64,000 nt of DNA from Hyphomicrobiales bacterium (GTDB lineage: Bacteria; Pseudomonadota; Alphaproteobacteria; Rhizobiales; Rhizobiaceae): contig UCKS01000056.1 in assembly GCA_900473045.1 (NCBI GenBank), positions 1-64,000 of the forward strand. Direction: 5' to 3'. The position numbers and the translations under genes were made by a program. Positions within the stretch are counted from its first letter, which is position 1. Each line of letters starts with the position of its first letter. Of this stretch, positions 1-64,000 are shown piece after piece. The notes under the pieces are model-generated. The model made no database searches. It had not been told where the DNA came from and saw only the letters and a program-made list of their open reading frames with translations.

Positions 1-281
1 CCGCCCCAGAAGGACAGGGGGAATCCATTTTCCGGGGGCTCTCCTTCCGGTCCGCCTGACGTTCGCAGCCTCCTTATGAGAGACCACGAGGCTTCACGTG
101 GAGCGCCAGCCCTGCCTCGCCGCAAACGTCTTGCGGTGCATCCGTGACAGAACACCATGATCATCACATGGTTTTTAACGGCGGGGATTCTGGGATCAAT
201 TAATTCCAATAAAACTGTTCGATTTCAACGCAAAGATATGTAGCATCCCGTTTGAACATGCCCGCCGGAAGGGGAAAAGCC

Positions 282-734
282 ATGCTTTTGAGAATGGAAG
301 CCAAACTCGCCGGCGTCTGCACGCCGGTTTTTACCAGCCATCCGGTCCGCTGGCTGGGGCTCCTGGCACTCTGCTCTATTTTTATCCTGAGCGGCGTGAC
401 CAAGCTCCTGGATTTCAGCAGCGCCGTCGCCGAGATGGAGCGATACCAGCTTTTGCCGGCAAGGCCGATCGCCGCCGTGGTCATCCTTTTTCAGCTGAGC
501 GCTTCGGTCATGGTCATCAGCGGTTTCATGCGGTGGATCGGCGCGCTGTCTCTGGCCATGTTTACGGTGCTTGCCACATTCATTGCCTTGCGTTTCTGGG
601 AAATGCCGCTGGGGCAGGAGCGTTTCATGACGATGAACGTCTTCTTCGAGCATCTCGGCCTGGCCGGCGCCTTTCTTCTCGTCGCCTGGTACGATCTGCA
701 CAAATGGCGCCGGGGCGACAGGGACTGGAGCTGA
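282..734 (+). CDS. DoxX-like integral membrane protein
   Basis: A predicted protein of 150 residues with about four hydrophobic segments (WLGLLALCSIFILSGVTKLL near the N-terminus, then AAVVILFQLSASVMVISG, LSMFTVLATF-like and a C-terminal helix). The GxxKLxD-type turn after the first helix and the overall size fit the DoxX/MauE-like family, whose members have been linked to redox or terminal-oxidase functions; the exact role here is unknown. I chose the ATG at 282 because a purine-rich AAGGGGAA ribosome site lies just upstream; an in-frame TTG at 252 has none. It stands alone, followed by a 160-base gap. Confidence 0.7.
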   Translation: MLLRMEAKLAGVCTPVFTSHPVRWLGLLALCSIFILSGVTKLLDFSSAVAEMERYQLLPARPIAAVVILFQLSASVMVISGFMRWIGALSLAMFTVLATFIALRFWEMPLGQERFMTMNVFFEHLGLAGAFLLVAWYDLHKWRRGDRDWS

Positions 735-897
735 TCCGCTTTCTCCCTTGCCCGATCGGCTTGCTGCTCAAGCCGATACAGCGACTTTAGCGCGTCATGA
801 ATGATGCGCGGCGCTGTAATCCTGTTGCGGCCGGCATCAACGGCAGGCATTCTGCAATCTTGCCTTTCACCCCGTCCTCTCAGAAGGAATCGTACGA

Positions 898-1728
898 ATG
901 AGCAGCATCACCACAAATGACGGAACGGAAATCTTCTACAAGGATTGGGGTCCGCGCGACGCGCAGCCCATCGTCTTCCATCACGGCTGGCCACTGAGCG
1001 CCGACGACTGGGACAACCAGATGCTCTATTTTCTGGCGCAGGGATTTCGCGTTATCGCCCATGACCGCCGCGGCCATGGGCGTTCGACCCAGACATCGAG
1101 CGGCCACGAAATGGATACCTATGCCGCCGATATTGCAGCGCTTGCCGACGCGCTCGACCTCAAGAATGCCTTCCATGTCGGCCACTCCACCGGTGGCGGC
1201 GAGGTCGTCCATTATGTGGCGCGCGCCAAGCCGGGCCGGGTCGGCAAGGCCGTCATCGCCGGTGCCGTTCCGCCGGTCATGGTGAAATCCGACAGGAATC
1301 CCGGCGGGCTACCGATCGATGTCTTCGACGGCCTGCGCAGCGCCTTGCTGGCAAACCGCGCCCAGTTCTTCGTCGATGTCCCGAGCGGCCCATTCTACGG
1401 CTTCAACCGCCCCGGCGCCAAGGTTTCGCAGGGGCTGATCGACAACTGGTGGCGGCAGGGAATGATGGGCGGCGCCAATGCCCATTACGAGTGCATCAAG
1501 GCTTTTTCCGAAACCGATTTTACCGAGGACCTCAAGAAAATCGAGGTTCCGGTGCTGGTCCTGCACGGAACCGACGACCAGATCGTGCCCTATGACGACT
1601 CGGCACCGCTTTCGGCAAAGCTGCTGAAGAACGGAACGCTGAAAAGCTATGACGGACTGCCGCACGGCATGCTCTCGACGCATCCGGAGATACTCAATCC
1701 CGATATGCTGGCTTTTTTCAGGGGGTAA
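898..1728 (+). CDS. alpha/beta hydrolase, non-haem chloroperoxidase/arylesterase type
   Basis: A 276-residue soluble alpha/beta-hydrolase. The oxyanion motif HHGWP is at about 28-32, the nucleophile elbow GHSTGG has Ser97, the acid is in HGTDD (226-227) and the catalytic His256 is in LPHG. Spacing and length match the cofactor-free haloperoxidase (perhydrolase)/arylesterase family, which hydrolyses esters and can make peracids. The natural substrate cannot be read from sequence. The start at 898 is supported by AGAAGGAA about 7 bases upstream. It is monocistronic and is followed by a mosaic repeat. Confidence 0.85.
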   Translation: MSSITTNDGTEIFYKDWGPRDAQPIVFHHGWPLSADDWDNQMLYFLAQGFRVIAHDRRGHGRSTQTSSGHEMDTYAADIAALADALDLKNAFHVGHSTGGGEVVHYVARAKPGRVGKAVIAGAVPPVMVKSDRNPGGLPIDVFDGLRSALLANRAQFFVDVPSGPFYGFNRPGAKVSQGLIDNWWRQGMMGGANAHYECIKAFSETDFTEDLKKIEVPVLVLHGTDDQIVPYDDSAPLSAKLLKNGTLKSYDGLPHGMLSTHPEILNPDMLAFFRG

Positions 1729-1790
1729 CGCCTCCAAAACCCGACTGTCGATAAATCCATTTCTTGTTATCGGTAAGTCACAGGGAAACT

Positions 1791-1955
1791 CAGTGGCAGC
1801 CAAAACCACCGTCACTCCTGTGCTTGTCACAGGAGTCCAGCCAGCCCAAGTCTTTGGGCTGAAAGGGCTTTTTGACCCGACGGACGTCGGGTCACTGGAT
1901 CCCCGCCACAAGGGCGAGGATGACGGAGGGTGGGAGTGGCCGCGTCACAAAGCAA
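1791..1955. repeat. intergenic mosaic repeat, copy A
   Basis: About 165 bases of non-coding sequence with outer inverted ends (GTCACTCCTGTGCTTGTCAC at the left; CCGCCACAAGGGCGAGGATG at the right, a diverged inverse of the left end) and two internal hairpins: AGCCCAA/TTGGGCT and GACCCGAC/GTCGGGTC. A second copy with the same ends and the same two-hairpin layout lies at 3783-3960. This resembles the RIME-class intergenic mosaic elements of rhizobia. The family name is inferred; the repeat itself is seen directly. Confidence 0.75.
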
Positions 1956-1978
1956 CAATTTTGAGGCCTGTCGGCAAG

Positions 1979-2012
1979 CCAAAAACCCGGCCGCAGGAAC
2001 AGCCGGGCTCTC
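1979..2012 (-). terminator. terminator of the small exported protein gene
   Basis: Read on the minus strand, AGCCCGGC and GCCGGGTT can pair as an 8-bp stem around a 9-base region, followed by a T run. It lies about 25 bases beyond the stop of the small gene at 2038-2214. Confidence 0.7.
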
Positions 2013-2037
2013 GGGGAGGAAATTAGAAACAGCGCGC

Positions 2038-2214
2038 CTATTCGCAGACGCGGATCTTCTTGACGATCAGGTTGCCGTTATAATCGTAGGTTCTGACCTT
2101 CTTGACATAGCAATAGGGCTTGCAGTCGTCGCTGTAGTAGCCGGCCTGCGAGGGGGCTGCAAAAGACGCGGCGGCAATGATGGCAACGGCGGCGGTCAGA
2201 ACGAACTTGCGCAT
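2038..2214 (-). CDS. small exported cysteine-containing protein
   Basis: A 58-residue protein with a clear signal peptide: MRKF, a hydrophobic run VLTAAVAIIAAASFAA, and a likely cleavage after PSQA at about residue 24. The mature part is only ~34 residues, basic and tyrosine-rich, with three cysteines (YSDDCKPYCYVKK... ending VCE). I recognise no family. The start at 2214 is chosen because AAGGAGAG lies 7 bases upstream; a longer in-frame start would put the charged MRDAHPQEF before the signal. It has its own terminator and is divergent from leuB. Confidence 0.7.
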   Translation of the reverse strand: MRKFVLTAAVAIIAAASFAAPSQAGYYSDDCKPYCYVKKVRTYDYNGNLIVKKIRVCE

Positions 2215-2284
2215 GCGGGGTCTCTCCTTGAATTCCTGCGGATGAGCGTCCCTCATCCAGTGACCGGACTATCCCACGCGCTGG

Positions 2285-2331
2285 AATGCCGGCGCTGTTC
2301 CGGATGGAACAGGAAGCTGTCGTCCGGCATT
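2285..2331. other. nested inverted repeat in the leuB upstream gap
   Basis: The 304-base gap 2215-2518 carries no gene. Inside it, AATGCCGG at 2285 pairs with CCGGCATT at 2324, and within that CTGTTCC GGAT GGAACAG forms a second perfect 7-bp hairpin. The rest of the gap should hold the divergent promoters of the small exported protein and leuB; I could not pick convincing -35/-10 boxes. Confidence 0.5.
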
Positions 2332-2518
2332 GATTATCCACGAAGCTGGCAAGACCGCCCCATGGAAGCCTCTCACGTCCGGATAGCCCTCACTCGTTCC
2401 GGCGGGAACTGACGGTTCGCGCACAATTCTTTCCAAAACCGCATTTTCCTTGAACGGAAGTTGCGTTAAGAACGCGCCAACATCTGACACGCCCACCCTT
2501 CGATATAAGGAATGCCCC

Positions 2519-3631
2519 ATGACAGTGCGCAATCTTTTCCTTCTGCCCGGCGACGGCATCGGCCCGGAAGCCATGGCGGAAGTCCGCAAAATCATCGCCT
2601 ATATGAACGCCGAGATGGCCGGCGGCTTCACGACCGACGAAGGTCTGGTCGGCGGGTCTGCCTATGACGCCCACGGCGCGGCGATTTCCGATGCCGACAT
2701 GGAAAAGGCGATGGCAGCGGACGCTGTCCTGTTCGGCGCCGTCGGCGGCCCGAAATGGGATGATGTTCCCTACGAGGTACGCCCGGAAGCAGGCCTGCTG
2801 CGCCTGCGCAAGGACATGCAGCTGTTTGCCAACCTGCGCCCCGCGATCTGCTACCCGGCGCTCTCCGATGCCTCGTCGCTGAAGCCCGAGCTGGTCGAAG
2901 GCCTCGATATCCTGATCGTGCGCGAGCTGACCGGCGGCGTCTATTTCGGCGAGCCGAAGGAAATCATCGATCTTGGCAACGGCCAGAAGCGCGGCATCGA
3001 TACGCAGGTCTATGACACCTACGAGATCGAGCGCATTGCCGGCGTCGCCTTTGAGCTGGCCCGCACCCGCGGCAATCGCGTCTGCTCGATGGAAAAGCGC
3101 AACGTCATGAAATCCGGCGTCTTGTGGAACCAGGTGGTGACCGCGACGCACAAGGCAAAGTATTCCGACGTCGCACTCGACCACATGCTGGCCGATGCCG
3201 GCGGCATGCAGCTCGTACGTGCGCCAAAACAGTTCGACGTCATCGTCACCGACAACCTGTTCGGCGACATGCTGTCCGACGTTGCCGCCATGCTCACCGG
3301 TTCGCTCGGCATGCTGCCGTCGGCCTCGCTCGGCGCACCCGACGCCAAGTCCGGCAAGCGCAAGGCGCTCTATGAGCCGGTGCACGGCTCGGCCCCGGAC
3401 ATTGCCGGCAAGGGCATTGCCAACCCGATCGCGATGATCGCCTCGTTTGCCATGTGCCTGCGCTACTCTTTCAACCTTGTGACGGAAGCCGACAACCTGG
3501 AAAAGGCGATCGCCAACGTACTCGACAAGGGCATCCGCACCGGCGACATCATGGCCGACGGCGCCCGCCAGGTCGGCACCGTCGAGATGGGCGATGCGAT
3601 TCTTGCCGAATTCAAGACGCTTTCGGCTTAA
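2519..3631 (+). CDS. leuB: 3-isopropylmalate dehydrogenase
   Basis: A 370-residue cytoplasmic beta-decarboxylating dehydrogenase of leucine synthesis: (2R,3S)-3-isopropylmalate + NAD+ to 2-oxoisocaproate + CO2. The N-terminal [10 protein letters not shown] motif, [12 protein letters not shown], and the signature [27 protein letters not shown] with its metal-binding Asp residues are all visible, and [18 protein letters not shown] is in the C-terminal third. Length matches the family. The ATG at 2519 has ATAAGGA 7 bases upstream; the reading frame extends further but without homology. No leucine-rich leader peptide is visible upstream. Confidence 0.97.
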
Positions 3632-3677
3632 GACCGGCTGCTTCGTCCGAAGGCCGGAAGGACCGTCTTCAAAACAT

Positions 3678-3703
3678 CCCTTCCCATAAGGGGAAGGGCT
3701 TAT
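3678..3703 (+). terminator. probable leuB terminator
   Basis: CCCTTCCC and GGGAAGGG form an 8-bp hairpin with a 5-base loop, about 45 bases after the leuB stop, followed by CTTATTC rather than a clean T run. Confidence 0.5.
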
Positions 3704-3782
3704 TCGAGGCATCCGGCCAAGCGCGTCGGGTGCCATTTTTATTTGTTGGGGTTGATTCAATGTCATCAGCTCACACTTTGTA

Positions 3783-3960
3783 GCCATGAGCTGGCCTTTC
3801 ACCCTTCGTCATTCCTGTGCCTGTCACAGGAATCCAGCCACGCGACGTCCGTCGCGTGAAAGGAGTCTTTTCGCAGCGCAGACGCGCTGCGACTGGATCC
3901 CCGCCACAAGGGCGAGGATGACGGGAGGGTGGAAGTGGCCATCGGTGACCACAACTCTCC
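3783..3960. repeat. intergenic mosaic repeat, copy B
   Basis: This second copy of the element at 1791-1955 fills most of the 348-base gap between leuB and the PAP2 gene. The ends are nearly identical (CATTCCTGTGCCTGTCACAG; CCGCCACAAGGGCGAGGATG). The two internal hairpins have different sequences, CACGCGAC/GTCGCGTG and CGCAGCGC/GCGCTGCG, yet both are perfectly paired. It ends just before the ribosome site of the PAP2 gene. Confidence 0.75.
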
Positions 3961-3979
3961 ATCCCGGAAGTCGAAATCC

Positions 3980-4675
3980 ATGAACCGACCCCTCTCATCG
4001 TCTCTCTGGTTGCTGCTGGCGGCCGCCCTGTTGGTGGCGGCCTTGCTTCCCTTCGACGGCCTCATCTCGCAGACGGCGCAGGCGCTGCCGGGTGGGGTCG
4101 TTGCCTTCAACAGGCGGATCACCGATTTCGGCACATTTGCCTGGATGATCTACGGCTCCGGCTCGATCGTCATCATCGCCTATATCCTCCACCGGGTATC
4201 GCGCAGCGACGGGTTGTCGTCGAAGACCAAGACCGGTTGGCGGCTGGCCCTGTATTTTCTTGTGACGATCGGCAGCGCCAGCATCGTGGTGCATCTGGCA
4301 AAGCTTATCATCGGCCGGGCGCGGCCGGAGCTTTTTGCCGAATATGGCGCCCACAGCATAGCGTTCTTCTCCGGTCACGACTGGGTGTTCCAGAGTTTCC
4401 CGTCCGGCCATTCGGCGGCTGTCGGCTCGTTTTTCGGAGCATTCTCGATGCTTGCCCCGCGGCTACGCATCGTCTTTGCGCTCGCAGCCCTCGCAATCGG
4501 TATCACCCGGATCGTGGTGGGCGCGCACTATCCCAGCGATGTGGCGGCCGGGCTGCTTTTGGGATTGTGGACGGCACTGATGACGGCCTTCTTCTTTGCC
4601 CGCCGGAACTGGTTGTTCCGGCTGGACGAGAAGGGCTGGCCACGGACGAAGAACAGTTTCCAGACTTCCAACTGA
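3980..4675 (+). CDS. PAP2-family membrane phosphatase
   Basis: A 231-residue membrane protein with about six hydrophobic segments. All three PAP2 motifs are present: K-x6-RP as KLIIGRARP (108-116), PSGH (141-144) and the SRxxxGxHxxxD-type TRIVVGAHYPSD (176-187) with His183. Such enzymes dephosphorylate lipid phosphates (phosphatidate, undecaprenyl-PP, or lipid A phosphates) on the outer face of the inner membrane; the substrate is not predictable. The ATG at 3980 is chosen because it begins a typical membrane-entry N-terminus; upstream sequence belongs to the mosaic repeat. Confidence 0.88.
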   Translation: MNRPLSSSLWLLLAAALLVAALLPFDGLISQTAQALPGGVVAFNRRITDFGTFAWMIYGSGSIVIIAYILHRVSRSDGLSSKTKTGWRLALYFLVTIGSASIVVHLAKLIIGRARPELFAEYGAHSIAFFSGHDWVFQSFPSGHSAAVGSFFGAFSMLAPRLRIVFALAALAIGITRIVVGAHYPSDVAAGLLLGLWTALMTAFFFARRNWLFRLDEKGWPRTKNSFQTSN

Positions 4676-4691
4676 GGCCCACGAATGAATG

Positions 4692-4727
4692 AAAAAGCCC
4701 GGCGCAAGGGGCTGCGCCGGGCTTTTT
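4692..4727. terminator. bidirectional terminator
   Basis: AAAAAGCCCGGCGCA and its perfect complement form a 15-bp stem with a 6-base loop. The A run on one side and T run on the other let it serve both the PAP2 gene (+) and the convergent MHS transporter gene (-). Confidence 0.9.
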
Positions 4728-4748
4728 CGTATCGATATCCGACCGGGA

Positions 4749-6635
4749 TCAATCCATGGTGTGGATATCGCGATCCTTGGTTTCGGGCAGGAACAGCATA
4801 CCGATCACCAGCGTGATGCCGGCGAACACGATCGGGTACCAGAGGCCATAGTAGATATCGCCCTGGGCGGCACTCATCGCGAAGGCCGTTGCGGGCAACA
4901 GGCCACCGAACCAGCCATTACCGATATGGTAGGGCAGGGACATGCCGGTGTAGCGGATGCGGGTCGGGAACAGTTCGACCAGCAGTGCTGCGATCGGGCC
5001 GTAGACCATCGTCACATAGATGACGAGCACGGTGAGCACGGCGATGACGCCAAGCCAGCTGACCCTGGCCGGATCGGCAACCATGGTGAAGGAGCCGCCC
5101 TTGTCGATGGTGTAGACCGGCATTTCGGTGACGCCTGCGGCTTCCTCGGCCGTCAGGAGCTTGGCCGCAACCAGCTGCTCGCCGGTCATGCTTGCCTTGT
5201 CGCCACCGCGAACGGCTGCGGCATCGAGCGTCAATTCCGGATTGGCGGCAACGAAGCCGTCAAGCTTGCTTTCCGGAACCTTTGCAGCACCACGAACGAG
5301 CGGATAGCCGGCATCGTGGAGGGCAATGTTGATCTGCTTTTCGAAGGTTGCACCCGATGCCTTGGCCTTGTCGCCAGCAGCAATCGCGTCGTAGCCAGTG
5401 ACCGTTTCCTCGCCGATCTTGACGGTTGCCGGCGTGCCGGCAGGACCGGGGACGACGTCATACGGAACCGAGTTGCGCGTCAGGAACGACGTTGCGATAT
5501 CGCAGGATGTCGTGAACTTCGCCGTGCCTGTCGGGTTGAACTGGAACTTGCAGTCGTCCGGAGCGGCAGTGACCGTCGCGCGGATGGTTTCCTGCGCTTC
5601 GGCGAGCGCCGGGTTGCCGGCCCAGGTCAAGGCCTTGAACAGCGGGAAGTAGGTGAGCATGGCAAGAACCAGACCAGCCATGATGATCGGCTTGCGGCCG
5701 ATCCTGTCCGACAGCGCCCCGAACACCACAAAGAAGCCGGTGCCGATCAACAGCGATATGGCCACCATGATGTTGGCCGACTGGCCGTCCACCTTCAGGA
5801 TGTTCTGCAGGAAGAACAGCGCGTAGAACTGGCCGGTGTACCAGACGACGGCCTGGCCGACGACGGCGCCGAACAAGGCCAGAAGCGCGATCTTGGCGTT
5901 TCTCCACTGACCGAAAGCCTCCGTCAGCGGTGCCTTGGAGCCCTTGCCTTCTTCCTTCATCTTCTTGAAGGCCGGCGATTCATTCATCTTCAGGCGGATC
6001 CAGACGGAAACGCCGAGCAGGATGAACGAGAGCAGGAACGGAATGCGCCAGCCCCAGGCGGCAAAGGCTTCCTTGCCCAGCATCATCTGCACGGCAACGA
6101 TGACCACCAACGACAGGAACAGGCCGAGCGTCGCCGTCGTCTGGATCCAGGAGGTGAAATAACCGCGCCGCCCCTGTGGCGCATGTTCGGCCACATAGGT
6201 GGCAGCACCGCCATATTCGCCGCCGAGCGCCAGGCCCTGCAGCATGCGCAGCACGATCAGAAGGATCGGAGCGGCGATGCCGATCGAGGCGGCACCGGGC
6301 AGGATGCCGACGAGGAACGTCGACAGGCCCATGATGACGATGGTGACGAGGAAGGTATATTTTCGGCCGACGAGATCGCCGAGACGGCCAAACACCAGCG
6401 CGCCGAACGGACGCACGAGGAAGCCTGCCGCAAACGCCAGAAGGGCGAAGATGTTACGGGTGGTTTCCGGATATTGGGAAAAGAAGGTCGCACCGATATA
6501 GACGGCCAGCGAACCGTAGAGATAGAAATCGTACCATTCGAAGATCGTGCCGAGCGAAGAGGCGAAAATCACCTTCTTCTGCTCGCCCGTCATCGGTGCA
6601 GCCTTTGCACCGGGCGCTACTGCGACATCTGCCAT
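4749..6635 (-). CDS. MHS-family MFS metabolite:H+ symporter with a large extra loop
   Basis: A 628-residue major-facilitator transporter of the metabolite:H+ symporter type (ShiA/ProP/KgtP relatives), visible from IFEWYDFYLYG in helix 1, RPFGALVFGRLGDLVGRK after helix 2, QGLALGGEYGGA in helix 4/5 and SDRIGRKP between helices 8 and 9. Family members usually have 420-450 residues. Here about 180 residues (roughly 341-524) are inserted between helices 9 and 10, on the predicted periplasmic side, including two cysteines (Cys362, Cys378). The transported substrate is unknown. The start at 6635 has GGAGGA upstream. Confidence 0.85.
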   Translation of the reverse strand: MADVAVAPGAKAAPMTGEQKKVIFASSLGTIFEWYDFYLYGSLAVYIGATFFSQYPETTRNIFALLAFAAGFLVRPFGALVFGRLGDLVGRKYTFLVTIVIMGLSTFLVGILPGAASIGIAAPILLIVLRMLQGLALGGEYGGAATYVAEHAPQGRRGYFTSWIQTTATLGLFLSLVVIVAVQMMLGKEAFAAWGWRIPFLLSFILLGVSVWIRLKMNESPAFKKMKEEGKGSKAPLTEAFGQWRNAKIALLALFGAVVGQAVVWYTGQFYALFFLQNILKVDGQSANIMVAISLLIGTGFFVVFGALSDRIGRKPIIMAGLVLAMLTYFPLFKALTWAGNPALAEAQETIRATVTAAPDDCKFQFNPTGTAKFTTSCDIATSFLTRNSVPYDVVPGPAGTPATVKIGEETVTGYDAIAAGDKAKASGATFEKQINIALHDAGYPLVRGAAKVPESKLDGFVAANPELTLDAAAVRGGDKASMTGEQLVAAKLLTAEEAAGVTEMPVYTIDKGGSFTMVADPARVSWLGVIAVLTVLVIYVTMVYGPIAALLVELFPTRIRYTGMSLPYHIGNGWFGGLLPATAFAMSAAQGDIYYGLWYPIVFAGITLVIGMLFLPETKDRDIHTMD

Positions 6636-6796
6636 TTCGTTTGTCCTCCACTCAAAAACGGCTTTGCGCGCACCCTCAGTTGCCCCCGAATCCTCCCTGA
6701 TTCGAAAGCGGAATGCGCCATGAAACCAAAATGGCAGAAAACCCCCGGGGGTGGCAGAGCGGCTTTGGGATTATGACTTTAGTCGAATGCGACCGA

Positions 6797-6886
6797 TCAG
6801 GCGCGCAGCGCAGCGGCAAAGGTGATCAGAAGCACGACCACCGGCGAGCCCGCCCGGCGAAGATCCGCGAGGATGAAACGGGTCAT
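6797..6886 (-). pseudogene. possible 29-residue remnant of an ABC permease N-terminus
   Basis: ATG at 6886 is preceded by GAGGTGA at a good distance and opens a short frame, MTRFILADLRRAGSPVVVLL and nine more residues, ending at TGA 6797-6799. From memory it resembles the start of MacB/FtsX-type permeases found in rhizobia, but no homology continues past the stop. It may be a decayed gene, a real micro-protein, or chance. The surrounding gap 6636-7103 otherwise shows no recognisable gene; it must include the promoter of the transporter gene. Confidence 0.25.
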
Positions 6887-7103
6887 GCCGCCTCACCTCT
6901 TTTCGCCGCTGACCTCTTTCCAAAGTGTCCTCGTGGATGAGAGGCTGCCTGGCGTGTGCCGCCGATGAGCCGGACGGGGATCATCGCTTTTTGGTTTGCT
7001 TTCGAGCTGACGGCTCGCAAGCGTCAGCCGCATGACACCTTGCGTAACGTCTTGAGCGAGCGGGGGCGCCATGTCTTCGCGACCGTCATTTCTCGCTTGC
7101 CTG

Positions 7104-7131
7104 TTGACTCCGCGCCAAAACCGCGTATGAG
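7104..7131 (+). promoter_or_regulatory. predicted promoter of the asd leader/asd transcript
   Basis: TTGACT (7104-7109), a 16-base spacer, then TATGAG (7126-7131). A start near 7138 would place the leader-peptide ribosome site AAAAGGA (7141-7147) almost at the 5' end of the RNA, as in classical attenuators. Confidence 0.5.
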
Positions 7132-7153
7132 CAGCAGCGGAAAAGGACCCACC

Positions 7154-7273
7154 ATGCACCGTTTTGGTTACGCCATCGCTGCGCTGATCGCCCCGTCATT
7201 TGTTGCCGGGCGGGTTCGTTCTTTCTCGATATTTTCCAAAACAATGGCCAAAACGACGACGAAAACCGTCTGA
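7154..7273 (+). CDS. putative attenuator leader peptide for asd, rich in Thr/Lys/Met
   Basis: A 39-residue frame with a good ribosome site (AAAAGGA, 6 bases before ATG). Its C-terminal twelve residues read SKTMAKTTTKTV: five Thr, three Lys and one Met in eleven positions. These are the end products of the aspartate pathway that the next gene, asd, feeds. All three Lys codons are AAA and Thr uses ACA and ACG, unlike the G/C-ending usage of neighbours. Two hairpins (7294-7312 and 7316-7344) lie between its stop and asd. The regulatory role is inference; it could also be a short exported peptide, since the N-terminal half is hydrophobic. Confidence 0.5.
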   Translation: MHRFGYAIAALIAPSFVAGRVRSFSIFSKTMAKTTTKTV

Positions 7274-7293
7274 CGTCTCTGGCCACCGCTCTC

Positions 7294-7344
7294 TCCCCGG
7301 CACGGCCGGGGACCCGAAACCCGCGCCTTTGGCCGGCGGGTTTC
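7294..7344 (+). promoter_or_regulatory. tandem hairpins in the asd leader (possible attenuator)
   Basis: TCCCCGGC ACG GCCGGGGA (7294-7312) is immediately followed by GAAACCCGC...GCGGGTTTC (7316-7344, perfect 9-bp stem, 11-base loop, then TTTCCCCC). GCCGG at 7305 can also pair with CCGGC at 7333, so the hairpins could be mutually exclusive with an alternative fold. The final T run is weak (3 T), as is common in GC-rich alphaproteobacteria. Confidence 0.4.
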
Positions 7345-7384
7345 CCCCAAAGCCCCGCGGAGAGACAGAAAGAGAGCAAAGACA

Positions 7385-8419
7385 ATGGGTTTCAAGATTG
7401 CTATTGCCGGCGCGACCGGAAATGTCGGCCGCGAGATGCTGAACATCCTCGAAGAACGGGGCTTTCCAGCAGACGAAGTCGTGGCGCTGGCGTCGGCCCG
7501 CAGCCAGGGCACTGAAGTGTCCTTCGGCGACAAGACGCTGAAGGTCAAGAACCTCGAAAACTATGATTTTTCCGACACTGACATTTGCCTGATGTCGGCC
7601 GGCGGTGCCGTGTCGCTGAAGTGGTCGCCGAAGATCGGCGCGCAGGGCTGCGTCGTCATCGATAACTCGTCGGCCTGGCGTTACGACCAGGACGTGCCTT
7701 TGGTGGTTCCGGAAGTCAATCCAGACGCGATCACCCAGTTCACCAAGCGCAACATCATTGCCAATCCGAATTGCTCGACCGCCCAGCTCGTCGTGGCGCT
7801 GAAGCCGCTGCATGACTTTGCCAAGATCAAGCGCGTCGTCGTTTCCACCTACCAGTCGGTCTCCGGCGCCGGCAAGGACGGCATGGACGAGCTATTCAAC
7901 CAGACCCGCGCCGTCTTCGTCGCCGATCCGATGGAGAGCAAGAAGTTCACCAAGCGCATCGCCTTCAACGTCATCCCGCACATCGATGTGTTCATGGAAG
8001 ACGGCTATACGAAGGAAGAATGGAAGGTGATGGCCGAAACCAAGAAGATTCTCGATCCGAAGATCAAGCTGACCTGCACGGCCGTGCGCGTTCCGGTGTT
8101 CATCGGTCATTCCGAAGCGATCAACATCGAATTCGAAAACGAGATCACTGCCGACCAGGCCCGCGACATCCTGCGCGAAGCCCCGGGCTGCATCGTCATC
8201 GACAAGCATGAAAACGGCGGCTACATCACCCCTTACGAATCGGCTGGTGAAGACGCGACCTATATTTCGCGCATCCGCGAGGACGCCACCGTCGAGAACG
8301 GCCTGAACATCTGGGTGGTTTCCGACAACCTGCGCAAGGGCGCCGCCCTCAATGCCATCCAGATCGCCGAGCTTCTCGTCAATCGCGGCCTGATCAAGGC
8401 AAAGAAACAGGCTGCCTGA
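7385..8419 (+). CDS. asd: aspartate-semialdehyde dehydrogenase
   Basis: A 344-residue NADP-dependent enzyme converting L-aspartyl-4-phosphate to L-aspartate 4-semialdehyde, the branch precursor of Lys/diaminopimelate, Thr and Met. The N-terminal Rossmann motif GATGNVG (9-15), the acylated active-site Cys130 in NPNCST, SVSGAGKDG in the middle and the conserved IGHSE are visible. Length is typical. It has a structured leader with a Thr/Lys/Met-rich peptide upstream and a strong hairpin terminator downstream, so it is likely transcribed as leader plus asd only. Confidence 0.96.
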   Translation: MGFKIAIAGATGNVGREMLNILEERGFPADEVVALASARSQGTEVSFGDKTLKVKNLENYDFSDTDICLMSAGGAVSLKWSPKIGAQGCVVIDNSSAWRYDQDVPLVVPEVNPDAITQFTKRNIIANPNCSTAQLVVALKPLHDFAKIKRVVVSTYQSVSGAGKDGMDELFNQTRAVFVADPMESKKFTKRIAFNVIPHIDVFMEDGYTKEEWKVMAETKKILDPKIKLTCTAVRVPVFIGHSEAINIEFENEITADQARDILREAPGCIVIDKHENGGYITPYESAGEDATYISRIREDATVENGLNIWVVSDNLRKGAALNAIQIAELLVNRGLIKAKKQAA

Positions 8420-8501
8420 GCAGAAACTATAAAGTTTTAACCAATTATACCAAATCTTGATGATACCACCCGATGGGTTTCTATCATCTCGATTTGGTAG
8501 A

Positions 8502-8542
8502 AAGCCTTGCATGATCCGTGAAACGGGATGCAAGGCTTCTTT
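8502..8542 (+). terminator. asd terminator
   Basis: AAGCCTTGCAT pairs with ATGCAAGGCTT, with an inner CCGT/ACGG stem, followed by CTTTGT. It lies about 80 bases after the asd stop. Confidence 0.75.
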
Positions 8543-8687
8543 GTGAAAGGCATCTGTGACGATTTTTCATAGTCTAAGGGAGGATTCACGTGAAACGCTC
8601 CCTCCTGATACTGGCCAATCGTGACAGGGGCCGCAAAGACTGGCATTTTGCGGACACACATTAGATTCAGGCAATACGGGGTTTTTC

Positions 8688-9509
8688 ATGCACAAGGCGA
8701 AGTGCGTACTGGCAGGTTTCACGGCAATCATTGCAGCTGCAATATTGCCCGCGCAGGCATCGGCCGCGCAATGCGGCAACACATCGGCAGGCTTTGACAC
8801 CTGGGTCCAGGACTTCAAGAGCGAAGCTGCGGGCCGGGGCATCAGCCCGGCGGTGCTGAACAAGGCTTTTGCCAACGTCACCTACAACAAGGCGACGATC
8901 CGCGCCGACCGCGGCCAGAAGAGTTTCAAGCTGTCGCTGACCCAGTTCATGCAGAAGCGTGGTGGCCAGACGATCATTTCGCGCGGCAAGAAGATGAAGG
9001 CGCAGAATGCGGCTCTCTTCAGTGCCATCGAAAAGCGCTATGGCGTTCCGGCTGGCCCGATCATCGCGATCTGGGGCATGGAAACCGGCTTCGGCGGTTT
9101 CATGGGCAAGGAACACACGCTTTCGGCTGTCTCGACACTGTCGTTTGACTGCCGCCGTTCCGACTTTTTCACCGATCAGCTTTATGCAGCACTGACACTG
9201 GTGCAGCGCGGCGACCTCAGCCCTGACGCACGCGGTGCCGCCCATGGCGAAATCGGCCAGACACAGTTCCTGCCGGCCAACGTGCTGAAATTCGGCGTCG
9301 ATGGCGACGGCAGCGGCCATATCGACATGGTTCGCTCCAAGGCGGACGCGCTTTTCTCGACCGCCAACTTCCTGCGCGGCCATGGCTGGACCGCCGGCGG
9401 CGGCTATCAGCAGGGTCAGGCCAATTTCGGCGCGATCCAGGGCTGGAACGCTGCCAGCGTCTACCAGCAGGCAATCGCCATCATCGGCGCCGAAATCGAC
9501 GGCGGCTGA
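8688..9509 (+). CDS. periplasmic lytic murein transglycosylase, MltB/SLT_2 family
   Basis: A 273-residue protein with a signal peptide (hydrophobic 9-22, ending in QASA at about 26) and no lipobox, so a soluble periplasmic form rather than a lipoprotein. The MltB-type core includes IIAIWGMETGFGG with the catalytic Glu132, FDCRRSDFF and GEIGQTQFLPANVLKF. It cleaves peptidoglycan between MurNAc and GlcNAc to give 1,6-anhydro products. It lacks a C-terminal peptidoglycan-binding domain, so it is shorter than many relatives. It is bounded by terminators on both sides. Confidence 0.92.
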   Translation: MHKAKCVLAGFTAIIAAAILPAQASAAQCGNTSAGFDTWVQDFKSEAAGRGISPAVLNKAFANVTYNKATIRADRGQKSFKLSLTQFMQKRGGQTIISRGKKMKAQNAALFSAIEKRYGVPAGPIIAIWGMETGFGGFMGKEHTLSAVSTLSFDCRRSDFFTDQLYAALTLVQRGDLSPDARGAAHGEIGQTQFLPANVLKFGVDGDGSGHIDMVRSKADALFSTANFLRGHGWTAGGGYQQGQANFGAIQGWNAASVYQQAIAIIGAEIDGG

Positions 9510-9534
9510 TCGGCAACGCAGCTTCTCGAATGAC

Positions 9535-9574
9535 AAAATCCGCAGCCCGGGAGACCAGGCTGCGGATTTTTTTT
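9535..9574 (+). terminator. terminator after the mltB-type gene
   Basis: AAAATCCGCAGCC and GGCTGCGGATTTT form a 13-bp stem followed by further T. The gene to the right converges on it. Confidence 0.9.
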
Positions 9575-9638
9575 GAGGTTGACCTTGCCATCAGATGCGG
9601 ACGATGGCCGTGCGCGACAACATCACGCTTTCAGAAAA

Positions 9639-10280
9639 TCACATGCCAGGACGGACGAAATCACCGGTCTTGCTGTCCATGACCCACAGTTCGCCGGTTG
9701 AAATGTCGAACCAGGCGCCGTGCAGCTGCAGCTTGCCGCGCTGCTCGAGGATCTTGACGCACGGGAAGGTTCGCAGGTTGGCGATCGAGTTGCGGATGGA
9801 GACCCGCTCCAGCGCCCTCTGACGTTCGGCGGCCGTCATCAATTCGTTGTTATGGATCTGTTCGGCAGCCGGCTTCAGAAGGTTCATCCAGCGGCCGATG
9901 AAATCGCCGGGGGACAGCGGTTCGGCATCGAGATCGAGGGCTGCCTTGATGCCGCCGCAGCGGCCGTGGCCCATCACGACGATATCGCTGACCTTCAACA
10001 CCTGCACGGCGAACTCGAGCGCCGCCGATGTCGAGTGATACTGGCCATCCGGCTCGTAAGGGGGCATCATGTTGGCGACGTTGCGCACCACGAACAATTC
10101 ACCCGGGCCACTGTCGAAGATTGTTTCAGGCGCCGAACGGCTATCGCAACAGGCAATGACCATGGTTTTCGGCTGCTGGCCTGTCTCTGCCAAGGCCTTG
10201 TAGCGTTGCTGCTGCTCGTTGAAGCGGCCGCTCATGAAGTTGTTGTAGCCGTTCAGCAAATAGTCCGGGAAACGCTGCAT
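9639..10280 (-). CDS. beta-class carbonic anhydrase
   Basis: A 213-residue cytoplasmic zinc enzyme interconverting CO2 and bicarbonate. The zinc ligands are Cys45 (in CCDSR, with the Asp46/Arg48 dyad), His105 and Cys108 (in GHGRCGG). Length matches bacterial beta-CAs. It supplies bicarbonate for carboxylases and may be needed for growth at ambient CO2. It is monocistronic on the minus strand. The gap 10281-10493 upstream holds its promoter region and nothing else I recognise. Confidence 0.94.
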   Translation of the reverse strand: MQRFPDYLLNGYNNFMSGRFNEQQQRYKALAETGQQPKTMVIACCDSRSAPETIFDSGPGELFVVRNVANMMPPYEPDGQYHSTSAALEFAVQVLKVSDIVVMGHGRCGGIKAALDLDAEPLSPGDFIGRWMNLLKPAAEQIHNNELMTAAERQRALERVSIRNSIANLRTFPCVKILEQRGKLQLHGAWFDISTGELWVMDSKTGDFVRPGM

Positions 10281-10493
10281 GATGCTCGATCACTCCAATT
10301 ATTTAGACAATTGAGATGTACAATCGCATGTCGGCTCTGCAGCACATACCATCTTTGTGCGCCGCACACAGGCAAATTTCGGCAGCCCGCGCCGCCGGTG
10401 ACATCCGTGACAATCTCCGTATCGTTTGCGTGGGTGAAAACGGTTTATTCGCTCAAGGCATGGGCTGGCAAGGGGGAGAGCGGCCCAAAAGTA

Positions 10494-11369
10494 TCAGGAG
10501 CGCCGTTTCTGACCGGGATGCATCAACCGGCGCATCTGAACCATCGCCATCGGCGTCTCGAGACTGGAGGCATCCCGCTCGAGCGTCAGTTCATCGGCAC
10601 CGCGCTTGCCGGTGCGCGCAATGATCTCGAAGACGCTGGCGGTTGCCAGTTGCAAGGCGCGCTCCTCGTTCAGACCTTCCAGAAGCCGGGCAACGAACAA
10701 AGCCGCCAGAAGGTCGCCAGTGCCGTTCGGCGGGTTGTCGATCAACCGATGCTCGGCCAGCAGCGCATGATTGCCGGACAGATAGAGATTGCCGGTGCTC
10801 CCTTGCATCATCGGGATGGCAGACGTCACCAGCATGCGCGCCGGCCCGAGCGATAGCGCGGCCTCCAGAATGGCGGTGTTCGTGTCGAGCGCGGCGCCGC
10901 AGAGCCAGGCCAATTCGAACCGGTTCGGCGTGGCAAGTGAGGCCAGCGGCAGCAACCGGTCACGCATCGCGATCGCCGTCGCCTCCGGCACATACAATCC
11001 ACCGACATCGCCCATCACCGGGTCGCAGGCATAAAGCAGGTCCGGATTTTTCACCCGCAAAGCTTCGACCAGCCGCGCCACGCCTTCCGCCTGATGGGCG
11101 GCACCGAGATAGCCGGAGAGCACAGCCCGCACCTCACCCGTCCAAGGCGCACGGATCAGATCGTCGATCAACCTGTCGAAATCTTCCGTGCCGATCGTCA
11201 CCCGCGTCGAGGGGCCATGACCGGGATGCCAGGGCAGGATCACCGTCGGCAAAGCCCAGACCGGATACCCCAGCGTCTCAAGTGCAAACACGGCGGCGCG
11301 ATTGCCAACGGATCCGCGAATCACATGACTGGAAATGACGATGACGGCGCCGGGGGCTGGGTCGGACAT
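10494..11369 (-). CDS. pdxY: pyridoxal kinase
   Basis: A 291-residue ribokinase-like enzyme phosphorylating pyridoxal (and possibly pyridoxine) to the 5'-phosphate in B6 salvage. The N-terminal VISSHVIRGSVGN, YACDPVMGDVGGLYVP in the centre and NGTGDLLAALF with the catalytic Asp near residue 230 are characteristic of PdxY. I start it at the ATG at 11369 (MSDPAPGAVIVIS); the frame runs 52 codons further upstream but without family similarity. It is divergent from the NAD-GDH gene across a 285-base AT-rich gap. Confidence 0.9.
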   Translation of the reverse strand: MSDPAPGAVIVISSHVIRGSVGNRAAVFALETLGYPVWALPTVILPWHPGHGPSTRVTIGTEDFDRLIDDLIRAPWTGEVRAVLSGYLGAAHQAEGVARLVEALRVKNPDLLYACDPVMGDVGGLYVPEATAIAMRDRLLPLASLATPNRFELAWLCGAALDTNTAILEAALSLGPARMLVTSAIPMMQGSTGNLYLSGNHALLAEHRLIDNPPNGTGDLLAALFVARLLEGLNEERALQLATASVFEIIARTGKRGADELTLERDASSLETPMAMVQMRRLMHPGQKRRS

Positions 11370-11654
11370 TTCTCGATTTTCCGCTGTTTCGACCTGCCCA
11401 GATCGCCCGACAGTCATGCCGCTGTCAACTGCGGCTGCCAAAAGATCGGAGGGGCATATTTCGGGCTCATTTATGAGAATGGCGAAATATACGAATACAA
11501 CCGATTGAATTTGAAAATCGACCAAAACTTGCCAAAAATTTCATAAAACCATTCCGAATTGGATCAATCTGACCGAAAAATAGCCACAAAAACAATCGCC
11601 ATGAACAAATCTTCTGTTAGGTTCGGCCAAATGGTGATTGCAGGGAGTACTGTC

Positions 11655-14600
11655 GTGGGCGCCAAATATAATCCAAAAAAAGACCGTCATTTCGAAGCGG
11701 TGAGCGAAGCCGGCAAGGCTCTGGGGGTGAAAATGCTCGCTCCGGAGATCCTGTTCCGCCGGGCAAGCCATGATGATCTCGACGCCTATACGCCGGACAT
11801 GCTGGCGCTGACGGCGGCCCATGCGCTGACGGCCATCAACCGCAAGGAAAGCGACCGTCCGATCGTCAGCGTTGAGACGATCGAGGGCATTGCTCCTAAC
11901 GGCGACGACGTTTCGATCCTGTCCGTGACCGACCGCAACATGCCCTTTCTCTATGATTCGATCATGGGCGAGGTCACCAGCACCCACCGTGACATTCATC
12001 TTGCCGTGCATCCCATTCTGGTTCTCGAGGCCGGAAAGCCGGCTAAGATCTTCGACACGGAAGAAAAGAGCGATCCGGCCACCCGGATCAGCCATATCCA
12101 GATTCATATTGGCCGCGTCACCGAAACCGAAGCCGAAGACCTGAAGGAGCGGATTGCCAACGTGCTCTCGCAGGTTCATCAGGCGGTCGGCGACTGGACC
12201 GCGATGTCGGCCCTGCTCGATCAGGCGATGGGCGAACTGGAAAACCACGCGCCGAACAGCAAGAAGGGTGATCGCGACGAAGCGCTGGCCTTCCTGCGCT
12301 GGCTGCGCGGCAATAATTTCACCTTCCTCGGCATGCGCGAATACACCTATTCCGGCAAGGGCGACAATGCCGTGGTCGAGCGCGGCGAGGGCCGGGGGCT
12401 GGGCATTCTTTCCAATCCCGACGTGCGCGTGCTGCGCCAGGGCAAGGATGCCGTGCTGACGACGCCGGAAATCCTCGCCTTCCTCAATGGCCCGGATTTC
12501 CTCATCGTCACCAAGGCCAATGTCAAATCGGTGGTGCACCGCCGCGCCTATATGGATTACATCGGCGTCAAGCGTTTCGATGAAGCCGGCACTGTCACCG
12601 GCGAGCTGCGTATCGTCGGCCTGTTCACCTCCAGCGCCTATACGCGCCCGGCAGCCGAAATTCCGCTACTCCGCTTCAAGGTCGAGAAGATCGTCGATCA
12701 TTTCGGCTTCGATCCGCAGAGCCATTCCGGCAAGATGCTGACTAACACGCTGGAATCCTATCCGCGTGACGACCTGTTCCAGATCGATGTCAGCCTTCTG
12801 GCGAGCTTCTGCGAACAGATCAACGAGTTGGCCGACCGGCCACGAATCCGGGTTCTGCCGCGCATCGATCATTTCGATCGTTTCGTCTCCGTTATCGTCT
12901 ACGTGCCGCGCGAACAGTATGATTCCGACGTGCGCGAGAAGATCGGGCTCTATCTGAAGACCGTCTATGACGGACGCGTGTCCGCCTATTATCCGGCTTT
13001 TCCGGAGGGCGGTCTTGCCCGCGTGCATTTCATCATCGGCCGCTCCGCCGGCAAGACGCCGCGTGTGGCGCAAGCCAGGCTTGAAGATGCCGTTCGCGAT
13101 ATCGTCACCCGTTGGATCGACCGGTTCAACCTGCTCGCCCGCCACGACGGCGTATCGATTTCCGTCAACGCGGCCTATCAGGCAGCCTTTACGCCAACTG
13201 AGGCCCATGCCGATCTCGCCGATATCGCAGCCTGCTCCCCGAACGACCCCATCCGCATTGCCTTCTACCAGAAGCGCGGCAAGGGCCCGGAATCGCTGGA
13301 ACTGAAGATTTTCCATGCCGGCGAACCGGTTTCGCTGTCGCACCGGGTGCCGCTGCTGGAAAATCTCGGCTTCCGGGTTATCAGCGAACAGACCCATGAC
13401 ATTACCGTTTCCTGCGCCAAGGGCGGCGAGCGGCTCGTGGTTCTGCACGATATGGAACTGGTCCATCGCGACGGGCATCTGCTCAATCTCGACAAGACCG
13501 GCCCGATGCTGGAGGAAGCCTATCTTTCCGCCTGGAACGGCGTGATCGAGGATGACAGCTTCAACCGGCTGATCCTGCTTGCCGGCCTTAGCGCCCGCGA
13601 GGTGACGGTGCTGCGCGCCTATGCGCGCTACCTGCGCCAGACCGGCATCACCTATTCACAAGGCTACCTCGCCGACACGCTGAACAAATATCCGGCCATC
13701 GCGGCGAATATTTTCAAGCTGTTCGTTACCCGCATGGATCCCACGCTTGAAGAGAAGCCGAAGACGAAGCGCACCACAGCGTTGCGGGCTGCGATCGAAG
13801 AGGCCCTGAACGCGGTTCCAAGCCTTGACGAAGACCAGATCATGCGCCGTTACGTCAACGCCATCGAGGCGACGCTGCGGACCAACTATTTCCAGCGCGA
13901 TGCCGATGGCAATCCGAAGGTTATGCTGGCGTTCAAGCTCGATCCAAAGATCCTCGATGGCCTGCCGGAGCCACGGCCTTTCCGCGAAATCTTCGTCTAT
14001 GGCACGCAGGTCGAAGGCGTTCACCTGCGCTTCGGCAAGGTCGCCCGGGGTGGACTTCGCTGGTCTGACCGGTCGCAGGATTACCGCACCGAAGTGCTCG
14101 GCCTGGTCAAGGCGCAGCAGGTCAAGAATGCCGTGATCGTGCCTGTCGGCGCCAAGGGCGGTTTCTATCCGAAGCAGCTTCCCACCGGTGGCACGCGTGA
14201 CGACATCTTCAAGGCCGGGACCGAGGCCTACAAGACCTATATCCGCACCATGCTGTCGATCACCGACAATATTGTCGGCCAGGACATCGTGCCGCCGGCC
14301 GATACGCTGCGGCTGGATGGTGACGATCCCTATTTCGTCGTTGCCGCCGACAAGGGCACGGCGACATTCTCCGACACCGCCAATGGGCTGGCGCAGGAAG
14401 CCGGCTTCTGGCTGGACGACGCCTTCGCCTCCGGCGGTTCGGCCGGCTACGATCACAAGAAGATGGGCATTACCGCGCGCGGCGCCTGGGAAACCGTCAA
14501 GCGGCATTTCCGCGAGATGGACATCGATATCCAGACGACGCCGTTCAGCGTCGCCGGTGTCGGTGACATGTCCGGCGACGTCTTCGGCAACGGCATGCTG

Positions 14601-16442
14601 CTGTCGGAGAAAATCCGCCTGATCGCCGCGTTCGACCATCGCGACATCATCATCGATCCTGATCCGGATATCGAAAAATCCTTTGCCGAGCGCAAGCGCA
14701 TGTTCAACCTGCCGCGCTCCAGCTGGCAGGACTATGACCGCTCGACGCTTTCGCCCGGAGCCATGATCATTCCGCGCACGGAAAAATCGGTGACGCTGAC
14801 GCCACAGGCGATGGCGGCGATCGGCCTGGAAAAGAGCCAGGCGACCCCATCGGAGATCATGACGGCGATCCTGAAGAGCCCGGTCGACCTGCTCTGGTTC
14901 GGCGGTATCGGCACCTATGTGCGCGGCCCGAGCGAAACCGACGCCGATGTCGGCGACCGCGCCAACGATCCGATCCGCATCACTGCCGACGACGTCGGCG
15001 CCAAGGTGATCGGCGAGGGCGCCAATCTGGGCGTCACCCAGCGCGGCCGCATCGGCTTCGGCCTCAAGGGCGGACGCTGCAATTCCGACGCCATCGACAA
15101 CTCGGCCGGCGTCAACTCCTCCGACTTCGAGGTCAACATCAAGATCGCGCTTGCCTCCGCGATGCGCGACGAGCGGCTGACCCGCGCCAAGCGCAACACG
15201 CTTCTGGCGTCGATGACCGATGAAGTGGCGGCGCTGGTGCTGCGCAACAACTATGAACAGTCCCTGTCGATCTCGCTGACGGAAATGCAGGGCGCCGGCA
15301 ACAGGACAGCTCTTGCCCGGCTCATGACCAGACTGGAAGCGGACGGCCACCTCAACCGCAAGGTCGAGGTACTGCCGAACGATCTGGCGCTGAGCGAGCG
15401 CTACCAAAGCGGCAAGGCCCTCACACGGGCCGAGATCGGCGTGCTTTTGTCCTATGCCAAGATCGTGCTGTTCGACGAGATCGTTGCCAGCAAGCTGCCG
15501 GACGATGACTATCTCGCGACGACGCTGCGGGATTATTTCCCGGCCAAGATGCACAAGGCCCATGCGGGCGACATCAACGAGCATCGGCTGCGCCGCGAAA
15601 TCATCGCCACGGTTCTTGCCAATGATGTCATCAACCGCGGTGGGCCGGCCTTTGTCAGCACATTGATCGACCAGACGGGCTTCATGCCGGCTGACGTGGT
15701 CAAGGCCGCCGTGCTGACCCGCGACGGCTACGACCTGAACCGCATCTATGGCGAGATCGACGCGCTCGACACCGTCGTCAGCGGCACAGTGCAGAACGAA
15801 CTCTACCAGGAGGCGGCGCGCATCTTTGCCATCGTCACCGAACGGACGCTCCGGACCAAGGCGATGCAGGCACCGCTGGGTGAAGCCATCGAGCAGCTGC
15901 GCGAAGCGCTGCGGAAACTGAAATCCGCGTTGCAAAGCTCGATCCCAGAGGACGCAACGGCGGACGTGCAACAAAGGGCTGCCTATTTCATCGAGCGTGG
16001 CGTGCCTTCAGCACTGGCCGAGGAAATTGCCGCTCTCGCCGTATTGACCTTCGTGCCGGAAATCATCCAGATCGCTGCCGATACCGGCGTGACGCTGGCG
16101 CGCACCGCACAGAGTTATTTCGGCGTGACACAGAGCCTGCGGATCGCCAAGCTGCTGGCGGCTGCCGAGCGCGTATCGGCAACCGAGCAATATGAGGCAA
16201 TGGCCCTTTCGCGCAGCATCAACGACATCGCGACGGCGCGCAAGGACATCACCATTGCGGCACTCACCGACAAGAAGGACGAGCGCAATCCGGTCTCAGC
16301 CTGGCGCGACAGCGACCATAGCCGTATTTCGCGCGTCACCGACCAGCTGACCCTGCTGACCGAAAAAGGCGAGACGACCCTCGCCAAGATCACGGTTGCA
16401 GCCGGTTTGTTGAGCGATCTTGCACAGAACAGGATGAGGTGA
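11655..16442 (+). CDS. NAD-specific glutamate dehydrogenase, large (~180 kDa) type
   Basis: A 1595-residue enzyme of the L-GDH family (NAD+-dependent oxidative deamination of glutamate to 2-oxoglutarate), a catabolic enzyme feeding amino-acid carbon into the TCA cycle. Long N-terminal regulatory (ACT-like) domains precede the catalytic core, which starts around residue 790 with KVARGGLRWSDRSQDYRTEV and includes the substrate-site PVGAKGGF; the NAD-binding region with GEGANLG follows. I choose GTG at 11655 because AGGGAG lies 7 bases before it and the VGAKYNPKK start matches relatives; an upstream ATG has no ribosome site. Confidence 0.95.
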   Translation: MGAKYNPKKDRHFEAVSEAGKALGVKMLAPEILFRRASHDDLDAYTPDMLALTAAHALTAINRKESDRPIVSVETIEGIAPNGDDVSILSVTDRNMPFLYDSIMGEVTSTHRDIHLAVHPILVLEAGKPAKIFDTEEKSDPATRISHIQIHIGRVTETEAEDLKERIANVLSQVHQAVGDWTAMSALLDQAMGELENHAPNSKKGDRDEALAFLRWLRGNNFTFLGMREYTYSGKGDNAVVERGEGRGLGILSNPDVRVLRQGKDAVLTTPEILAFLNGPDFLIVTKANVKSVVHRRAYMDYIGVKRFDEAGTVTGELRIVGLFTSSAYTRPAAEIPLLRFKVEKIVDHFGFDPQSHSGKMLTNTLESYPRDDLFQIDVSLLASFCEQINELADRPRIRVLPRIDHFDRFVSVIVYVPREQYDSDVREKIGLYLKTVYDGRVSAYYPAFPEGGLARVHFIIGRSAGKTPRVAQARLEDAVRDIVTRWIDRFNLLARHDGVSISVNAAYQAAFTPTEAHADLADIAACSPNDPIRIAFYQKRGKGPESLELKIFHAGEPVSLSHRVPLLENLGFRVISEQTHDITVSCAKGGERLVVLHDMELVHRDGHLLNLDKTGPMLEEAYLSAWNGVIEDDSFNRLILLAGLSAREVTVLRAYARYLRQTGITYSQGYLADTLNKYPAIAANIFKLFVTRMDPTLEEKPKTKRTTALRAAIEEALNAVPSLDEDQIMRRYVNAIEATLRTNYFQRDADGNPKVMLAFKLDPKILDGLPEPRPFREIFVYGTQVEGVHLRFGKVARGGLRWSDRSQDYRTEVLGLVKAQQVKNAVIVPVGAKGGFYPKQLPTGGTRDDIFKAGTEAYKTYIRTMLSITDNIVGQDIVPPADTLRLDGDDPYFVVAADKGTATFSDTANGLAQEAGFWLDDAFASGGSAGYDHKKMGITARGAWETVKRHFREMDIDIQTTPFSVAGVGDMSGDVFGNGMLLSEKIRLIAAFDHRDIIIDPDPDIEKSFAERKRMFNLPRSSWQDYDRSTLSPGAMIIPRTEKSVTLTPQAMAAIGLEKSQATPSEIMTAILKSPVDLLWFGGIGTYVRGPSETDADVGDRANDPIRITADDVGAKVIGEGANLGVTQRGRIGFGLKGGRCNSDAIDNSAGVNSSDFEVNIKIALASAMRDERLTRAKRNTLLASMTDEVAALVLRNNYEQSLSISLTEMQGAGNRTALARLMTRLEADGHLNRKVEVLPNDLALSERYQSGKALTRAEIGVLLSYAKIVLFDEIVASKLPDDDYLATTLRDYFPAKMHKAHAGDINEHRLRREIIATVLANDVINRGGPAFVSTLIDQTGFMPADVVKAAVLTRDGYDLNRIYGEIDALDTVVSGTVQNELYQEAARIFAIVTERTLRTKAMQAPLGEAIEQLREALRKLKSALQSSIPEDATADVQQRAAYFIERGVPSALAEEIAALAVLTFVPEIIQIAADTGVTLARTAQSYFGVTQSLRIAKLLAAAERVSATEQYEAMALSRSINDIATARKDITIAALTDKKDERNPVSAWRDSDHSRISRVTDQLTLLTEKGETTLAKITVAAGLLSDLAQNRMR

Positions 16443-16473
16443 CACTGTCCGCGCCAGACGGGGCGGGAAGACG

Positions 16474-17877
16474 GTGGAGAATCAGGTGAGCAGCATCTCG
16501 GCGGAGGCTGGCGACGAGCCAAAGGTATCGCGCGCCGGCCTTGGCGGCTGGATGCTGTTCGACTGGGCGGCACAGCCGTTCTTCACCGTGATCATCACCT
16601 TCATCTTCGGCCCTTATTTCGTGTCCCGGCTCACCGATGACCCGGCTCACGGCCAGGCGATGTGGGGCTATACCCTGACCATCTCCGGCATCGTCATCGC
16701 GGTGCTGTCGCCGGTACTCGGATCGATTGCCGACCAGACAGGTGCGCGAAAACCCTGGATCGCCTTCTTCGCCGTCATCAAGATCGTCTCCTTGGCGCTG
16801 CTGTGGTTTGCCGTGCCGGGATCGTCGCTGATCTATCCCTTCATCTTCATCATCCTGGCCTCGATCGCTGCGGAATTCTCGATCGTTTTCAACGATTCGA
16901 TGATGCCGCGGCTGGTCGGCGAAAAGGAGATCGGCCGGATTTCCAACATCGCCTGGGGGCTTGGCTATCTCGGCGGCATGATCGTGCTGATCGCGGTCGT
17001 GACGTTGCTCGCCGGAAGCCCGGAATCCGGCAAAACACTTCTCGGAATGGACCCGCTGTTCGGGCTTGATCCCGCGACCGGCGCCGACGCACGCGTGACT
17101 GGGCCGATCTCGGCCATCTGGTATCTGGTGTTCATCCTGCCGATGTTCCTGTTTACCCCGGATGCCCGCAAGGCGGCCATGCCAGCCGCAACTGCGGTGC
17201 GTAGCGGCATTGCAGAACTGCGCCACACGATTGGAGAACTGCGGCAGCGCTCCGGCATTCTGCGCTTTCTGATCGCCCGGATGATCTTTCAGGATGGGGT
17301 CAACGGTCTCCTGGCACTGGGCGGCACGTTCGCGGCCAGCATGTTTGCCTGGCAAACCGTCGAGCTTGGCGTCTACGGCATCATCCTCAATGTCGTGGCC
17401 ATCGGCGGATGCCTCTATGCCAGCCGGCTGGATGCGAAACTCGGCTCAAAGGTGATCGTCACCGCCAGCCTGATATGCCTGACCATCGCCACCCTCGGTA
17501 TCGTCTCGACCGGGCCCGGCTATACGTTGTTCGGCCTGCTTCCGCTACCGACGACCGATTCCGGCGGGCTTTTCGGCACCGCCGCCGAGAAAGCCTACAT
17601 CGTCTTCGGCCTTCTGGTCGGCATTGCGTTCGGCCCGGTCCAGGCCTCCTCCCGCTCCTATATGGCCCGCAGCGTGAGTGCCGACGAGGCAGGCCGCTAT
17701 TTCGGCATCTATGCGCTATCGGGGCGCGCCACGACGTTCATGGCCCCAGCAGCCGTCGCCACCATTACCCTGATGACCGGATCCGCGCGCATCGGCATGA
17801 TGGCACTGGTGGTCTTCCTGGCTGTCGGCCTGCTGATCCTGCTCCGCACGCCTTATCCGGCGAATAGACCCGCATAA
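16474..17877 (+). CDS. MFS transporter, UMF1 (Atg22-like) family
   Basis: A 467-residue membrane protein with about 12 helices. GGWMLFDWAAQPFFTVI near the N-terminus, the FNDSMMPRLV stretch, and GPVQASSRSYMAR in the C-terminal half fit the UMF1/Atg22-like branch of the major facilitator superfamily, for which the substrate is generally unknown (amino acids have been suggested for distant eukaryotic relatives). It follows the NAD-GDH gene by 31 bases on the same strand, so co-transcription is likely. It uses GTG at 16474 with GGGAAG upstream and ends at a strong terminator. Confidence 0.85.
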   Translation: MENQVSSISAEAGDEPKVSRAGLGGWMLFDWAAQPFFTVIITFIFGPYFVSRLTDDPAHGQAMWGYTLTISGIVIAVLSPVLGSIADQTGARKPWIAFFAVIKIVSLALLWFAVPGSSLIYPFIFIILASIAAEFSIVFNDSMMPRLVGEKEIGRISNIAWGLGYLGGMIVLIAVVTLLAGSPESGKTLLGMDPLFGLDPATGADARVTGPISAIWYLVFILPMFLFTPDARKAAMPAATAVRSGIAELRHTIGELRQRSGILRFLIARMIFQDGVNGLLALGGTFAASMFAWQTVELGVYGIILNVVAIGGCLYASRLDAKLGSKVIVTASLICLTIATLGIVSTGPGYTLFGLLPLPTTDSGGLFGTAAEKAYIVFGLLVGIAFGPVQASSRSYMARSVSADEAGRYFGIYALSGRATTFMAPAAVATITLMTGSARIGMMALVVFLAVGLLILLRTPYPANRPA

Positions 17878-17903
17878 AAAACCCGCCAGAGAGGCGGGTT
17901 TCT
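17878..17903. terminator. bidirectional terminator between the MFS gene and purH
   Basis: AAACCCGCC AGAGA GGCGGGTTT, 9-bp stem. On the minus strand it is followed by a T run, making it a good purH terminator; it also closes the plus-strand MFS gene. Confidence 0.85.
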
Positions 17904-17926
17904 GATTGATCGGTATAGGCTTGGCA

Positions 17927-19540
17927 TCAATGCCGGAAATGGCGCATGCCGGTAAACACCATGGCAACGCCTGCCGCGTCGGCAGCGGCGATGACTTCCG
18001 GGTCGCGCATCGAGCCGCCCGGCTGGATGACGGCAGTGGCGCCGGCGGCGATCATCGACAGAAGGCCATCAGCGAACGGCAGGAAAGCTTCCGAAGCGAC
18101 GGCCGACCCACGAGTGAGCGGCGCGGCAAGACCGAGCGCCTTGGCGGCTTCTTCGGCTTTCAGCGCTGCGATGCGGGCTGAATCGACGCGGCTCATCTGA
18201 CCCGCACCGATGCCGACGGTCTGGCCATCCTTGGCATAGACGACAGCGTTGGACTTCACGTGTTTTGCCACCTTGAAGGCGAACTTCATGTCTTCCAGCT
18301 CCTGCGCTGTCGGTGCCCGCTTGGTGACGATCTTGAGATCGAGGTCCTCGACCATGCCATTGTCACGCGTCTGCACCAGAAGGCCGCCGGCAACTGTTTT
18401 TGCCGTCAGGCCCGGTATGCGCGGATCGGGCAGGGCGCCGGTGATCAGGAGGCGCAGGTTCGGCTTGGCGGCGATCACGACCTTGGCGATATCGCTGACC
18501 GACGGGGCGATGATGACTTCGGTGAACAGCTTGACGATTTCTTCAGCCGTCCCGCCGTCCAACTCCTGATTCAGCGCAATGATACCGCCGAAGGCGGAGG
18601 TGGAATCGCAGGCAAGCGCACGCTCATAGGCTTCGAGCAAGGTGGCGCCGGTGGCGACGCCGCAGGGATTGGCATGCTTGATGATGGCGACGGCGGGTAA
18701 TGTCGCCGCCGGGAACTCGGCGACCAGCTCGAAGGCGGCATCGGTGTCGTTGATATTGTTGTAGGAGAGCTGCTTGCCCTGCAGCAGGGTCGCAGTCGCA
18801 ACGCCCGGGCGGTTCTCGCCGGTGATGTAGAACCCGGCTTTCTGATGCGGGTTTTCGCCGTAGCGCATCTCTTCCTTCAGGACACCGCCAATGGTGCGGT
18901 GAAGCGGCATCGGCGTGTCCAGCACCTCGGCAAACCAGCCGGAAATGGCGGTATCGTAGGCGGCCGTGCGGGCATAGGCCTTGGCGGCCATCTTCTGGCG
19001 GAAGGCGAAGGAAGTCGCGGCACCGGTCCCAAGTTCGGCCAGAAGTGCGGTATAGTCCGATGCGTCGGTGATGACGGTGACATAGGCGTGGTTCTTGGCC
19101 GAGGCGCGGATCATCGCCGGGCCACCGATATCGATATTCTCGACCGTCGTCGGGTAATCGCCGCCCTTGGCGCGGACATCCTCGAACGGATAGAGATTGA
19201 TGACGGCCAGATCAATGCCGGTAATGCCATGCGTCACCATCGCCTGAACATGGTCCTCATCGTCGCGGATCGCCAGAAGGCCACCATGCACGCCCGGATG
19301 CAGGGTCTTTACCCGGCCATCCATGACTTCCGGAAAACCGGTAATTTCTGATACGTCGGTGACCGGCAGACCGGCATCGGCGAGCGCCTTGTGGGTGCCG
19401 CCAGTCGAGACCAGGTGGACGCCCTTTTCATGCAGCGCGCGCGCCAGCTCGACGATGCCGGTCTTGTCGGAGACGGAGAGCAGGGCGGTACGGACGGTGA
19501 CGTGATCCGGGGCGGGAATCTTCTTGGAGGCGACAGCCAT
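17927..19540 (-). CDS. purH: bifunctional AICAR transformylase/IMP cyclohydrolase
   Basis: A 537-residue enzyme catalysing the last two steps of IMP synthesis. The N-terminal cyclohydrolase domain starts [18 protein letters not shown] and contains [16 protein letters not shown]; the C-terminal transformylase carries the catalytic KHANPCG motif at about 286-292. I start at ATG 19540, which is 7 bases after AAGGAG; an ATG one codon earlier is possible. On its strand it follows the heparinase-like gene by about 130 bases, an arrangement (rsmB, heparinase II/III, purH) I recall from other Rhizobiaceae. Confidence 0.97.
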
Positions 19541-19666
19541 CATCAAGCTCCTTGGTAGACGCCGGATATCGGGAGGGTCTTCCGGCCAATGTCCGCCTGC
19601 CGTTACCACAGCTTTCCGTATGAAGAAACCGCAGTGACGGCGGCGAGCCGCCGAACGGCGCGATTG

Positions 19667-21352
19667 TCATGCTTCGCGTGAAAAAATCCACTGGATTTCC
19701 GGCTGGGAAGCCACCGTGAAGGTCACCGCCAACTGCGACGATTTCCGCACGCCGGAGGAATCGGCAAAGAAAATGTCTTCCTCGACCCCGACCTCGGCAT
19801 CACGGCAGGTAAACAGCCAGACTTCGCCGTCTGGAGCGCTCAAATAGACTTCATGGACGCTGTGCTGCCGGATAGCGATCGATGGATGAATATGAAACCG
19901 CGCCACAGCCACGGCACCATTGGTTTGCGCCGGTTCCGCGCCATCCGGCTGAAACAGCCTGTCGCGGCCCCGCACCGCATTGGCCTGACCGTTGACGCTG
20001 ATATCGCGCTCGTGCAGCAGGCCGAAAGCCTGGGCATACCCATCATGGCTGGCAATGACGGCATCCGGCTGGCCGGCACGTTCCTCGCGGCGGACAGCGA
20101 CCTTGGAAACACCACCGGTGACGATGGGACCGAGAAAACCGGATTGCGACAGGCGCGAGGACGAGCGATCATTGATCGTCACGGTCGAATGCGCCGCCGT
20201 CGAACGCGCCAACTGGCGGAAGCGCTCGCCGGCAAACTTCGGTGATCCGGAATTGATGACGAACCGGTGGCGGCCGGACGACATTTCGAACGACAGGCAG
20301 CCAGCATGGGCCGTGCGCGACAATTCCGGCGACAGCGGTTTTCCGGTATCGATGATGACAACGACGTTGTTGTGCGCCAACCGTTCATACTGGAGATGCG
20401 GCAGCGCCTTGAACGGCGCACCGGCGGTCTCATCATAGCGCAGCACGGCCATCAATTCGTTGGCAAGTGTCGATGTGGCGCCATTGAACAAAGCCAGCTC
20501 CCCTCCCTCGTGGCGGAAGAACCGCAGGGCTGGATACATCCGGTCGATGCACGGGATCAGCTTGGCCGGCACCTCATGGCCCAGATTGACATAGGTCTGG
20601 CGCAACGGCAGCAGATCGATCAGCAATTCCAGGCCGGTGCGCGGATTGCGCGAGCTGTGCCCGCCATCGGGGAGAATTTGCCGGTCGAGTTCCCGATCAA
20701 GATTGCGGGCAGCCTTGCGGATCGTCGCTTCAGACGCCGGCATCGCCACGGAGGCCATGGCCAGCGCAATCCGCGCCCGCAACCGTGCTTCCCCGTCGCA
20801 GGTCGTGTCGGTGATATGGCGCAGATAGCGCACCTGGAAGGCAAGGCTTTTCAGGAATCGCCGATAGAAGACATGCTCCGCATTGCGCAAGATGATCGGC
20901 GAATGTGAGAGCCACGCAATCAGGCGTTGAGAAATGACATCCGCTTCCCAGGCAATACCGCCGATATAGCGCCCATGTGTGACGATCCAGTCATTGACGA
21001 TATGGCGCAGATGCACAAATGCGTCGTCCTCCTTGACAGTCCGCATATGCCGGACCCAGCCGAAGGAATGCAATCTTACGGCGAATTCATGCGACGGCAG
21101 ATCCATCTCGAAGGGTGATTCATCCCCTGCTTCAAGCACGCGGCCAGCCAAAGGGAAGCGGCCCTGCAGGATTTCCTGCGCGACGAAGGGATCAATGGCG
21201 CGCAGGTCCGTTGGTGCGACGATCAGACGATCCGGTGTCTTTCCGGTAAATCGGAACGCGGTGTTGCGCCCCAAGGCAAGACGGCGCGAGAATCGGCGCC
21301 AGCCCTCACGCGCATACAGATAGAGAAGCCTTTGACGGTCTGAAATCTGCAT
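19667..21352 (-). CDS. heparinase II/III-like protein
   Basis: A 561-residue protein with the layout of heparinase II/III-family proteins: an alpha-helical N-terminal half (WVRHMRT...WIVTHGRYIGGIAWEADVISQRLIAWL) and a beta-rich C-terminal half with the conserved HAGCLSFEMSSGRHRFVINSG and ARSTAAHSTVTIND. Family lyases cleave uronic-acid polysaccharides; the form common near rsmB/purH in Rhizobiales has no demonstrated substrate that I know of. I see no signal peptide, so a periplasmic role is not assured. The ribosome site for ATG 21352 is weak. Confidence 0.85.
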   Translation of the reverse strand: MQISDRQRLLYLYAREGWRRFSRRLALGRNTAFRFTGKTPDRLIVAPTDLRAIDPFVAQEILQGRFPLAGRVLEAGDESPFEMDLPSHEFAVRLHSFGWVRHMRTVKEDDAFVHLRHIVNDWIVTHGRYIGGIAWEADVISQRLIAWLSHSPIILRNAEHVFYRRFLKSLAFQVRYLRHITDTTCDGEARLRARIALAMASVAMPASEATIRKAARNLDRELDRQILPDGGHSSRNPRTGLELLIDLLPLRQTYVNLGHEVPAKLIPCIDRMYPALRFFRHEGGELALFNGATSTLANELMAVLRYDETAGAPFKALPHLQYERLAHNNVVVIIDTGKPLSPELSRTAHAGCLSFEMSSGRHRFVINSGSPKFAGERFRQLARSTAAHSTVTINDRSSSRLSQSGFLGPIVTGGVSKVAVRREERAGQPDAVIASHDGYAQAFGLLHERDISVNGQANAVRGRDRLFQPDGAEPAQTNGAVAVARFHIHPSIAIRQHSVHEVYLSAPDGEVWLFTCRDAEVGVEEDIFFADSSGVRKSSQLAVTFTVASQPEIQWIFSREA

Positions 21353-21510
21353 TTTCGACGCTTTCGCGTCTCCCTACTCCCGAACGAAGACATGCGGCGT
21401 TAAAAACCGGAATGACTGCTGTCCGTATCAGATACTAACAGGACACGATCGCGCCTGAAAACTCGTTAAACTTTTATGAATCGTGCCCATTATGTTTAGG
21501 CAAACGCACA

Positions 21511-21532
21511 GGGAGCGTCAATTGACGCTCCC
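21511..21532. terminator. perfect 22-base palindrome after rsmB
   Basis: GGGAGCGTCAATTGACGCTCCC is perfectly self-complementary, and the flanks GCAC/GTGC extend the symmetry. It lies about 26 bases past the rsmB stop, before the heparinase-like gene. There is no T run, so it may be a terminator of the GC-rich type or a protein-binding site. Confidence 0.5.
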
Positions 21533-21557
21533 CACGTGCCTGTTGACAGAGATGTCG

Positions 21558-22976
21558 TTAAATCTTGCGACGCAGGACGACGGCATAGAAACCGTCGAGA
21601 CCACCGGCAAAACCATCCTGCGGATCGATCATCGCCGGTGTGGTGCGGAATTCGCCGAGCGGCGTCACCGCATTTTCAAGTCCGGGCCAGTCCGCCGAAT
21701 TGATCGCCACCCGTTCGCAATGTCCGTCGGCCAGAACACGCTCGGTGACGACTTCACCTTCGCGCGCATCAAGCGAGCAGTTGGAAAAGACCACAAGACC
21801 GCCGGGCTTCACCAGCGTCAATGCATGGCGCAGCAGCTTTTCCTGAAGGATGGCGAGCTTTTCGATATCTTCCGGACCTTTGGTCCACAGGACGTCGGGA
21901 TGACGGCGAATTGTGCCGGTCGAGGAGCAGGGGGCATCCAGCAGCGCGGCATCGAACAACTCTTCGGTGCTGAAATCGGCCATGTTGATTTCCTGGGTCA
22001 CCGCTTCCAGCCCAAGCCGGGCCAGATTGCCCTGGAGCCGCTTGAGGCGGCTTGCCGACTGGTCGAGTGCCGTCACCTCGGCCCCCGCGAGAATGAGCTG
22101 CGCCGTCTTGCCACCGGGTGCAGCGCAGAGATCGATGACGCGTTTGCCAGTGAGGGAACCGAAAAGCTTGGCGGGGAGGGCGGCAGCGGCATCCTGTACC
22201 CACCATTCGCCATCATCGAACCCTTCAAGCGAAGGCACTGCACCTGAAAATCCGGCAAGGCGGATGGAACCGGTCGGCAGCAGGCGGCCATTCAGCCGCT
22301 CCGCCCAGCTTTCGGGATTGGATTTGACCGTCAGGTCGATAGCGGCCGGGGTCAAGAGCGCGGCGGCGATGCGGGCCGCTTCGTCCGCACCGTAATAGGT
22401 GACCAGCCTCTTGTGGAACCAGGCGGGAATAGCCGGGATTTTTTCGCCGACATTGTCCAGCAGATCCTGCTTTTCACGGGACATCCGGCGCAGCACGGCA
22501 TTGACGAGGCTGGCAAAGCGCTTGTTGCGCGGATCGATCTGCGCCTGCTCGACAGCCAGATCGACGGCAGAATGATCGGGAATATCGAGATAGAGGATCT
22601 GGGCGGCGGCCACCGTCAACACATGATCAAGGGCGCGAGCGCCTTCCGGCAGCGGGTTTTGCAACAGCGAGCCGATCATCGCTTCGATGCGCGGCAATTG
22701 CCGCAGCGCCGAATTCAGGATCGCCCGAACAAGAGCGCGGTCAGCCTCGTTCAGCTCCCGGTAGACCGGATTGCCATTGCCTGCATCCAGCATTCCATCC
22801 AGCGAGGTCTTGCGATCAACGACGGCGGCGAGCATCTTGGCAGCCGCCTGCCGGGCCCGGATTCCGGGCTTGTCGCTGCGTTCAAAGGCCGGGTTTTCGG
22901 CGGATTGACCACGCGACCGGGCGGGGCGGCTGTTTCGTTTCGGAGGCGAATCGTTTTTATTATCGTCGGACGTCAA
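21558..22976 (-). CDS. rsmB: 16S rRNA (cytosine-967-C5)-methyltransferase
   Basis: A 472-residue enzyme. A basic, low-complexity N-terminus (1-40) is followed by a NusB-like RNA-binding domain (about 40-180) and a Rossmann methyltransferase domain with the SAM motif CAAPGGK (284-290). The two cysteines of m5C methyltransferases are in DAPCSSTG (Cys350) and SNCSLD (Cys400). It methylates C967 of 16S rRNA using S-adenosylmethionine. Its start overlaps the htpX stop by 4 bases, so htpX-rsmB is an operon. The exact target base is inferred from family membership. Confidence 0.93.
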
Positions 22977-23932
22977 GACCAGGGACCTTTCGGTGGTTCG
23001 GAACCACCGCGACCCCAGCCTGTCGGCGGCACGGAGCGCGATTTGTGACCGGGATTATCAGCCCTGACCGGCGGCGTCGAGGCCGGTTGCATCTCTTGCG
23101 CCATCTGCTGCAGTGCCGCGATACGATTTTCCGTTGCCGGATGGGTCGAAAACAGGTTGTCCATGCGTTGGCCCGACAACGGATTGATGATGAACATGTG
23201 TGCCGTCGCGGGGTTGCGCTCCGCCTGATCGTTTGGCACCTGATGGGCGAAATTGGAAATCTTGGCCAGCGCAGACGCCAGCGCCAGTGGTTTGCCGCAG
23301 ATTTCCGCACCGCGCCGGTCGGCCGAATACTCGCGTGTCCGGCTGATCGCCATCTGGACGATACCAGCCGCCAGGGGCGCGACGATCATTGCCACCAGCG
23401 TGCCGATGACGCCGAGCGGATTGTTGTTTTCACGATTACCGCCAAAGAAGAAGGCAAAGTTACCGAGCATCGATATCGCACCCGCAAGCGTCGCGGTCAG
23501 GGTCATCGTCAGCGTGTCACGGTTTTGCACATGGGCGAGTTCATGCGCCATGACACCGGCGACTTCATCATAGGACAGCGCATTCAGAAGCCCGGTGGAG
23601 GCCGCGACTGCCGCATTTTCCGGATTACGGCCCGTGGCAAAGGCATTGGGCTGCGGGTTATCGATGACATAGACCTTGGGCATCGGCAGTCCGGCATTGG
23701 CGGCCATGTCGCGAACGATGCCGTAATATTCCGGGGCCGTGCGCTCGTCAACCTGCTGTGCGCGGTACATGCGCAGCACCATGCTGTCGGAGTTCCAATA
23801 GGAAAAGACATTCATGCCGGCGGCAATGACCAGAGCGATCATCATGCCGCCTTTGCCGCCGATAAGAAAACCGACCGCCATGAACAATGCGGTCATGAAG
23901 GCCAGAAGCATCGCGGTTCGCATCAGGTTCAT
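22973..23932 (-). CDS. htpX: HtpX membrane zinc metalloprotease
   Basis: A 319-residue M48-family protease of the inner membrane, involved in quality control of membrane proteins. Two N-terminal hydrophobic segments (5-45), the zinc motif HELAH at 130-134, a second hydrophobic pair ([16 protein letters not shown] and [17 protein letters not shown]) and the third zinc ligand in [12 protein letters not shown] are visible. The tail after about 285 is proline/glycine-rich. It is first in the htpX-rsmB operon. A parS-like site lies in its 5' leader, 26 bases before the start. Confidence 0.94.
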
Positions 23933-23957
23933 CAGTCACGTCTCCAAAATTTGCCGA

Positions 23958-23973
23958 TGTTTCACGTGAATCA
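23958..23973. promoter_or_regulatory. parS-like ParB-binding site 1
   Basis: TGTTTCACGTGAATCA matches the general bacterial parS consensus TGTTTCACGTGAAACA at 15 of 16 positions. It lies in the non-coding gap between htpX and the DUF1674 gene, about 21 kb from the predicted origin. Confidence 0.65.
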
Positions 23974-24050
23974 TGGGTTTCGCTTGAACAAAGGTTTCCT
24001 ATATGATGGGGACATTAGGCGCATTCTTCAACTTTTTCGTGGAAATTCGC

Positions 24051-24251
24051 ATGCAGAACGATAACGACAATTTGGCTGTCGAACCACGCAAGCCGCTCTC
24101 ACCGGCGGCAAAACGGGCGCTCGCCGAAGCTGAGGAACGCCGCAAGACGCATAAGCCCATTGAATTACCGGAGGAACTGGGCGGGCGCGGCGGTGCCGAA
24201 CCTTCGCGTTTCGGCGACTGGGAAATTAACGGCCGGGCGATCGATTTTTAA
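24051..24251 (+). CDS. DUF1674 protein, probable succinate dehydrogenase assembly factor 4 homologue
   Basis: A 66-residue soluble protein. The C-terminal signature GGRGGAEPSRFGDWEINGRA and final DF are diagnostic of DUF1674/SDHAF4. In eukaryotes Sdh8/SDHAF4 binds the flavinylated SdhA subunit before assembly of succinate dehydrogenase; a similar role here is inference. The N-terminal half is charged and probably flexible. I chose ATG 24051 (MQNDNDN) with GGAA upstream; the frame starts 16 codons earlier with hydrophobic residues that are not part of the family. Its stop leads directly into the nuclease gene. Confidence 0.8.
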   Translation: MQNDNDNLAVEPRKPLSPAAKRALAEAEERRKTHKPIELPEELGGRGGAEPSRFGDWEINGRAIDF

Positions 24252-24301
24252 GGAAATAATTCCTGTTGAAATTGCGTCTGGAACGGTATATTTTCCTATT
24301 T

Positions 24302-24772
24302 ATGATGCCTCCCCCGATCCCACTGACGATCGTCGCCCTTGCAGCGTTTTTGTTGACCGCTTCTTCGCATGCGGCCGAATCCGGCAAACGAATCGAAATC
24401 GCCGGGCCAGTGACGGCAGATGTTATCCGCGTCATCGATGGAGACACGATCCTGGTGGCGGCAAAACCCTGGCCTCAGCAGACGATGGAAGTCTATGTGC
24501 GGCTGCGTGGCATCGATGCGCCGGAGCTGAAATCAGCCTGCGCAGCCACACGCGATGCCGGTCAGCAGGCACGGGAAGCACTTGCCAGCCTGACCAACAT
24601 CCAGGGCGAAATACAGCTGACGCATATTTCCGGCGACAAATATTTTGGCCGGGTCGTGGCCGATATCAGCCTTTCAGACGGGCGGAATCCGGCTCAGGAG
24701 ATGCTGCTGGCGGGTTACGTCTCGCCTTATGACGGTGGGCGCAAGGCAAAGGACTGTGCGTCGTTATGGTGA
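24302..24772 (+). CDS. exported thermonuclease-like (SNase) protein
   Basis: A 156-residue protein with a signal peptide (MMPPPIPLTIVALAAFLLTA, likely cleaved after SSHA) and a staphylococcal-nuclease fold: VIRVIDGDTI, YVRLRGIDAPE and the YFGRVVADI segment. In the classic enzyme, Arg, Glu and Arg catalyse phosphodiester cleavage with Ca2+; RLRGIDAPEL and GDKYFGR supply equivalents, so activity is plausible. The start is uncertain: TTG at 24266 lies about 10 bases after AAGGAA and would lengthen the N-terminus by 12 residues. It likely forms an operon with the DUF1674 gene. Confidence 0.75.
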   Translation: MMPPPIPLTIVALAAFLLTASSHAAESGKRIEIAGPVTADVIRVIDGDTILVAAKPWPQQTMEVYVRLRGIDAPELKSACAATRDAGQQAREALASLTNIQGEIQLTHISGDKYFGRVVADISLSDGRNPAQEMLLAGYVSPYDGGRKAKDCASLW

Positions 24773-24793
24773 ATTGTCGGGTTTAGGCTTCCT

Positions 24794-24916
24794 CTTCTCC
24801 CCGGCGGGGAGAAGTGCTGAGCGAATGCGAGGCGATGAGGCGGCGGCACGGTACATTACGAGTGCTTGGCCCCTTCATCCGACCCTTCGGGCCACCTTCT
24901 CCCCGCCGGGGAGAAG
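24794..24916. repeat. mosaic element bounded by two near-identical palindromes
   Basis: CTTCTCCCCGGCGGGGAGAAG (24794-24814) and CTTCTCCCCGCCGGGGAGAAG (24896-24916) bracket about 80 bases containing CCCTTCATCCGACCCTTCGG. This is the layout of a widespread rhizobial intergenic mosaic element, distinct from the 1.8/3.8 kb repeat. It fills the space between the convergent nuclease gene and acs and may act as a terminator for both. Confidence 0.7.
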
Positions 24917-24942
24917 AGAGAACATACAGGCCTTCCAGCGTT

Positions 24943-26892
<1,950 letters not shown>

Positions 26893-27053
26893 GATGATCT
26901 CCTCCCTGCGCAGGCAGTTTCAGGCGGCACATCTCCTCGTGCTCGCCCGCTTCGGGCGCCATACATATCAGGTCAAGGCACGGCGTCCATTAGACAAAAG
27001 GTCATTTCTTCAAGAAGAATTGCATTTCTGAGAGGACGAGGGTATAGAGGCGC

Positions 27054-27070
27054 TAATTTCCCGGAAATTA
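27054..27070. promoter_or_regulatory. 17-base palindrome upstream of trcR
   Basis: TAATTTCC C GGAAATTA is a perfect dyad in the acs/trcR intergenic gap, 57 bases before the trcR start. This is a good candidate operator; no specific regulator is recognised. Confidence 0.45.
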
Positions 27071-27127
27071 AGTGGTTACACCCCACGGCCCGCGACACCG
27101 GCGCGGACGGACAGAAGGACTATATCC

Positions 27128-27826
27128 ATGGCTCAACAACTGCTTATGCCCAAAGCGACGGCCGTATGGCTTGTTGACAACACTGCCCTGTCGTTCGAAC
27201 AGATCGCCACGTTCTGCAAGCTGCACCCGCTGGAAGTCAAGGCGATCGCCGACGGCGAATCCGCGCAGGGCATCAAGGGCCTCGACCCGATCGCCACCGG
27301 CCAGCTGTCGCGCGACGAGATCGCTCGCGCCGAAGGCAATCCGAACCACAAGCTGAAGATTTCCGAACCGAAGGTTCGCGTCCCCGACAGCAAGCGCAAG
27401 GGCCCGCGCTACACCCCGGTTTCCAAGCGCCAGGACCGCCCGAACGCCATTCTGTGGCTGGTGCGCAATCATGCAGAACTGAAGGATGCCCAGATCTCGC
27501 GTCTCGTCGGCACCACCAAGTCGACGATCGAGCAGATCCGCGAGCGCACCCACTGGAATTCGACCAACCTGACGGCGATGGACCCGGTCACGCTCGGCCT
27601 GTGCACCCAGATCGACCTCGACCTGGAAGTCGAACGCGCCAACAAGGGCCGTCCGCTGCCGACGGCCGCCGAACTCGGCGCGACGCTGGAAGCCTCGAAG
27701 GAAACGGAAAAGCTGCCCTTCTCCTACGAGCGCGAAGAAGAAAAAGAAATCGACGCCGACGCGGTCTTCTCCAAGCTCAAGGCCCTCAAGTCCGACCGCA
27801 AGGACGAGGACGACGATCAGTATTGA
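27128..27826 (+). CDS. trcR: cell-cycle transcriptional regulator TrcR (DUF1013)
   Basis: A 232-residue soluble protein of the alphaproteobacterial DUF1013 family, for which the name TrcR, cell-cycle transcriptional regulator, is in use. The first 65 residues (MPKATAVWLVDNTALSFEQI, then KLHPLEVKAIADGE) and the RPNAILWLVRNHAELKDAQISRLVGTTKSTI segment (about 100-130) look like two helix-turn-helix-type domains. The C-terminal tail is strongly acidic (ending DRKDEDDDQY), preceded by a basic stretch. It is monocistronic, with a palindrome upstream and a strong terminator downstream. Confidence 0.85.
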   Translation: MAQQLLMPKATAVWLVDNTALSFEQIATFCKLHPLEVKAIADGESAQGIKGLDPIATGQLSRDEIARAEGNPNHKLKISEPKVRVPDSKRKGPRYTPVSKRQDRPNAILWLVRNHAELKDAQISRLVGTTKSTIEQIRERTHWNSTNLTAMDPVTLGLCTQIDLDLEVERANKGRPLPTAAELGATLEASKETEKLPFSYEREEEKEIDADAVFSKLKALKSDRKDEDDDQY

Positions 27827-27852
27827 TCGGACGGTATCGTTTCGAATGCCAG

Positions 27853-27882
27853 AAACCCGGATCGGCTGATCCGGGTTTTTTT
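27853..27882 (+). terminator. trcR terminator
   Basis: AAACCCGGATC GGCT GATCCGGGTTT, an 11-bp stem followed by T. A second perfect hairpin (GCCGGCGCTCA, one-base loop, TGAGCGCCGGC) follows at 27890-27912. The remainder of the 305-base gap to 28131 shows no gene. Confidence 0.9.
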
Positions 27883-28131
27883 GTTTTGTGCCGGCGCTCA
27901 TTGAGCGCCGGCGACGCGTTTTGCCGGTTAAAGCGGCAATCTGCCTGGGGAACTCTCAAACAGATCCGGCAACCATCGCCGGCGTTGTTCTGCCCGGCCA
28001 TATATGCGGGCTTGCGATCAATTCAGCGATCAGGAAGGATAAACGAGCACGAATCTTGCTTCGCTCGAAACATCGGTCTGCTCCGCCATCTGGCAAATCG
28101 TTTCTTTTCACGCCAATTCCAGGAATCCCGC

Positions 28132-29160
28132 ATGCCTCATCTCCTTTCCCTTCTCGCCCCGATCGCGGCAGCCTCGGCTGTTTTTTCCACGACCACAATT
28201 GCCTCCGCCGCAGATGTGGTCGCGCCAAAGGTTCTCGTCGTCACCATGTTCGGCGAAGAAGCCAAACCGTGGATCGAAGCGCGCAAGCTCGAAACGAAGA
28301 TAAAGGTTCCGGGCCTTTCGAAGGAATATCCGGACGTCGCGTGTGACACTGAGGGCCTCTGCGTCATGACTACCGCCATGGGCTTTGCCAATGCCGCAAG
28401 TTCCGTATCGGCTGTGCTCTACAGTGGCCTTTTCGATTTCAAGCAGACCTATATCCTGATCGCCGGCATTGCCGGCGTCGATCCGAATGACGCAACACTC
28501 GGCTCCGCGCTCTGGGCCCGTTATGCCATCGACGGCGGGCTACGGCACGATATCGACCCGCGCCAGATCCCCTCCGACTGGCCAAACGGCATGGTCGCGC
28601 TCGGTGCCAAGCATCCGGGCGAAAAACCCAAATGGGGTTCGGGAACCGAGGTCTACAAGCTCGACGAAGCTCTGCTCGAAAAAGCATTCGCCTTGACGAA
28701 GACGGTCGAACTCGCCGACGGCGACAAGGCAAAAGCCTACCGCGCCACCTACCCGGCGGGTCCGGGCAGTAGCGCCCCGATCGTTGCGATCTGCGATACG
28801 GTCTCCATCGACACCTACTGGCATGGCTCGAAGATTGCCGAGGGCATGCAGGAATGGGCGTCCCTGGTGACCGACGGCAAGGCGAACTATTGCACCACCC
28901 AGATGGAGGACAATGCGTCATTGACCGCGCTGCGCCGTGGTGCCGATGCCGGGCTCGTCGATTTCAATCGGATTGCCCTGCTGCGCACGGCCTCCAATTT
29001 CGACCGCGAGGCACCGGGCCAGACGGCCGTCGAATCCCTGTCGGCAGAATCCGGCGGATTCCTTCCTTCCACTGCCAATGCCTACCGTGTCGGCTCGACA
29101 TTTGCGAATGCCATCATCACCGATTGGCCGGCCTGGTCGAAGGGCGTGCCCGGCAACTAA
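28132..29160 (+). CDS. purine nucleoside permease, NUP family
   Basis: A 342-residue exported protein: signal peptide MPHLLSLLAPIAAASAVF with a likely cleavage after ASA at about 26, then a nucleoside-phosphorylase-like fold with TMFGEEAKPWIEA, GLCVMTTAMGFANAA and LIAGIAGVDP. This matches the NUP family, described first as a yeast/fungal purine nucleoside permease. The bacterial members are periplasmic by prediction, and whether they transport or process nucleosides is unclear. The ATG at 28132 has AGGAA 8 bases upstream. It is followed by a hairpin and the convergent prpE. Confidence 0.8.
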   Translation: MPHLLSLLAPIAAASAVFSTTTIASAADVVAPKVLVVTMFGEEAKPWIEARKLETKIKVPGLSKEYPDVACDTEGLCVMTTAMGFANAASSVSAVLYSGLFDFKQTYILIAGIAGVDPNDATLGSALWARYAIDGGLRHDIDPRQIPSDWPNGMVALGAKHPGEKPKWGSGTEVYKLDEALLEKAFALTKTVELADGDKAKAYRATYPAGPGSSAPIVAICDTVSIDTYWHGSKIAEGMQEWASLVTDGKANYCTTQMEDNASLTALRRGADAGLVDFNRIALLRTASNFDREAPGQTAVESLSAESGGFLPSTANAYRVGSTFANAIITDWPAWSKGVPGN

Positions 29161-29171
29161 TTGTCAGCGGC

Positions 29172-29207
29172 GGTGTATCTGATCGTCCTCGGCCGATCGG
29201 ATACACC
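29172..29207. terminator. hairpin between the NUP gene and prpE
   Basis: GGTGTATC...GATACACC with an inner GATCG/CGATC stem forms a near-perfect hairpin just after the stop at 29160 and about 45 bases beyond the prpE stop on the other strand. It has no strong T run. Confidence 0.6.
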
Positions 29208-29250
29208 AAACTGCCGTCTAAGACTCCGGCTAAGAGTCAGCCCTTGTGTG

Positions 29251-31158
29251 CTAGAGACCGATGCCTCGCGCCTGCAGCACCGCGGTGATTTCGTCGAGTA
29301 CCGCCGGATCATCGATCGTCGCCGGCATCTTCCAGTCTTCACGATCGGCAATCTTCTGCATCGTACCGCGCAGGATCTTGCCCGAGCGCGTCTTGGGTAA
29401 CCGTTTGACGCAGATTGCCGTCTTGAAGGCTGCAACAGGGCCGATGCGGTCGCGAACCAGATTGACCACCTCCCTCTCGATATCGGCTGTTTCACGGGAA
29501 ACATGGGCATTGATGACCAGAAAACCGGCGGGCACCTGGCCCTTGATGGCATCGGCGATGCCGATAACCGCGCATTCGGCCACGTCGGCGTGGCTGGCGC
29601 AGATTTCCTCCATCGCTCCGGTGGACAGGCGATGACCGGCGACATTGATGATGTCGTCGGTGCGCGACATGATGAAGATATAACCGTCCTCATCGATATA
29701 GCCGGCGTCGGCCGTTCGATAGTAGCCGGGGAACTCGGCAAGGCAGGCGTCACGAAACCGCTGATCGGCATTCCAGAATGTCGGCAAGCAGCCCGGCGGC
29801 ATCGGCAGCTTGATGACGACATTGCCCAGCGTTCCGGAACCGACGGGATGGCCGGCATCATCGAGCACCTGCACGTCATATCCCGGCAAAGGCACGGCGG
29901 CGGAGCCATATTTTACCGGCAGCAAACCGAGCCCGATGGGATTTCCAGCCACCGGCCAGCCCGTTTCCGTCTGCCACCAGTTATCGATGACGGGAACGCC
30001 GAGTTTCTCTTCCGCCCAGGCGACGGTATCCGGATCGGCGCGTTCGCCCGCCAGAAACAGCGCCTTGAATTTTGAAAGGTCATGGCGCCCGATCAACTCC
30101 CCTTTGGGATCCTCCTTGCGGATGGCGCGAAAGGCAGTGGGGGCGGTAAACAGCGTGGTCACGCCATGCTGCTCGATCACCCGCCAATAGGCGCCAGCAT
30201 CGGGGGTGCCGACCGGCTTTCCCTCATAGAGGATCGCCGTCGAGCCATTCAGCAGTGGCCCATAGACGATGTAGCAGTGGCCAACCACCCAGCCGATATC
30301 CGACGCCGCCCAGAAGACCTCACCCGGCTTGATGCCGAAGAAATGCTGCATCGACCATTGGAGCGCGACCATATGGCCGCCATTATCGCGCACGACGCCT
30401 TTCGGCTGGCCGGTGGTTCCCGATGTGTAGAGGATATAGAGCGGATCGGTGGCCAGAACCGGCGTGCAGGGAACATCGGCGCCTTGCTGTTTTGCTGATG
30501 TGACGGCGGTGGCGAAGTCGATGTCGCGGTCAGCCTGCAACTCGGCCTTCAACATGGATCTTTGAAAGACAAGACAGTGGGTCGGCTTGTGCTGGCTGAT
30601 CTCGATGGCGGCATCGAGCAAGGGCTTGTAAGCAATCGTTCTGCCGGCCTCGATACCGCAACTGGCCGAGACGACAAGTTTCGCTTCGCAGTCGGTGATG
30701 CGGGTTGCCAGTTCACTCGCCGCGAAACCGCCGAACACCACCGAGTGAACGGCGCCAATACGGGCCGAGGCCAGCATGGCGAACACAGCCTGCGGGATCA
30801 TCGGCATATAGATGATAATCCGGTCGCCCTTGCTGATACCGAGATCCCGATAGACGGACGCGAGCGCTACGACCTCATCCAGCATGGCGCGATAGGTCCA
30901 GTGCTCAACCGCGCCGGTAACGGGGCTGTCATAGATCAAGGCGTTCTGATCGCCGAGCCCCGCCGCAACCTGGCGATCCAGGCAATTAAAACAGGTATTG
31001 GTTTCGCCGCCGGAAAACCAGCGCCCGTAAACGCCTTGGCCGGGATCGAAAACCCGATCGAATGGCCGGAACCAGTCAATCTCTTGCGCGGCATTCGCCC
31101 AGAAAGCGTCAGGATCCTGCTTCCACGCGCCGTAAACGTCGGAATAGCTGCTCGCCAT
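29251..31158 (-). CDS. prpE: propionyl-CoA synthetase
   Basis: A 635-residue AMP-forming acyl-CoA synthetase, related to but distinct from Acs. YTSGTTGQPKG, the LAGERADPDTVAW segment and DNWWQTETGWP are typical of the PrpE/ACSS3 branch, and PKTRSGK carries the regulatory Lys594. It activates propionate, possibly also acetate or butyrate. The ATG at 31158 (MASSYSDVYG) has GGAGGAGA upstream. It is monocistronic; no methylcitrate genes are in the window. Codons for the peptide HVSRETAD include a degenerate parS-like sequence at 29488-29503. Confidence 0.88.
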   Translation of the reverse strand: MASSYSDVYGAWKQDPDAFWANAAQEIDWFRPFDRVFDPGQGVYGRWFSGGETNTCFNCLDRQVAAGLGDQNALIYDSPVTGAVEHWTYRAMLDEVVALASVYRDLGISKGDRIIIYMPMIPQAVFAMLASARIGAVHSVVFGGFAASELATRITDCEAKLVVSASCGIEAGRTIAYKPLLDAAIEISQHKPTHCLVFQRSMLKAELQADRDIDFATAVTSAKQQGADVPCTPVLATDPLYILYTSGTTGQPKGVVRDNGGHMVALQWSMQHFFGIKPGEVFWAASDIGWVVGHCYIVYGPLLNGSTAILYEGKPVGTPDAGAYWRVIEQHGVTTLFTAPTAFRAIRKEDPKGELIGRHDLSKFKALFLAGERADPDTVAWAEEKLGVPVIDNWWQTETGWPVAGNPIGLGLLPVKYGSAAVPLPGYDVQVLDDAGHPVGSGTLGNVVIKLPMPPGCLPTFWNADQRFRDACLAEFPGYYRTADAGYIDEDGYIFIMSRTDDIINVAGHRLSTGAMEEICASHADVAECAVIGIADAIKGQVPAGFLVINAHVSRETADIEREVVNLVRDRIGPVAAFKTAICVKRLPKTRSGKILRGTMQKIADREDWKMPATIDDPAVLDEITAVLQARGIGL

Positions 31159-31274
31159 TGCCGTCTCCTCCACTCCCAATACCGGACGAACCGGCCTCCG
31201 GAGAAGACCATAGGAGATTGCCAGAGTGCAGAGAAGCCAGACGAAAGACTAGATCATTTTAGCCAGTCGACGGT

Positions 31275-31934
31275 TCAGCGCGTTCCGAAGATCGCCGAGC
31301 CGACACGCACGCTGGTTGCGCCAAACTGCACGGCAATATCAAAATCGCCGGACATGCCCATCGAGAGTTTTTGCAGACCACAGCGTTCGGCAAGCTTGAC
31401 AAGCAACGCGAAATGCGGACCGGGGTTTTCATCCGCCGGCGGGATACACATCAATCCTTCCACCGGAATACCGATCGTGTCCCGGCACAGCGTCACGAAG
31501 TCCACGGTATCATCCGGCGCAATCCCTGCCTTCTGCGGCTCAAGCCCGGTATTGACCTGGACATAGAGGCGAACGGGCTTGCCTTGCCGGGTGATTTCCG
31601 CAGCAACGGCACGGGCAATCTTTTCGCGGTCGATGGTCTCGATGACATCGAACAAGGACACGGCATCCGCCGCCTTGTTGGATTGCAGCGGACCAATCAG
31701 ATGAAGCTCGATATCAGCGGCTTCCGCCTTCAGCTCCGGCCACTTGCCCTGGGCTTCCTGCACGCGGTTTTCGCCAAAAATCCGCTGCCCCGCTGCAATC
31801 ACCGGACGGATCGCATCGGCATCGAATGTCTTGGAGACTGCGACGAGCGAGGCAGCGCCAGCGGGACGGTTAGCGCCGTCCTCTGCATCGCGAATCCGGC
31901 TCAGGACATCGTTCAACCGTTCTTCCACGCTCAT
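31275..31934 (-). CDS. YggS-family PLP homeostasis protein
   Basis: A 219-residue single-domain fold-type III PLP protein (YggS/PROSC/PipY). Lys35 in AVSKTF is the PLP-binding lysine; FGENRVQEA, HLIGPLQSNKA, QVNTGLEPQKAG and SMGMSGDFDIAVQFGATSVRVGSAIFG are all family signatures. It is a PLP carrier/homeostasis factor without a known enzymatic reaction. I start at ATG 31934 because GGAGATG precedes it by about 6 bases; upstream ATGs in frame are possible. It is divergent from leuS across about 210 bases. Confidence 0.92.
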   Translation of the reverse strand: MSVEERLNDVLSRIRDAEDGANRPAGAASLVAVSKTFDADAIRPVIAAGQRIFGENRVQEAQGKWPELKAEAADIELHLIGPLQSNKAADAVSLFDVIETIDREKIARAVAAEITRQGKPVRLYVQVNTGLEPQKAGIAPDDTVDFVTLCRDTIGIPVEGLMCIPPADENPGPHFALLVKLAERCGLQKLSMGMSGDFDIAVQFGATSVRVGSAIFGTR

Positions 31935-32145
31935 CACTATCATCTCCATCGCTTTCCGGCCTCTGTGGCGCAATAGTCAAACCGAGCGGGACTGCCAAGC
32001 CGTAATCGCCGGATGCCGGTCAAATGCCTCAAAGTTTTGTCTCAAAGCCTTCCAAAACTTGACGCTACGCTTGTTTCATGGTGAAGGTCACGCCAAATAT
32101 CCAGGGGACTGATTTCCCCTTGCCCAATTCCGGAACATCAATCAC

Positions 32146-34776
32146 ATGGCTACCGAACGTTACAATCCGCGCGATTCCGAGCCCCGCTGGCAACAGGAAT
32201 GGGACCAGAACAACGTCTTCACGACAGACAATGACGATCCGCGCGAAAAATACTACGTGCTCGAGATGTTCCCCTATCCGTCGGGCCGGATCCATATGGG
32301 CCATGTCCGCAACTATGCCATGGGCGACGTCGTGGCGCGCTACAAGCGGGCGCGGGGCTATAACGTGCTGCATCCGATGGGCTGGGATGCTTTTGGCATG
32401 CCGGCCGAAAATGCCGCCATGGAACGCGGCGTACACCCGGCCACCTGGACCTACCAGAACATTACCTCGATGAAGGCGCAGCTGAAGGTGATGGGCCTGT
32501 CGCTTGACTGGTCGCGCGAATTTGCCACCTGCGACGTCGAGTATTACCAGCACCAACAGCACCTGTTCGTCGATTTCCTCGAAAAGGGCCTGGTCTATCG
32601 CAAGCAGTCGAAGGTCAACTGGGATCCGGTCGACAACACGGTTCTGGCCAATGAACAGGTCATCGACGGCCGTGGCTGGCGCTCCGGCGCGCTGGTCGAA
32701 CAGCGCGAATTGACACAGTGGTTCTTCCGCATCACCGATTTCAATCAGGACCTGCTCGATTCGCTCGACACGCTGGATCAGTGGCCGGAAAAGGTCCGGC
32801 TGATGCAGAAGAACTGGATCGGCCGCTCCGAAGGCCTGACGATCCGCTGGGAAATCGTTCCGGGCACGGGTGCCGCAGACACGACCGAAGTCGCCGTCTA
32901 TACCACGCGCCCGGATACGCTGTTTGGCGCCTCGTTCCTGGCGATTGCCGCCGATCACCCGTTGGCGCGCCAGGCGGCTGCGGGTAACGCGGAGATCGAG
33001 ACTTTCTGCGAGGAAACCCGCCGCGCCGGCACATCGCTGGCTGCGCTGGAAACCGCAGAGAAGAAGGGCATCGACACCGGCATCCGCGTCAAGCATCCGC
33101 TTGATCCGAGCTGGGAACTGCCGGTTTACGTCGCCAATTTCGTGCTGATGGATTATGGCACCGGTGCGATCTTCGGCTGCCCATCGGGCGACCAGCGCGA
33201 CCTCGATTTCGCCCGCAAGTACGATCTGCCGGTCGTTGCCGTGGTCATGCCGAAGGACGGCGATGCCGCGAGCTTCACCATTGGCAATGAGGCCTATGTC
33301 GGCGACGGCGTGATGATCAATTCACGCTATCTCGACGGCCTGACGATTGAAGACGCTTTTGAAAAGGTGGCATCGGCTTTGGAGCAAGCCTCGCTCGGCA
33401 ATGCGCCGCAGGCCGAGCGCAAGGTCAATTTCCGTCTGCGCGACTGGGGTATTTCCCGCCAGCGCTATTGGGGCTGCCCGATCCCGGTCATCCATTGTGA
33501 CGATTGCGGCGTCATTCCTGTGCCCAAGGCCGATCTGCCGGTCAAGCTGCCCGACGACGTCACGTTCGACAAGCCGGGCAATCCGCTCGACCGGCATCCG
33601 ACATGGCGCCACGTGTCCTGCCCGCAATGCGGCAAGGACGCGCGCCGCGAGACCGATACGATGGACACGTTCGTCGATTCATCCTGGTATTTTGCCCGGT
33701 TCACGGCGCCATGGGAAAAGACGCCGACCAACCCATCGGCTGTCGACCACTGGCTGCCTGTCGACCAGTATATCGGCGGCATCGAACATGCGATCCTGCA
33801 TCTGCTCTATTCGCGCTTCTTTACCCGGGCCATGAAGGCCACGGGCCATGCCGGCCTCGACGAGCCCTTCAAGGGCCTGTTCACGCAGGGCATGGTCGTT
33901 CACGAAACCTATAGCCGCGGGCAGGGTGCTCAACGCGAATGGGTGACGCCGGCTGAAATCATCATTGTCGAGAACGACGGCAAGCGGCAGGCAAGCCTGA
34001 TCGAAACAGGTGAGCCCATCACCATCGGCTCGATCGAGAAAATGTCGAAGTCGAAGAAGAACGTCGTCGATCCGGACGATATCATTGCCTCCTATGGCGC
34101 CGATACCGCGCGCTTCTTTGTTCTCTCCGACTCGCCACCCGACCGCGACGTGATCTGGTCGGAAGCCGGCGTCGAAGGCGCCCATCGTTTCGTCCAGCGC
34201 CTGTGGCGGCTGATCTCCGAGGCATCCGATGCGCTCAAGGCGGTTGAAGCAAAGCCTGCGTCCACCGGTCCGGCTCTGGCGATCTCGCAAGCGACCCACA
34301 AGACGCTGAAGGCTGTTCAGGCGGACTACGACAAGCTGGCATTCAACAAGGCCGTGGCGCGGCTCTATGAGCTCGTCAATGCGCTGGCCAACCCGTTGAC
34401 GCAAGTTGCGGCGGGAACGGCGGATCAGGCGACGACCGCAGCCGCCAAGGATGCCGTGTCCATCCTGATCAGCCTGGTGGCTCCGATGATGCCGCATCTG
34501 GCAGAACAATGCTGGCAGGAGATCGGCGGAACCGGCCTGGTTGCCCAGACGGCCTGGCCGGTCTACAGCGAAGCACTGGTTGCCGAAAACGAAGTGACAA
34601 TGCCTGTTCAAATCAACGGCAAGAAGCGCGCCGATTTGACAATTGCGCGCGATGCAGATCAGACTGCAATCGAAGCCGCCGTTCTGGCGCTCGAGCCGGT
34701 CAAGACTGCATTGAACGGACAAAGCCCGAAAAAGATCATTGTCGTGCCGCAGAGGATCGTGAATGTCGTTGTCTGA
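32146..34776 (+). CDS. leuS: leucyl-tRNA synthetase
   Basis: An 876-residue class I synthetase charging tRNA-Leu. The HIGH motif appears as HMGH (50-53), KMSKSKKN is at about 632-639, and the large editing domain (CP1) lies between with [28 protein letters not shown] and WFFRITDF are also typical. Length matches bacterial LeuRS. It heads a tight three-gene operon: lptE starts 14 bases before the leuS stop and holA follows. No T-box or leucine leader peptide is visible upstream. Confidence 0.98.
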
Positions 34777-35296
34777 AAAAGCTCAAAGATTCGCGCAGCT
34801 TCTGGCTTTCGGCACGCTCGCGGTTCTCGCCGGTTGCCAGGTCAAGCCGCTTTATTCGGATGGCCCACAGGGAAAACCTGCAAAGGCGCTGGCATCGATC
34901 GAGATCTCCGAAGCCGATGACCGTGTCGAGCAGGAGGTGCGCAATGCCCTGATCTTCCTGACGTCAGGCGGCGCTGGGGAACCGAAGAACGCGCAGTACA
35001 AGCTGGCTTTGAACGTCACAAGCGAAATCCTGGGTGTTCTCTACGATCAGAACACCAGCGATGACGATAGCGACACTGCCGGTGCCGGTCGCGTCGTCGT
35101 CTCGGCCGATTATAACCTGACGCGTGTCGATACGGGCGAAACGGTTCGCTCGGGCAACCGTACCGCCGTCTCGCTCGTCGACTTTCCTGAGCAGGAATTT
35201 GCCAAGGTTCGCGCCAGACGCGATGGCGAAAAACGCGCTGCCAAGGAACTGGCCGAGATCATCCGCGCCGATCTCGCAGCAGCGCTCGGCCGCTGA
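34763..35296 (+). CDS. lptE: LPS-assembly lipoprotein LptE
   Basis: A 177-residue outer-membrane lipoprotein with a lipobox LAGC (lipidated Cys25) after a hydrophobic signal, followed by VKPLYSDG, the usual start of alphaproteobacterial LptE. It plugs the LptD barrel and helps deliver lipopolysaccharide to the cell surface. The body shows alternating beta-type sequence and a charged C-terminal helix. Gene order leuS-lptE-holA is the same as in many Proteobacteria, which supports the assignment; sequence similarity alone would be modest. Confidence 0.88.
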
Positions 35297-35321
35297 GCTC
35301 TCAGTGGTTTAAGGTGGCGGT

Positions 35322-36356
35322 ATGACCGAGATCAAATCGCACGAATTCGAGCAATTCCTGCAGCGCCCGCTGCGGGACAATCGTATCTATCTGATCTACG
35401 GCCCCGACCGTGGACTTGTCTCCGAACGGGCCGGCCAGATTGCCGCCAAAAGCGGCGTGGCGCTCGATGATCCGTTTTCACTCATCCGGCTTGACGGCTC
35501 GGACCTGCAGCAGAGCCCCGGACGCCTGCTGGACGAGGTCAATACGATCGGTTTGTTTGGCGGCGAGAAACTCGTCTGGATACGCGCGTCAGGCACCGAA
35601 AAAACACTCGTCGAAGGCTTTACCGTGCTGTCGAAGGAGCCTCCGGAGGCAAGCTTCGTCATCGTCGAGGCGGGCGATCTCAAAAAGGGAACCGGCCTGC
35701 GCAAGATCGGTGAAACCAGCCGATCGGTGATATCGATCGCCTGCTACAGCGACGACGCTCGAGCCGTCAACGCGCTCATCGACCAAGAACTGGGGCTGGA
35801 AGGCTTGCGCATTTCACCCGCAGCGCGGGAGCGGCTCAATGAAGCCCTTGGCGGCGACCGGATTGCCTCGCGCAACGAGATCCGCAAGCTGGCGCTCTAT
35901 TGCCGGGGCATGGGATCGATCGAAGAAGATCATGTGATGGAAATCGTCGGCGACGCCAGCGCCGTTTCCGTTGATGACGCGATCGATGCCGTTCTCAAAG
36001 GGGACGCTGACAGCCTCCAGCACGCCATCCGCAAGATCGTCGCGTCGAAGACGGCCATCTTTCTCGTACTTCAGGCCTGTCTGAAGCAGTTTCAGCTGCT
36101 GGATCTGATGCGGGCTGAGATGGACGACAAACGGCAGCAACCCACCCACGTCGTAGCGGCACTTGGCCGCCATCTGCATTTTCGCCGCAAGCCGTTGATT
36201 GAAGCCGCGTTGAAGACCTGGACGCTTCCGGCAATCCGGCGGGAGCTGGGCCGTCTGCAGACAGCTATTCTGCAGAGCCGCAGCCGGCAGAGCCTGGAAG
36301 ACAGCATCGCCATGCAGACATTGCTGGCGATCACCCTGCAGTCTGCACGCAGATAG
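35322..36356 (+). CDS. holA: DNA polymerase III delta subunit
   Basis: A 344-residue clamp-loader subunit that opens the beta sliding clamp. The N-terminal IYLIYGPDRGLVSERAGQIA (Walker-A-like region without a functional P-loop, as normal for delta), SFVIVEAGDLKKGTGLRK and the C-terminal FLVLQACLKQFQLL helices fit HolA. It is last in the leuS-lptE-holA operon, 25 bases after lptE, and converges on parB. No clear terminator lies in the 54-base gap, which is AT-rich. Confidence 0.93.
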   Translation: MTEIKSHEFEQFLQRPLRDNRIYLIYGPDRGLVSERAGQIAAKSGVALDDPFSLIRLDGSDLQQSPGRLLDEVNTIGLFGGEKLVWIRASGTEKTLVEGFTVLSKEPPEASFVIVEAGDLKKGTGLRKIGETSRSVISIACYSDDARAVNALIDQELGLEGLRISPAARERLNEALGGDRIASRNEIRKLALYCRGMGSIEEDHVMEIVGDASAVSVDDAIDAVLKGDADSLQHAIRKIVASKTAIFLVLQACLKQFQLLDLMRAEMDDKRQQPTHVVAALGRHLHFRRKPLIEAALKTWTLPAIRRELGRLQTAILQSRSRQSLEDSIAMQTLLAITLQSARR

Positions 36357-36410
36357 CCTATCTAACTGATATCGTTATAATTTATCTGTTGTTTCGTATC
36401 CGAATCAATC

Positions 36411-37298
36411 TTAGCGGCGTTCGAGTAGCCGGCAAATTTCTTCGAGCTGGTCGAGCGTCTTGTAGGAAATTCGCAGCTGCCCGCCAGATGCCTTGTGATT
36501 GACCGTCACGTCCAGTCCGAGGCTGTCAGACAGCGTGCGCTCGAGCGCCAGCGTATCGGCGTCCTTTTCTTCCTTGGCCGACGGTTTGCCATAGGTCGGA
36601 TCATTCTGGGCGCGGATGTCGTTCTGCGCCAACCGTTCGGTATCGCGCACGGAAAGGCCCTTGGCGATAATGGAGCGGGCGAGCGTCACTGGATCCGATG
36701 TCGGGATCAGCGCACGGGCGTGACCGGCGGACAAGGTGCCCGACGACAACATATCGCGGACAGGTTCTGGCAGCTTCAGCAGCCGCAGACTATTGGCGAC
36801 ATGGCTGCGGCTCTTGCCGATGATTTCGCCGAGGTCGTTTTGCGTATAACCATGTTCTGCGATCAGCTGATCGTAGCCCAGCGCTTCTTCAAGCGGGTTG
36901 AGATCGGATCGCTGAACATTTTCGACGATGGCGATTTCCAGGGCCGTGCGATCGTCCACGTCACGGACGATGACCGGGATATCGGTAAAGCCGGCCAACT
37001 GGGCGGCGCGCCACCGACGCTCACCGGCGATGATTTCGTAACGCTCGTCTGCAATGGTTCGAACGACGACGGGTTGCACGATGCCATGCTGACGGATGGA
37101 GCTTGCCAGGTCCTGCAACTCGGCTTCATCAAAGGTACGCCGCGGATTGCGCGGATTGCGGGCGACAAACTCGATCGGAATGCGTCTGTCGGCATTGACC
37201 GGAGCAACAGGACTGCTCGCCTGCAATGGCTGATCCATCTCACCGATCAGAGCCGCGAGGCCACGGCCGAGTCTTCTTCTCGAATTGTCGTCATTCAT
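36411..37298 (-). CDS. parB: chromosome-partitioning protein ParB
   Basis: A 295-residue DNA-binding CTPase of chromosome segregation. The basic RRRLGRGLAALIGE start (a ParA-activating motif), the CTP-binding box GERRWRA (92-98), ENVQRSDLNPLEEA, the helix-turn-helix region TQNDLGEIIGKSRSHVANSLRLL (about 150-173) and a C-terminal dimerisation domain are all present. It loads at parS and spreads as a sliding clamp; several parS-like sites lie within 13 kb. It follows parA by 45 bases in the same operon. Confidence 0.97.
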   Translation of the reverse strand: MNDDNSRRRLGRGLAALIGEMDQPLQASSPVAPVNADRRIPIEFVARNPRNPRRTFDEAELQDLASSIRQHGIVQPVVVRTIADERYEIIAGERRWRAAQLAGFTDIPVIVRDVDDRTALEIAIVENVQRSDLNPLEEALGYDQLIAEHGYTQNDLGEIIGKSRSHVANSLRLLKLPEPVRDMLSSGTLSAGHARALIPTSDPVTLARSIIAKGLSVRDTERLAQNDIRAQNDPTYGKPSAKEEKDADTLALERTLSDSLGLDVTVNHKASGGQLRISYKTLDQLEEICRLLERR

Positions 37299-37343
37299 CG
37301 TCAGTACTCACACTTATCGTTACGATGTCGAATCGATTGTCGC

Positions 37344-38138
37344 TCAGGCCGCCTTCCGCAGCCGTTCGCGCTGGATCACTTCGGACGCCAGCTGAAGGTA
37401 GGCCTGGCTACCAGCGCATTTGAGATCATAGAGGATCGCCGGCTTGCCATAAGAGGGAGCCTCGGAAACCCGCACATTGCGGGGAATCAACGTATGATAG
37501 ACCTTTTCACCAAGATGCGTTCGAACGTCGTTGACGACCTGTTGCGCCAAGTTGTTACGGGAATCGAACATGGTCAGCACGATACCCTGAATATCGAGCG
37601 TCGGATTGACCGAGCGACGAACCTGATCGACCGTCTCCAGCAACTGGCTCAATCCCTCCAGCGCAAAGAATTCGCATTGAAGAGGAACCAGAACCGAATG
37701 CGCAGCCGCCATCGCATTCATGGTCAACAGGTTGAAGGATGGAGGGCAATCAACAAGCACGTAGGAATAGGCCAGTGCCTCGGGGGAGGAAAGCGCCTTG
37801 CGCAGGCGGAACACACGGTCGCTGGCAGTCGAAATCTCCATCTCGACACCGAGCAGGTCCATGGTCGAAGGCACAATGGAAAGATTGGGAACGACCGTGT
37901 TCTGGACGATATCAGCAATATTGTGCGAACCGATCATCAGTTCATAGGATGACAGCTTTCTATCACGTCGCTGAATGCCGAGACCGGTGCTGGCATTGCC
38001 CTGCGGGTCGAGATCGACGATCAGCACTTTTTCACCGATAGCAGCCAAAGCGGTTGCAAGGTTGATGGCTGTTGTGGTTTTCCCCACTCCGCCCTTCTGA
38101 TTGGCTATGGTGATAATTCTGTTTTTCTCGCCTGTCAT
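37344..38138 (-). CDS. parA: chromosome-partitioning ATPase ParA
   Basis: A 264-residue Soj/ParA-type ATPase. The deviant Walker A box KGGVGKTT (15-22) with the signature lysine, [13 protein letters not shown] (Walker A' and switch) and YVLVDCPPS (Walker B) are clear. It forms a nucleoid gradient that pulls ParB-parS complexes and so segregates the origin. Lacking the N-terminal HTH of plasmid RepA/ParA types, it is the chromosomal form. It starts only 14 bases after rsmG, so rsmG-parA-parB are probably co-transcribed. Confidence 0.97.
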
Positions 38139-38152
38139 GCCGCATTCCGCCG

Positions 38153-38791
38153 TTATTGAATTTTCCGCGAAAGATTTGCGATTTCGAGAACCACAGAGTC
38201 CGGCTCGACGACGCTTGCATGTTTTACCAGATCAAACTGAAAGCGACTAACGGCTTTGTCGACTTCCTGCTGATAATCCCGGCCTTTATGGAAGAAGGCA
38301 CGCGGTTTAGCCTCCGAAGTCATCCAGGGAGCACAGTAATCCAGCAGCTGGCTCAGATCCGCCAGTGCGCGGGCGGAAATTACCTCGCATTGCGGGATGA
38401 CACTCACCGCATCTTCAATCCGAATCGGATGCACGGACCCACGGGCGCCGGTTTCATTCAGCGCCACACGCAGGAACGCTGCCTTCTTGTTGTTGCTTTC
38501 GACCAGATGAACCCAACCATCTCCGAGTTCCGCCAGAAAGATCGCAGTGATGATACCGGGGAAACCACCGCCGCTGCCGAGGTCCACCCATTGTTTCGGT
38601 CCCGGAAATAGCTGAAAGATTTGTGCACTGTCCGCGATGTGCCGCTGCCACAGATCGGATAGCGTCGACGGGGCCACGAGATTGATTGACTTGGCCCATT
38701 TATGAAACAGGCTGGCAAAATGTTCGAGCCTCTCCGACGTTTCACGTGAAACACGCAATCCGTTTAGCTCACGGGAAGGACTCGCAATCAT
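38153..38791 (-). CDS. rsmG: 16S rRNA (guanine-527-N7)-methyltransferase
   Basis: A 212-residue SAM-dependent methyltransferase (GidB) making m7G527 in 16S rRNA; its loss often gives low-level streptomycin resistance. The SAM motif [13 protein letters not shown] and the preceding [13 protein letters not shown] match the family. Its start overlaps the mnmG stop by 4 bases. The N-terminal codons for RVSRETSE contain a 15/16 parS-like sequence (38738-38753), so this stretch may serve both as coding sequence and as a ParB site. Confidence 0.95.
38738..38753. promoter_or_regulatory. parS-like ParB-binding site 2 (inside rsmG)
   Basis: CGTTTCACGTGAAACA, 15/16 match to parS. It lies within the first codons of rsmG and about 7 kb from the predicted origin. 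Confidence 0.8.
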
Positions 38792-40671
38792 TGAATCGCC
38801 TGCTTGAGATGCTCTGTTTGGCTGTGGTTGCCCTTGCGCATATGCGCCAGGATGAGTGATATAGCAGACGGCGTTATTCCGTCCACCTTCATGGCTTGCG
38901 CCAGATTGCGTGGCTTAGCGGCCTGCAGCTTTTGCTTCAACTCGTTTGAAAGACCCGATAAAATCTGGAAATCGAAGTCATCCGGAATGATCCGGTTTTC
39001 TTCGCTACGGACACTGGCAATGTCTGATGCCTGGCGGTCCATGTAAACCGAATAGGTCGCATCAATCTCGAGCGCTCTCGCAAGTTTGCTGTCGACGGAC
39101 GATAGGGCAGGCCAAACCGCGCTCAGCGATTGAATTGAGTGATCGGCATAGGAGAGAAGCTCGAACGCAGAACGGCGTTGGCCATCCAGATTGAGCTTTA
39201 ACCCATAGGCGCGGCCTTCGGTCGGCGTAATAGTCAACGACTTCAACAGCTGCCGGTTTCTTTCGATATCGCCGACCCATCGGTTGAATTTCATGGTGCG
39301 CTCGGCTGAGACACAGCCCAGCGACATCGCTTCCGGCGTCAACCGGACATCGGCATTATCGGCCCGGAGAGACAAGCGGTATTCGGCACGCGACGTGAAC
39401 ATCCTGTACGGTTCGGCCACTCCGCGTGACGTCAGGTCGTCGATCATTACCCCGATGTACGAGTTGGTGCGGCTAAAGACATGCGGCGCGTTGCCAGCGC
39501 AGAGAAGGGCGGCATTCAAACCCGCAACCAAACCCTGCGCGCCCGCTTCCTCGTAACCCGTCGTGCCATTGATCTGGCCAGCAAGGAACAACCCCGGAAT
39601 CTTGCGGACCTCCAAGGATAGAGAAAGCTCGCGCGGATCGACATGATCATACTCAATGGCGTAGCCTGGCTGGAGGATGGCAACGTTTTCCAATCCGGGA
39701 ATGGTTTGGATAAAGGCCTTCTGTACATCTTCCGGCAGCGATGTGGAAATCCCATTGGGATAGACAGTATCGTCATCGAGCCCTTCCGGCTCCAGGAATA
39801 TCTGGTGACCATCCCGTTCGCCGAACTTGACTATCTTGTCTTCGATAGACGGGCAGTATCTCGGACCGACGCCCTCAATCTGTCCGGAATACATCGCGGA
39901 CTTCATCAAGTTGTCGGAGATAATCTTGTGTGTCGCATCCGTGGTCCGCGTAACACCACACTCGATTTGGCGGTTCTGGATGCTTTCCGTCATGAAGGAG
40001 AATGGAACGGGATCTTCGTCGGCACCCTGCCGGCCGACGGAATGCCAATCGATCGTCTTGCCGTCGAGACGGGCGGGGGTGCCAGTCTTCAATCGTCCCA
40101 AACGCAAGCCAGAACGTTCCAGCGTTCCGGACAATCCGAGGGAAGGATTCTCACCAACACGGCCAGCCGGAATTTTGCGATCACCAATATGAATGAGGCC
40201 GCGTAGAAACGTGCCGGTGGTCAGCACTGCAGCACCACAGGAAATCTGACGCCCATCGGCGAGAACAATCCCACGGACTCGGCCGTCGCTTAACTGTATG
40301 TCGAACGCGTCGCCCTCGATAACATCAAGGTTGTCTATTAATGCGATCTCGGCCTGCATGGCGTTGCGATAAAGTTTGCGATCCGCCTGGGTGCGGGGAC
40401 CACGAACGGCAGGACCTTTTTTGCGATTGAGAAGCCGAAATTGAATTCCAGCGGCATCGGCGACGCGGCCCATCAGACCATCCATCGCATCGATCTCGCG
40501 AACGAGATGGCCTTTGCCAAGGCCGCCAATCGCGGGATTGCAGGACATTACACCGATCGTATCGCGCTTATGCGTCACGAGGGCGGTTTTGGCGCCCATT
40601 CTCGCGGCGGCACTGGCCGCTTCGCAGCCTGCATGCCCCCCGCCAATGACAATCACATCATAATCGAACAT
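38788..40671 (-). CDS. mnmG: tRNA uridine-34 carboxymethylaminomethyl-modifying enzyme MnmG
   Basis: A 627-residue FAD-binding partner of MnmE (GidA). The N-terminal dinucleotide motif [12 protein letters not shown], the signature [37 protein letters not shown], and the [21 protein letters not shown] region are all present. MnmE and MnmG together modify U34 of several tRNAs. It heads the mnmG-rsmG-parA-parB run and is about 90 bases downstream of mnmE. A parS-like site sits in its leader. Confidence 0.97.
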
Positions 40672-40708
40672 TTGAAACCGTCTCCATCACGGCATGACGC
40701 AGGCGAAT

Positions 40709-40724
40709 CGTTTCACGTGAAACA
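40709..40724. promoter_or_regulatory. parS-like ParB-binding site 3
   Basis: CGTTTCACGTGAAACA, identical to site 2 and 15/16 to consensus. It is non-coding, between mnmE and mnmG, about 5 kb from the predicted origin. Confidence 0.85.
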
Positions 40725-40763
40725 TCTATAAAGACTCGCCGGCGTTGTATAAGCGTTTGCATC

Positions 40764-42104
40764 TTACTTACCGATGCAGAATTCTGAAAAGATCACTCCG
40801 AGCAAGTCCTCAACATCAACGCGCCCGGTAATTCGTCCGAGGGCATCACCGGCCTGTCTCAGGTATTCCGCCTGAATATCAAGTCCGCGATCGGATTGCC
40901 CTAAACTCATTTCTATCGCCGCGAGAGTTTGTTTGAGGCAACTCACGTGCCTCTTCCGGGTCGGTAAAGACAGCGCATTGCGACCCGACAGATCAGGCAG
41001 ATGGCGCGCCAAGAGCTCCAGCAGGCGATCAATTCCAACGCCCGTGTCCGTCGAGATCAGCGCGTCGGCGCTGGCCTTATCCCATAAATGACGAGATCGA
41101 TCAATCTTTGTCCCAATTCGAATGACCGGCTTGGCACGCTGGGATTCATCCAAGTCAACAAAACCATCAGGTGTATCTGCCAACAGCAAGACAACATCCG
41201 CCTGATCGATCGTCAGATGAGCGCGTCGAATACCTTCCTGCTCAACCTTGTCTTCGGTCTCTCGCAAACCCGCCGTGTCAAAGAGTTGAACACGGAATCC
41301 GGCTAAGGATAAGTCAACCGACAGAATGTCGCGCGTCGTTCCCGCAATATCGGTAACGATGGCAACGTCGCGGCGCGCCAAGTGGTTCAGCAGACTGGAC
41401 TTGCCGGCGTTGGGTTCGCCGGCAATGACAACCTTCAATCCGTCCCGAATGATCTCCGCAACACCAGAGCCTTCCAGGTGAGTGTCAATCTCCGACTTGA
41501 GAAGGCGCATATCTGACCAGATCTTATCGGCGACGGAACCGGGGACATCGTCCTCATCCGCAAAATCGAGTTCGGCTTCGATCATCGCTCTCGCATGAGT
41601 CAGGCGGCGGGCCCAACCATCGTAAACCGATGATAGATTGCCGCTGGAATGCTCCTGTGCCAGGCGGCGCTGCATTTCGGTTTCGGCAGCAATCAGATCG
41701 GCAAGGCCTTCGATTTCGACCAGGTCGAGCTTGCCATTTTGAAACGCGCGGCGGGAAAACTCGCCGGCCTCAGCGTGTCTGAGTCCCGGCAAGACTTCCA
41801 ATTCAGCAAGAATGGCATTCACGACGGCGCGGCCGCCGTGAACCTGGAACTCGGCGCAGTCTTCGCCCGTAAATGAGGCCGGAGCTGCGAAATACAGCAC
41901 GAGTCCCTGGTCGAGAACGTCACCGTTTCGATTGCGAATCGATCGCAAAACAGCCTGACGCGGTAAGGGCAGGATCCCACACAAGGCGGTCACAACCTCG
42001 GAAGTTCGAGGACCACTGATCCGAATGACCGCAACACCCGCGGGCAATGCACCCGAAGACAGGGCGTAGATCGTTTCAGGCATGACCTGTTGCGGCTTGT
42101 TCAC
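40764..42104 (-). CDS. mnmE: tRNA modification GTPase MnmE
   Basis: A 446-residue K+-activated GTPase (TrmE) acting with MnmG on tRNA wobble uridines. The N-terminal formyl-tetrahydrofolate-binding domain starts ETIYALSSGALPAGVAVIRISG, the G1 box is GEPNAGKSS, IAGTTRDI is the switch region, and the C-terminus ends in the catalytic CIGK (443-446). Its neighbours rho upstream and mnmG downstream on the same strand are the usual arrangement in rhizobia. Confidence 0.97.
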   Translation of the reverse strand: MNKPQQVMPETIYALSSGALPAGVAVIRISGPRTSEVVTALCGILPLPRQAVLRSIRNRNGDVLDQGLVLYFAAPASFTGEDCAEFQVHGGRAVVNAILAELEVLPGLRHAEAGEFSRRAFQNGKLDLVEIEGLADLIAAETEMQRRLAQEHSSGNLSSVYDGWARRLTHARAMIEAELDFADEDDVPGSVADKIWSDMRLLKSEIDTHLEGSGVAEIIRDGLKVVIAGEPNAGKSSLLNHLARRDVAIVTDIAGTTRDILSVDLSLAGFRVQLFDTAGLRETEDKVEQEGIRRAHLTIDQADVVLLLADTPDGFVDLDESQRAKPVIRIGTKIDRSRHLWDKASADALISTDTGVGIDRLLELLARHLPDLSGRNALSLPTRKRHVSCLKQTLAAIEMSLGQSDRGLDIQAEYLRQAGDALGRITGRVDVEDLLGVIFSEFCIGK

Positions 42105-42196
42105 GTGACGGTCCTTGGTTACCGATGTCCTTCCCGATAAGCGATGTCATCCATCATCTTAGAATCCGAGAAAGGAATCCGGCTATGTAATTTGCT

Positions 42197-42231
42197 GCAA
42201 AAACACAAAAGCCCAGGATAAACCTGGGCTT
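42197..42231 (-). terminator. rho terminator
   Basis: AAGCCCAGG and CCTGGGCTT form a 9-bp stem with a 5-base loop; on the minus strand it is followed by TTTGTGTTTTTG. It lies 22 bases after the rho stop. Confidence 0.85.
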
Positions 42232-42253
42232 CGTGAAAAACTATGACCAGCGA

Positions 42254-43519
42254 TCAGGTGTTCATCGAATCGAAGAAATCGCCGTTGGTCTTGGTCTGCT
42301 TCAGCTTGTCGATCAGGAACTCGATCGCATCGGTTGTTCCCATCGGGGCAAGGATGCGGCGCAGAACGAAAATCTTCTGCAGATCCTGACGCGGCACCAA
42401 GAGGTCTTCCTTGCGGGTACCCGACTTGAGGATATCCATCGACGGGAAGATGCGCTTGTCGGCGACCTTGCGGTCGAGCACGATTTCCGAGTTGCCGGTA
42501 CCCTTGAATTCTTCGAAGATGACTTCGTCCATGCGGCTGCCGGTATCGATCAGCGCCGTCGCAATGATCGTCAGCGAGCCGCCTTCCTCGATGTTACGCG
42601 CGGCGCCGAAGAAGCGCTTCGGGCGCTGCAGGGCGTTGGCGTCCACACCGCCGGTCAAGACCTTGCCCGATGAAGGAACGACCGTGTTGTAGGCGCGGCC
42701 GAGGCGGGTGATCGAATCGAGCAGGATGACGACGTCGCGTCCGTGTTCGACCAGGCGCTTGGCCTTTTCGATGACCATTTCAGCGACCTGGACGTGGCGC
42801 GTTGCCGGCTCATCGAAGGTCGAGGAAACCACTTCGCCCTTCACCGAGCGCTGCATGTCGGTGACTTCTTCCGGCCGCTCGTCGATCAGAAGAACGATCA
42901 GATAGCATTCCGGATGATTGGCAGTTATCGAATGGGCGATGTTCTGCAGGAGAACAGTCTTACCGGTGCGCGGCGGAGCGACGATCAGGCCGCGCTGTCC
43001 CTTGCCGAGCGGCGCAATCAGATCGATGACGCGGGCCGATAGGTCTTTGGAGGTCGGAACCTCGAGTTCCATCTTGAAGCGCTCGTTCGGATAAAGCGGC
43101 GTCAGATTGTCGAAATGAACCTTGTGACGGATCTTTTCGGGATCCTCGAAATTGATCGTGTTGACCTTGAGAAGCGCGAAATACCGTTCGCCTTCCTTCG
43201 GACCACGGATCGGGCCTTCGACCGTATCGCCGGTCTTCAGCGAGAAACGGCGGATCTGCGACGGCGAGATGTAGATATCGTCGGGGCCTGGCAGGTAGTT
43301 GGCATTCGCCGAGCGCAGGAAGCCGAAGCCGTCCTGCAGCACTTCAACGACACCTTCGCCGATGATTTCGACGTCCTGGCTTGCCAGCATTTTCAGGATC
43401 GCAAACATCAGTTCCTGCTTGCGCATGACACTGGCGTTTTCAACCTCGACCGATTCGGCAAATGCCAAGAGATCGGTTGCAGTTTTATTTTTCAGTTCTT
43501 GTAGCTTCATTTCAGCCAT
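42254..43519 (-). CDS. rho: transcription termination factor Rho
   Basis: A 421-residue hexameric RNA helicase/translocase. The N-terminal [19 protein letters not shown] helical domain, the cold-shock-like RNA-binding domain with GFGFLRS (about 65-70), the Walker A APPRTGKT (181-188), [13 protein letters not shown] and the conserved [17 protein letters not shown] segment identify it. I start at ATG 43519 (MAEMKLQ); MKLQ three codons later is an alternative. The 193-base gap to hemJ is its untranslated leader and may contain autoregulatory sites, but none is obvious. Confidence 0.97.
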
Positions 43520-43712
43520 GAAGGGGACCACACTTGGAATTCGGAAAGGAAAGTCGGCGTGCTTGATGTAAGGGGAGCTGCAGCGGAAGGGGCAGGCTCG
43601 TAACGTTTACACATGCCACGAAGAGGAGATGGCGGGAAAATAGCGACTCAGTCGCTGCACCGCAAGGGGGCAACGGAAATTACCGGAAGTTTCCTTCTTC
43701 AACGCCCACAGC

Positions 43713-44252
43713 TCAAAAAGGTTTCACCACCGCCACGATGACAATCAGGATCATCAGAAGCGTCGGCGCCTCGTTCATCAGCCGCCAGTACCGGGCGCTG
43801 CGGGTATTTTCATCCCGCGCAAACGCTGTAACCGCACGGCTGAACATCATGTGGACGCCGGTCAGAAGAACGACCAGCAGCAGCTTGGCATGCAGCCAGC
43901 CGCCCTGAAAACCGTAAACGCTCCAGGCGAGATAAAGCCCGAGCACCCAGGTGATCATCATCGCCGGGTTCATGATCACCTTCAAAAGCCGCTGCTCCAT
44001 CATCTTGAAGGTTTCCGACTGCTCGGAGCCGGGGGCCGCATCAGTGTGGTAAATGAACAATCGCGGCATGTAGAGCAGGGCAGCCATCCAGGACATCACC
44101 GCGATGATATGCAGCGCCTTGATCCAGAGATAGAGGTTATCCGGCTGCCAGACGAACAGCCCGGCAAGCAGCGCGACGAACAGGCCGATGGCGATGAAGG
44201 CGCGGGTGCGCGCTTTTTTCCCGGGCTGGATATCCGTCTGGCGCTCAATCAT
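43713..44252 (-). CDS. hemJ: protoporphyrinogen IX oxidase HemJ
   Basis: A 179-residue inner-membrane protein with about four to five helices. The conserved His48 in [16 protein letters not shown] and the [10 protein letters not shown] segment (Arg64, His69) match HemJ (formerly UPF0093), which oxidises protoporphyrinogen to protoporphyrin IX, probably passing electrons to the respiratory chain. Its start overlaps the hemE stop by 4 bases, and both act in haem synthesis, so hemE-hemJ is a functional operon. The first ~15 residues are basic and cytoplasmic. Confidence 0.92.
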
Positions 44253-45283
44253 CGTCCCGTCCCGCGAACGCGTGTGACCAGTTGCGTGACGTGGTCGGGA
44301 TTGGCCTGTGGCGTAATGCCGTGGCCGAGGTTGAAGATCAGCGGGCCATTTCCAAGCTTCTGCAGGATCGCATCGATGCCGTCATCCAGCGATCGTCCGC
44401 CTGCCACGACGCGCATCGGATCGAGATTGCCCTGAACGGGACCATCCTTCTGGAGGTCTGCGGCAAACGACAAAGGCACCGACCAGTCAAGGCCGATCGC
44501 GTCTGCCCCGGTTGCCTGCCGGTAATCCTTCAGCAGAATTCCGGCACCCTTGGCAAAGGCGATGATTTTCGCATCCGGGCGGCGGGCACGAACGCTGTCG
44601 ATGATACGGCGCACCGGTTTGACGGCGTAGCGGCGGAATTCCTCTTCGCCCAAAACACCAGCCCAGGAATCAAAGATCTGCACCGCGTCGGCACCGGCGT
44701 CGATCTGTTCGACAAGATAGTCCGCAGAGAGCTCAGCAAGCACCGCCAGCAGCCGATCGAACGCTTCGGGGTTCTGGTACGCAAAAAGCCGTGCCGGCGC
44801 CTGGTCAGGGGTTCCGTGCCCGGCAATCATGTAGGTGGCGACTGTCCAGGGCGCGCCGCAGAAACCCAGCAGCGTCGTTTCGTCCGGCAGCTCCCGGCGC
44901 AAACGGCGAACAGTTTCCATGACCGGCTGCAAATGGGCAGAAACTGGTCGAACGTCGAGCGTGTCGATTTCCGAAACGTTGATCGGATCCATCCTTGGTC
45001 CATGCCCTTCTTCAAAGCGAACATTACGCTTCAGGGCATCTGGAATAACCAGGATGTCACAGAACAGGATGGCCGCATCAAAGGCATATCGCCGGATCGG
45101 CTGCAGGGTCACTTCCACAGCCATGTCGGGCGAATAACAGAGATCGAGAAAGCTCCCCGCTTTCGCACGGGTCTGCCGGTATTCCGGAAGATATCGACCG
45201 GCCTGCCGCATCAGCCAGATTGGGGGAGGTGACAGCGTTTCACCCTTCAACACCTGTATCACCTTACGGCTTTGCGCAGTCAC
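44249..45283 (-). CDS. hemE: uroporphyrinogen III decarboxylase
   Basis: A 344-residue cytoplasmic enzyme removing four carboxyl groups from uroporphyrinogen III to make coproporphyrinogen III. The signature [35 protein letters not shown], the [13 protein letters not shown] motif and [15 protein letters not shown] near the C-terminus are all visible. It uses GTG at 45283. In Caulobacter and other alphaproteobacteria hemE borders the replication origin, which is the case here too: the oriC gap begins directly at its start codon. Confidence 0.97.
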
Positions 45284-45687
45284 CGGACACGTTCTCCCAC
45301 TATAAAAGATATCTATATCTAAGGATTCTATTTCTTAGAGTCTGTGACTATCGAGGATTAAACGCCATCCGACTCTTTTCCACATGCTGGTCCGTTCAAT
45401 AGAATCTCTTGGCCGATTTTGCTATGCGACAGATAGGAGCGGGGATGATTTCAAAAAACGATGAAGAGTCATCAGCTTCGCTCGGTGCTCTAATGGGTGG
45501 AGCAATGTGGACAGCCTGTGGATAAAGTCGACGCTTTAGAAGGTGATGAGTCTTCTCCACATGTCGCTGGAATCCAGCTCCCCGGAATCCAGATTGTGAA
45601 TAACTCGCAGGTTTTCCCCTTGCCTTTGAAACCCGCCGGTTCTTAGCTGTCGCTGTCCCGGTTTATCAACAGCCCTCGGAGAATAGC
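45284..45687. other. predicted chromosomal replication origin (oriC)
   Basis: A gene-free 404-base gap between hemE and ppsR, the conserved origin position of alphaproteobacteria. An AT-rich stretch at 45300-45342 (ATATCTATATCT, ATTCTATTTC) could be the unwinding element. DnaA boxes: TGTGGATAA (45517-45525, perfect), TTTTCCACA (45376-45384), TGTGAATAA (45595-45603), and near-matches TTCTCCACA (45553), TTATCAACA (45663) and TGTGGACAG (45506). Eight GANTC methylation sites fall in 45324-45589. Gene direction reverses here. Both flanking genes start with GTG. I see no clear TTAA-N7-TTAA CtrA site. Confidence 0.88.
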
Positions 45688-46512
45688 GTGGAGAACCAGA
45701 AAAACTATTTCCACCTGCATCTGATCTCCGATTCGACCGGTGAAACGCTGATCGCTGCGGGCAGGGCGGCGGCATCGCAATTCCAGTCGGCGCATGCGCT
45801 TGAGCATGTCTATCCGCTGATCCGCAATCGCAAGCAGCTGATGCAGGTGATGGAAGCGGTCGATGGTGCGCCGGGGATCGTGCTTTACACGATCGTCGAT
45901 CGCGAGCTGGCCGACATTATCGATGTGACCTGCAAGGAGATGGGGCTGCCCTGCGTCGCAGTTCTGGAGCCGATCATCGATCTCTTCCAGTCCTATCTCG
46001 GCGCTACGTCACGTCGGCGCTCGGGCGCGCAGCATGTGATGGACGCGGATTATTTCGCGCGTATCGATGCGCTGAATTTTACCATGGATCATGACGACGG
46101 CCAGTTGCCGGCGGATTTCAACGATGCGGATGTGGTGTTGATCGGTATCAGCAGGACATCGAAAACCCCGACCAGCATCTATCTGGCCAACCGTGGCATC
46201 AAGACAGCCAATATCCCGATCGTGCAGGGTGTCTCCTTGCCAGACCGGTTGATGGAGGCGACCAAGCCGCTGGTTGTCGGTTTGATCGCGACGGCGGATC
46301 GAATCTCACAGGTCCGTCAAAACCGCATTCTGGGCACGGCGACCCACAGCTATCACGCCGAGGATTATGTCGACCGTGCCTCGATTACCGAGGAGCTGAA
46401 ATATGCGCGCTCGATTTGCGCGCGCAACAACTGGCCGATGATCGATGTGACGCGCCGTTCGATCGAGGAAACCGCCGCTGCAATCGTTGCCCTGCGGCCC
46501 CGGCTGCGTTAA
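45688..46512 (+). CDS. ppsR: PPSR/PDRP-type pyruvate,phosphate dikinase regulatory kinase/phosphorylase (DUF299)
   Basis: A 274-residue DUF299 protein with [12 protein letters not shown] at the N-terminus and the P-loop GISRTSKT (153-160). Family members switch off pyruvate phosphate dikinase or PEP synthetase by ADP-dependent threonine phosphorylation and reactivate it by Pi-dependent dephosphorylation. Which of the two targets applies is not visible, as neither gene is in the window. It starts with GTG 45688 after GGAGAAT. This is the gene known as RP001 in Rickettsia, the usual right neighbour of the origin. Confidence 0.92.
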
Positions 46513-46542
46513 GGCGAATCCGGTCAATCAGGAAATATGACA

Positions 46543-47142
46543 ATGACAGGTTCTCTTGTCCTCGCTTCGGCGAGCCCTTTCCGGCGCATGCTGCTGGAAA
46601 ATGCCGGCATCGCCTTCAAGGCAAAAGCGGCCGATATTGACGAGCGGGCGATCGAAAGTGAGGTCGAGCTGCAGGGATCGTCGCCGGAAGAGGTCGCGTT
46701 GATCCTGGCCGAAGCCAAGGCCCGCAACGTCGGGCAGGCTTTTCCCGGCGACATTATCATCGGATCGGACCAGACCATGTCGCTGGGTGCGCGGGTCTAT
46801 CACAAGCCCCGCGATATGAATGAGGCGCGCGACCACCTGTTGTCGCTGTCCGGTCAGGTTCACCAGTTAAACAGCGGCATTGTACTGACGCGCGGACGTG
46901 ACATTCTCTGGAGGCATGTCTCTTCAGCGCGGATGTCAGTGCGACCCCTGCATCGCGCATTCATCGATACGCATCTCGCGCGCGTCGGAACGAAGGCGCT
47001 GTCCAGCGTCGGCGCCTATCAGCTGGAAGGTGAGGGCATCCAGCTTTTCGACAACATCGAGGGCGACTATTTCACCATTCTCGGGCTGCCCATGCTGCCG
47101 CTGCTCGCAAAACTCAGGGAACTACGGGTGATCGATGCGTGA
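46543..47142 (+). CDS. maf: Maf-family nucleotide pyrophosphatase, YceF-like
   Basis: A 199-residue Maf/HAM1-fold protein: [17 protein letters not shown] at the N-terminus and the catalytic loop [12 protein letters not shown] rather than AADT suggests the YceF (7-methyl-GTP pyrophosphatase) branch rather than dTTP/UTP-specific Maf, but this is inference. I start at ATG 46543, about 8 bases after AGGAA; an ATG two codons earlier would sit too close to it. Its stop lies 8 bases inside aroE, and the run ppsR-maf-aroE-coaE-dnaQ is tightly packed. Confidence 0.88.
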
Positions 47143-47995
47143 TTCACGTGAAACATTTGTTAACCACGCCTTCGTCACGGGCTATCCGATCAAGCATTCA
47201 CGCTCGCCTTTGATCCATGGATATTGGCTGAAAAAGCTTGGGCTTGACGGAAGTTACCAGGCGCATGCTGTGTCGCCGGAAGAGTTTCCTGATTTCGTCG
47301 CATCGCTCAAAAACGGGCAATCGGGTTTCACAGGTGGCAATGTCACGATCCCTCACAAGGAGCTGGCCTTTATCCTTTCAGACCGGCCCGATGCGTTGAG
47401 TACCGAACTTGGCGCTTCCAACACGTTGTGGGTCGAGGATGGCCTCGTTCACGCGACCAATACCGATGGCCATGGCTTCAGCGCCAACCTCGATGAACGC
47501 GCGCCGGGCTGGAACCACTGTCAAACCGCAATCATCCTCGGCGCCGGCGGCGCTAGCCGGGCTGTGATCCAGGCCGTCCGCGATCGCGGTGTCAAAACGA
47601 TCCATGTCGTCAACCGCACGGCCGCCCGTGCGCAGGAACTGGCCGACCGGTTCGGCCCGGCGGTTCATGCACAGCCGATGGAGGCCTTGCGCGAGGTGAT
47701 GACTGGTGCAGGTCTGTTCATCAACACGACGTCGCTAGGCATGGATGGAACGGACGTGCCGGAGATCGACTTTACCGTCATGGCTGCGGGCAGCATCGTG
47801 ACGGATATTGTTTATGTACCGTTGAAGACGCCGATCCTCACGCAGGCAGAAGCTCAGGGTTTTACCACGGTTGACGGGCTCGGCATGCTCCTGCACCAGG
47901 CGGCCCCCGGTTTTGAAAAATGGTTCGGCAAGAAGCCAACGGTCGATGCCGACCTGCGCCAGATCATCATCGACGACATGGCGAGCCACGCATGA
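47135..47995 (+). CDS. aroE: shikimate dehydrogenase
   Basis: A 286-residue NADP-dependent enzyme reducing 3-dehydroshikimate to shikimate in aromatic amino-acid synthesis. Substrate residues SRSP (22-25), catalytic Lys75 in NVTIPHKE and Asp111 in NTDGHGF, and the nucleotide motif GAGGAS (136-141) are present. It overlaps maf by 8 bases and coaE by 4. Its first codons (MRDSRETF) contain a 15/16 parS-like sequence, which may explain the unusual N-terminus. Confidence 0.96.
47140..47155. promoter_or_regulatory. parS-like ParB-binding site 4 (inside aroE)
   Basis: TGATTCACGTGAAACA, 15/16 match to parS, spanning the end of maf and the first codons of aroE, about 1.5 kb to the right of the predicted origin. 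Confidence 0.75.
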
Positions 47996-48585
47996 TTATT
48001 CTCGGCCTCACTGGATCGATCGGCATGGGCAAGTCGACCACCGCCGCAATGTTTTCGGACATGGGTGTGCCGGTGAATGATGCCGATGCCGTTGTGCATG
48101 CGCTTTATCAGGACGAAGCCGTGGCGCCGATCGAAGCGGCATTTCCCGGAACGGCGAAGGCGGGCAGCGTTGACCGGGCGGAACTGTCCCGGCAGCTCGC
48201 CAGTGATCCATCCTTGTTCAAGGTGCTGGAAGCGATCGTCCATCCGCTGGTACGTGACAAGGAGCGCGTGTTTCTCGATCATCATCGCGCCGCTGGTGCG
48301 CCACTCGTGGTGCTCGACATCCCGCTTCTGTTCGAGACAAAAGGCGACAACCGTGTCGATGCGGTTGCCGTCGTCACCTGCGATCCGGAGATCCAAAAAG
48401 AGCGGGTGTTGAAAAGACCGGGGATGACGGAGGAAAAATTCGCGCTCATCCTGTCACGTCAGGTTCCCGACCGGGAAAAACGTGCGAAAGCGGATTACAT
48501 CATCGATACGGGCGATGGACTTGATTCGGCCCGCGACCAGGTAGCGGCGATCGTCCAGCGGCTGATAAGCCAGAAGAGGCCATGA
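47992..48585 (+). CDS. coaE: dephospho-CoA kinase
   Basis: A 197-residue P-loop kinase catalysing the last step of CoA synthesis (phosphorylation of the ribose 3'-OH of dephospho-CoA). The P-loop [12 protein letters not shown] occupies residues 5-16; [19 protein letters not shown] and [11 protein letters not shown] follow in the expected order. The ATG at 47992 overlaps the aroE stop as ATGA, and its own stop overlaps the dnaQ start, which indicates translational coupling. Confidence 0.96.
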
Positions 48586-49289
48586 TGCGCGAAATCATTT
48601 TCGATACGGAAACCACAGGCCTCGACAACAAACTCGACCGGGTCATCGAAATCGGCGGCATCGAACTCGACAATCATTTCCCGACCGGTCGCACGTTCCA
48701 TGTCTATATCAATCCGGGCGACCGCAAGGTGCATCCCGATGCGCTGGCGATCCATGGCATCTCGGACGAGATGCTGAAGGACAAGCCGAACTTTGCCGGC
48801 ATTGTTGAGGAACTGCTGGCATTTTTCGCTGACGCGCGCTGGGTGGCTCATAACGCGACCTTCGACATGGGGTTCATGAACGCCGAATTTGCCCGGCTCG
48901 GCCTGCCGGCGATCACCAATGACGTGGTCACCGACACGCTGGCACTGGCGCGCCGCAAACACCCGATGGGGCCGAACTCGCTCGATGCGCTGTGCCGGCG
49001 CTATGGCGTGGACAATTCGCACCGCACGAAGCACGGCGCTTTGCTCGACTCCGAACTTCTGGCGGAAGTCTATATCGAGCTGATCGGCGGGCGCCAGACG
49101 ACGTTCGGCCTGCACTCCAGCGATAATCGCGGCCAAGCGTCGGATGAGGATGATGCCATCGTGGTCGCTGGCCAAAGGCCGCGCCCGCTCGGCTCTCGCC
49201 TGACTTTGGATGAAGAAGAAGCCCACGCGGCGCTGGTCGCCCAGATGGGCACAAAAGCCGTTTGGGCCAAATACGAAGCCGCCAAATGA
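48582..49289 (+). CDS. dnaQ: DNA polymerase III epsilon subunit (proofreading exonuclease)
   Basis: A 235-residue DEDDh 3'-5' exonuclease. Exo I is IIFDTETTGLD (Asp8, Glu10), Exo II HNATFDMGFMNAEF and Exo III HGALLDSELLAEVYIEL. The ~55-residue C-terminal tail after the exonuclease domain should bind the alpha polymerase subunit. Starts at 48582 or 48585 (ATGATG) cannot be distinguished. A replisome gene 3 kb from oriC, last in the ppsR-to-dnaQ run, is followed by a perfect hairpin terminator. Confidence 0.96.
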   Translation: MMREIIFDTETTGLDNKLDRVIEIGGIELDNHFPTGRTFHVYINPGDRKVHPDALAIHGISDEMLKDKPNFAGIVEELLAFFADARWVAHNATFDMGFMNAEFARLGLPAITNDVVTDTLALARRKHPMGPNSLDALCRRYGVDNSHRTKHGALLDSELLAEVYIELIGGRQTTFGLHSSDNRGQASDEDDAIVVAGQRPRPLGSRLTLDEEEAHAALVAQMGTKAVWAKYEAAK

Positions 49290-49291
49290 AA

Positions 49292-49316
49292 AATGCCCGG
49301 TCGATGACCGGGCATT
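49292..49316. terminator. bidirectional terminator between dnaQ and secB
   Basis: AATGCCCGGTC GAT GACCGGGCATT, perfect 11-bp stem with a 3-base loop; flanking A/T tracts are short. Confidence 0.8.
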
Positions 49317-49344
49317 GAAACAATCGCATTCGGCTGGAGCCGGA

Positions 49345-49833
49345 TCAGTTCGTGGTCGTCGAGACCTGCGAACGAACCTTTTCCTCAGCCATGCGCTGGG
49401 TGAACATCTGGGCAAAATCAATCGGGTCGATCATCAGCGGCGGGAAGCCGCCGTTGCGCGTCGCGTCGGAAACGATCTGGCGGGCGAACGGGAAGAGTAG
49501 GCGCGGGCACTCGATGAAGAGCAGCGGCAGCATGTGCTCCTGAGGGAAACCGGTGACGCGGAAGACGCCGCCATAGGACAGCTCGACATTGAACAGCATC
49601 TTGTCGCCGTCCTTGGCCTCTGCATTCAGAGTGAGGATGACGTCGAATTCTGCATCCGACAAAGGATTGGCGTTGACGTTGACATTGATGTTGATCGCCG
49701 GAGCCTTGTCGCGCGCCTGAAGTGAACGCGGAGCACCCGGGTTCTCAAACGAGAGGTCCTTGATGTACTGAGCCAGGATGTTCAGGGACGGGCTCTCGGC
49801 AGCGCCGTTTGTCGGGGATGCGGTATCGGTCAT
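49345..49833 (-). CDS. secB: protein-export chaperone SecB
   Basis: A 162-residue tetrameric cytosolic chaperone that keeps precursors unfolded and passes them to Sec[21 protein letters not shown], the INVNVNVNA beta strand, LSYGGVFRV and [29 protein letters not shown] are signatures. I start at ATG 49833 (MTDTASP) with AAGGAAA upstream; two earlier in-frame starts lack ribosome sites. It converges on dnaQ and is separated from fxsA by about 80 bases. Confidence 0.96.
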
Positions 49834-49911
49834 AAGGCCATTTCCTTCGGACATGAAATTTGGTGAGGCATCTAGCATTTCGGACCCGGGCTTACAACCC
49901 GGTGCCGCTGT

Positions 49912-50439
49912 TCACGTGAGGCGGTCGCGCTCGTTCGGATCCGGCCGCCCCCGGCCGTCGCTGCGCGTAAATTCATCGTCATCGAGGTCGATCACGCGGG
50001 GATCGGTGCGGCGAGCTGCGTCGGCGCTTGGCTCCGGACGGCGAGAAAAGCCACGTCCACCGGCGGTCATGCCGGTGGTGACAATTGTCAGGCGGTTCTT
50101 GACGAAGGACCAGCCAAGATCCCGCACGGCCGGTATAAACAGCAGCAGTCCGATGATGTCGCTGATGAAGCCTGGAATGATCAGCAGGAAGGCGGCGATG
50201 ACGATCATCACCCCATGCACCAGTTGCCGGCCGGGGTCTGTGCCGGTTTGCGAAGCCTGCTGGATCTTTCTTAGAACGCCAAATCCCTGAATGCGCAACA
50301 GGACCGCGCCGGCGATGGCGCTGGCCACCACGAGAAAAAGTGTCATGCCGACGCCGACTTCGCGGCCAACGACGATGAAGGTCGCGATCTCGGCGATCGG
50401 CATCAACAGGAAAAGGATCGGGATGATCAGGGAGCGCAT
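49912..50439 (-). CDS. fxsA: FxsA-family membrane protein
   Basis: A 175-residue protein with about three to four hydrophobic segments in its first 110 residues (IIPILFLLMPIAEIATFIVVG; MTLFLVVASAIAGAVLLRIQG; VMIVIAAFLLIIPGFISDIIG), then a hydrophilic Arg/Asp-rich tail. RIQGFGVLRKIQ and LIIPGFISDIIGLLLFIP are typical of FxsA, named in E. coli for suppressing F-plasmid exclusion of phage T7. The physiological role is unknown. It is divergent from timA across about 140 bases. Confidence 0.88.
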   Translation of the reverse strand: MRSLIIPILFLLMPIAEIATFIVVGREVGVGMTLFLVVASAIAGAVLLRIQGFGVLRKIQQASQTGTDPGRQLVHGVMIVIAAFLLIIPGFISDIIGLLLFIPAVRDLGWSFVKNRLTIVTTGMTAGGRGFSRRPEPSADAARRTDPRVIDLDDDEFTRSDGRGRPDPNERDRLT

Positions 50440-50579
50440 TTTGTTATCTACTCAGGTGAAAGTGATCGAGCCGAACCGCACCGGCAATTGCAAAGAAGTG
50501 ATATAGCCATTTGAATGATCGTGCCATGCAGACTATATGGGATAATCGCACGGCATATTAACAGCGGTTCTGGGTGGAA

Positions 50580-51278
50580 ATGGGCTCTTTCGACTTCATC
50601 ACATTGTTTTTCTTGGTCGCTGCGGTGATCATCTTCCTCCAACTGCGCAGCGTCCTGGGCAAGCGGACCGGCAACGAACGTCCGCCGGTCGATCCTTATT
50701 CGCCGCGCGAAACCGCCGATGGGCCTGAAGCCTCCGGTAAAGTGGTGCAATTGCCACGCCGCGATGGCGCCGGCGAGGAGATCTCCCGTTATGCGGCGAT
50801 CGATACCTTTACCAAGGCAGGCACGCCGCTGAACGACGCACTGCGCCGCATGGCCGATAACGATCCGTCCTTCGATCCGAAGGAATTCGTCAATGGCGCA
50901 AAGATGGCCTATGAGATGATCGTCATGGCTTTCGCCGATGGCGACCGCAAGACACTTAAAGGTCTTTTATCCCGCGACGTCTATGACGGCTTCGACGCCG
51001 CGATTTCCGAACGCGAAAGCAAGGGCGAAGTCGTCAAGTCCACCTTCGTCGGCATCGAGAAGGCCGACATGGTGCATGCCGAGATCAAGGATAGCGAAGC
51101 CAACATCACGCTGCGCATCGTCAGCCAGCTGATTTCGGCGACCTATGACAAGGCCGGCGCGATCGTCGATGGCGATGCCGAAGCGGTTTCCGAGGTCAAC
51201 GACCTCTGGACCTTCTCGCGTGATACCCGTTCCCGCGATCCGAACTGGAAGCTGATCGCGACGGAATCGGAAAACTGA
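50580..51278 (+). CDS. Tim44-domain protein (TimA-type)
   Basis: A 232-residue protein with one N-terminal membrane helix (FITLFFLVAAVIIFLQL) and a C-terminal Tim44/mba1-like domain from about residue 75 (ISRYAAIDTFTKAG, FVNGAKMAYEMIVMAFADGD). Alphaproteobacterial TimA is the bacterial relative of mitochondrial Tim44, an import-motor anchor; its bacterial function is not settled. ATG 50580 is preceded closely by GGTGG; a GTG two codons earlier is possible. It begins a run timA-mltA-smr-xre on the plus strand, and SecB and TimA being neighbours is common. Confidence 0.87.
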   Translation: MGSFDFITLFFLVAAVIIFLQLRSVLGKRTGNERPPVDPYSPRETADGPEASGKVVQLPRRDGAGEEISRYAAIDTFTKAGTPLNDALRRMADNDPSFDPKEFVNGAKMAYEMIVMAFADGDRKTLKGLLSRDVYDGFDAAISERESKGEVVKSTFVGIEKADMVHAEIKDSEANITLRIVSQLISATYDKAGAIVDGDAEAVSEVNDLWTFSRDTRSRDPNWKLIATESEN

Positions 51279-51293
51279 TCGGGACTGGTGGCG

Positions 51294-52403
51294 ATGGATT
51301 TCGATTTGCAACGGGTCGATTTTTCCGACCTTCCCGGTTGGCAGGCCGATAATCCATCCCCGCTTTTGCCAGCGCTTGAGCGCTGTCGCCGGCAAGTCAC
51401 GGCGGTCAAGCCGCACAAGACCGCATCGCTGGGCATTTCCACCGCCGATCTGATGCCGGCCTATCAAGCGGCCAAAGAGGTCCGGCCGCAGGACGCTTCC
51501 GAAGCCCGCGCTTTCTTCGAAGACCGTTTCATTCCGTTCAAGATTGTCCGGCACGATGGCAAGCCAGGCTTTGTCACGGCCTTCTTCGAGCCCGAAGTTC
51601 TGGTCAGTGCGACACCGGACGAGACTTTTCGTTTCCCCTTCTATCGCCGCCCGGATGATCTCGTCGATATCGGCGACAGCAACCGCCCCGACGGCATGGA
51701 TCCATATTTTGCCTTCGGGCAGCAGATGGATGGCACGATTTCCGAGTATCCGGACCGCAAGGCCATCGAGCGGGGATATCTTGCCGGGCGGGGGCTTGAG
51801 ATTGCCTATGCCAGATCAAAGACCGATGTGTTCTTCGCCCATGTCCAGGGCGCTGCCCGATTGGTCTATCCCGACGGCTCGATGCAGCGGGTGACCTATG
51901 CGGCCAAGACAGGACATTATTTTTCCGCCACCGGCAAGCTTCTGATCGAACGCGGCAAGATCGAAGCGGCTGATGTCTCGATGCAGACGATCAAGCAATG
52001 GCTGGATGATCATCCGGATGAAGCGGACGAGGTGCTCTGGCACAATCGTTCCTTCATTTTTTTCCGTGAGGCCGAAGTCGATGATACCGGGCTTGGGCCT
52101 GTCGCGGCCGCCAAAGTGGCGTTGGAACCCGGCCGTTCGCTCGCTGTCGATCGGCTCATCCATACGTTTGGCGTGCCGTTTTTCATTTCGAGCGACAGCC
52201 TGACGTCGGTCGAAGGCGGCCGTCCTTTCCGGCGGCTGATGCTGGCGCTGGATACAGGCTCGGCCATCGTCGGCCCGGCGCGCGGTGATATCTTCACCGG
52301 GTCCGGTGATGAAGCCGGACAGTTGGCCGGGGCGGTGCGCAACGAGGCCGATTTTTTCATTTTCATCCCGAAGGCCGCAGCGGCAAGATACGGTCATGGC
52401 TAA
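51294..52403 (+). CDS. MltA-type murein transglycosylase
   Basis: A 369-residue protein with an MltA domain (about 100-250: FKIVRHDGKPGFVTAFFEPEVLVS, YPDRKAIERGYLAGRGLEIAYA) and a C-terminal 3D domain holding the catalytic Asp in LALDTGSAIVGPARGDIF. It would cut glycan strands to 1,6-anhydro ends. No signal peptide or lipobox is visible at the N-terminus (MDFDLQRVDFSDLPGWQ), which is odd for a periplasmic enzyme. GTG at 51288 is an alternative start. It overlaps smr by 8 bases. Confidence 0.88.
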   Translation: MDFDLQRVDFSDLPGWQADNPSPLLPALERCRRQVTAVKPHKTASLGISTADLMPAYQAAKEVRPQDASEARAFFEDRFIPFKIVRHDGKPGFVTAFFEPEVLVSATPDETFRFPFYRRPDDLVDIGDSNRPDGMDPYFAFGQQMDGTISEYPDRKAIERGYLAGRGLEIAYARSKTDVFFAHVQGAARLVYPDGSMQRVTYAAKTGHYFSATGKLLIERGKIEAADVSMQTIKQWLDDHPDEADEVLWHNRSFIFFREAEVDDTGLGPVAAAKVALEPGRSLAVDRLIHTFGVPFFISSDSLTSVEGGRPFRRLMLALDTGSAIVGPARGDIFTGSGDEAGQLAGAVRNEADFFIFIPKAAAARYGHG

Positions 52404-52962
52404 GGCAAAGAAGCTTACCAGCGAAGACCGCATCCTCTGGGGCAAGGTTGCCCGCACCACCCGTCCTCTACCGGGGCGCATGGATGAGCTCGCGGAATTC
52501 GAGGAGCCCAAACCCGAGCCCCTGCCGGAAAAATTGCCGATGCCGGTGATCAAGGAAGGCAAGTCGCTCGCCGAAGCGTTTGGTTCGGCTCCGCCGGAAG
52601 CCCCGAAGAAGACGGCGCGTGTGCATCGTCCGCTTGAAAAGCCGGTAAAGCGCAAGCTCGCCAAAGGCCACCTGGCCATCGAAGCACGCATCGATCTGCA
52701 TGGGATGATCCAGAGCGAGGCGCATGGCCTGCTTTTGCATTTCCTGATGCGGGCCTACGATCGTGGGCTGCGGCATGTACTGGTCATTACCGGCAAGGGA
52801 ACGTCGCTCGGCAGCGATGGTGCCCTCAAGCGGGCGGTGCCGATGTGGTTTTCACTGCCGGAATTCCGCATGCTGATCTCGTCCTACGAGCCTGCCGCGC
52901 GCAACCATGGCGGAGACGGTGCGCTTTATGTCCGCCTGTCGCGGCCAAGGGGCACCCCATGA
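52396..52962 (+). CDS. Smr-domain (MutS2 C-terminal type) endonuclease-like protein
   Basis: A 188-residue protein: a proline/charged N-terminal half (1-90) and a C-terminal Smr domain with DLHG (100-103), TGKG (132-135) and HGGDGALYV (171-179). Smr domains nick nucleic acids; stand-alone proteins such as SmrA/SmrB have DNA or mRNA endonuclease roles. Which applies here is unknown. The ATG lies inside the mltA 3' end and its TGA overlaps the next start (ATGA), so it is translationally coupled on both sides. Confidence 0.88.
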   Translation: MAKAKKLTSEDRILWGKVARTTRPLPGRMDELAEFEEPKPEPLPEKLPMPVIKEGKSLAEAFGSAPPEAPKKTARVHRPLEKPVKRKLAKGHLAIEARIDLHGMIQSEAHGLLLHFLMRAYDRGLRHVLVITGKGTSLGSDGALKRAVPMWFSLPEFRMLISSYEPAARNHGGDGALYVRLSRPRGTP

Positions 52963-53333
52963 CCCCGTTCGGGGAGGCGGTACACCGGCTGCGACGCCAG
53001 AAGGGCGTCTCGCAGAAGCAAATGGCTGCGGCGATCGGCGTGTCGCCTGCTTATCTCTCCGCTCTCGAACATGGAAAACGCGGTGCGCCGAGTTTTGAAT
53101 TCCTGCAAAGGGTGGCTGGTTATTTCAATGTGATCTGGGACGATGCCGACGAATTGTTCGGGATTGCGGCGATCTCCGACCCGAAAGTGGTGCTCGATAC
53201 ATCGGGCTTGCCAGCGGCACATACGGCGTTTGCCAACCGGCTCGCGGGCCGTATTCGCGGCTTATCCGGTGAAACCATCCGCATCCTGGAAGATGTTTTG
53301 GAAAAAGCCCGCTTTCCTGATAAGGAAGTCTGA
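52959..53333 (+). CDS. XRE-family helix-turn-helix regulator
   Basis: A 124-residue protein with an N-terminal Cro/CI-type HTH (4-60): VHRLRRQKGVSQKQMAAAIG, then VSPAYLSALEHGKRG, the canonical turn and recognition helix. The C-terminal half (FANRLAGRIRGLSGETIRILEDVL) is helical and probably dimerises; no ligand domain is visible. It is last in the timA-mltA-smr-xre run, 150 bases before gyrB. Targets are unknown; the operon itself or gyrB are the obvious candidates. Confidence 0.85.
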   Translation: MTPFGEAVHRLRRQKGVSQKQMAAAIGVSPAYLSALEHGKRGAPSFEFLQRVAGYFNVIWDDADELFGIAAISDPKVVLDTSGLPAAHTAFANRLAGRIRGLSGETIRILEDVLEKARFPDKEV

Positions 53334-53372
53334 TGATCCCCTGATTTCTGCCGCTTTCAGGCTGCACGGGAT

Positions 53373-53400
53373 TTGGAACTATGGACAAAATCCCTATATT
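53373..53400 (+). promoter_or_regulatory. predicted gyrB promoter
   Basis: TTGGAA (53373-53378), 16-base spacer, TATATT (53395-53400), about 85 bases before the gyrB start codon. Confidence 0.4.
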
Positions 53401-53423
53401 CGGGGAGCGCCATCGAGGGGTGA

Positions 53424-55919
<2,496 letters not shown>

Positions 55920-55962
55920 TTTGCCGCTGCCCGTCAGTAGCAGCGCATTTCGGATCGGTAAA

Positions 55963-56004
55963 AAAACCACGCCTTCCAGACGGAGGCGTGGTTTTCTTTT
56001 TTTT
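55963..56004. terminator. bidirectional terminator between gyrB and the nitroreductase gene
   Basis: AAAACCACGCCT and AGGCGTGGTTTT form a 12-bp stem, followed by CTTTTTTTT on the plus strand and TTTTTTACC on the minus strand. Its plus-strand T tract overlaps the stop codon of the nitroreductase gene. Confidence 0.92.
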
Positions 56005-56605
56005 AGTCGGCGATAAAGGTGCCGTTGAACGCAAGTTCCGAAAGCGGACGCCGGGGGCTGGGCGTTTCGCGGGCCTGCAGATATTCCGGCAACTGGGCCT
56101 TGTCGCCCAGGCGACCGATGGCAGCCGCCGCTTCGACGCGGTAACCGTCCGGAAGGCCGAGGATTTCGGTGGCTTTGTCGAAATGCAGCCCGGTCATGCC
56201 GTGCGCCTGGAAGCCGAGCAACTGCGCCTGATGGGCGATTGCGCCCCAGGCTGCACCCGTATCGAAGCTATGGCTGTGCGACAGCTTGGCTTCCGTTGCG
56301 CCGGGGGCGATGAAATGCGTCTTCGAAATCAGGATGACCAGAGCCGAAGCGGACTTGACCCAGCCTTGATTGAATTCGACCAGGATCGGGAACAGCTTGT
56401 CCCATTCCGGGGTATCACGCAGCGCATAGACGAAGCGCCAAGGCTGCGAGTTGAAGGCCGACGGCGCCCAGCGGCCGGCTTCCAGGATGGTCAGCAGTTC
56501 GGTTTCGGAAATGGTCTCGCCGGTAAACGCGCGAGGTGACCAGCGATTGAGGAAGCTCGGCTCAATCGGATAGTCTGCCTGGCGGTAGTTGCTGGTGGTT
56601 GTCAT
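56003..56605 (-). CDS. nitroreductase-family flavoprotein
   Basis: A 200-residue FMN-dependent oxidoreductase of the nitroreductase superfamily. RWSPRAFTGETISETELLTILEAGRWAPSAFNSQPWRFVYA is the typical N-terminal FMN-binding region, and GAAWGAIAHQAQLLGFQAHGMTG and LPDGYRVEAAAAIG follow. Substrates (nitroaromatics, quinones, enals) cannot be predicted. ATG 56605 (MTTTSNYRQ) has GAGAGGAAC upstream. It is divergent from gabD across a ~260-base gap, which I read as promoter sequence only. Confidence 0.88.
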   Translation of the reverse strand: MTTTSNYRQADYPIEPSFLNRWSPRAFTGETISETELLTILEAGRWAPSAFNSQPWRFVYALRDTPEWDKLFPILVEFNQGWVKSASALVILISKTHFIAPGATEAKLSHSHSFDTGAAWGAIAHQAQLLGFQAHGMTGLHFDKATEILGLPDGYRVEAAAAIGRLGDKAQLPEYLQARETPSPRRPLSELAFNGTFIAD

Positions 56606-56868
56606 GGCTTGTTCCTCTCTTTGGGAGGTAGGAGGGTCGGAATTCTGTAAGCGGACGTAGTCCGCATATAGCGATTGTATAGTCGAGTAATAGTGTGTGG
56701 TTTGGAGATGGACCGTTTCCAATTTGACGACAACGGCACGGCGGTTTGGTTCACAGCCGGGTGGCGCGGCGAAACAGACTGCAGAAACGCTCTGCAGGGT
56801 TATTGTCGAACGCCAGAAAAAAGTTGTATAAGTTCTGTAGATTTTCCGAAGCAAAGGATTTGCTGCTG

Positions 56869-58329
56869 ATGACCGTGACCTTGAAAGACCCTTCGCTGTT
56901 CCGCCAGGCAGCACTCGTCGGCGAAAACTGGATCGAGGCCGATCCGAAAAATGCCATCGAGGTGAACAATCCGGCCACAGGCGACATCATCGGCCGGGTG
57001 CCGAAGCTCGGTGCAGCTGAAACCAAGGCGGCCATCGAGGCCGCCCGGATCGCGCAGAAGGGCTGGGCCGCACGGACAGCCAAGGACCGCTGCGCCGTGC
57101 TGCGCAAATGGTTTGACCTGATGATCGAGAACAAGGATGATCTCGGCCGCATTCTGACACTTGAGCAGGGCAAGCCGCTGGCCGAAGCGACCGGCGAAAT
57201 CGTCTATGGCGCCAGCTTCATCGAATGGTTTGCCGAGGAAGGCCGCCGGATCTATGGCGACATGATCCCGGGTCATCAGCCGGATAAGCGCATCATGGTG
57301 ATGAAGCAGCCGATCGGTGTCGTGGCAGCGATCACGCCGTGGAACTTCCCCAATGCGATGATCACCCGCAAGGCTGGCCCGGCCTTTGCCGCCGGTTGCG
57401 CGCTGGTTTTGAAGCCGGCTTCGCGGACACCATTCTCGGCCATCGCCATCGCGGTTCTGGCGGAACGGGCCGGCCTGCCGAAGGGTCTGTTCAGCGTCAT
57501 CACCGGTTCGGCCGTAGCCATCGGTGCCGAAATGACCTCCAATCCGACCGTGCGCAAGCTGACCTTCACCGGCTCGACGGAAATTGGCATGGAACTCTAC
57601 AAGCAGAGCGCCCCGACCATCAAGAAACTCGGCCTCGAGCTTGGCGGCAATGCACCCTTCATCGTTTTTGATGATGCCGACCTCGACGCGGCCGTCGAAG
57701 GTGCGCTGATCGCCAAATATCGCAACAACGGCCAGACCTGCGTCTGCGCCAACCGTATCTACGTTCAGGACGGCGTCTATGATGCCTTCGCCGAAAAACT
57801 GGCAGCGGCTGTTGGCAAGCTCAAGACCGGCAATGGTTTTGACGAAGGTGTGATTCTCGGACCGCTGATCGACAAGGCAGCATTGAACAAGGTCGAGGAG
57901 CACATTGCCGACGCTTTGAAAAAGGGCGCGCGCATCCTGGCGGGCGGCAAGCCGCATGCGCTGGGCGGCACATTCTTCGAAGCGACGATCCTTGCCGATG
58001 TCACCAGGGATATGGCCGTTGCCCGCGAAGAAACTTTTGGCCCGCTGGCACCATTGTTCCGCTTCAAGTCCGAGGCGGATGTCATCGAGCAGGCCAACGA
58101 CACTGAATTCGGCCTGGCGTCCTATTTCTACGCCAAGGACCTGTCGCGCGTCTTTCGCGTTGCCGAAGCGCTCGAATACGGCATGGTCGGGGTCAATACC
58201 GGCCTGATTTCGACAGCGGAAGCGCCATTCGGCGGCGTCAAGCTGTCGGGTCTCGGCCGTGAAGGCTCGAAATACGGCATCGAGGAATTCACCGAGATCA
58301 AATATGTCTGCCTCGGCGGCATTTCCTGA
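56869..58329 (+). CDS. gabD: succinate-semialdehyde dehydrogenase (NADP+)
   Basis: A 486-residue aldehyde dehydrogenase. Catalytic Glu257 is in LELGGNAP and nucleophile Cys291 in NNGQTCVCANR, with Cys293 forming a C-x-C pair as in GabD. ITPWNFPNAMITRK and FTGSTEIG are NADP-site motifs. It oxidises succinic semialdehyde to succinate, e.g. from GABA; glutarate semialdehyde is also possible in this family. No gabT is present here. ATG 56869 has AAAGGA about 9 bases upstream. The gene is separated from the HpaI-type aldolase by a terminator. Confidence 0.9.
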   Translation: MTVTLKDPSLFRQAALVGENWIEADPKNAIEVNNPATGDIIGRVPKLGAAETKAAIEAARIAQKGWAARTAKDRCAVLRKWFDLMIENKDDLGRILTLEQGKPLAEATGEIVYGASFIEWFAEEGRRIYGDMIPGHQPDKRIMVMKQPIGVVAAITPWNFPNAMITRKAGPAFAAGCALVLKPASRTPFSAIAIAVLAERAGLPKGLFSVITGSAVAIGAEMTSNPTVRKLTFTGSTEIGMELYKQSAPTIKKLGLELGGNAPFIVFDDADLDAAVEGALIAKYRNNGQTCVCANRIYVQDGVYDAFAEKLAAAVGKLKTGNGFDEGVILGPLIDKAALNKVEEHIADALKKGARILAGGKPHALGGTFFEATILADVTRDMAVAREETFGPLAPLFRFKSEADVIEQANDTEFGLASYFYAKDLSRVFRVAEALEYGMVGVNTGLISTAEAPFGGVKLSGLGREGSKYGIEEFTEIKYVCLGGIS

Positions 58330-58352
58330 TCTGCCAATCAGGTTTTGAAGAG

Positions 58353-58384
58353 AACCGGCCGGATAGCTCTGGCCGGTTTTTTTA
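58353..58384 (+). terminator. gabD terminator
   Basis: AACCGGCC, a 10-base loop, GGCCGGTT, followed by seven T. It lies 24 bases after the gabD stop. Confidence 0.9.
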
Positions 58385-58422
58385 TTTGGCGTTAGAAAAC
58401 ATAAAGACAGCAGGAGACAGCC

Positions 58423-59226
58423 ATGCCCGCCCCGAAAAACATGTTCAAAGCCGCGCTCCGCGAGGATCGTTTTCAGCTGGGCCTCTGGGTGGCATTGGCC
58501 AGTCCCTATGCGGCGGAAATTGTTTCGGGCAGCGGTTATGACTGGCTGTTGATCGACGGCGAACATGGGCCGAACGATATTCCGCTGCTGTCGGCACAGA
58601 TTCAGGCCGTTGCCCGCTCCGGCAGCCATCCGATGGTCCGGCTTCCGATCGGCGAAACCTGGCTGATCAAGCAGATCCTCGATACCGGCGCCCAGACGCT
58701 GCTGATCCCGATGGTGGAAAGTGTAGAGCAGGCGCAGGCTTTGGTGCGCGCCGTACGCTACCCGCCGCATGGCGTGCGCGGCGTTGGTGCAGCCCTTGGC
58801 CGGGCATCGCAGTTCAGCCGGATCGGCGATTATCTCGAAACGGCCAATGACGAGATCTGCCTGATCGTGCAAATCGAGAGCGTTGCCGGCCTTGCAGCGC
58901 TGGATGATATCGCTGCGCTCGACGGTGTTGACGGTCTGTTTATCGGCCCGTCCGATCTCGCCGCAGACATGGGATATCTTGGCCAGCCCGGGCATCCGGA
59001 AGTGACGGCGGCAATCAAGGACGCATTCGACCGGATCGGCAAGGCCGGAAAGGCACGCGGCATCATGACGCTCAGCCTCGATCAGGCTCATCTTTACCGT
59101 GCGATGGGCGCGGATTTCATGGCGATCGGCACGGATGTGACGCTTCTCGTCAGCGCCACCATGCGCTTGCGGGAGGATTTCCTGGCTGGTGAAAAGGGCG
59201 ATGCAAAGCCGGTTGCCGGCTACTGA
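58423..59226 (+). CDS. HpcH/HpaI-family class II pyruvate aldolase
   Basis: A 267-residue metal-dependent aldolase. LIDGEHGPND (Asp45, Glu47, His48), VRLPIGETWLIKQILDTGAQTLLIPMVES and FIGPSDLAADMGYLG match the HpaI/GarL/RhmA family, which splits 4-hydroxy-2-oxo acids to pyruvate plus an aldehyde. HpaI itself gives succinic semialdehyde, the substrate of the neighbouring gabD; other members act on keto-deoxy sugar acids, which would instead suit the genes to the right. The sequence does not decide. Its stop abuts the stop of the convergent gene without a gap. Confidence 0.88.
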   Translation: MPAPKNMFKAALREDRFQLGLWVALASPYAAEIVSGSGYDWLLIDGEHGPNDIPLLSAQIQAVARSGSHPMVRLPIGETWLIKQILDTGAQTLLIPMVESVEQAQALVRAVRYPPHGVRGVGAALGRASQFSRIGDYLETANDEICLIVQIESVAGLAALDDIAALDGVDGLFIGPSDLAADMGYLGQPGHPEVTAAIKDAFDRIGKAGKARGIMTLSLDQAHLYRAMGADFMAIGTDVTLLVSATMRLREDFLAGEKGDAKPVAGY

Positions 59227-60318
59227 TCACCGGTTTTCGATGATCGCCGTGAGTTTCGGCATCGCAACATCCGGGCTCCAAGCCCGGAAATCGACGATCC
59301 GCCGGCTGATCTTTTCCACGTGATGATTGGCGATATCGCGGATGCGGTGGTCCAGGAATGGATTGCGGAACCGGTCCAGCGTCAAGGCCACATAACCTTC
59401 CGCTTCGCTGCCGAGGGTCTTTGCGGCAAAGCCGGGAATGACCTCGGTTTCATAGATGTTCACCAGCGTTGCCAAGACCTCCGGATCCCTCAGGATGGCT
59501 TTGACGGTCTCATCCTGAGGCCGGCCGGTTTTCAGCCACATATCGGCCAGCACCGTGTGGCCGAGATTGAGGATATGCAACTTGAGCTTCTCGTATGGAG
59601 AGAGATCGTCGACCAGCAGGATGGAGGGATGCGTGCAGGGGAGTTTTAGTCCGGGCTGCGCCTCGATCGCCCACAGTGCATAGGGCTCTGCCACCGCTCC
59701 GGCTGGCTCCAATGGTTCGGAGACGATCCGGTCCACCAGCGTATTGGCCCAAATGACCTGGTTTGCCAGCCAGTCCCTGAAACCTGCGTCGGCCATACGA
59801 GCAGATTGAAGATCGAGCATTACCGTTTTCAGCGTGTCGCCGTTGCGGGCGACGAGTTCGCAGGGCAGGATCGTCAAGGCTTTGCCGCCTGCGCGATAGC
59901 GCTCGTGCAAAAGGATCAGCAGCTTGCCGGGAAACGAGGCCGGGACTTCGGTCACAAGATCACCTGGCCCAATCGCATAGCCGGTATCACCGGTATTGGA
60001 GATCAGCACTTCCGCTTCCATGGCCACGATTCGCTTGACCTCGTCCCAGTCGGCCGCCGTGGACAGTGCCCGGGCGACGCTGGTGACCTGCTGGGTGCGA
60101 TCGACTTCGGCACCGTCCAAGAGCCCGCGGATGATGACCGGAAAACCGTCCGGTGCCGCCAGCGCTGTCAGGCGTCCGGCGCGTTCCGCCGAGCCCGTGG
60201 TCTGGACAATCGTGATCTTGCCGAGGGCGTCTCCCTTTTCCAGTGCCTCGCTGACAAAGAGATCGGCGTGGGCCTGGAGGAAGCGGCTGGTTCCAAACTG
60301 GATAATGGGTGTGATCAT
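59227..60318 (-). CDS. mannitol-dehydrogenase-family oxidoreductase, likely tagaturonate reductase
   Basis: A 363-residue NAD-dependent polyol/sugar-acid dehydrogenase. IIQFGTSRFLQAHADLF at the N-terminus, LISNTGDTGY, and KLHILNLGHTVLADMW in the C-terminal domain (Lys and His near the active site) place it in the family of mannitol dehydrogenase, UxaB and UxuB. The neighbouring altronate dehydratase favours tagaturonate-to-altronate reduction (UxaB-type), though the protein is shorter than E. coli UxaB (~480). It starts 18 bases after the GntR regulator gene and is probably co-transcribed with it. Confidence 0.75.
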   Translation of the reverse strand: MITPIIQFGTSRFLQAHADLFVSEALEKGDALGKITIVQTTGSAERAGRLTALAAPDGFPVIIRGLLDGAEVDRTQQVTSVARALSTAADWDEVKRIVAMEAEVLISNTGDTGYAIGPGDLVTEVPASFPGKLLILLHERYRAGGKALTILPCELVARNGDTLKTVMLDLQSARMADAGFRDWLANQVIWANTLVDRIVSEPLEPAGAVAEPYALWAIEAQPGLKLPCTHPSILLVDDLSPYEKLKLHILNLGHTVLADMWLKTGRPQDETVKAILRDPEVLATLVNIYETEVIPGFAAKTLGSEAEGYVALTLDRFRNPFLDHRIRDIANHHVEKISRRIVDFRAWSPDVAMPKLTAIIENR

Positions 60319-60336
60319 GATGTCTTTTGAATCCGG

Positions 60337-61215
60337 CTATTGAATGGACTGGAGCAGGGTTTCACGCGCCGACCGCAAATGGCGCCGGCAAGCGGTTTCG
60401 ACGCGTGCCGGATCGCGGGAGCGAAGGGCGGCGATATAGTCGAGATGTTCTTCCAGCGCCCGGGCGTTGCGCTCGCGCACGTTCGTCTTGTTCCACTGGT
60501 AATGATAGTGAAAGACGATGGTGATGATGTCGTAGAAGTCGACGATGAACCGGTTGCTCGACGAGGTGTGCACCAGAAGATGGAAGCGTTCGTCGAGCTC
60601 CGAGAATTCCTTGTAGCGATTGTCGATATCGCCGAGGATGCCGTGGTGCAACGCTTCAATCTTGTCGAGTTCGGCCCAGGCTGGGTGTTCGGGCGCAAGG
60701 GCCGTAAAGCTCGCGGCAGAGCGTAGCTCGAACATTTCGCGCACTTCCGTCAGTTCCAGCGCGAACTCGCGGGTAAAGCCCTTGAGAATCCAGTGGCTGT
60801 TCGGGCGTTTCTCGATCAGGCCGAAGCGGCTGAAGCGGATGAGGAATTCGCGCACACTGGTCGTGCCGGTGCCGATATCGCGGGCCAGTTCCAGCTCGTT
60901 GATCTGCATGCCGGGCTCGGCACCGCCGGCCAGAATCCGGCGCATGAAACTGCGCTCGATGATGTCCGACAGCGAATCGGTTTCTTCCGCCGGGTAATAA
61001 TCCTCCGGTTCCGGCTGGCGCAAAACCACCTTTGCTCGCTTGTCCCAGGCCAGCAGTTGCAGCTCTTCCATGCGCGTCAGGATAGCGCGGATTGTGGTGC
61101 GGCTGACGCCGAGCGTCGTTCCCAGCTCCGGCTCGGACGGCAGGCTTGAGGTTTCCGCCAGAAGCTTGAGGCAGCGGTTGAAGGCGTCCTTGAAGACGGT
61201 GTTCTGTTTCGCCAT
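60337..61215 (-). CDS. GntR/FCD regulator with two winged-helix domains
   Basis: A 292-residue regulator. A first winged helix-turn-helix lies at about 20-66 (SLPSEPELGTTLGVSRTTIR), a second at about 84-147 (MQINELELARDIGTGTTSVR, then GLIEKRPNSHWILKGF), and a C-terminal FCD-type ligand domain at 150-290 with candidate metal residues Asp208, His212, His257 and His279. A single HTH is the rule in this family, so the double N-terminus is unusual. It likely senses a sugar acid and controls the divergent uxaA-type gene. The start is ATG 61215; a ribosome site is not obvious. Confidence 0.85.
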   Translation of the reverse strand: MAKQNTVFKDAFNRCLKLLAETSSLPSEPELGTTLGVSRTTIRAILTRMEELQLLAWDKRAKVVLRQPEPEDYYPAEETDSLSDIIERSFMRRILAGGAEPGMQINELELARDIGTGTTSVREFLIRFSRFGLIEKRPNSHWILKGFTREFALELTEVREMFELRSAASFTALAPEHPAWAELDKIEALHHGILGDIDNRYKEFSELDERFHLLVHTSSSNRFIVDFYDIITIVFHYHYQWNKTNVRERNARALEEHLDYIAALRSRDPARVETACRRHLRSARETLLQSIQ

Positions 61216-61397
61216 GACTGTATCGACCGGATAGGAGTTCTTGTTAGCCCGGCGCGCGGGCAAGCTGTTGCAGGTGCTCTATCCGGTCCGTCTGATCCTG
61301 TCTTCGATTTTGCTCTGCGGGTTCATCGTGTTTCGTCCCTGATTTTGTTTTTGACGCGGTCGCCTTATTGCTCACGCGCCGCATCCCATAATACCCA

Positions 61398-61452
61398 TTG
61401 ACGATAAACTGTCTATTGTGGATAAAAGACAAAATGAATGAGAAGCTCATTC
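61398..61452 (+). promoter_or_regulatory. promoter and operator candidate of the altronate dehydratase operon
   Basis: TTGACG (61398-61403), 17-base spacer, GATAAA (61421-61426), then the dyad GAATGAG AAG CTCATTC (61436-61452) over the expected start point. The position suits repression by the divergent GntR-type regulator. Confidence 0.55.
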
Positions 61453-61481
61453 GAATAAGAATTGCCAGGGAGATACCAAAG

Positions 61482-62987
61482 GTGACCGCACCTTCCTTCA
61501 TCGTTTTGTCGCCGGACGACAATGTCGCCGTCGCATCGCTGGCCATCGAAGCAGGCGGCCAACTGCCGGGTGGCGTTCGCGCCAACGGCAAGATCGATCC
61601 CGGCCACAAGGTAGCGATCCATCCCGTCCATATCGGCGAACCGGTGGTTAAATACGGCCAGGCGATCGGCCGGGCGACCGTCGAGATCGCTGCGGGCGAC
61701 CACGTCCATTCGCACAATCTGGCTTTCGATCAGGACCGGTTGTCGATTGGTGCGCCGGTGCCGCCGGAAGCAGCCAGTGCCAAAGATAAGGCCCGTACAT
61801 TCATGGGCTATCGCCGCGCCGACGGCCGCGCCGCGACCCGCAATTTCATCGGTATCATCGCCAGCGTCAACTGTTCCACCACCGTCTGCCGGGCGATCGC
61901 GGAGGAGGCCAACAAGGTCATCCTGCCGCGTTATGACGGCATCGACGGTTTCGTACCGATCGTCCATGACCAGGGCTGCGGCATGAGTTCGACCGGCGAT
62001 GGCATGAAGAACCTGCACCGGACCCTTGCCGGCTATACGCGCCATGTGAATTTCGGCGGCGTGCTGATGGTCGGGCTCGGCTGCGAGGTCAACCAGCTGA
62101 CGCTTTACGGCCAGTCCGGGGCAGGCGCCGGCAAGCGGCATTTCAACATTCAGGACGCCGGTGGCTCGCGCCGCGCCGTGGCCCGCGCGCTCGGCGTGCT
62201 TGAGGAGATCGCGGCGGAAGTCGGAACGGCCAAGCGCATTCCGATCCCGGTCAGCGAAATCATCGTCGGGCTGCAATGCGGCGGCTCGGATGGGCTCTCG
62301 GGCATTACGGCAAACCCGGCTTTGGGTGCTGCGGTCGATATTCTCGCCGGTGCGGGCGGAACGGCCATCCTGTCGGAAACCTCGGAAATCTATGGTGCCG
62401 AGCACCTGCTGCGCAGCCGCGCCGTCAATGACGGTGTCGCTAAAAAACTCGACGGGCTGATTTCCTGGTGGGAAGACTATGTCGCCATGCACGGCGCTTC
62501 ACTCGATAACAATCCTTCGCCGGGCAACAAGCGCGGCGGCCTGACGACGATCCTGGAAAAATCGCTCGGCGCCGTTGCCAAGGGCGGCCGGTCGCCGCTG
62601 ACGGCTGTCTATCATTATGCCGAGCGGGTCACCGAACACGGCCTCGTCTTCATGGATACACCCGGCTATGATCCCGTCTCGGCGACGGGACAGGTGGCGG
62701 GCGGTGCCAATGTCATCACGTTCACCACCGGCCGCGGCAGCTGTTTTGGCTCGCGTCCATGCCCGTCGATCAAGCTGACGAGCAACACGGCGCTGTACCG
62801 TGCCATGGAAGAAGACATGGATATCGATTGTGGCACCATCGCCACCGGCGACGCGACGATTGCCGGCATGGGCCGCGAGATCTTCGACCTGATCATCGAT
62901 ACTGCGTCGGGCAAGAAGACCAAGAGCGAGCTGTTCGGTTACGGTGACAATGAATTCGTACCCTGGCACCTGGGCGCGACACTCTGA
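61482..62987 (+). CDS. uxaA: altronate dehydratase
   Basis: A 501-residue UxaA/GarD-family sugar-acid dehydratase (D-altronate to 2-dehydro-3-deoxy-D-gluconate). The N-terminal SAF domain (1-90: VLSPDDNVAVA, GDHVHSHNLAFDQ) is joined to the large dehydratase domain with the conserved cysteine motifs NCSTTVCRAIA, HDQGCGM, GLGCEVNQ and LQCGGSDGLSG, presumably for Fe2+ binding. I use GTG 61482, 8 bases after AGGGAGA; the frame runs further upstream through the promoter. Galactarate or another sugar acid is a possible alternative substrate. The aldo/keto reductase gene follows by 31 bases. Confidence 0.88.
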   Translation: MTAPSFIVLSPDDNVAVASLAIEAGGQLPGGVRANGKIDPGHKVAIHPVHIGEPVVKYGQAIGRATVEIAAGDHVHSHNLAFDQDRLSIGAPVPPEAASAKDKARTFMGYRRADGRAATRNFIGIIASVNCSTTVCRAIAEEANKVILPRYDGIDGFVPIVHDQGCGMSSTGDGMKNLHRTLAGYTRHVNFGGVLMVGLGCEVNQLTLYGQSGAGAGKRHFNIQDAGGSRRAVARALGVLEEIAAEVGTAKRIPIPVSEIIVGLQCGGSDGLSGITANPALGAAVDILAGAGGTAILSETSEIYGAEHLLRSRAVNDGVAKKLDGLISWWEDYVAMHGASLDNNPSPGNKRGGLTTILEKSLGAVAKGGRSPLTAVYHYAERVTEHGLVFMDTPGYDPVSATGQVAGGANVITFTTGRGSCFGSRPCPSIKLTSNTALYRAMEEDMDIDCGTIATGDATIAGMGREIFDLIIDTASGKKTKSELFGYGDNEFVPWHLGATL

Positions 62988-63018
62988 CGGGCGATCGTTG
63001 GAGCGGAGGAGAGAATTG

Positions 63019-64000
63019 ATGCAGACACGCAAGATCGGCCAGACGGACCTCTCCGTCACAGAATACAGCTTCGGCACGGCGCCGCTCGGCGGCATGTACC
63101 GGGCATGCCCGCGCGAGGCGGCCATGGAAACGCTGGAGGCAGCCTGGACTGCCGGATTGCGGTTCATCGATACGGCGCCCTGGTACGGGTTTGGTCTTGC
63201 CGAACGGCGCGTCGGCGATTTCCTGCGCGAAAAACCAAAGGGTAGTTATGTTCTGTCGACAAAGGTTGGCCGGCTGCAGCGGCCGGTTCCTGACGACAAG
63301 GTACCGAGCTACGGCTTCGTCGATCCGCTGCCCTTCGATACGGATTACGACTATTCCTATGATGGCATCATGCGGTCGGTCGATTTCAGCTATGCCCGCC
63401 TCGGCCTGAACCGTATCGATATTCTCTTTGTCCACGATATCGGCGTCTACACGCATGGCGCCGAGCGCAACGCTGTCTATCTTCGCCAATTGCTGGATGG
63501 TGGTTTGAAAGCGTTGGACCAGCTGAAATCGAGTGGCGCCATTGCCGCCTACGGGCTGGGCGTCAACGAGGTGCCGGTCTGCCTCGACGTGATGGGTGAG
63601 GCGGATATCGACTGCATCCTTCTGGCCGGGCGCTATACGCTTCTCGACCGTACCGCCACCGCCGAATTGCTGCCGCTCTGCGAGAAAAAGAAAACCTCGC
63701 TGGTGGTTGGCGGCGTTTTCAATTCGGGTATTCTGGCTACGGGTCCGGTGGAAGGATCGCATTTCGACTATATGCCGGCGACCCCGGACGTGCTGGACAA
63801 GGTGAGGGCGATGGAAACGATTGCGCAATCGCAGGGCCTGCCGCTGGCCGCACCGGCGATCCAGTTCCCGTTGCAGAGCCCGGCAGTCGCGTCGGTTCTT
63901 CTCGGAACGGCCAAGCCGTCGAGCCTGCTGCGCAATATGGAATTGACCGAGCGGCGTTTGCGGCCGGATGATTTCAAGGCTTACGAAGCGCATACGCTGG
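63019..64000 (+). CDS. aldo/keto reductase, L-fucose/D-threo-aldose dehydrogenase-like (3' end beyond window)
   Basis: The first 327 residues of an NAD(P)-dependent TIM-barrel oxidoreductase; the stop is outside the window. Catalytic tetrad candidates are Asp51, Tyr56 (DTAPWYGFG), Lys82 (STKVG) and the His in ILFVHDIG. GTAPLGGMYRACPREAAMET and AYGLGVNEV recall L-fucose or D-threo-aldose 1-dehydrogenases, which oxidise aldoses to lactones. It starts at ATG 63019 with GGAGGAGAG upstream and follows uxaA closely, so it belongs to the same sugar or sugar-acid operon. Confidence 0.85.
   Translation, partial: MQTRKIGQTDLSVTEYSFGTAPLGGMYRACPREAAMETLEAAWTAGLRFIDTAPWYGFGLAERRVGDFLREKPKGSYVLSTKVGRLQRPVPDDKVPSYGFVDPLPFDTDYDYSYDGIMRSVDFSYARLGLNRIDILFVHDIGVYTHGAERNAVYLRQLLDGGLKALDQLKSSGAIAAYGLGVNEVPVCLDVMGEADIDCILLAGRYTLLDRTATAELLPLCEKKKTSLVVGGVFNSGILATGPVEGSHFDYMPATPDVLDKVRAMETIAQSQGLPLAAPAIQFPLQSPAVASVLLGTAKPSSLLRNMELTERRLRPDDFKAYEAHTL

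Follow-up and report, generated by a model that had tools for sequence, protein, structure and literature searches.

The leader and the asd locus

In the window, the 64,000-nucleotide stretch of DNA that was analysed, the gene for aspartate-semialdehyde dehydrogenase (asd) is preceded by a short leader open reading frame and by several segments able to pair with one another. A sequence-only reading had described a 39-codon frame with promoter-like boxes and a ribosome site, followed by two hairpins and asd, and direct reading confirms all of these parts: the frame at 7154-7273 terminates in SKTMAKTTTKTV, and the two hairpins and then asd lie downstream. The 111 nt between the leader stop and asd are untranslated and include C-rich runs. 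The features, all on the plus strand, are as follows.

7104..7131 (+): promoter-like TTGACT-16 nt-TATGAG for the asd leader transcript (TTGACT 7104-7109, TATGAG 7126-7131), from sequence
7141..7147 (+): putative ribosome binding site of the leader ORF, AAAAGGA, from sequence and aligned in relatives
7154..7273 (+): leader ORF of 39 codons, MHRFGYAIAALIAPSFVAGRVRSFSIFSKTMAKTTTKTV followed by the stop (ATG 7154, TGA 7271-7273), from sequence and conservation
7238..7270 (+): Lys/Thr codon cluster KTMAKTTTKTV, the proposed sensor, from codon and residue counts
7246..7261 (+): segment 1 (GGCCAAAACGACGACG), partner of segment 2 around the stop codon, from pairing tests
7267..7284 (+): segment 2 (CGUCUGACGUCUCUGGCC), which pairs with segment 1 or, through 7275-7282, with 7306-7313 (helix 2:3)
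7288..7296 (+): C box GCUCUCUCC, complementary to GGAGAGA 7359-7365 and AGAGAGC 7371-7377
7295..7311 (+): hairpin 1, CCCCGG-CACGG-CCGGGG, whose 3' arm is the partner in 2:3
7316..7344 (+): hairpin 2, GAAACCCG...CGGGTTTC, variable in sequence and moderately supported
7359..7377 (+): D box GGAGAGAC with the asd Shine-Dalgarno-like AGAGAG (7371-7376), from sequence
7385..8419 (+): asd, ATG 7385 (TIGR01296 471 bits, NF011456 528 bits)

A translatable short ORF between a promoter and the regulated gene is expected of an attenuator, and one lies here between the promoter-like boxes and asd, the promoter being assigned by sequence only. A simple sigma-70 consensus scan listed no promoter in 6900-7450; in a 30-locus alignment, conservation judged by eye runs from about TTGACT into asd. 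Rfam returned nothing at gathering score for the asd leader region, and the only three matches, far below that score, were to unlikely families or to the other strand.

The leader ORF as a whole gives only a weak folding signal. Within it, 7190-7211 holds a further hairpin-like pair, seen as GCCCCGGCA...TGCCGGGC in relatives and as CCCGCGCG-TCA-CGCGCGGG in L028. Between asd and the next gene, an imperfect inverted repeat at 8448-8499 (TACCAAATC ... GATTTGGTA, by eye) is possibly the asd terminator. Upstream on the minus strand, 4749-6635 encodes a 628 aa MFS transporter with two separate regions matching TIGR00883 (metabolite/H+ symporter); the long segment between them looks soluble by eye.

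Distribution of the leader

A leader was called when at least six of the last 15 residues were Lys or Thr and the stop lay 60-170 nt before asd. Almost all of the Rhizobiaceae examined retain a leader ORF with Lys/Thr codons at its end. It is present in 26 of 26 loci of the genus, counting the window. Among loci chosen by asd protein (L141-L220, the best 80 of 572 matches, most named as Rhizobiaceae genera, with asd 90-99% identical), one is cut off upstream and the other 79 all have it. In L027-L140, part of a set (L001-L140) that was retrieved with leader or leader-plus-asd DNA, so that the count is biased, one of the 114 loci (L050) falls below the threshold; its ORF ends, by eye, in KHTAKTSKII.

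A blastn search with the leader matched 162 of 297 family genomes and left 135 without a match. Fifteen of these blastn-negative genomes were inspected: nine reach the threshold, three have a weaker leader (L373, L376 and L379, 5 of 15 residues) and three have none. Nothing exceeds the threshold in L371, L378 and L382, the last two of which carry short ORFs ending, by eye, in TIKTSIS and TIKTAII, respectively. In four more blastn-negative genomes, the leader is present in L237 and L240 and absent from L236 and L239. With starts judged by eye, the leader may begin only about 10-13 codons before the stop in L373, L374, L376, L377, L378, L379 and L382. Short leaders of some genera of the family mix Thr and Lys with Ile and Ser, as in MSARSTIKTAII of L382.

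In other families of the order, the leader was found in 60 of 97 loci, or in 63 of 102 when five same-family loci are added. The chance level for the latter set is a mean of 0.5 and a maximum of 2 (20 rounds of dinucleotide shuffles), and the reverse complement gives 0. Loci L241-L359 were retrieved by asd protein, with L271-L330 hand-picked for spread over families, and L221-L240 by blastn matches mostly within asd; identical upstream regions, L245 (short), L241, L242, L258, L262 and L264 were dropped from the 102, and two of the 63 are doubtful, L277 for its odd asd start and L330 for being Lys-rich with few Thr. Outside the order, the leader appears in 2 of 28 loci (L336 and L357). The alignment check proposed in the sequence-only reading, conservation of the frame in relatives, is answered by the 79 of 79 loci chosen by asd (from the best 80 of 572) and the 63 of 102 loci of the order.

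The peptide sequences differ between families, for example SKTSTTKTTTTA and ATKTTTTTKTTEL. Between genera the N-terminal half of the leader diverges and its length varies, while Lys and Thr at its end stay.

Elsewhere in the same genome, an ORF scan of the hom, amino-acid-kinase and DHDPS-family loci (L360-L370) found no comparable Lys/Thr leader. The only ORFs from that scan, in L364, L365 and L366, were rejected as chance-like.

Codon and residue composition of the leader end

Across 189 Rhizobiaceae leaders, Thr makes up 45% and Lys 27% of the final 12 codons, and Asn, His and Gln each account for at most 0.3%, against 5-8% expected from base composition. Codons for Asn, His and Gln are as A/C-rich as those for Thr and Lys, and the other two frames lack the Thr/Lys pattern. 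The sets behind these residue counts were pre-selected by the Lys/Thr threshold, which excluded L050 (a locus with full upstream DNA) and 39 of the 102 order loci.

Codon choice at the leader end departs from that of the neighbourhood. AAA outnumbers AAG by 390 to 61 in core-clade leaders, against 3 to 64 in three neighbouring genes. The claim that the leader uses codons uncommon in its neighbours holds for AAA (3 of 67 Lys codons) and ACA (6 of 79 Thr codons) but not for ACG (26 of 79 Thr codons). Likewise, a Lys/Thr/Met cluster had been proposed as the sensor; Lys and Thr are conserved, but Met is not. The window's Met at 7244-7246 (position -9) corresponds in the core clade (n=137) to 58 Thr, 53 Lys, 14 Met and 10 Ala, and Met was rejected as a sensed residue since relatives mostly have Thr, Lys or Ala there.

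Aspartate-semialdehyde dehydrogenase catalyses a step shared by Lys, Thr, Met and Ile synthesis, and the enrichment in codons for end products of the pathway is conserved, as expected of an attenuator. Ile codons join the cluster in several lineages, including three loci named Agrobacterium (TAKTTIKTV). Ile is synthesised from Thr, so its presence in the cluster fits the pathway, and perhaps Ile is also sensed in some lineages.

Synonymous-biased change of the Lys/Thr codons, anticipated from the single sequence, did not materialise within the genus: over codons 28-39, comparison of the window with 25 relatives gives 0.044 differences per synonymous site and 0.037 per non-synonymous site. Peptide-level constraint on the Lys/Thr end is visible only across the family and the order.

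Alternative helices around the leader stop

Two helices that share part of segment 2 were evaluated by pair counts and by a swap test.

7275-7282 with 7306-7313 (+): helix 2:3
7246-7250 with 7280-7284, and 7258-7261 with 7267-7270 (+): helix 1:2

Pair statistics used 56 of the 189 Rhizobiaceae leaders, and alignment A1 holds 53 of those (without L095, L124 and L136). On A1, 87.8% of cells are paired in 2:3 and 78.5% in 1:2, against 71.6% and 42.2% for the best slid versions; helix 1:2 also shows a C-G/G-C exchange at one pair in 20 sequences. For both helices, 0 of 500 shuffles equalled the paired percentage or the covariation score. The two counts that are least inflated by relatedness, which the shuffles ignore, do not go beyond the shuffles: doubly changed pairs were matched in 366 of 500 for 2:3 and 72 of 500 for 1:2, and further pair types in 338 and 241 of 500, respectively. 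Some slid versions of the helices equal the true registers in the number of doubly changed cells.

The swap test is free of alignment and compares the pairing of a segment with its own partner to its pairing with partners from other species. In the 56 Rhizobiaceae it gave z -5.8 for 2:3, -3.8 for 1:2 and -1.6 for C:D, with 2:D flat. The more distant set comprises 65 leaders, 54 after thinning: 60 from other families, three from the same family (L237, L238 and L240) and two from outside the order (L336 and L357). In the 54, C:three reached z -5.0, C:D -4.8 and 2:3 -2.7, again with 2:D flat; 2:3 is supported in this set and 1:2 is not (z -0.4, p 0.32). The outcome was unchanged after GC correction. 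The other control pairings were flat in Rhizobiaceae; in the distant set three:D and H2:D score, as does A:D before GC correction (p 0.029). Wider windows, used in an earlier swap test, gave a weaker signal (B:D p 0.038 and 0.0066; A:D 0.046 and 0.036). RNAalifold on the whole element recovered the structure only in part.

These comparisons support, though not by every measure, mutually exclusive 1:2 and 2:3 helices in Rhizobiaceae between which a stalled ribosome could choose. The idea of alternative RNA structures, already raised from the window itself, stands by most measures for 1:2 and 2:3 but not by the two pair-count measures, nor as a general switch in folding models (see below). Judged from conservation, a Lys/Thr leader peptide with competing hairpins before asd is well supported.

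Absence of a U-tract

Between the window's leader stop and asd, no 8 nt contain more than 3 T. At least 6 T in 8 nt occur in 3 of 189 Rhizobiaceae leaders and in 2 of 65 more distant ones. The region upstream of trpE in the same genome (L387, about 1300-1425) served as a positive control; its T-tract has 7 T of 8 and adjoins a recognisable trpL with a WWW leader peptide (IWWWAR, by eye). An intrinsic terminator, that is, a hairpin plus U-tract, was rejected for asd since the T counts are too low by comparison with trpL. In L271, a relative within the order, TTTGTTTT comes after a hairpin-like stretch ahead of asd, and the element may exist there in a form with a terminator.

The likeness to the thrL/trpL type of design that had been drawn from the window holds for the competing helices in Rhizobiaceae but not for the terminator, whose U-tract is absent. 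Because of this absence, the leader is presumed to act on translation initiation rather than on intrinsic termination, and attenuation would be translational.

The C box, the D box and the asd ribosome site

The CUCUCU ahead of hairpin 1 has its complement in a GA-rich box that coincides with, or adjoins, the asd ribosome site. In the Rhizobium-type core clade, CGCTCTCT is present in 136 of 137 loci opposite AGAGAGC in 130 of 137, the latter overlapping the asd ribosome site; many other families have a GGGAGAG-like box immediately before that site. This complementarity suggests control of asd translation. The C:D swap test is marginal in Rhizobiaceae (p 0.054-0.058), a version slid by -2 scores better on alignment A1, where CU/GA repeats confound the comparison, and in single-species checks the own D box beats that of L091 as partner in only 1 of 6.

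Folding with a ribosome on the leader was modelled for 35 of 137, 26 of 52 and 65 of 65 loci. For the window, the model puts the cost of exposing the asd ribosome site at 5.4 kcal/mol, dropping to 1.3-2.7 kcal/mol once the P site comes within five codons of the stop; a ribosome on the stop codon lowers it as much as one in the Lys/Thr codons. The core clade (35 loci) shows no switch, at 5.9 ribosome-free versus 4.9-5.9, and the 65 distant loci are flat. Because the model gives no general switch in relatives, control of the asd ribosome site is inferred here.

Proposed mechanism and alternatives

Conservation of the leader suggests that cells sense a shortage of Lys or Thr by the speed of its translation. 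The probable reading is a leader-peptide attenuator of asd that monitors the supply of charged Lys- and Thr-tRNA and acts on translation initiation. With Lys or Thr in short supply, the ribosome would stall on segment 1 and 2:3 would form, undoing hairpin 1 and holding the CU-rich C box in a loop; the asd ribosome site would then be free and asd would be made. When both amino acids are plentiful, the ribosome would leave, 1:2 and hairpin 1 would form, and the C box could pair with the GA-rich box that overlaps or adjoins the asd ribosome site, lowering asd translation.

The same sensor peptide might instead set early termination of transcription, through a weak intrinsic terminator or through Rho. 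The mutually exclusive 1:2 and 2:3 have the topology of a classical attenuator, the 111 untranslated nt with their C-rich runs are compatible with this alternative, and in L271 TTTGTTTT follows a hairpin. The missing U-tract argues against early termination: stretches with at least 6 T in 8 nt are confined to 3 of 189 Rhizobiaceae leaders and 2 of 65 more distant ones, while trpL reaches 7. Transcription attenuation is considered rather unlikely.

Explanations without amino-acid sensing fare worse. If the A/C-rich stretch were kept only as an RNA element, with the Lys/Thr peptide incidental, equally low synonymous and non-synonymous change in codons 28-39 within the genus would follow, and the stretch does overlap helix 1:2. 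Such an element also predicts Asn, His and Gln to be as frequent as Thr and Lys, and they are almost absent; moreover, across families the nucleotides differ while in-frame Thr and Lys stay, a comparison in which the distant set was chosen by the Lys/Thr threshold. This explanation is extremely improbable. A peptide acting in trans, or an upstream ORF that merely sets coupling or reinitiation of asd, has precedents in the trans role described for S. meliloti peTrpL and in the detection of tagged SEP5 as a protein (PMC10117765). It is nonetheless very unlikely, given the divergent N-terminal half and variable length beside a constant Lys/Thr end, whose conserved residues are products made downstream of asd in an established pathway.

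Relation to known systems

In the enterobacterial thrL/thrABC attenuator, the position of the ribosome on a Thr-rich leader peptide selects between hairpins. The asd leader resembles it as a leader peptide before aspartate-family genes with a proposed choice of hairpins by the ribosome, and differs in combining Lys with Thr, in preceding asd, and in having no U-tract terminator and no Rfam match at gathering score. It shares with trpL/trpE of the same genome, and with S. meliloti rnTrpL, a leader peptide in which regulatory codons form a run ahead of a biosynthetic gene, but lacks the T-tract (7 of 8) found upstream of trpE. Actinobacterial ileS T-boxes that sequester the Shine-Dalgarno sequence are described as an amino-acid response aimed, as proposed here, at that sequence and not at a terminator; in contrast to the asd leader they use a T-box RNA and not a leader peptide (PMC1262725).

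The sequence-only reading knew of no described asd leader in Rhizobiales, but one had been noted. Hadjeras et al. 2023 (PMC10117765) report that SEP5 of S. meliloti is translated, by Ribo-seq and Western blot, and describe it as a potential leader peptide "conserved only in Sinorhizobium". SEP5 is presumed to be the window's asd leader peptide, matched by position and codon count only. In each of the five loci named Sinorhizobium, the final 12 codons comprise exactly 6 Thr and 3 Lys. Whereas the published range of SEP5 is Sinorhizobium, the leader, accompanied by competing helices, is found here in Rhizobiaceae and in many further families of the order; the passages on SEP5 in PMC10117765 give no RNA structure, in contrast to the alternative helices described here. 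The open-access literature searched yielded no further description of an asd leader from this order, and asd is not named in the main text of PMC1273637, PMC8632094, PMC2965389 or PMC1262725. The peptide itself was already known; what is new, as far as the literature was searched, is how widely it occurs, the alternative helices and the absence of a terminator.

Implications

The distribution raises the prospect, held tentatively and at close to even chances, of an old two-amino-acid attenuator of asd throughout the order (Rhizobiales/Hyphomicrobiales), a trpL/thrL design without a terminator that controls translation. The range found here widens the published view of the S. meliloti peptide as confined to Sinorhizobium. 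If the proposed attenuator is real, it would account for the way in which rhizobia and related bacteria adjust a common step of Lys, Thr, Met and Ile synthesis, and leader-peptide attenuation without a terminator would be a feature of a large part of a bacterial order.
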